IMG/VR virus record: IMGVR_UViG_3300020454_000107
Coordinates: 1-20,688 of that record
Length of the DNA: 20,688 nucleotides
Origin: a virus
Reading direction: 5' to 3' (one strand)
The translations under genes and the position numbers were made by a program. A model generated the notes under the pieces. It was not told the origin of the DNA. It saw only the letters and a list, made by a program, of their open reading frames with translations, and made no database searches. Each line of letters opens with the position of its first letter. The stretch's first letter is position 1. Below, piece after piece: positions 1 to 20,688 of this stretch.

Positions 1-2453
1 TTCGTGGTTATGAAGATGGTAAACACTTCGCAACCCGTGAGAAGTTTTACCCAACCCTTTTTGTTGAATCACCTAAAAAGAAAACCCATTACAGAACTCT
101 TACTGGTAAATCTGTAGCACCTATTAAACCTGGAACTGTTCGTGAGACTAGAGATTTTATAAAGAAGTACGAACCTGTACCAGGTTTTGATGTATATGGT
201 AATGAGAGATTTATATATCAGTACATCTCAGAGAAATATCCTGCTGATGAATTGAAGTTTGATATCAGCAAGATTAAATTAGTAACTATTGATATTGAGG
301 TTAAATCTGAGCAAGGATTCCCTGATGTAGAATCTGCTGCTGAGGAGATACTTCTTATATCAATTCAGGACTATGCTACCAAAGAGATTATTACTTGGGG
401 TAACGGTCCATTCAAGACTCATCAAGATAATCTATACTACAAGCAATTTAATAATGAGTATGATCTTTTAAATGACTTCATCAATTGGTGGATGATAGAG
501 GAGAATACTCCAGAGGTTATTACTGGATGGAACAGTAAGTTATATGATATACCATACATTGTTCGTAGGATAGATCGTATCCTAGGTGAGAAGTTAATGC
601 GTCGTATGTCTCCTTGGGGATTGGTTAGTGAAGATAAGGTTTTTATTGCAGGTAGAGAACAGATAGCATATGACATTGGTGGTATCTCTCAGTTAGATTA
701 TCTTGATCTTTATAAGAAGTTTACTTATAAGGCACAGGAATCTTATAGGTTGGATTATATTGCTAGTGTAGAACTTGGACAAAAGAAATTAGACCACTCT
801 GAGTTTGATACTTTTAAGGACTTCTATACAAAAGGTTGGAAAAAATTTGTAGAGTATAATATAATTGACGTTGAACTTGTTGACCGTATGGAAGGCAAGA
901 TGAAGTTGATTGAACTTGCTCTTACTATGGCATATGAAGCCAAGGTAAACTATGAGGATGTATTCTATCAAGTACGGATGTGGGATACTATTATATACAA
1001 TTATCTTAAGAAAAGAGATATTGTAATCCCTCCTAAAATTAGAACAGATAAAAACGACAAATACGCAGGTGCTTATGTCAAGGAACCGATTCCAGGAAAG
1101 TATGATTGGGTGGTTAGTTTTGACCTCAACAGTCTGTACCCTCATCTTATTATGCAATATAATATCAGTCCAGAGACCCTCAGGGAGACTAGACATCCCA
1201 GTGCGAGCGTTGAAGGGATCTTAAACAAAGAGACATTGATTGAGGGTGAGTATGCTACATGTGCCAATGGAGCACAGTATAGGAAGGATGTGCGTGGGTT
1301 CCTTCCAGAACTTATGGATAAGATGTATGGAGATCGTGTGATCTTCAAAAAGAAAATGTTGGACGCAAAGCAACAGTATGAGAAGACACCTACAGAAGCA
1401 TTGGAGAAGGAGATTGCTCGATGCAACAATATTCAAATGGCGAAGAAGATATCTCTTAACTCTGCTTATGGTGCTATCGGCAATCAGTACTTCAGGTATT
1501 ACAAACTTGCTAATGCAGAAGCCATTACTCTGTCTGGACAAGTATCCATACGTTGGATAGAGAATAAGATGAATTCTTATTTGAATAAACTTATGAAAAC
1601 AAAGGAGATTGATTATGTTATTGCTTCAGATACTGATTCCATTTATCTTAATATGGGTGATTTGGTTGAAACTGTATACAAGGGGAGAGAGAAAACTACT
1701 GAGGGCGTTGTCAGGTTCCTTGATCAGGTGTGTGAAACTAAACTTGAACCTTATATTGAAAGTTCTTACCAAGAATTGGCCGACTACGTAAATGCATATG
1801 ATCAGAAGATGCAAATGAAGCGAGAGAACATCGCAGAGAGGGGTATATGGACTGCTAAGAAGAGATACATCCTTAATGTATGGAATAGTGAAGGAGTACA
1901 GTACAACGAACCTAAGTTGAAGATGATGGGTATTGAAGCAGTTAAGTCTTCTACACCTGCACCTTGCCGTACCATGATTAAGGATGCTCTTAAACTTATG
2001 ATGAATGGAACTGAGGATGAAGTTATTGATTTTATTGATAAGTCTCGTGCAGAATTTAAGACTCTTCCACCAGAAGATATCTCCTTTCCAAGATCTGCAA
2101 GTAATGTTGAGAAGTATAGAGCAGTAAATTCAATCTATGCAAAGGGAACTCCTATACATATACGGGGGGCTTTGCTGTTTAACTACTATGTTAAGAAAAA
2201 TAAGTTAGACAATAAGTACTCACTCATCAACAATGGTGAGAAAGTTAAATTTTGTTATCTTAAGTTACCCAATCCCATTCACGAGAATGTGTTGTCATTT
2301 ATTCAAGAATTTCCTAAAGAACTTGAATTGAACAACTATGTCGATTACGATCTACAATTTGAGAAGTCCTTTTTAGAACCTCTCAAAGCAATTCTTAATG
2401 CGATTGGTTGGAATGTAGAAAAAACTGCAACGCTGGAGGCGTTTTTTACCTAA
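1..2453 (+). CDS. 43: DNA polymerase gp43, family B (5'-truncated by window edge)
   Basis: Replicative DNA polymerase with 3'-5' proofreading exonuclease. The frame is open from the first complete codon at base 3, so the gene begins before the window; an apparent start at 252 is an internal TTG and is not the true start. About 816 residues are visible; T4 gp43 has 898. Seen in order: Exo I DIE (about base 292), Exo II with NSKLYDIP, Exo III YNIIDVELVD, polymerase motif A DLNSLYPHLI, motif B KISLNSAYGAIG, motif C SDTDSIY, then KKRYIL and EPKLKMMGIE as in T4. All catalytic acidic residues are present. The C-terminus, TLEAFFT, resembles the sliding-clamp-binding tail of T4 gp43 (SLDFLFG). No intein or frameshift was seen. 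The stop overlaps the next start (TAATG). Confidence 0.97.
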   Translation, partial: RGYEDGKHFATREKFYPTLFVESPKKKTHYRTLTGKSVAPIKPGTVRETRDFIKKYEPVPGFDVYGNERFIYQYISEKYPADELKFDISKIKLVTIDIEVKSEQGFPDVESAAEEILLISIQDYATKEIITWGNGPFKTHQDNLYYKQFNNEYDLLNDFINWWMIEENTPEVITGWNSKLYDIPYIVRRIDRILGEKLMRRMSPWGLVSEDKVFIAGREQIAYDIGGISQLDYLDLYKKFTYKAQESYRLDYIASVELGQKKLDHSEFDTFKDFYTKGWKKFVEYNIIDVELVDRMEGKMKLIELALTMAYEAKVNYEDVFYQVRMWDTIIYNYLKKRDIVIPPKIRTDKNDKYAGAYVKEPIPGKYDWVVSFDLNSLYPHLIMQYNISPETLRETRHPSASVEGILNKETLIEGEYATCANGAQYRKDVRGFLPELMDKMYGDRVIFKKKMLDAKQQYEKTPTEALEKEIARCNNIQMAKKISLNSAYGAIGNQYFRYYKLANAEAITLSGQVSIRWIENKMNSYLNKLMKTKEIDYVIASDTDSIYLNMGDLVETVYKGREKTTEGVVRFLDQVCETKLEPYIESSYQELADYVNAYDQKMQMKRENIAERGIWTAKKRYILNVWNSEGVQYNEPKLKMMGIEAVKSSTPAPCRTMIKDALKLMMNGTEDEVIDFIDKSRAEFKTLPPEDISFPRSASNVEKYRAVNSIYAKGTPIHIRGALLFNYYVKKNKLDNKYSLINNGEKVKFCYLKLPNPIHENVLSFIQEFPKELELNNYVDYDLQFEKSFLEPLKAILNAIGWNVEKTATLEAFFT

Positions 2454-2623
2454 TGGATTTACCTATAACTGATAAGGAGTTAGGAACTATCGTAAGTGCT
2501 TTACACTTAGGTGGTGATACAGCACTGTTTCAAAAATTGAAGTTAGTAAAAGAAACTATAGATCAAAATCCAAACGGGTGTTATAAAAAAATCTTAAGAG
2601 AATCACATGGTATGGTAATCTAG
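2453..2623 (+). CDS. Small hypothetical protein, 56 aa
   Basis: Not recognised. The start at 2453 (MDLPITDKEL) overlaps the polymerase stop as TAATG, which suggests translational coupling; GGAGG at 2435-2439 inside the gp43 tail could serve as ribosome binding site, though the spacing is long. A longer reading from 2408 would overlap the polymerase by 46 bases and is less likely. The protein is soluble, with no membrane segment, and appears mostly helical (LGTIVSALHL, ALFQKLKLVKETI). Its position between the polymerase and uvsX suggests a minor replication accessory role, but nothing in the sequence shows a function. Confidence 0.6.
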   Translation: MDLPITDKELGTIVSALHLGGDTALFQKLKLVKETIDQNPNGCYKKILRESHGMVI

Positions 2624-2630
2624 ATTAAAT

Positions 2631-2641
2631 AGTGGTATAAT
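2631..2641 (+). promoter_or_regulatory. Possible extended -10 promoter for PsbN-like/uvsX
   Basis: TATAAT at 2636-2641 is preceded by TGG at 2633-2635, giving the extended -10 form TGnTATAAT. It lies in the 39-base gap before the PsbN-like gene, one of the few real intergenic gaps in the early part of the window. No convincing -35 hexamer lies 16-18 bases upstream. In AT-rich DNA a TATAAT can occur by chance; the TG extension and the gap position are what support the call. Confidence 0.4.
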
Positions 2642-2662
2642 ATCTCTATTAAGTTTACTATA

Positions 2663-2971
2663 ATGATCTTTCTATCAAGACCATCAGTATATACACTACC
2701 CAATACATGGGAGAAGCAACCTGATGTTTTAATTCCACACTTAAACTTGACACCTGATCAAGGATTAATTTTATTCTTTGGTTTACTTTTAGGTGCTTTA
2801 GTTGCATATGGAATTTTTCTTACATTTGGAGCAGGTAAGAAGGATCTAAGAGACCAGATCGATGAACATTCTAAGATGCATGAACTAGGCATTGCACATG
2901 GTCACGGTGGAAACAAAGAGGCATATAAGATGTCTGGTAAACTAAACCACAAACATGATGAAAAGAAATAG
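2663..2971 (+). CDS. PsbN-like single-span membrane protein
   Basis: 102 residues. Residues about 34-56 form one hydrophobic span (GLILFFGLLLGALVAYGIFL), followed by TFGAGKKDLRDQIDEH. This matches the layout of PsbN, a protein of about 43 residues with one membrane span followed by a tail of the form FGPPSKELRDPFEEHED. PsbN is a thylakoid protein needed for photosystem II assembly or repair rather than a core subunit (established for plants). Here the match is embedded in a longer protein with about 30 extra N-terminal residues and a His/Lys-rich C-terminus (HGHGG, NHKHDEKK). The gene sits between gp43 and uvsX, ending 2 bases before uvsX; a possible promoter precedes it and no clear ribosome binding site is visible. 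The family call is from recalled motif similarity; activity in photosystem assembly is inference. Confidence 0.65.
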   Translation: MIFLSRPSVYTLPNTWEKQPDVLIPHLNLTPDQGLILFFGLLLGALVAYGIFLTFGAGKKDLRDQIDEHSKMHELGIAHGHGGNKEAYKMSGKLNHKHDEKK

Positions 2972-2973
2972 TT

Positions 2974-3978
2974 ATGGATTTTTTAAAGGAAATCGTTAAA
3001 GAAATTGGAGACGAATACACCCAACTCGCAGAAGACATCGAAGAAAGAGAAGAGTTCATCGATACAGGATCATACATCTTTAACGCAGTGGTGTCAGGTT
3101 CCGTTTATGGTGGGGTATCTCGTAATAAGATTACTGCCATCGCTGGTGAAAGCAGTACTGGAAAGACTTTTTTCTCCCTCGCAGTGGTTAAAAACTTCCT
3201 TGATACTAATCCTGATGGTTATTGTCTCTATTTTGATACTGAAGCCGCAGTTAATAAAGGATTACTTGAGTCTCGTGGACTTGATTTAAAAAGAACTGTT
3301 GTTGTTAATGTAGTTACTATTGAAGAGTTCCGTACTAAGGCACTTAAGGCAGTAGATATATACCTTAAGACACCTGAGGAAGATCGCAAACCTTGTATGT
3401 TTGTGTTAGACTCTTTAGGTATGTTGTCAACTGAAAAAGAAATCAGAGACGCATTAGATGATAAGCAAGTCAGAGACATGACCAAATCTCAACTTGTGAA
3501 AGGAGCATTCCGTATGCTAACATTAAAACTTGGTCAAGCAAACATACCACTTATAGTCACAAATCACACCTACGATGTTATCGGATCTTATGTCCCAACT
3601 AAAGAAATGGGAGGAGGCTCTGGTCTCAAATATGCCTCGTCTACGATCATTTATCTCAGCAAAAAAAAGGAAAAGGATCAGAGCGAGGTTGTTGGAAACC
3701 TTATTAAAGCTAAGACAGCCAAATCTAGACTCTCCAAAGAAAACAAAGAAGTAAATATACGTCTTTACTACGATCAACGTGGTTTAGATAGGTATTACGG
3801 TCTCCTTGAATTGGGTGAGATTGGAGGGTTGTGGAAAAATGTTGCAGGTAGATATGAGATTAATGGTAAGAAGGTTTATGCTAAAGCAATATATAAAGAT
3901 CCAGAAGAGTATTTTACAGAAGATATATTACAAAAATTAGACACTATAGCAAAAGAAGAATTCTGTTATGGTAACTGA
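2974..3978 (+). CDS. uvsX: UvsX RecA-like recombinase
   Basis: ATP-dependent strand-exchange protein of T4-type recombination-dependent replication and repair. 334 residues, slightly shorter than T4 UvsX (about 390). Walker A is GESSTGKT at residues 58-65; Walker B is CMFVLDSLGM with D146. The region around residues 196-223 (TNHTYDVIGSYVPTKEMGGG) corresponds to the DNA-binding L2 part of RecA-family proteins, and the core ends near residue 268 (LYYDQRG). The C-terminal 60 residues are Lys/Glu-rich. The stop overlaps the helicase start as TGATG, so the two are probably co-translated, consistent with both acting at replication forks. Confidence 0.95.
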   Translation: MDFLKEIVKEIGDEYTQLAEDIEEREEFIDTGSYIFNAVVSGSVYGGVSRNKITAIAGESSTGKTFFSLAVVKNFLDTNPDGYCLYFDTEAAVNKGLLESRGLDLKRTVVVNVVTIEEFRTKALKAVDIYLKTPEEDRKPCMFVLDSLGMLSTEKEIRDALDDKQVRDMTKSQLVKGAFRMLTLKLGQANIPLIVTNHTYDVIGSYVPTKEMGGGSGLKYASSTIIYLSKKKEKDQSEVVGNLIKAKTAKSRLSKENKEVNIRLYYDQRGLDRYYGLLELGEIGGLWKNVAGRYEINGKKVYAKAIYKDPEEYFTEDILQKLDTIAKEEFCYGN

Positions 3979-5354
3979 TGGAAACACTTGAAGTCACCAT
4001 CCTTGAGAACCTCATTTATAATGAAGAGTATTCTCGGAAGGTAATCCCTTTTATTGAACCAGACTATTTCCAAGAACAAGGTCAGAAGTTAGTCTTTGAA
4101 GAGACCGTACAGTTTATTACTAAGTATGATACTCAAATAACTGTAGAGGCACTTCTTATTGAAGTATCAAATCGTAAAGATCTCACAGAACAAACACTTC
4201 AAGACATTCAACAGTTAGTAGGTTGTCTTGAGAAACGTCCACAAGATCATCAATGGTTATTAGATTCTACTGAGAAGTGGTGTAGAGAACGTGCTATCTA
4301 CTTAGCACTCATGGAGTCTATTAGTATTGCTGATGGTCAAGATGATAAGAAAACTCAAGATGCTATTCCTACAATATTATCTGATGCTCTAGCAGTATCC
4401 TTTGATAATAATATAGGACACGATTATTTTGGTAATGTTGAAGAACGTTATGAGTACTACCATAAGAAGGAAGAAAAAATCCCATTCGACCTTGAATATT
4501 TTAACAAGATTACAAAGGGTGGTCTACCGAATAAAACTCTCAACGTTGCTCTCGCTGGCACAGGTGTTGGAAAATCTTTATTCATGTGTCATGTGGCTAG
4601 CAGTGTCCTCTTCCAAGGAAAAAATGTTCTCTACATTACGATGGAAATGGCAGAGGAAAAGATTGCGGAGAGGATTGATGCTAATCTACTTAATGTCAAT
4701 ATACAAGACATAACAGATCTTCCTAAACCAATGTTTGAAGGGAAGATACAAAATCTTTTAACTAAGACACAGGGACAACTTATAATTAAGGAGTACCCTA
4801 CTGCATCTGCTCATTCAGGACATTTTAAAGCATTGCTAAATGAATTAGCATTGAAGAAATCATTTAGACCTGATATAATTTTTATTGATTACTTAAATAT
4901 ATGTGCATCATCGAGGTATCGTGGTAATTCAACTGTCAACTCTTACTCGTATATTAAAGCGATTGCAGAGGAGCTTCGTGGTCTTGCTGTCGAGTCTAAT
5001 GTACCGATTGTTAGTGCTACTCAAACTACTCGTGCTGGTTTTGGCAACAGCGATGTTGACCTTACTGACACTTCAGAATCCTTTGGACTCCCTGCTACTG
5101 CTGACCTTATGTTCGCTCTCATATCTACTGAGGAGTTGGAAGGTCTCAACCAAATAATGGTTAAGCAATTAAAGAATAGATATAATGACCCTACAATGTT
5201 CAAGAGATTTATTGTGGGTATAGATCGTGCCAAGATGAGACTATATGATGTTGAACAGAATGCACAGGAAGGTGTAGTTGATAATGGACATGATAAGGAG
5301 GATACTCCTGAGACAAAGTTTAAAGATAAGTTTGGAGGTTTTAGTTTTTCATGA
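3978..5354 (+). CDS. 41: gp41 replicative DNA helicase (DnaB family)
   Basis: Hexameric 5'-3' helicase of the T4-type replisome. 458 residues, close to T4 gp41 (475). The N-terminal 150 residues form the helical domain. Walker A is AGTGVGKS at 193-200, with TMEM at 221-224 after it. Walker B is IIFIDYLN with D304. The H3 segment SATQTTR (346-352) carries Q349, and KQLKNRYND (396-404) holds candidate arginine-finger residues. The C-terminus is acidic and ends in a short FGGFSFS tail. It starts within the uvsX stop and overlaps the next gene by 4 bases. No primase gene follows directly, so the primase (gp61 in T4) must lie elsewhere. Confidence 0.95.
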   Translation: METLEVTILENLIYNEEYSRKVIPFIEPDYFQEQGQKLVFEETVQFITKYDTQITVEALLIEVSNRKDLTEQTLQDIQQLVGCLEKRPQDHQWLLDSTEKWCRERAIYLALMESISIADGQDDKKTQDAIPTILSDALAVSFDNNIGHDYFGNVEERYEYYHKKEEKIPFDLEYFNKITKGGLPNKTLNVALAGTGVGKSLFMCHVASSVLFQGKNVLYITMEMAEEKIAERIDANLLNVNIQDITDLPKPMFEGKIQNLLTKTQGQLIIKEYPTASAHSGHFKALLNELALKKSFRPDIIFIDYLNICASSRYRGNSTVNSYSYIKAIAEELRGLAVESNVPIVSATQTTRAGFGNSDVDLTDTSESFGLPATADLMFALISTEELEGLNQIMVKQLKNRYNDPTMFKRFIVGIDRAKMRLYDVEQNAQEGVVDNGHDKEDTPETKFKDKFGGFSFS

Positions 5355-5851
5355 TAATACCTTTAGAGATGATGGGTGATCCTACTGAGATTGATTACCC
5401 AGACAGAAGACAGTTCCCATGTGATAAGACTGTAGAAAAGTGGAAGTCTATAGGACATCTTTATGTTAACTATACTGGATTATTATTAGAGGAGTATAAA
5501 GGAGTTCCTGAGTGGTGTATTGACGTGAAGGAATATCTTGTCGGTAAATATAATTTACAAGATGCTTGTTCATCTGTTTATTGTATGCCACCAGGAACTA
5601 TTATGCCAGAGCATAGGGATACTTATCCTCGGTATAAGGCATTACATAATCTTGACAAACTAGAAAATATCTGTAGAATATTAATATTCCTAAATGACTG
5701 GGAATCAGGACATTACTTTGAGGTTGACACAAAACCTGTAGTGAACTGGACTAAGGGAGAATATATAATGTGGCGAGGTGACACTCCGCATATTGCGGCT
5801 AACGTTGGATCAACCAACAGATATACTATGCAAATTACTGCACATGACTAA
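5351..5851 (+). CDS. 2OG-Fe(II) oxygenase, aspartyl/asparaginyl hydroxylase-like
   Basis: 166 residues with a double-stranded beta-helix iron-site pattern: H88-x-D90 in MPEHRDTYPR, distal H147 in GDTPHIAANVG, and R157 in NRYTMQI as the probable 2-oxoglutarate carboxylate ligand. The segment ICRILIFLNDWESGHYFEVD between them is typical of small 2-oxoglutarate dioxygenases that hydroxylate proteins or small molecules. Its start overlaps the helicase stop by 4 bases (ATGA) and its end overlaps the next gene by 8. The substrate cannot be told from sequence. It is the first of several such proteins here; it is only distantly similar to those at 11436 and 15856, so it is not a local duplicate. Confidence 0.75.
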   Translation: MIIPLEMMGDPTEIDYPDRRQFPCDKTVEKWKSIGHLYVNYTGLLLEEYKGVPEWCIDVKEYLVGKYNLQDACSSVYCMPPGTIMPEHRDTYPRYKALHNLDKLENICRILIFLNDWESGHYFEVDTKPVVNWTKGEYIMWRGDTPHIAANVGSTNRYTMQITAHD

Positions 5852-6143
5852 TTTAAAAGTAACTAAAGCAAGAAACCAAGTGAAGTCTAAATTTTATTAC
5901 ATCTTTTGGGGTGTAGCCACTGTATCCGTCTTTGCTGGACAACTATATGTTGGATCTGGATATCGTCAGATGTCAAGATCTTTTAATAGAATTTTGGATG
6001 CTGTTCGGTTTGAGTTAATTGGACCTGATCCTTATGATCATCCAATGTATGTGCCAAGATCAGAAATTCCCGACATGATAGATTCTTGGGAAAGAGAGGA
6101 CGTTTTATACCACCCAACAAATCCTCTTACAAAAATATACTAA
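5844..6143 (+). CDS. Small single-span membrane protein, 99 aa
   Basis: Not recognised. I chose the start at 5844 (MTNLKVTKARNQVKSKF), which overlaps the oxygenase by 8 bases; an in-frame ATG at 5778 would overlap it by 74 bases and adds a Leu/Thr-rich stretch that looks like the shadow of the upstream frame. A basic N-terminus is followed by one hydrophobic span at residues about 17-37 (FYYIFWGVATVSVFAGQLYVG), then a charged domain ending in a Pro/Asp-rich tail (GPDPYDHPMYVPRSEIPDM). The basic head before the span predicts an N-in orientation. It may work with the next gene, another small membrane protein. Confidence 0.65.
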   Translation: MTNLKVTKARNQVKSKFYYIFWGVATVSVFAGQLYVGSGYRQMSRSFNRILDAVRFELIGPDPYDHPMYVPRSEIPDMIDSWEREDVLYHPTNPLTKIY

Positions 6144-6150
6144 AGGAGGT
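6143..6150 (+). promoter_or_regulatory. Strong Shine-Dalgarno site
   Basis: AAGGAGGT lies immediately before the ATG at 6153, with GGAGG three bases from the start codon. It is the strongest ribosome binding site I saw in the window; most other genes rely on overlap with the gene before. It supports the start at 6153 and suggests higher translation of that membrane protein. Confidence 0.75.
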
Positions 6151-6152
6151 TT

Positions 6153-6500
6153 ATGAGTCCAAGAAGATATGACATACACGACATACCTGGAATAGGTGGA
6201 TTCTATACTAAGAAAGAAGTAGATCTCCTAATTAAGTCTGCCGTGGACGAAGCAAAAGCAATTGATGAAGCTTCTATGCGTAAGCATAATAGAGACGCAA
6301 CGGTTATCTCTATGATTCTAGGATTTACAGCATTAGCATTATTTGTAGATGGTTTATTAAGAATTTTAGGAATCATTCCACCATTTATGGATATAGATGT
6401 TAATGTTATTGATAAGATTGCAGAGAGAGTTGAGAATGATATGTTACCTTTGATTCAAGATACAGTTAAGAAGATGCCGACTGTACCTAAGCCATGGTAG
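6153..6500 (+). CDS. Small membrane protein, 115 aa
   Basis: Not recognised. The start is fixed by a near-perfect Shine-Dalgarno sequence. The N-terminal 48 residues are soluble and probably helical (KKEVDLLIKSAVDEAKAIDE). One hydrophobic segment at about 51-75 (VISMILGFTALALFVDGLLRILG) is followed by a Pro-containing turn and an amphipathic stretch (VIDKIAERVENDMLPLIQDTV) that could form a coiled coil. The stop overlaps the sulfotransferase start by 7 bases. With the preceding gene it makes a pair of small membrane proteins between the helicase and the accessory cassette. Confidence 0.65.
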   Translation: MSPRRYDIHDIPGIGGFYTKKEVDLLIKSAVDEAKAIDEASMRKHNRDATVISMILGFTALALFVDGLLRILGIIPPFMDIDVNVIDKIAERVENDMLPLIQDTVKKMPTVPKPW

Positions 6501-7222
6501 TTGACTCTTTAATATCAAGAGATGTCCCTCAGCGTAGGGCAGTTATAGATGATCTTGTGGATAAGTATCCAGACTATTGTTCATCATTTACTTTTAAATT
6601 AAAACGAGGATTACCTGAACAAGTAATTCATAGAGATGGTTTTATTAATTGTTATCTTGATGTAAAGAAAAAATTAGTATATCTGCATGTTGATAAGTGT
6701 GGAAGTACTTCAATAACATCAGCATTTATCTCTGAGGGTATGACGTTTATACCTTTGGAGAATTTTCGTAGAGCCAAGGATTATGAAACTATGGCAGAGT
6801 TTTTGGTTGAGAGTGGATATACTTTTTTTGCTATGACTAGAGACCCATGTACTAGGTGGGTATCTGGAATGAATGAATTTATGTGTAGATATAAACCACC
6901 ATTTGATTGGGTATTAAAACAAGTTAAGAATAAGAAGTATGTGTATGATGAACACACTGCACCTCAACATTTATTTTTAAGATTGTGTTTGGAATATAAT
7001 GGTAAACTTAAGTTATTAAAATTAGATAGTAACTTAAAAAAGAAGGTTAATAATTTTCTTGATATGGACTTAGATATACAGCATTTGAGACAGTCTAAAT
7101 ATTTTGTGCCGAATTATACTATGTTGGCAAAGAAGTTATTCCATCAGGTTGTAGAACCTGACATGGAAGAATTTAATAAACTATACGCTATGGATTATGA
7201 ACTATACAACTCCGCTGACTGA
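6494..7222 (+). CDS. Sulfotransferase (PAPS-dependent, P-loop fold)
   Basis: 242 residues. The sequence LHVDKCGSTSIT (64-75) matches the 5'-phosphosulfate-binding loop of sulfotransferases, with K68, G70, S71 and T72. MTRDPCTRWVSG (114-125) matches the 3'-phosphate-binding RdPxxRxxS motif, with R116, R121 and S124. These two motifs, about 45 residues apart, define enzymes that move sulfate from 3'-phosphoadenosine-5'-phosphosulfate to carbohydrate or protein hydroxyls. The length is short but complete for the core. The host would have to supply PAPS; no PAPS synthesis gene is visible. It opens the sugar-enzyme cassette and overlaps its neighbours by 7 and 26 bases, so sulfation of a glycan made by the cassette is a reasonable inference. 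Confidence 0.8.
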   Translation: MVVDSLISRDVPQRRAVIDDLVDKYPDYCSSFTFKLKRGLPEQVIHRDGFINCYLDVKKKLVYLHVDKCGSTSITSAFISEGMTFIPLENFRRAKDYETMAEFLVESGYTFFAMTRDPCTRWVSGMNEFMCRYKPPFDWVLKQVKNKKYVYDEHTAPQHLFLRLCLEYNGKLKLLKLDSNLKKKVNNFLDMDLDIQHLRQSKYFVPNYTMLAKKLFHQVVEPDMEEFNKLYAMDYELYNSAD

Positions 7223-7835
7223 TCAAGTAGTAAGAGATTCAACAATTCATCAGTTTGAACAAACCATTGCTAATTTTTATGGTTCTACTTATGGAGTTGC
7301 TGTTGACTCATGTACACATGCATTAGAATTGTGTATGAGATATGAGAAGTATGATTTTGTAGAAGTACCAACTAATACATATATCTCAGTCCCATTCATC
7401 ATGAAGAAGATTGGATTAAAGAAGTGGAGATGGGAAGATAAAAAATGGGAAAAATATTATTATATTGGCAGCACCAACATTGTTGATGCTGCTGTTTTGT
7501 GGGAGAAGAATTCATATATTCCTGGTACATATTTTTGTTTAAGTTTTCAACAAAGAAAACATCTACCACTAGGACGTGGTGGTATGATTCTTACTGATAA
7601 TCCAACGGCATATTATACTCTAAAAAGAATGTCGTGTGATGGTAGAGATTTTTATAGACCTTGGAGAGATCAAGATATAGACATTATGGGATATCATTAT
7701 TACATGACACCAGAGAAGGCTTCTGAAGGATTGGAAAAATTTCAAACAGCAGTGAATACACCAGTTAAAGATTGGTCTTATAAGGATTACCCCTATCTTC
7801 CTGATATGTCGGTGTTTAAAAATGACAAAGTTTGA
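7197..7835 (+). CDS. Shortened DegT/DnrJ/EryC1/StrS aminotransferase
   Basis: PLP-dependent sugar aminotransferase family, by motif. FYGSTYGVAVDSCTHALEL (27-45) matches the cofactor-phosphate loop. IVDAAV (95-100) carries D97, the Asp that pairs with the pyridine nitrogen. FCLSFQQRKHLPLGRGGM (113-130) carries the likely Schiff-base K121 and the GxGG after it. GYHYYMTPEKASEGLEKF resembles the domain linker. Family members are usually about 370 residues; this is 212, with tight loops and almost no C-terminal domain, but the frame is intact. It may be a minimal enzyme or may need a partner subunit. It overlaps the sulfotransferase by 26 bases and GT copy 1 by 14. The expected substrate is a keto-sugar nucleotide or keto-cyclitol. 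Confidence 0.75.
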   Translation: MNYTTPLTDQVVRDSTIHQFEQTIANFYGSTYGVAVDSCTHALELCMRYEKYDFVEVPTNTYISVPFIMKKIGLKKWRWEDKKWEKYYYIGSTNIVDAAVLWEKNSYIPGTYFCLSFQQRKHLPLGRGGMILTDNPTAYYTLKRMSCDGRDFYRPWRDQDIDIMGYHYYMTPEKASEGLEKFQTAVNTPVKDWSYKDYPYLPDMSVFKNDKV

Positions 7836-8700
7836 TAATAAATTAAAAGGTTTACCTCCTATATTCTATTTGAATATGGATCATAGAACTGAGAGGAAGG
7901 AACACCTTGAGAATGAATTTAGTAAATGGGGTATTACAGACTATACTAGGGTGTCTGCAAATAGATTCCATACATCAAAAATAAATGAGTGGGGACGTAA
8001 GTTAGATTTAATGTTGCTTGCTCCTTCCGATGCTTCTATTGTGATGAATGAATTTTGGACGTTTATTGATTGGTATAATTCTGGTATCTCAGAAAACATG
8101 CTTTTAATTCAAGATGATTTAGCATTAGATTTAATTGAGTATTGGCCGTTTGATTGGAATACTTTATATAAAAATCTTCCATATAATTGGGATATTATTC
8201 AGTTCTATTATTGTCATAATGACTTTTTAAATATGCATCTATCTCCTAGGATTGGTGAGAGTTCATCTGCTGCATGTATTCTTATTAACAGATACTTTGT
8301 TGAGAAATTAATGAAGATGCATCTACAACCTGATGGATCATTTAAATTGGACAATAGTCTAAGAGATGTTACCATTCCTAAAGAGTGTTATAGCAGTGAT
8401 GATTGGTTAATATATCAGGTTGGAAAATCATACACACTACCTTTACTTTGTTTAAATCAAAGGTTAGCAACTAGACCAGATAACAGACAAGAGGCAAGTA
8501 AAGAAGAGGAAATGTATGATGAAGTAGTTGCTCAATATCATAACAAGTTGTATGATATACTTGCTACTACTGTTACTAGAAAGTGGTGGGAAAATAGTAG
8601 TAAGAACTATAGTGTAGATGATATATTAAGTTGGGGTTCTCCAATACATCATGAGATGAGAATTCAATTACCACAGTATGATGGGAAGGGACCAGTCTAA
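7822..8700 (+). CDS. GT25-like glycosyltransferase, copy 1
   Basis: 292 residues, first of six related genes. The N-terminus IFYLNMDHRTERKEHLE matches the opening strand of family-25 (LPS-type) glycosyltransferases, with R22 and R25. The acidic motif is LLIQDD (D98, D99), with Gln where the family has Glu. The array signature follows: FDWNTLYKNLPYNWDIIQ (about 110-127). INRYFVEKL (155-163) and SDDW (192-195) correspond to the GT25 'SrraaekLl' and second-Asp positions, so both acidic sites are kept. The C-terminal NYSVDDILSWGSP is a diverged form of the DDFFTYG block of copies 3-6. A cytosolic enzyme transferring a sugar from a nucleotide sugar is expected; acceptor unknown. It overlaps the aminotransferase by 14 bases and touches copy 2 by one. 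Confidence 0.7.
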   Translation: MTKFDNKLKGLPPIFYLNMDHRTERKEHLENEFSKWGITDYTRVSANRFHTSKINEWGRKLDLMLLAPSDASIVMNEFWTFIDWYNSGISENMLLIQDDLALDLIEYWPFDWNTLYKNLPYNWDIIQFYYCHNDFLNMHLSPRIGESSSAACILINRYFVEKLMKMHLQPDGSFKLDNSLRDVTIPKECYSSDDWLIYQVGKSYTLPLLCLNQRLATRPDNRQEASKEEEMYDEVVAQYHNKLYDILATTVTRKWWENSSKNYSVDDILSWGSPIHHEMRIQLPQYDGKGPV

Positions 8701-9557
8701 TGCATGAAAAATTAATAGGACTGCCAAAGATCATTTACCTTAATTCTAAACATCATCCAGAAAGAGATGATGAGATGAGGAATCATTTTGAGTGGTTGGG
8801 TATAGAGAACTATGAAAGGTATGAAAAAGAATATACTAATAAAAATATTGAAGAGGATTTAGGTGTTCATGAATGGTTGGAGTTAATAGAGGATGACTTT
8901 ACTGCATTAAGTGTAGAAGAGTTATCGATTACATTAGATCATTACAATGCAATCGTTAAATGGTTTGATACTAACGATGAAGATGTTTGCATCATAATGG
9001 ATGATGTTGTGAATATGGACACTGTAGAACATTGGCATTTTGATTGGCAGACTCTTTATAGTAAACTTCCTTATAATTGGGATTGTATTCAGTTATTTGT
9101 TAATTCAACTAATGAACAGATTAGAACTTTTTTACATCCTTGGAGGAATACATCTAGATCTACTAGATGTTATATGATTACCAGACAGTTTGCTAAGAAG
9201 GTAAAGAAGTTTTATGGCAACTTTCGTTTATATTATCCAAATAAAGATAGGAGTCATCATATACCTGATGAAGGAAGTATTGAGGTAACTCTATTTGATT
9301 TGGGAATAACTTATAGTTGTCCTGTATTCCGTCTAACAAGTATTTTTATGGAGAGTGATGAACTTGATATTAGAATGTGTAGAGATAGATTATCTTCACA
9401 TGCTATAGAATACTTTTGGGAATATGCATCAACTCTACAATCAAATGAAGAATTTTTTAATTATGGATATGGTCAGGATTGGAAACGAATAGTTACTTTT
9501 GATATGAAGTCAGAATGGGTTCATGAGAATAGACAGAAGATGTTGATATGGATTTAA
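8700..9557 (+). CDS. GT25-like protein, copy 2 (diverged active site)
   Basis: 285 residues. It is recognisable as a paralogue by the start GLPKIIYLNSKHHPER, the signature FDWQTLYSKLPYNWDCIQ (114-131), FLHP (144-147) and the C-terminal NEEFFNYGYGQD. The nucleotide-sugar site is altered: the acidic triplet is MDD (100-102) rather than EDD, and the second acidic position, VDYF in other copies, reads VTLF with T197 replacing Asp. The N-terminal Arg pair is reduced to R22. An extra acidic stretch (EEDLGVHEWLELIEDD) lies at residues 51-66. The frame is open throughout, so the gene is probably still expressed. It may be an inactive partner or have a changed activity. It overlaps copies 1 and 3. Confidence 0.6.
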   Translation: MHEKLIGLPKIIYLNSKHHPERDDEMRNHFEWLGIENYERYEKEYTNKNIEEDLGVHEWLELIEDDFTALSVEELSITLDHYNAIVKWFDTNDEDVCIIMDDVVNMDTVEHWHFDWQTLYSKLPYNWDCIQLFVNSTNEQIRTFLHPWRNTSRSTRCYMITRQFAKKVKKFYGNFRLYYPNKDRSHHIPDEGSIEVTLFDLGITYSCPVFRLTSIFMESDELDIRMCRDRLSSHAIEYFWEYASTLQSNEEFFNYGYGQDWKRIVTFDMKSEWVHENRQKMLIWI

Positions 9558-10450
9558 ATAATAAGTTAAAAGGTATGCCTCATGTATACTACTTCAATCT
9601 GGATAATAGAACAGATAGAAGACAATACATGGAGAGACAATTTAAGAGATGGGGTATTAAGTATACTAGATTATCTGGTACTAAGTATCTTGGATCTCAA
9701 GTTAATTCTTGGTGTCACTTAATTATAGACTATGAGAACTATACGTTACTACCACCTATCGCTGCTAATGCAATAAGTCATCTTGAGTTTTTAAAGAAGT
9801 GGTATGCAGAGAGTGATGATTCTTATCTTATATTGATGGAGGATGATTATGATTTGAATTGTATTAAGAGATGGCATTTTGATTGGGAATATCTTATGAG
9901 TAGACTTCCTTATGATTGGGATTGTCTTCATATGGGATTTGAAAATCCAGAGGGGATGCCAATGTTTTTACATCCTATACAGTCAGCACATGATTTTGGA
10001 CCTGTTCTTTTGCATAGAGAATATGTTGAGAAACTTATTGATATTCATTGTGTGGGAGATAGGTATAGATTATTAAATACAGTTGCTAATGCTGCTTGGA
10101 ATTCTGGTAAAGCAGTTGCTGGATCTGGAACTGTTGATTATTTTATGGTTCATTGTGGTAGAACATATTGTATTCCTCTTATTACAATTAACACATCCTT
10201 TGGTAGTTTTGAAGATAATAGTGCTTTACAAAAATTTTATAGAGAGAGTGGAGATATTAAAGCTAGGAATGCATATTATTTTTGGTGGAAGCATGAGAGA
10301 GATAGGTTTACTTTAGATGATTTTTTTACCTATGGAACTTCTAAAGATGTGAAGATGACACTAGACACAGAGAAGTTTTTGAATTATGATATAACTAATA
10401 AGATGAGTGAACTCTACGGAGAAAAGTATCTAGACAATTATAGACCATGA
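9548..10450 (+). CDS. GT25-like glycosyltransferase, copy 3
   Basis: 300 residues; one of the best-conserved copies. VYYFNLDNRTDRRQYME (13-29) is close to the GT25 N-terminal motif, with R21, R24 and R25. LILMEDD (94-100) has the full acidic triplet E98-D99-D100. The signature FDWEYLMSRLPYDWDCLH follows, then GPVLLHREYVEKLIDIH and GTVDYF with D197. The end is DRFTLDDFFTYGTSKDVKM plus a 35-residue tail. All expected catalytic positions are present, so activity is likely. It is closest by eye to copy 6, sharing NLDNRxDRRxYMExQF and the EDDYDLN context, which suggests a recent duplication or gene conversion. It overlaps copies 2 and 4 by 10 and 4 bases. Confidence 0.75.
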   Translation: MDLNNKLKGMPHVYYFNLDNRTDRRQYMERQFKRWGIKYTRLSGTKYLGSQVNSWCHLIIDYENYTLLPPIAANAISHLEFLKKWYAESDDSYLILMEDDYDLNCIKRWHFDWEYLMSRLPYDWDCLHMGFENPEGMPMFLHPIQSAHDFGPVLLHREYVEKLIDIHCVGDRYRLLNTVANAAWNSGKAVAGSGTVDYFMVHCGRTYCIPLITINTSFGSFEDNSALQKFYRESGDIKARNAYYFWWKHERDRFTLDDFFTYGTSKDVKMTLDTEKFLNYDITNKMSELYGEKYLDNYRP

Positions 10451-11436
10451 CTGTTAAAAAATACAATATGCACGATAAGTTGAGGCACTTGCCTCATATA
10501 CTTTATACCAATGTAAAGTCACAGACTAATAGGAAGCATTGGATGGAATATCATTTTAGAGTTTATGGTATGGCATTTACTAGGATTGAACAACCTCCAG
10601 CAAGTGAATTACCTAAAGACTTCCATAAACAATTAGATGGTGATTATGAGGAATCATCATTAATGATTAATTGGTATTCTTCTCAAATTTTAGATCTATT
10701 GCGTAAGTGGTTAGATGATACTAAAGGAACTGATGAACCCCATATCATTTTAATGGAAGATGATTATGATATAAGGATACAAGAGTATTGGAATTTTAGT
10801 TGGGATTATATGATGGAGCAATTACCCTATGGGTGGGATTGTATTCAGTTAGGATTTGAATCTCCAGATGTAGTTCCATTTTATTTGCATCCTACTAAAC
10901 CAGAGTATTCTCTTGGTGCTACTTTAATGAGTAGACATTATGCGGAGAAGTTATTAGATCTTCATTACATTAATGGTAAGTATAAGTTTGATAATGTCAT
11001 TGCAAATTCTGTGTATATGAATAGGGATTCTGGGATACATGATGGTATGACATTTGAGGGAACATCAGGATCACCTGATTATTTTTTAGCACAGTCTGGC
11101 AATTGTTATTCTTTACCACTTATTCCCATAGTCCCATACTTCACAGGTATCAGTGATGCTGGTGTTAATGGAATGGATACTATTGATGATAGTAAGTGGA
11201 AACCCAGACCTAGTTTTTTAAAATGTTATAAAGCATATTGGGAGTGGTGGACACAGGATAGAGATAACTTTACTGCTGATGAATTCTTTAGTTATGGTAA
11301 GGATAATGATAATCTTATGACAAGAGATATCTCACAGTGGAGTGATAAATATTTTATTGAACAAGGATCTCATCAGAGACGTGAATTTCTCAGTAGATTT
11401 GGTTTGGTATTGAATAATCATGGTATTCAAAATTAA
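10447..11436 (+). CDS. GT25-like glycosyltransferase, copy 4
   Basis: 329 residues, the longest copy. ILYTNVKSQTNRKHWME is a weaker N-terminal motif, keeping R29 but not the first Arg. IILMEDDYD has the full triplet E104-D105-D106. The signature is FSWDYMMEQLPYGWDCIQ, then FYLHP, LGATLMSRHYAEKLLDLH and SGSPDYF with D211. The extra length lies mainly in residues 188-207, an insert rich in Gly, Asp and Met before the second Asp, in a proline-rich segment near 222-250, and at the C-terminus (SHQRREFLSRFGL). Catalytic positions are kept. It ends exactly at the A of the next gene's ATG, the 2OG oxygenase, so the two are likely co-translated. Confidence 0.72.
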   Translation: MTVKKYNMHDKLRHLPHILYTNVKSQTNRKHWMEYHFRVYGMAFTRIEQPPASELPKDFHKQLDGDYEESSLMINWYSSQILDLLRKWLDDTKGTDEPHIILMEDDYDIRIQEYWNFSWDYMMEQLPYGWDCIQLGFESPDVVPFYLHPTKPEYSLGATLMSRHYAEKLLDLHYINGKYKFDNVIANSVYMNRDSGIHDGMTFEGTSGSPDYFLAQSGNCYSLPLIPIVPYFTGISDAGVNGMDTIDDSKWKPRPSFLKCYKAYWEWWTQDRDNFTADEFFSYGKDNDNLMTRDISQWSDKYFIEQGSHQRREFLSRFGLVLNNHGIQN

Positions 11437-12014
11437 TGAAATTTGATGTATATGATGACATAATATCCCCTACATATCAAGATGTTCTTGAGAGTTTATT
11501 GTGTAGCCCAGATGTATCTTGGAGTTGGCAAGACTCTATGGATAATGGACAATATTTAAAAGGTGGTCATCCTCAATTTGTTTGTGATATTTTTGAAAAT
11601 GGTAGAGCATTTGATACTGCAATATATCACAGTATGATTGGATTACTAACTAAAATTGTAGATGATATAATTCCTAACTATCGCCCTATAAGAATACGAG
11701 GTATATTACATACACCGAGAGTAGATGGTTTTAGGCATTATCCACCACACACAGACACTACTGCTGCTGGTGGTATGAGTGCAATATATTATCCTACTGA
11801 TTCAACTGGTGATACTTATTTGTTTGAAGAATCTGATATAAATGATAATGTAGTAATTGATAGATTTAAACATCTTTGGGAACCAATAGATAGTGTTACT
11901 CCAAAGAAAGGAAGAGTTATTTTATTTCCTTCTAATAATTATCATGCAGGATCACCAACAACGAGTGATAGAAGGTTACTCATAAACATAAACTTTTTCC
12001 CTAAAGAATTATGA
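11436..12014 (+). CDS. 2OG-Fe(II) oxygenase inside the GT array
   Basis: 192 residues. The iron-site residues are H105-x-D107 in HYPPHTDTTA and H170 in NNYHAGSP, with R179/R180 in TSDRRLLININF as the 2-oxoglutarate-binding Arg. GDTYLF (125-130) and KKGRVILFPS (157-166) are the usual strands between. This pattern fits prolyl-4-hydroxylase-like phage dioxygenases. It lies exactly between GT copies 4 and 5, sharing bases with both (1 and 4), and its product is therefore likely made together with them. In collagen biosynthesis a 2OG hydroxylase makes the hydroxyl that a GT25 enzyme then glycosylates; whether that applies here is inference. The substrate is unknown. Confidence 0.78.
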   Translation: MKFDVYDDIISPTYQDVLESLLCSPDVSWSWQDSMDNGQYLKGGHPQFVCDIFENGRAFDTAIYHSMIGLLTKIVDDIIPNYRPIRIRGILHTPRVDGFRHYPPHTDTTAAGGMSAIYYPTDSTGDTYLFEESDINDNVVIDRFKHLWEPIDSVTPKKGRVILFPSNNYHAGSPTTSDRRLLININFFPKEL

Positions 12015-12832
12015 CATTAAAGGATAAATTAAAAGGACTTCCTAGGGTTTATTATTTTAATAATGATAAGACGTTAGATGAACATATGGATAGGAGTCTA
12101 AGTAACTTAGATGTTATGGACTATAGTTGTATGCGTATCAAGTATACTAGTGAGAATAGTTCTGAATGGAAAGATTTAATTTTAAATAGATCAGATTATA
12201 AACTTCCTGTTAGTGTTGCTGGATTTTCTATATCAGTTCTTGAATTTTTAAAAGACTGGTTAGATGTTACGGAACAAGATCAAGATCCTGAATTAATAAT
12301 TATGAGGGATACTATTGATTGGGAAGTTGCTCAAACAGATCTATGTTATACATGGGATTTTGATTGGAATTATATTCGTACAAGATTGCCATATGACTGG
12401 GATTGTTTTCAATTTGGGTTTGAGAATTTACACTACATTCCTTTTTATCTTCATCAGATAATGCCAGCAACTACCTTTGGTCCTTCTCTATTGAATAGAA
12501 GATATGTTAAAAAGTTAGTTAGGTTACATTGTAAGGATGGTAAGTATGATTTGACTGGTAAGATTGCAAATTTAAATTTTGGTCTTAAGTCTGGAACAGT
12601 TGATTATTTTATAGGTCATAATGGTAAAACTTATTGTCTTCCTTTATTACCCAATAATCCAAAGTTCTTCCCAAGCAATACTAAAAAATTTAAAGTGGTA
12701 CGTGCTTGTAAATTAGCGTACTATGATTGGTGGGTTAATGAGAGTAAGAAGTTTGGTCTTGAAGAGATCTTTACTTATGGTAAGACAAACGATCTTGGTA
12801 TGATCAGGAAAACTATGAATTATTATAATTAA
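12011..12832 (+). CDS. GT25-like protein, copy 5 (degenerate acidic motif)
   Basis: 273 residues. Clearly a paralogue: VYYFNNDK at the start, FDWNYIRTRLPYDWDCFQFGFE signature, FYLHQ, TFGPSLLNRRYVKKLVRLH, GTVDYFIGHNGKTYCLPL and EEIFTYGKTND. But the triplet expected as EDD reads IIMRDTID (R99-D100-T101), the N-terminal Arg residues are lost (NNDKTLDEH), and about 10 residues are inserted after the triplet. The second Asp (D198) is kept. The gene is full length without a frameshift, which argues against a simple decaying pseudogene. It starts in an ATGA overlap with the oxygenase, and copy 6 follows after one base. It is either non-catalytic or uses a different metal arrangement. Confidence 0.65.
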   Translation: MTLKDKLKGLPRVYYFNNDKTLDEHMDRSLSNLDVMDYSCMRIKYTSENSSEWKDLILNRSDYKLPVSVAGFSISVLEFLKDWLDVTEQDQDPELIIMRDTIDWEVAQTDLCYTWDFDWNYIRTRLPYDWDCFQFGFENLHYIPFYLHQIMPATTFGPSLLNRRYVKKLVRLHCKDGKYDLTGKIANLNFGLKSGTVDYFIGHNGKTYCLPLLPNNPKFFPSNTKKFKVVRACKLAYYDWWVNESKKFGLEEIFTYGKTNDLGMIRKTMNYYN

Positions 12833-12833
12833 T

Positions 12834-13643
12834 ATGCTTAAGTATGATAAGGGTAAATTGAGAAATTTTCCTCATGTATATTATGTAAATCTTGATAATA
12901 GAATTGATAGAAGAGAATACATGGAGAAGCAGTTTGAGTTTTGGAGATTAGATTTTACTAGAGTCTCCTCTTCAAAATATGCTTTGTCTAAGTCAAAGGA
13001 ATGGGGACCAAAAAAAGTATCTGGTAAGGTTACTGGTATGCCAGCATATGTTGTTGGTAATGCAGTTACTCATTTAGAGTTTATGAAAGAATGGTTGGAT
13101 ACTTCAAATGATCCTGTATTACTTTTGATGGAAGATGATTATGATTTGAATCTTTTTCAATATTGGAATTTTAATTGGGATTACCTAATGGATAGGATTC
13201 CATATGATTGGGACTGTCTTCAAATTGGATATGAATCTACTAAGTTTATACCATTCTTTTTACATCCAAAATTAAACCATACATTTTTTGGTCCTGTTAT
13301 TTTACAGAGAGATTATGTTGAGAAGATATTGAGTTTACATTCTGATGGTGATAAGTGGAATTTTGAAAAGGTATTAGGAGATAAAAAATTTAATAAGTCT
13401 GCTGGAACAGTAGATTATTTTATTGGACATACTGGTAAGACATATTGTATTCCGTTAATCACTACTAACGATACACTGACAAGTGGTGAAAATAATGTTA
13501 TTATTAATAGAATACATCATAAACATTCTAGACGTGCTTATTACCATTGGTGGATGACACAGCATAAGAATTTTAGTTTGGATGATTTCTTTACTTATGG
13601 TAAAATAAATGATCATAAGATGATAATTTCTACTGTCAGATAA
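12834..13643 (+). CDS. GT25-like glycosyltransferase, copy 6
   Basis: 269 residues, the shortest copy yet with a full active-site set. VYYVNLDNRIDRREYME (15-31) has R23, R26 and R27; LLLMEDDYDLN has E100-D101-D102; the signature is FNWDYLMDRIPYDWDCLQ; then FFLHP, FGPVILQRDYVEKILSLH and GTVDYFIGH with D194, and the end is NFSLDDFFTYGKINDHKM. It stops soon after that last block, so that block marks the end of the conserved unit and the extra tails of copies 3 and 4 are additions. Closest by eye to copy 3. One base separates it from copy 5 before and from the amidinotransferase after. Confidence 0.75.
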   Translation: MLKYDKGKLRNFPHVYYVNLDNRIDRREYMEKQFEFWRLDFTRVSSSKYALSKSKEWGPKKVSGKVTGMPAYVVGNAVTHLEFMKEWLDTSNDPVLLLMEDDYDLNLFQYWNFNWDYLMDRIPYDWDCLQIGYESTKFIPFFLHPKLNHTFFGPVILQRDYVEKILSLHSDGDKWNFEKVLGDKKFNKSAGTVDYFIGHTGKTYCIPLITTNDTLTSGENNVIINRIHHKHSRRAYYHWWMTQHKNFSLDDFFTYGKINDHKMIISTVR

Positions 13644-13644
13644 T

Positions 13645-14649
13645 ATGTACGCTACAAATGAATGGGATAAATTAAAGAAGGTTATAGTTGGTGTTGCAGA
13701 TTATGCTACTATGCCTCCAGTAGAGAAGGATACTCGTACAATTAACTATGCTGGTGTAAAACCAAAGAAGAAGTTGTTTGGTTATGGTAAAGAAGAATAT
13801 CTTCCTATAAAAGTTGGAGCATTCCCAGATCAAGTAATTCAAGAAGCAAATGAGGACTTAGAAGTTTTTGTTAAATTCTTACAAGGTGAAGGTGTAGAAG
13901 TTGTACGTCCAAAAAGAGAACCAGTAAAGTATTATAATTTTTGTCCTAGGGATTCTGTGTTTGTACATAGTAATCTCGCTCTAGCAACACCAATGCCTTT
14001 AAGAAGTAGGAGAGGTGAGTGGAGAGCAATGAGTGAGCATTTACCAAATGCTGTAGAGATGCCATGTCAATATATTGATGATCTTTATAATGAGGAATGT
14101 ATTGGTAATCCTAGTGTTCTAGCATTGAATGAAGTTACTCCAGCATTTGATGCTGCAAATACACTCAGGGCAAATAATGATATTTTATATTTGGTATCTA
14201 ATAGTGGTAATGAATTAGGTGCTGAGTTATTACAGAATCAGTTACATGAAGCAGGATGTGATGCAGATGTTCATTTACTTAGAGATGTCTATTCATATTC
14301 TCATATTGATACCACTGTAGCATTTTTAAGAGAAGGACTTATATTAGCAAATCCATCTAGGATAAAAGATAAGGATGATTTACCAGCACCTTTTAATAGT
14401 TGGGATATTGTTTATGCACCACAAGCAATTGACATAGGATCTTATACTGGATATAATAATATGTCAGTCTGGGTGAATATGAATTTATTCAGTGTCAATC
14501 AAGGTTTGGTTGCTCTAGAAGAAACTCAAGAACCAACTAGAAAACTTCTTGAGAGTCATGGTATAGAATGTGCTATGCTTCCAATGAGACATCAAAGAAC
14601 TTTAAGTGGTGGATATCATTGTGTAACTCTTGATTTGGAGAGAGGATGA
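13645..14649 (+). CDS. Amidinotransferase (arginine:glycine amidinotransferase-like)
   Basis: 334 residues. Enzymes of this family move the amidino group of arginine to an amine by a Cys-His-Asp mechanism. All three are identifiable by comparison with human AGAT: D169 in TPAFDAANTLRANNDI, H220 in YSHIDTTVAFL, and C326 in LSGGYHCVTLDLERG (human GGGFHCWTCDV). The N-terminal NFCPRDSVFV (98-107) matches the substrate-binding region. Length is near complete, with the C-terminus ending just after the catalytic Cys segment, shorter than AGAT. The family also includes StrB-type enzymes that amidinate aminocyclitols in streptomycin synthesis. Lying between the GT array and a sugar dehydrogenase, an amino-sugar or cyclitol acceptor is plausible, but guanidinoacetate synthesis cannot be excluded. 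Confidence 0.85.
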   Translation: MYATNEWDKLKKVIVGVADYATMPPVEKDTRTINYAGVKPKKKLFGYGKEEYLPIKVGAFPDQVIQEANEDLEVFVKFLQGEGVEVVRPKREPVKYYNFCPRDSVFVHSNLALATPMPLRSRRGEWRAMSEHLPNAVEMPCQYIDDLYNEECIGNPSVLALNEVTPAFDAANTLRANNDILYLVSNSGNELGAELLQNQLHEAGCDADVHLLRDVYSYSHIDTTVAFLREGLILANPSRIKDKDDLPAPFNSWDIVYAPQAIDIGSYTGYNNMSVWVNMNLFSVNQGLVALEETQEPTRKLLESHGIECAMLPMRHQRTLSGGYHCVTLDLERG

Positions 14650-15872
14650 ATATAGGTTTTATTGGTCTTGGTAAACTTGGCATGCCTTGTGCTGAGGAGA
14701 TTGCTAAGGCAGGACATTTTGTGTTTGGTTATGATGTTGAACCTAGAGATACATCTCTAGTAGATGTTCAATCTTCAATTAAAGATGTTGTAAATAAATC
14801 AAAGATAATTTTTATTGCTGTTCCTACACCACACGATAAAGATTATGATGGTAGCAAACCATGCATGCATTTAGAACCAAAAGATTTTAATTATAGTATT
14901 GTTGAGAGTGTATTGGATGAAGTTAATAAGTACGTAGATAATCAATTAATTGTTTTAATCTCTACAGTTTTACCTGGTACTACAAGAGAGAGATTCACAC
15001 CAATGAAGGGTAGGTTTGTTTATAATCCTTATCTAATTGCTATGGGTACTGTTGCATTTGATTTTACAAATCCAGAGATAGTAATGATTGGTACTGAAGA
15101 TGGTACTGAGACTGGTGATGCTAAAGAGTTGATTCAACTTTATAAATCTATTGCACAGAATGATCCTCCATATATTGTTGGTACATGGGATGAGTGTGAA
15201 TGTATAAAAGTTTTTTACAATACCTTTATTAGTAATAAGATTAGTTTTGTTAACATGATTCAAGATGTTGCTGAGAGGCAAGGGAATATTAATGTTGATG
15301 TTGTAACTGGTGCTTTGTGTAAGGCAGGAACTAGAATTATAAATTCTTCTTACATGAAGGCAGGTATGGGTGATGGTGGTGCTTGTCATCCTAGAGATAA
15401 TATTGCTCTTAGATTTTTGGCAAAAAAATTAAGACTTGGATATGATTTGTTTAAAGGTATTATGTTATCCAGAGAAGAGCAAGCAAGGAACTTAGCATTA
15501 AAATTAGTTGAACTTGCATGGGATAATAAAATGCCTATTGTGATTCATGGTAAAGCATATAAACCAAGAGTATCTTATACAGAAGGAAGTTATAGTTTAT
15601 TGGTTGGTCATTTTTGTAAGGAAGTAGCAGCACCATACACAGAAGATATACCTGTGAAGTATGTTGATAAATGTACAGGAGATACATATGATAGCAATAA
15701 ACCTGCTGTGTTCTTACTTGCCCATAGTGCAACAACAACGTATAGATACTGGGACAATCCTGATAATGATGAATTGTATTGTGAAATTCCAGAAGGTAGT
15801 ATAGTTGTTGATCCTTGGAGGAAGTTTACTTCAGATACTTTAGAGGTTATCCATTATGGCAAGACTAGATGA
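14646..15872 (+). CDS. UDP-glucose/GDP-mannose dehydrogenase family enzyme
   Basis: 408 residues. NAD-dependent oxidation of a nucleotide sugar (typically UDP-glucose to UDP-glucuronate) is the family reaction. The Rossmann motif is GFIGLGKLGMP (4-14). AVPTP (58-62) and ISTVLPGTT (105-113) are the usual family motifs. The catalytic Cys is C247 in AGMGDGGACHPRDN; ordinary enzymes read GPGFGGSCFPKD, so the Cys is kept but its surround differs. HGKAYKP (301-307) replaces the usual G-x-a-F/Y-K. The C-terminal third is present. ATGA overlap with the amidinotransferase, 17-base overlap with the next gene. The product would feed a glycosyltransferase such as those upstream. The exact sugar is not determinable. 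Confidence 0.85.
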   Translation: MNIGFIGLGKLGMPCAEEIAKAGHFVFGYDVEPRDTSLVDVQSSIKDVVNKSKIIFIAVPTPHDKDYDGSKPCMHLEPKDFNYSIVESVLDEVNKYVDNQLIVLISTVLPGTTRERFTPMKGRFVYNPYLIAMGTVAFDFTNPEIVMIGTEDGTETGDAKELIQLYKSIAQNDPPYIVGTWDECECIKVFYNTFISNKISFVNMIQDVAERQGNINVDVVTGALCKAGTRIINSSYMKAGMGDGGACHPRDNIALRFLAKKLRLGYDLFKGIMLSREEQARNLALKLVELAWDNKMPIVIHGKAYKPRVSYTEGSYSLLVGHFCKEVAAPYTEDIPVKYVDKCTGDTYDSNKPAVFLLAHSATTTYRYWDNPDNDELYCEIPEGSIVVDPWRKFTSDTLEVIHYGKTR

Positions 15873-16443
15873 GATGATAATGTTCAGTATATCTTGTAGA
15901 CGATACAAGGTTAGTAACTGGGCATATAAGAAAAAACAATTATTAGATATGGTCAATGCTGATTGGGCAATGTCTGAGAGACCTCAAGATAAAGAGGTTA
16001 TTGATTGTCATACTGATTATTTTTCTACTAATGGTAGAGCATCTTATTTTGATGTATGGTATAATATTTTGAAAGAAGATCTTGATGATGCTCTTAGTCA
16101 AACTGGATTACCTTTAGCAGGTCCAGAGATGTGGCAATTGTGGACTCAAAAATATAGATCAGGACATTATCATGGAGCACATAATCATGGATGCTCAAAT
16201 TTATCTTGTATTTTATATGTTGAGTTTGATCCACAAGTTCATGAGTCTACAGCATTCTATCAACCGTTTCCAGATCCTTGGTTTGGAACTCTACACAAGA
16301 TACAACCTCAAATAGAGGAAGGGGATATTTTAATGTTTCCTGCTGTACTCTTACATGAATCTCCAGTATCACGTTCTGATAAAACCAGAACTGTTATGTC
16401 CTTTAATATACCAGTAGGTAATTCTTATGAAAAATCAAATTGA
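15856..16443 (+). CDS. Putative 2OG-Fe(II) oxygenase, HxH type
   Basis: 195 residues from ATG 15856, preferred because GAGG at 15843-15846 is well placed; ATG 15874 or 15880 would also work and would avoid the 17-base overlap. The pattern HYHGAHNHGCSNLSCILYV (104-122), then EEGDILMFPAVLLHESPV with H167 and SDKTRTVMSFNIP with R178, resembles the small 2OG-Fe(II) oxygenases with an H-x-H-rich first motif that are common in cyanophages. A canonical HxD is not present, since HNH (109-111) stands in its place, so the metal ligands are uncertain. The family call is moderately sure; activity is unproven. It overlaps the MazG gene by 17 bases. Confidence 0.6.
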   Translation: MARLDEMIMFSISCRRYKVSNWAYKKKQLLDMVNADWAMSERPQDKEVIDCHTDYFSTNGRASYFDVWYNILKEDLDDALSQTGLPLAGPEMWQLWTQKYRSGHYHGAHNHGCSNLSCILYVEFDPQVHESTAFYQPFPDPWFGTLHKIQPQIEEGDILMFPAVLLHESPVSRSDKTRTVMSFNIPVGNSYEKSN

Positions 16444-16837
16444 TCCACAAAAATATGCTCAGTTTGTTGATGGTGTAACAAGCGAACCATCAAAAGATTT
16501 TGACGCATTCATTTATAGATTACAAGAGTTGAACGGTCAGAACTCTGATATCCATCGTCTTCTTACTGCTGCTGTTGGATTGTCTGCAGAGTCAGGAGAG
16601 TTTACTGAAGTTGTTAAAAAAATTATCTTCCAAGGTAAACCTTATAGTGAAGAGAATGTTTTCCATATGAAGAGAGAGTTAGGTGATATTATGTGGTATC
16701 TTGCTCAAGCTTGCATGGCACTAAATACTAACTTTAATGAAATTCTTGAGATGAATATAGATAAACTCAAGTCCAGATATCCTGGTGGAGAGTTTGATGC
16801 ACACTATTCTGAGAATCGTAAGGACGGAGATGTATGA
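16427..16837 (+). CDS. mazG: MazG-type nucleotide pyrophosphohydrolase
   Basis: 136 residues, a single all-alpha MazG domain. The metal-binding motifs are E55-S-G-E58 in GLSAESGEF and E84-L-G-D87 in KRELGDIMWYL (ExxE...ExxD), followed by a helix and the end motif KLKSRYPGGEFD. MazG enzymes hydrolyse nucleoside triphosphates to monophosphates. Cyanophage MazG was proposed to lower host (p)ppGpp, but published biochemistry reports other nucleotides as preferred substrates. It may supply dNMP/dNTP precursors from the degraded host genome. The stop overlaps the next gene (ATGA). Confidence 0.88.
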   Translation: MKNQIDPQKYAQFVDGVTSEPSKDFDAFIYRLQELNGQNSDIHRLLTAAVGLSAESGEFTEVVKKIIFQGKPYSEENVFHMKRELGDIMWYLAQACMALNTNFNEILEMNIDKLKSRYPGGEFDAHYSENRKDGDV

Positions 16838-17046
16838 CTAAACGAACTCTTAAATTTAATGTTAGACAAGACGGTACTGTAACTGAAGAAGTTATAGGAG
16901 TTACTGGAAATGCATGTGAGAATCTCACTGCAGAGATTGAGAAGAAGTTAGGTACTTTACAAGATAGAGTCCATAAGACAGAGTATTATCAACAAACAAA
17001 CGTAGAGGAAAATGTCACACTTCAGCACAATAAAAACCACAATTAA
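16834..17046 (+). CDS. DUF2997 family protein
   Basis: 70 residues. KRTLKFNVRQDGTVTEEVIGVTGNACENLTAEIEKKLG matches the pattern of DUF2997: a small beta-strand pair with 'v...G..G..C..lt..ie..lG', then a position corresponding to EYY (51-53). Cyanobacteria encode the same family. The C-terminal 17 residues are Asn/His-rich and poorly conserved in type; this part overlaps the next gene by 35 bases, a long overlap for the window. Function is unknown in the family. The pairing with DUF1257 next to it is itself informative. Confidence 0.7.
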   Translation: MTKRTLKFNVRQDGTVTEEVIGVTGNACENLTAEIEKKLGTLQDRVHKTEYYQQTNVEENVTLQHNKNHN

Positions 17047-17395
17047 AAATAAACCTGAACTTGTAGAAGCATTGGAACTTCTACAGTATAATGTAGTTCA
17101 GGATGTTAAATTAGAAAATCCTTATGATCATAAACATAAGCAGTGGCAGGTTGATGTTGCTGTTAATGATGATATTGGATTTAGATTGAATAAGAATACA
17201 GGAACTTATGAGTTAGTTGCTGATCAGGAGACTTGGGATTTAGATATACCAGTTCAAAGGTTTATTGATAAAGTTACTCAACAGTATGCTAGGATGACAA
17301 TCCATAATACTGTTAAGGATCTTGGTTATCAAGTTGAGGAGGAATGGGAGATGGATGATCTCTCTATTGAAATTACTGCTACTGTATGGGACTAA
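17012..17395 (+). CDS. Ycf35-like protein (DUF1257)
   Basis: 127 residues beginning MSHFSTIKTTIKNKPELVEAL, the hallmark start of the Ycf35/DUF1257 family found in cyanobacteria and red-algal plastids. DIGFRLNKNTGTYELVADQ and QRFIDKVTQQYARMTI continue the family pattern. The start is well supported, as the conserved MSHF lies at the initiator, with GAGG at about 17005-17008 just upstream, even though this gives a 35-base overlap with the DUF2997 gene. Function unknown; the link with DUF2997 in cyanobacteria is from memory. Retention of both in a phage suggests an effect on host metabolism or translation, but I cannot specify it. Confidence 0.75.
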   Translation: MSHFSTIKTTIKNKPELVEALELLQYNVVQDVKLENPYDHKHKQWQVDVAVNDDIGFRLNKNTGTYELVADQETWDLDIPVQRFIDKVTQQYARMTIHNTVKDLGYQVEEEWEMDDLSIEITATVWD

Positions 17396-17893
17396 ATGCC
17401 GTTTATTGTAACTAAAAATCATTTCCCTGAACACACTGTTGATTGGGGAGATGTCATGCTTAAGACTGCTGCTGAATTTGAATTTGGTGCTACCAAGGTT
17501 TTATATGATGAGAAGACTTTACCAACTGTAGTATTACATACTGATTATTTTCCAGGAACTATTAATACTGTATTTGAGAATATAAAAAAACAAATATTTA
17601 CAACTCATCATGATGAGATTGATAATCAATGGCTTTATGGTATTCGTATAATGCATGTGTATTATTCTATGGGTAATAAAGCAATAACTTTTGGAAGGCA
17701 TCAGGATTGTGAAGATGTTATGATCGTGCAGTCATATGGAACTGTAGAATATTTGTTAGATGATGGTACTCCTTATGAGAATGGAGAAGTTGAGAGTGTT
17801 AAGTTAGAACCAGGTGATAGTTTGTGGATTAAAGAAGGTACATGGCATAATCCTATTATTACTCAACCTAGGATTACACTAAGTCTCTCATAA
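17396..17893 (+). CDS. Cupin/JmjC-like putative oxygenase
   Basis: 165 residues. FGRHQDCEDVMIVQSYGTVEY has H102-x-D104, and EPGDSLWIKEGTWHNPI has H151, giving an HxD...H facial triad in cupin order with the typical 'epGD.lwi..gt.H' loop. The C-terminus is RITLSLS, with R159 as a possible 2-oxoglutarate ligand. This fits cupin-type 2-oxoglutarate oxygenases (arginyl hydroxylase-like) but could also be a metal cupin of other function. The ATG directly follows the Ycf35-like stop. Its stop codon is embedded in the first late-promoter-like box, so it closes the early/middle block. Confidence 0.6.
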   Translation: MPFIVTKNHFPEHTVDWGDVMLKTAAEFEFGATKVLYDEKTLPTVVLHTDYFPGTINTVFENIKKQIFTTHHDEIDNQWLYGIRIMHVYYSMGNKAITFGRHQDCEDVMIVQSYGTVEYLLDDGTPYENGEVESVKLEPGDSLWIKEGTWHNPIITQPRITLSLS

Positions 17894-17896
17894 ATA
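17889..17896 (+). promoter_or_regulatory. Late promoter-like box 1 (CATAAATA)
   Basis: CATAAATA matches the T4 late consensus TATAAATA at 7 of 8 positions and includes the stop codon of the cupin gene (17891-17893). It lies 24 bases before the ATG at 17921. T4-type late promoters are read by host core polymerase with gp55 and need only this box. Its repetition before each of the next two genes supports function. Confidence 0.6.
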
Positions 17897-17920
17897 ATTA
17901 ATGGAGACCTGTGTGAACTA

Positions 17921-19000
17921 ATGGCAATTAATACTAGTACGCTTTTTAACCTCATTAAAAATGAGAAGGGTACTAATATAAAAAAAATAGAACGAACTGG
18001 TAGATGGCCTATTGGCAAGAACAGTTCAAAGATTGCTCAAGTTATTGTGAGAGCAATAGATCGTTTTGATGCAGTAGATCATATAATAGATGTATTGGAA
18101 GGGAATGGATTAAAATGGCAGGAGACTACTGCAGGAGCATCTAATTTTACTCAGTTAGAAGTAAAGGGTAATAACGTATCTTATAATCCATCAAAGTCTG
18201 TAACTGGTGGGAACTACGAATCTCAGGGTGGTAATGAAGTAAAGTTTAGAATTTTATTTAAATTTCCAGATGGTACGGATGTTAAAGATTATGATATATG
18301 GAATGAAGCATTAATACATCTTTTTAAAAATGGATATAAAAAGTACGATAAAGTTCCATCACATCGTACCGAGTTACCTATTCTTAAAAAGATTAATAAG
18401 TTCCTTGAGAAGAGTATGTCTTCTAGTGATGGTGTTACATTATTTGTAAATGGTACTACTTATAAGAAAGTTGTAGGTTTAGTTGGTGGATCTGGTCATC
18501 AAGATTTTAGAGCTGTAACTAGTGACGGTAAGGTTGCTTTTACTGTGTCATATAAAGATGGATTTAATTCTAAGTCATTCCAACAATACTCTGGAATAAC
18601 TGATAGATCTCATATTGGTAGTAATGATGAAGTACAGAATTTTAGAGAAAGTGTTGTTGATAATTGGTCATCTTATAAGAGTGATGGTTTTACTGCGATG
18701 AGTAGACCCATTCAAAAGAAGCAGTTGAAGATTGATGCTGTCTTTGGTGATGCTACTTATTTTTGTCAAGGTAAACCAAACCTTAAAGATATGGGTAATG
18801 ATAGAGTTCAATTAAAATTTAATACCCAAACTACAAAAAATATTGATGATCTTAATAATGGATATACTCCAACACTAGGTGCTCGTGGTGGAGAAGGAAA
18901 TAGAAGAGTTACTCATGGTGGTAAATCTGTGAACGGTGTTAGGGGTGGAGTCTTCACTAAGGACTATATTAAAGATGGAAGGAAAGCAAAAGGAGTATAA
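17921..19000 (+). CDS. Unknown late protein with possible PD-(D/E)xK-like core
   Basis: 359 residues, no membrane segment, not confidently recognised. It is placed behind a late-type promoter with GGAG at 17903-17906. The middle carries QDFRAVTSDGKVAFTVSYKDG with D195 and S210-Y211-K212 (D-x14-SxK), followed by FQQYSGI. This order resembles the nuclease core of PD-(D/E)xK proteins, with Ser where Glu/Asp is usual, and is similar in style to phage proteins that keep the fold without proven cutting. The N-terminal 130 residues contain helical and beta parts; the C-terminal 40 are Gly/Arg/Lys-rich (GARGGEGNRRVTHGGKSVNG) and could bind nucleic acid. The late timing suggests a virion or packaging role rather than a replication role. 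Call is low confidence. Confidence 0.45.
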   Translation: MAINTSTLFNLIKNEKGTNIKKIERTGRWPIGKNSSKIAQVIVRAIDRFDAVDHIIDVLEGNGLKWQETTAGASNFTQLEVKGNNVSYNPSKSVTGGNYESQGGNEVKFRILFKFPDGTDVKDYDIWNEALIHLFKNGYKKYDKVPSHRTELPILKKINKFLEKSMSSSDGVTLFVNGTTYKKVVGLVGGSGHQDFRAVTSDGKVAFTVSYKDGFNSKSFQQYSGITDRSHIGSNDEVQNFRESVVDNWSSYKSDGFTAMSRPIQKKQLKIDAVFGDATYFCQGKPNLKDMGNDRVQLKFNTQTTKNIDDLNNGYTPTLGARGGEGNRRVTHGGKSVNGVRGGVFTKDYIKDGRKAKGV

Positions 19001-19003
19001 ATA
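18996..19003 (+). promoter_or_regulatory. Late promoter-like box 2 (TATAAATA, perfect)
   Basis: TATAAATA is an exact match to the T4 late promoter consensus. It contains the stop codon of the 17921 gene (18998-19000) and lies 38 bases before the ATG at 19042. Confidence 0.7.
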
Positions 19004-19025
19004 TACTTATAAGATAATAATGAAG

Positions 19026-19039
19026 TACTAGATCTAGTA
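19026..19039 (+). repeat. 14-bp perfect palindrome before the 19042 gene
   Basis: TACTAGATCTAGTA reads the same on both strands. It ends two bases before the ATG at 19042, where a ribosome binding site would normally sit, and no Shine-Dalgarno sequence is present there. It could be an operator or an RNA structure at the start. A loopless 14-mer would not fold well as a hairpin, so a dimeric DNA-binding protein or chance is more likely. Confidence 0.5.
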
Positions 19040-19041
19040 TC

Positions 19042-19677
19042 ATGAAGAAAACTTTCTCCCAGTTCTGCAAAGAATCGAAGACCTCCATTGCGTCCATACA
19101 AGGGAGGAGGTTAGGTCTTGTCCCAGATGGGCATGGTGGATTCCATGATAAGAAGACTGGAGAATTTATTGCTAAGAATACTGGTGGTAAATTAAAATTT
19201 TACAATCAGAATCAACTTCCAGGACAAGATCCTAAACAGGTTAGGACTGCTAATAATCAAAGACCTGTTGCTACACAGACTTTTAGGAAGAAGGCAAAGC
19301 AAACTAAAGAGAATGTTCAACTTAGAGATAGACAAAAAGAACAGGAATTGCGTGAGAAATATATTGCAGGTGCAATCTTTAAAGAAGGATCTTATATAAG
19401 ACATACCCCTACAGGGAAGAGTGGTAAGGTAATTCGTAGAGGAACAAATCATTTAATATGTCTTACAGGTGAGCCAGGTCAGTATGATGAATTTGGATTT
19501 AGTGAAGAGAAAGATCCTGAGATGTTTAAATGTTGGATTAGAGATGTTGTAGAGTGGACTAATCAGTCTGGTGAACCTAATTCATCTAAGAGAGAAGTTG
19601 GAACAGATGCGTTACGAAAATATGTTATGAAAATGACAGGTACAAAAAAGATTTACAATTTCCCTAAACATAAATAA
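19042..19677 (+). CDS. Unknown late protein, KOW/SH3-like segment
   Basis: 211 residues, basic. It starts MKKTFSQFCKESKTSIASIQ, the short basic-aromatic type of N-terminus found on many cyanophage virion-associated proteins and loosely like T4 capsid-targeting sequences. Residues about 25-45 (GLVPDGHGGFHDKKTGEFIAK) form a Gly-rich hairpin-like part. A Lys/Gln-rich linker (about 80-105) is probably helical. FKEGSYIRHTPTGKSGKVIRRGTNHLICL (113-141) has the look of a small beta-barrel of KOW/SH3 type: a Gly-turn-rich 'G.~V~~..tG..G.V' pattern. The C-terminus is basic. It is expressed from a perfect late box. Likely structural or morphogenetic, but no specific role is supported. Confidence 0.5.
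   Translation: MKKTFSQFCKESKTSIASIQGRRLGLVPDGHGGFHDKKTGEFIAKNTGGKLKFYNQNQLPGQDPKQVRTANNQRPVATQTFRKKAKQTKENVQLRDRQKEQELREKYIAGAIFKEGSYIRHTPTGKSGKVIRRGTNHLICLTGEPGQYDEFGFSEEKDPEMFKCWIRDVVEWTNQSGEPNSSKREVGTDALRKYVMKMTGTKKIYNFPKHK
19669..19676 (+). promoter_or_regulatory. Late promoter-like box 3 (CATAAATA)
   Basis: The same CATAAATA octamer as box 1, overlapping the stop codon (19675-19677) of the 19042 gene and lying 32 bases before the ATG at 19709. AAGGAAAGG at 19682-19690 downstream may help ribosome binding. Confidence 0.6.
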
Positions 19678-19708
19678 CTGTAAGGAAAGGTAAGTTCCAT
19701 TTAGAATA

Positions 19709-20688
19709 ATGACATTAAAGCATATCGTAACTGATCTCCATCAGCACTATCTGACTGAGATGGAAGCTAAGATTAAGCCAAAAGCAACTGCTGGTGCATC
19801 AGAGAAGAAGTCTGGTGGTGATGCTGGTGGTACTGCAGAAGATCAAACTAAAAAAGCTGCGAGACAGTTGGCATATGATACTCGTTATAAGGCAAGACGT
19901 GATGGTCTACCTCTAGAGAGAGCATTTACCCAAACATTACAGAACTCAAGTGCTTCTGGTCCTGTTAAAGAACTTGCTAAAGGCATGCTCTTTGGTGGTG
20001 GACAGAAGGAAGAAGTTGAAAAGATATCTGAAAAACCAGAATTACCTCCTGAGATATTTGCTGCACTTCAAAGATTAGAGAAGAAGCGTAAGTCTAAAGG
20101 TGATACAAGACCTGGACCATTAGATAAGAAGGAAGGATATGGGATGAAGAAGAAGGTTGCAAAAGAATCTATCGGTTCAGCAATCGATAAAACTTTTAGT
20201 GCAGCAGGTGAAGTTGCTGATACCGCAGTTAAACTACCTGTTAAGGCAGTTGGATATGCTGCAGGTCTTAAGAAAGGACTTAAGAAGCAATTCAAAAAAG
20301 GTCAAAGCAAAGCAAACGAATCTATCGGTTCAGCAGTTGACAAGACTTTTAGTGCAGCAGGTGAAGTTGCAGACACAGCAGTTAAACTTCCTGTGAAGGC
20401 AGTTGGATATCTTGCAGGTCTTAAGAAAGGACTTAAGAAGCAAGCTAAAAAAGGTGAAAATAAAGCAAACGAAGAATTATCAATAGAAGAAGCAAAGGTA
20501 GCAAAGAAAGCAAAACCAGCAGGTAAGAAGAAGGGTAAGGATAAAGTTCTTGTTACTCCAGTAAAAGATCAGGGAAAACCATACCGCAGGTATGCAGATG
20601 CCAAGAAGAAGTATGAATTACGGAAGAATCCTCAGATTAGTTCTGTAACAGGTACTTCATATGGTAAAACATATGATGAGAAACCTGA
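19709..20688 (+). CDS. Lysine-rich repeat protein (3'-truncated by window edge)
   Basis: Open from ATG 19709 (MTLKHIVTDLHQHYLTEMEA) to the window end with no stop; 326 residues visible. After an Ala/Gly/Lys linker comes a helical part (TKKAARQLAYDTRYKARRDG, residues 48-67), then ELPPEIFAALQRLEKKRKSKG, then two tandem 51-residue units at residues 153-203 and 204-254. Each reads ESIGSAxDKTFSAAGEVADT, then AVKLPVKAVGY-x-AGLKKGLKKQ and a Lys-rich end. Each unit is Ala-rich and then basic, and could form an amphipathic helix able to bind DNA or membrane. The region after is very Lys-rich. Late transcription and basic composition suggest a virion-internal or DNA-associated protein. No family is recognised. 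Confidence 0.6.
   Translation, partial: MTLKHIVTDLHQHYLTEMEAKIKPKATAGASEKKSGGDAGGTAEDQTKKAARQLAYDTRYKARRDGLPLERAFTQTLQNSSASGPVKELAKGMLFGGGQKEEVEKISEKPELPPEIFAALQRLEKKRKSKGDTRPGPLDKKEGYGMKKKVAKESIGSAIDKTFSAAGEVADTAVKLPVKAVGYAAGLKKGLKKQFKKGQSKANESIGSAVDKTFSAAGEVADTAVKLPVKAVGYLAGLKKGLKKQAKKGENKANEELSIEEAKVAKKAKPAGKKKGKDKVLVTPVKDQGKPYRRYADAKKKYELRKNPQISSVTGTSYGKTYDEKP
20165..20470 (+). repeat. Tandem in-frame repeat, 2 x 153 bp
   Basis: Unit 1 is 20165-20317 and unit 2 is 20318-20470, each exactly 51 codons, both starting GAA TCT ATC GGT TCA GCA. They differ at scattered positions. Protein differences are few: Ile/Val at position 7, Ala/Leu before AGLKKG, Phe/Ala before KKG, and Gln-Ser/Glu-Asn near the end. 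Many base differences are synonymous, pointing to selection on the protein after the duplication. Confidence 0.9.

What the first reader, a model, noticed from the sequence alone, without database searches (positions are those of the whole stretch)
7822..13643. Tandem array of six GT25-like paralogues in a phage
Seen: six ORFs (7822, 8700, 9548, 10447, 12011, 12834) share the same ordered blocks: an N-terminal x-YxN motif, an acidic triplet at about residue 97-106, the signature (L/I)PYxWDxxx, FLHP (variant in copies 1 and 5), an xRxYVEKL-type helix, VDYF, and FFTYG near the end. Established: the blocks follow the order of family-25 LPS-type glycosyltransferases. Inference: repeated local duplication has made a diversified set, as expected if each copy transfers a different sugar or acts on a different acceptor, or if glycan variation is selected by host resistance. 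About 5.8 kb of a compact phage genome is a large investment.
Basis: partly seen in the sequence, partly recalled or inferred. Interest (0 to 1): 0.8.

Follow-up and report, generated by a model that had tools for sequence, protein, structure and literature searches.

The report
Phage glycosyltransferase paralogue set in sugar cassette
A marine virus of cyanobacteria carries six related sugar-attaching enzymes, duplicated long ago and inherited together across many viruses beside genes that should make an unusual guanidine-bearing sugar, so this is a specialised glycan-building kit rather than a recent burst of copying.

Summary
The six ORFs are real, exact and homologous (pairwise BLASTP E 1e-15 to 1e-90), split 4+2 by a 2OG-Fe(II) oxygenase gene. 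They are distant GT25-type enzymes: AlphaFold2 of copy 6 (pLDDT 94) matches COLGALT1, mimivirus R655 and bacterial GT25 galactosyltransferases, and close relatives pass the Pfam GT25 cut-off. The recent-duplication idea fails: each copy founds its own orthologous clade, and sets of five or six recur in fixed order in 28 contigs between gp41 and mazG, with a mini DegT aminotransferase and a StrB1-like amidinotransferase; 99 of 99 amidinotransferase loci carry the GT family. Copies 3, 4 and 6 keep the EDD metal motif. Copy 1 is fixed as QDD. Copy 5 has lost both outer acids in all 31 orthologues yet is under purifying selection, so it is probably a non-catalytic partner. Copy 2 is eroding. A second cassette type lies beside tail-fibre-like genes. 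Best reading: an assembly line that makes a guanidino-amino-sugar glycan (sulfate and uronate in type A) and attaches it to a virion surface protein or host LPS; the acceptor is not shown. I found no description of this cassette in the open-access literature. New variant of known phage glycan clusters.

The parts
7822..8700 (+). copy 1 (g1), GT25-like, QDD at the metal motif
   Evidence: phrog_2835 E 3e-32; clade of 31 loci, support 1.0; QDD in 31/31
8700..9557 (+). copy 2 (g2), GT25-like, fastest evolving, motif eroding
   Evidence: phrog_2835 E 5e-34; motif EDD in 21/53, variable otherwise; median dN/dS 0.45
9548..10450 (+). copy 3 (g3), GT25-like, intact EDD
   Evidence: phrog_2835 E 2e-43; PF01755 E 2e-4, below cut-off; EDD 32/32; median dN/dS 0.21
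10447..11436 (+). copy 4 (g4), GT25-like, intact EDD; the one copy that varies in presence
   Evidence: phrog_2835 E 2e-27; clade of 15 loci, support 1.0; absent from 15 otherwise complete sets
11436..12014 (+). 2OG-Fe(II) oxygenase gene between copies 4 and 5, seen there only in this window
   Evidence: PF13640 E 5.5e-7, above cut-off; not between g4 and g5 in the syntenic contigs
12011..12832 (+). copy 5 (g5), GT25 fold with both outer acids of the metal motif lost; probably non-catalytic
   Evidence: RD or KD then T/I/S/C/Q in 31/31; AF2 pLDDT 89.4; Foldseek COLGALT1 E 2e-6; median dN/dS 0.26
12834..13643 (+). copy 6 (g6), GT25-like, intact EDD
   Evidence: phrog_2835 E 5e-45; EDD 54/54; AF2 pLDDT 94.3; Foldseek COLGALT1 4.5e-9, R655 2e-8
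7197..7835 (+). mini DegT/DnrJ/EryC1/StrS aminotransferase (212 aa; no C-terminal domain), cassette core
   Evidence: PF01041 E 7e-16; PLP Lys and Asp 63/63, relatives 195-234 aa
13645..14649 (+). StrB1-like L-arginine:inosamine-phosphate-type amidinotransferase, cassette core
   Evidence: PDB 1bwd E 4.5e-56; catalytic Asp 57/57, His 57/57, Cys 56/57
14646..15872 (+). UDP-glucose/GDP-mannose dehydrogenase-like enzyme (uronic acid donor)
   Evidence: PF03721 2e-16, PF00984 4e-15; TIGR03026 2e-41, below its cut-off
6494..7222 (+). sulfotransferase
   Evidence: PF03567 E 4e-10, above cut-off; next to the mini DegT in type A contigs
15856..16443 (+). 2OG-Fe(II) oxygenase downstream of the cassette
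   Evidence: PF13759 E 7e-13
5351..5851 (+). small 2OG/Asp-Arg-hydroxylase-like gene at the upstream border, present in nearly all type A contigs
   Evidence: PF05118 E 0.016, below cut-off; synteny

Best explanation
The array is the transferase section of a conserved cyanophage glycan cassette. Proposed working: (i) the mini DegT enzyme makes an amino sugar or cyclitol; (ii) the StrB1-like enzyme moves an amidino group from arginine onto it, giving a guanidino sugar; (iii) in type A the dehydrogenase supplies a uronic acid and the sulfotransferase adds sulfate, while in many type B cassettes a carbamoyltransferase is present instead; (iv) the GT25-like paralogues with an intact metal motif (copies 3, 4, 6, and perhaps 1) each add one residue in a fixed order; (v) copy 5 is a retained non-catalytic partner, as the GT-like accessory domain is in lysyl hydroxylases. 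The acceptor is either a virion surface protein, which I favour slightly, or host LPS. Shown here: homology, predicted fold, motif states, orthology, synteny and active-site residues. Inferred: donors, acceptor, order of steps and the role of copy 5.
For: Fold and family. Orthologous set: clades; 13 contigs with all six and 15 with all but copy 4. Fixed gene order gp41-2OG-SULF-DegTt-G1-G2-G3-(G4)-G5-G6-AMID-UGDH-MazG. Tight linkage: of 99 loci with the amidinotransferase, 99 carry the GT family and 95 the mini DegT; 34 loci were found by an amidinotransferase query that made no use of the GTs. Chemistry: closest solved relative is StrB1, E 4.5e-56, against about 1e-25 for glycine amidinotransferase; active sites conserved; in other phages the mini DegT lies beside GDP-mannose 4,6-dehydratase-like genes, as for an NDP-amino-sugar pathway. 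Selection: median dN/dS 0.19-0.45 in all groups. Protein acceptor: COLGALT1 acts on hydroxylysine; type B cassettes lie just downstream of small tail-fibre-like genes (phrog_6942 tail fibre and a C1q domain at L052).
Against: No substrate was tested. Type A cassettes lie among replication genes, not tail genes, which fits host-surface change as well. The small proteins beside type B cassettes have no significant Pfam match themselves; only the L052 neighbours hit a tail-fibre family. No collagen repeats in type A records. Bacterial GT25 enzymes mostly build LPS. Structural matches are modest in TM-score (about 0.5). Activity of the mini DegT, which lacks the usual C-terminal domain, is unproven.
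Confidence: 0.62

Rival explanations
1. The cassette modifies the host's LPS or capsule during infection, to exclude competing phages or mask the cell; the GT copies are O-antigen-type transferases. (This overlaps with the best explanation and differs in the acceptor.)
For: PF01755 is the LPS biosynthesis family; the single-copy relative of many cyanophages closes an LPS-like cluster and passes the cut-off. Jumbo-phage survey PMC7824862 argues that such cyanophage clusters diversify outer polysaccharide. Type A lies with replication genes, fitting earlier expression (inference).
Against: The genes read here around the array include no recognised polymerase, flippase or ligase; the set is stable rather than polymorphic; type B cassettes adjoin tail-fibre-like genes.
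Confidence: 0.38
2. The cassette makes a diffusible guanidino-glycoside (aminoglycoside-like metabolite) rather than a surface glycan.
For: StrB1-like amidinotransferase plus StrS-family aminotransferase recall streptidine synthesis; type B adds a NodU/CmcH-type carbamoyltransferase. PMC7824862 predicts a halogenated sugar/amino-acid metabolite for another cyanophage cluster.
Against: No cyclitol synthase, exporter or self-resistance gene recognised in the window; five or six GT25-like paralogues suit a bound glycan better; a lytic phage gains little from a secreted product.
Confidence: 0.12
3. The GTs glycosylate phage DNA to protect it from restriction.
For: PHROG label 'glucosyltransferase'; type A position next to gp41/mazG; 2OG oxygenases nearby.
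Against: GT25 fold, not the GT-B fold of T4 AGT/BGT (own knowledge); no thymidylate-synthase/hydroxymethylase family gene in three type A records; the TET search had no positive control and says nothing.
Confidence: 0.06
4. Recent local amplification in this virus gives dosage or a diversity reservoir.
For: Six paralogues in one orientation.
Against: One orthologue per locus in nearly every clade, copies only 22-46% identical to copy 6, fixed order across contigs.
Confidence: 0.02

Closest known systems
CAZy GT25 / Pfam PF01755 (bacterial beta-1,4-galactosyltransferases; COLGALT1; mimivirus R655)
   Same: GT-A fold; N-terminal nucleotide-binding block and EDD motif; profile match to R655 E 6e-5; Foldseek E 4.5e-9 to COLGALT1
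   Different: Array copies mostly score below the Pfam cut-off; near-invariant features (PYxWD, W87, W115, R159) are their own; one copy has lost the metal motif
Single-copy GT25-like gene closing the LPS cluster of P-SSM2-type cyanophages (phrog_2835)
   Same: Same protein family, about 28-32% identical to copy 6
   Different: Separate clade, other location beside hli/petF or tail fibre, present in addition to the array, no amidinotransferase beside it
Synechococcus phage S-SCSM2R cassette (PQ898602, 229.6-237 kb)
   Same: Same core: four GT-family genes, mini DegT, 2OG oxygenase, amidinotransferase
   Different: Type B order, radical SAM and GT2 genes, no sulfotransferase or UDP-glucose dehydrogenase annotated in the block; its deposited annotation names the genes one by one
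Streptidine pathway of streptomycin (StsC/StrS-type aminotransferase + StrB1)
   Same: Amination by a DegT/StrS-family enzyme, then amidination by a StrB1-like enzyme
   Different: Aminotransferase only 195-234 aa; embedded with GT25-like genes in phages; substrate unknown
Lysyl hydroxylase + collagen glycosyltransferase pairing (LH3, mimivirus L230/R699; PMC9546862)
   Same: 2OG oxygenase beside GT25-related enzymes; a GT-like accessory domain not needed for catalysis exists in LH enzymes
   Different: No collagen repeats in type A records; oxygenases here are separate small proteins

Membership tests
GT25 (PF01755) | GT-A fold | tested here: met
   AF2 pLDDT 94.3 (copy 6) and 89.4 (copy 5); Foldseek top hits GT25 enzymes
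GT25 (PF01755) | Sequence match above the Pfam gathering score | tested here: inconclusive
   Copies 3 and 6 below the cut-off (21.8 and 17.5 vs 24), others no match; relatives L007:9077 31.7, L058 24.7, P-SSM2 47.1 pass
GT25 (PF01755) | Acidic metal/nucleotide-sugar motif (EDD) | tested here: inconclusive
   Met in copies 3, 4, 6; QDD in 1, MDD in 2; not met in copy 5 (31/31 orthologues)
GT25 (PF01755) | Sugar transfer from a UDP-sugar | not testable with these tools
   needs enzyme assay
StrB1-type amidinotransferase | Asp-His-Cys active site and full-length similarity to StrB1 | tested here: met
   1bwd E 4.5e-56 over residues 4-333; D 57/57, H 57/57, C 56/57
StrB1-type amidinotransferase | Substrate inosamine phosphate | not testable with these tools
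   needs enzyme assay
DegT/DnrJ/EryC1/StrS aminotransferase | PLP lysine and aspartate | tested here: met
   63/63 each
DegT/DnrJ/EryC1/StrS aminotransferase | Full length with C-terminal domain | tested here: not met
   195-234 aa in all relatives, against 373-391 aa for solved members
Collagen-type hydroxylysine glycosylation | Collagen-like acceptor in the same genome | tested here: not met
   PF01391 in none of the type A records, which may be incomplete; in S-SCSM2R only (control rang)
LPS/O-antigen biosynthesis cluster | Export/polymerisation genes (Wzx, Wzy, ligase) in the cluster | not tested
   none recognised among the genes read in the window; no dedicated search run

The most novel reading that the evidence does not exclude
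A phage-borne assembly line that makes a guanidino-sugar glycan and attaches it, by a heteromeric set of active and inactive GT25 paralogues, to hydroxylated virion tail proteins: a viral analogue of collagen hydroxylation-glycosylation joined to streptomycin-type amidination.
Probability: 0.2. Interest if true: 0.85.

Novelty: new variant of a known kind. Interest (0 to 1): 0.52.

Why it matters
Cyanophage sugar genes are usually set aside as variable LPS islands. Here is a stable multi-gene set, conserved in order over many viruses, with readable chemistry (amination, amidination, sulfation) and a paralogue that lost its metal motif but is kept. It offers a testable route to the chemical structure of a phage-made glycan, and S-SCSM2R, an isolate on Synechococcus WH7803, carries a related cassette.

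Tried and rejected
Recent tandem amplification: rejected by orthology. Collagen acceptor: not found in type A. DNA glycosylation: no hydroxymethylase-family gene found; the TET search was uninformative because its control failed. A cellular donor: one scan of 84,980 genomes gave a single hit, a 6 kb contig binned as Euryarchaeota that carries repeated phage-like proteins and a type B cassette start, so probably phage; the scan used one peptide pattern, so distant cellular relatives are not excluded. Late-promoter motif TAAATA: not enriched (18 found, 38 expected). Specificity-determining columns: only three found, not informative. First outgroup tree held a wrong neighbour gene (SINGLE_L121_2255); removed and rerun. 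'Death domain' hit of copy 2 (E 8e-4, below cut-off) judged spurious. Two literature searches returned nothing; most subscription journals and bioRxiv preprints are not held, so absence of a prior report is weak evidence.
Full report
Observation. They are not an unbroken tandem: a 2OG-Fe(II) oxygenase gene (11436-12014) separates copies 4 and 5. Several listed motifs are not universal; in particular copy 5 has RDT in place of EDD.

Where it is. The window is a 20.7 kb virus record. DNA polymerase, UvsX and gp41 are about 81% identical in DNA to Prochlorococcus phage P-SSM2. In P-SSM2 the gp41-mazG interval holds a single gene; here it holds the cassette.

Family. PHROGs gives 'glucosyltransferase' phrog_2835 for all six. 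Pfam GT25 is reached only weakly by copies 3 and 6, but the P-SSM2 relative (47 bits), an S-SCSM2R relative (31.7) and L058 (24.7) pass the 24-bit cut-off. A 55-sequence profile finds mimivirus R655 (E 6e-5), aligned through the EDD motif. AlphaFold2 of copy 6 (pLDDT 94.3) matches human COLGALT1 (4.5e-9), R655 (2e-8) and beta-1,4-galactosyltransferases (3e-7), and many viral GT25 proteins.

Age of the set. In a tree of 265 unique homologues from IMG/VR and two isolates, each window copy has its own clade: g1 31 loci, g2 53, g3 32, g4 15, g5 31, g6 53 (54 sequences), with one sequence per locus except one locus with two in g6. g2 as a whole is weakly supported (0.28), but a 16-sequence core that holds the window copy is solid (100); g6 as a whole reaches 0.93 in FastTree but only 64 in the IQ-TREE run. 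Rooted on the single LPS-cluster gene of other cyanophages, all array copies form one clade (92). The sets are 13 loci with six and 15 with five lacking g4 (identical sequences counted once). A single LPS-type copy appears to coexist with the array in five type A contigs (judged from its position and low identity).

Catalytic state. EDD is fixed in g3 (32/32) and g6 (54/54) and nearly so in g4 (13 EDD, 2 EDE). g1 is QDD in 31/31. g2 is mixed. g5 has K or R for the first acid and a non-acid for the third in 31/31. The middle Asp stays conserved in all six groups. Median dN/dS is 0.19 (g1), 0.45 (g2), 0.21 (g3), 0.35 (g4), 0.26 (g5), 0.32 (g6), so g5 is not decaying. Its model keeps the fold (pLDDT 89.4; COLGALT1 E 2e-6). 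A precedent for a GT-like part not needed for catalysis is the accessory domain of lysyl hydroxylases mentioned in PMC9546862. In L041 g2 is split in two fragments.

Partners. Type A order is gp41-2OG-sulfotransferase-mini DegT-G1..G6-amidinotransferase-UDP-glucose dehydrogenase-MazG; type B is 2OG-G6-like-G2-like-GX-mini DegT-2OG-amidinotransferase-(GX)-(carbamoyltransferase); the smallest form has the mini DegT, amidinotransferase, a 2OG oxygenase and one GT. The amidinotransferase is closest to StrB1 (4.5e-56); the mini DegT keeps its PLP residues in 63/63. Of 99 amidinotransferase loci, 99 have the GT. Most loci were found through the GT and some contigs were fetched twice, so the fair test is the 34 loci found by the amidinotransferase query alone, all of which carry the GT. 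The link does not hold for every mini DegT: in other phages it lies beside GDP-mannose 4,6-dehydratase-like genes without a GT25-like gene (that enzyme name is from reading the sequence, not from a profile search).

Acceptor. Two lines favour a virion protein: animal and mimivirus GT25 relatives act on, or are proposed to act on, protein hydroxylysine (PMC9546862), and type B cassettes follow small tail-fibre-like genes. Against it, type A is far from recognised tail genes, and bacterial GT25 enzymes act in LPS synthesis. I leave this open with a slight lean.

Prior work. PMC7824862 describes cyanophage clusters with paralogous GTases and a second cluster with carbamoyltransferases and 2OG oxygenases, and proposes superinfection exclusion. 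PMC7029224 makes a similar case for pelagimyophages. I found no description of the GT25 paralogue set with an amidinotransferase in the held literature.

Noticed in passing
window 7197-7835: A miniature DegT-family aminotransferase (195-234 aa in 62 unique relatives) lacking the C-terminal domain but with its PLP residues; relatives also in Flavobacterium phages and huge metagenomic phages.
   Followed up: partly
window 11436-12014; L008 4728-5297: phrog_274, named 'DNA endonuclease V', and the P-SSM2 gene annotated denV match 2OG-Fe(II) oxygenase PF13640 instead; probable annotation error.
   Followed up: partly
L114: A 6 kb contig in a Euryarchaeota MAG carries three tandem paralogous phage-like proteins and the start of a type B cassette with two GTs; likely a mis-binned phage.
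   Followed up: partly
L065 15326-16843; L112 365-2164: NodU/CmcH-type carbamoyltransferases in type B cassettes (L065 by Pfam; L112 by sequence reading), the latter near a large radical-SAM-like gene.
   Followed up: no
Campylobacter phages CP220, CPt10 and others (hits H102-H113): Distant amidinotransferase relatives (23-25% identity) occur in Campylobacter phages.
   Followed up: no
record of L034 (G003), 34239-35024 minus strand: An extra GT copy, 40% identical to copy 6, lies outside both the array and the LPS-type site.
   Followed up: no
L041, between G1 and G3: Copy 2 is split into two fragments in this contig.
   Followed up: no
L073 2-538: C-terminal part of what looks like a second amidinotransferase upstream of a type B cassette.
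   Followed up: no
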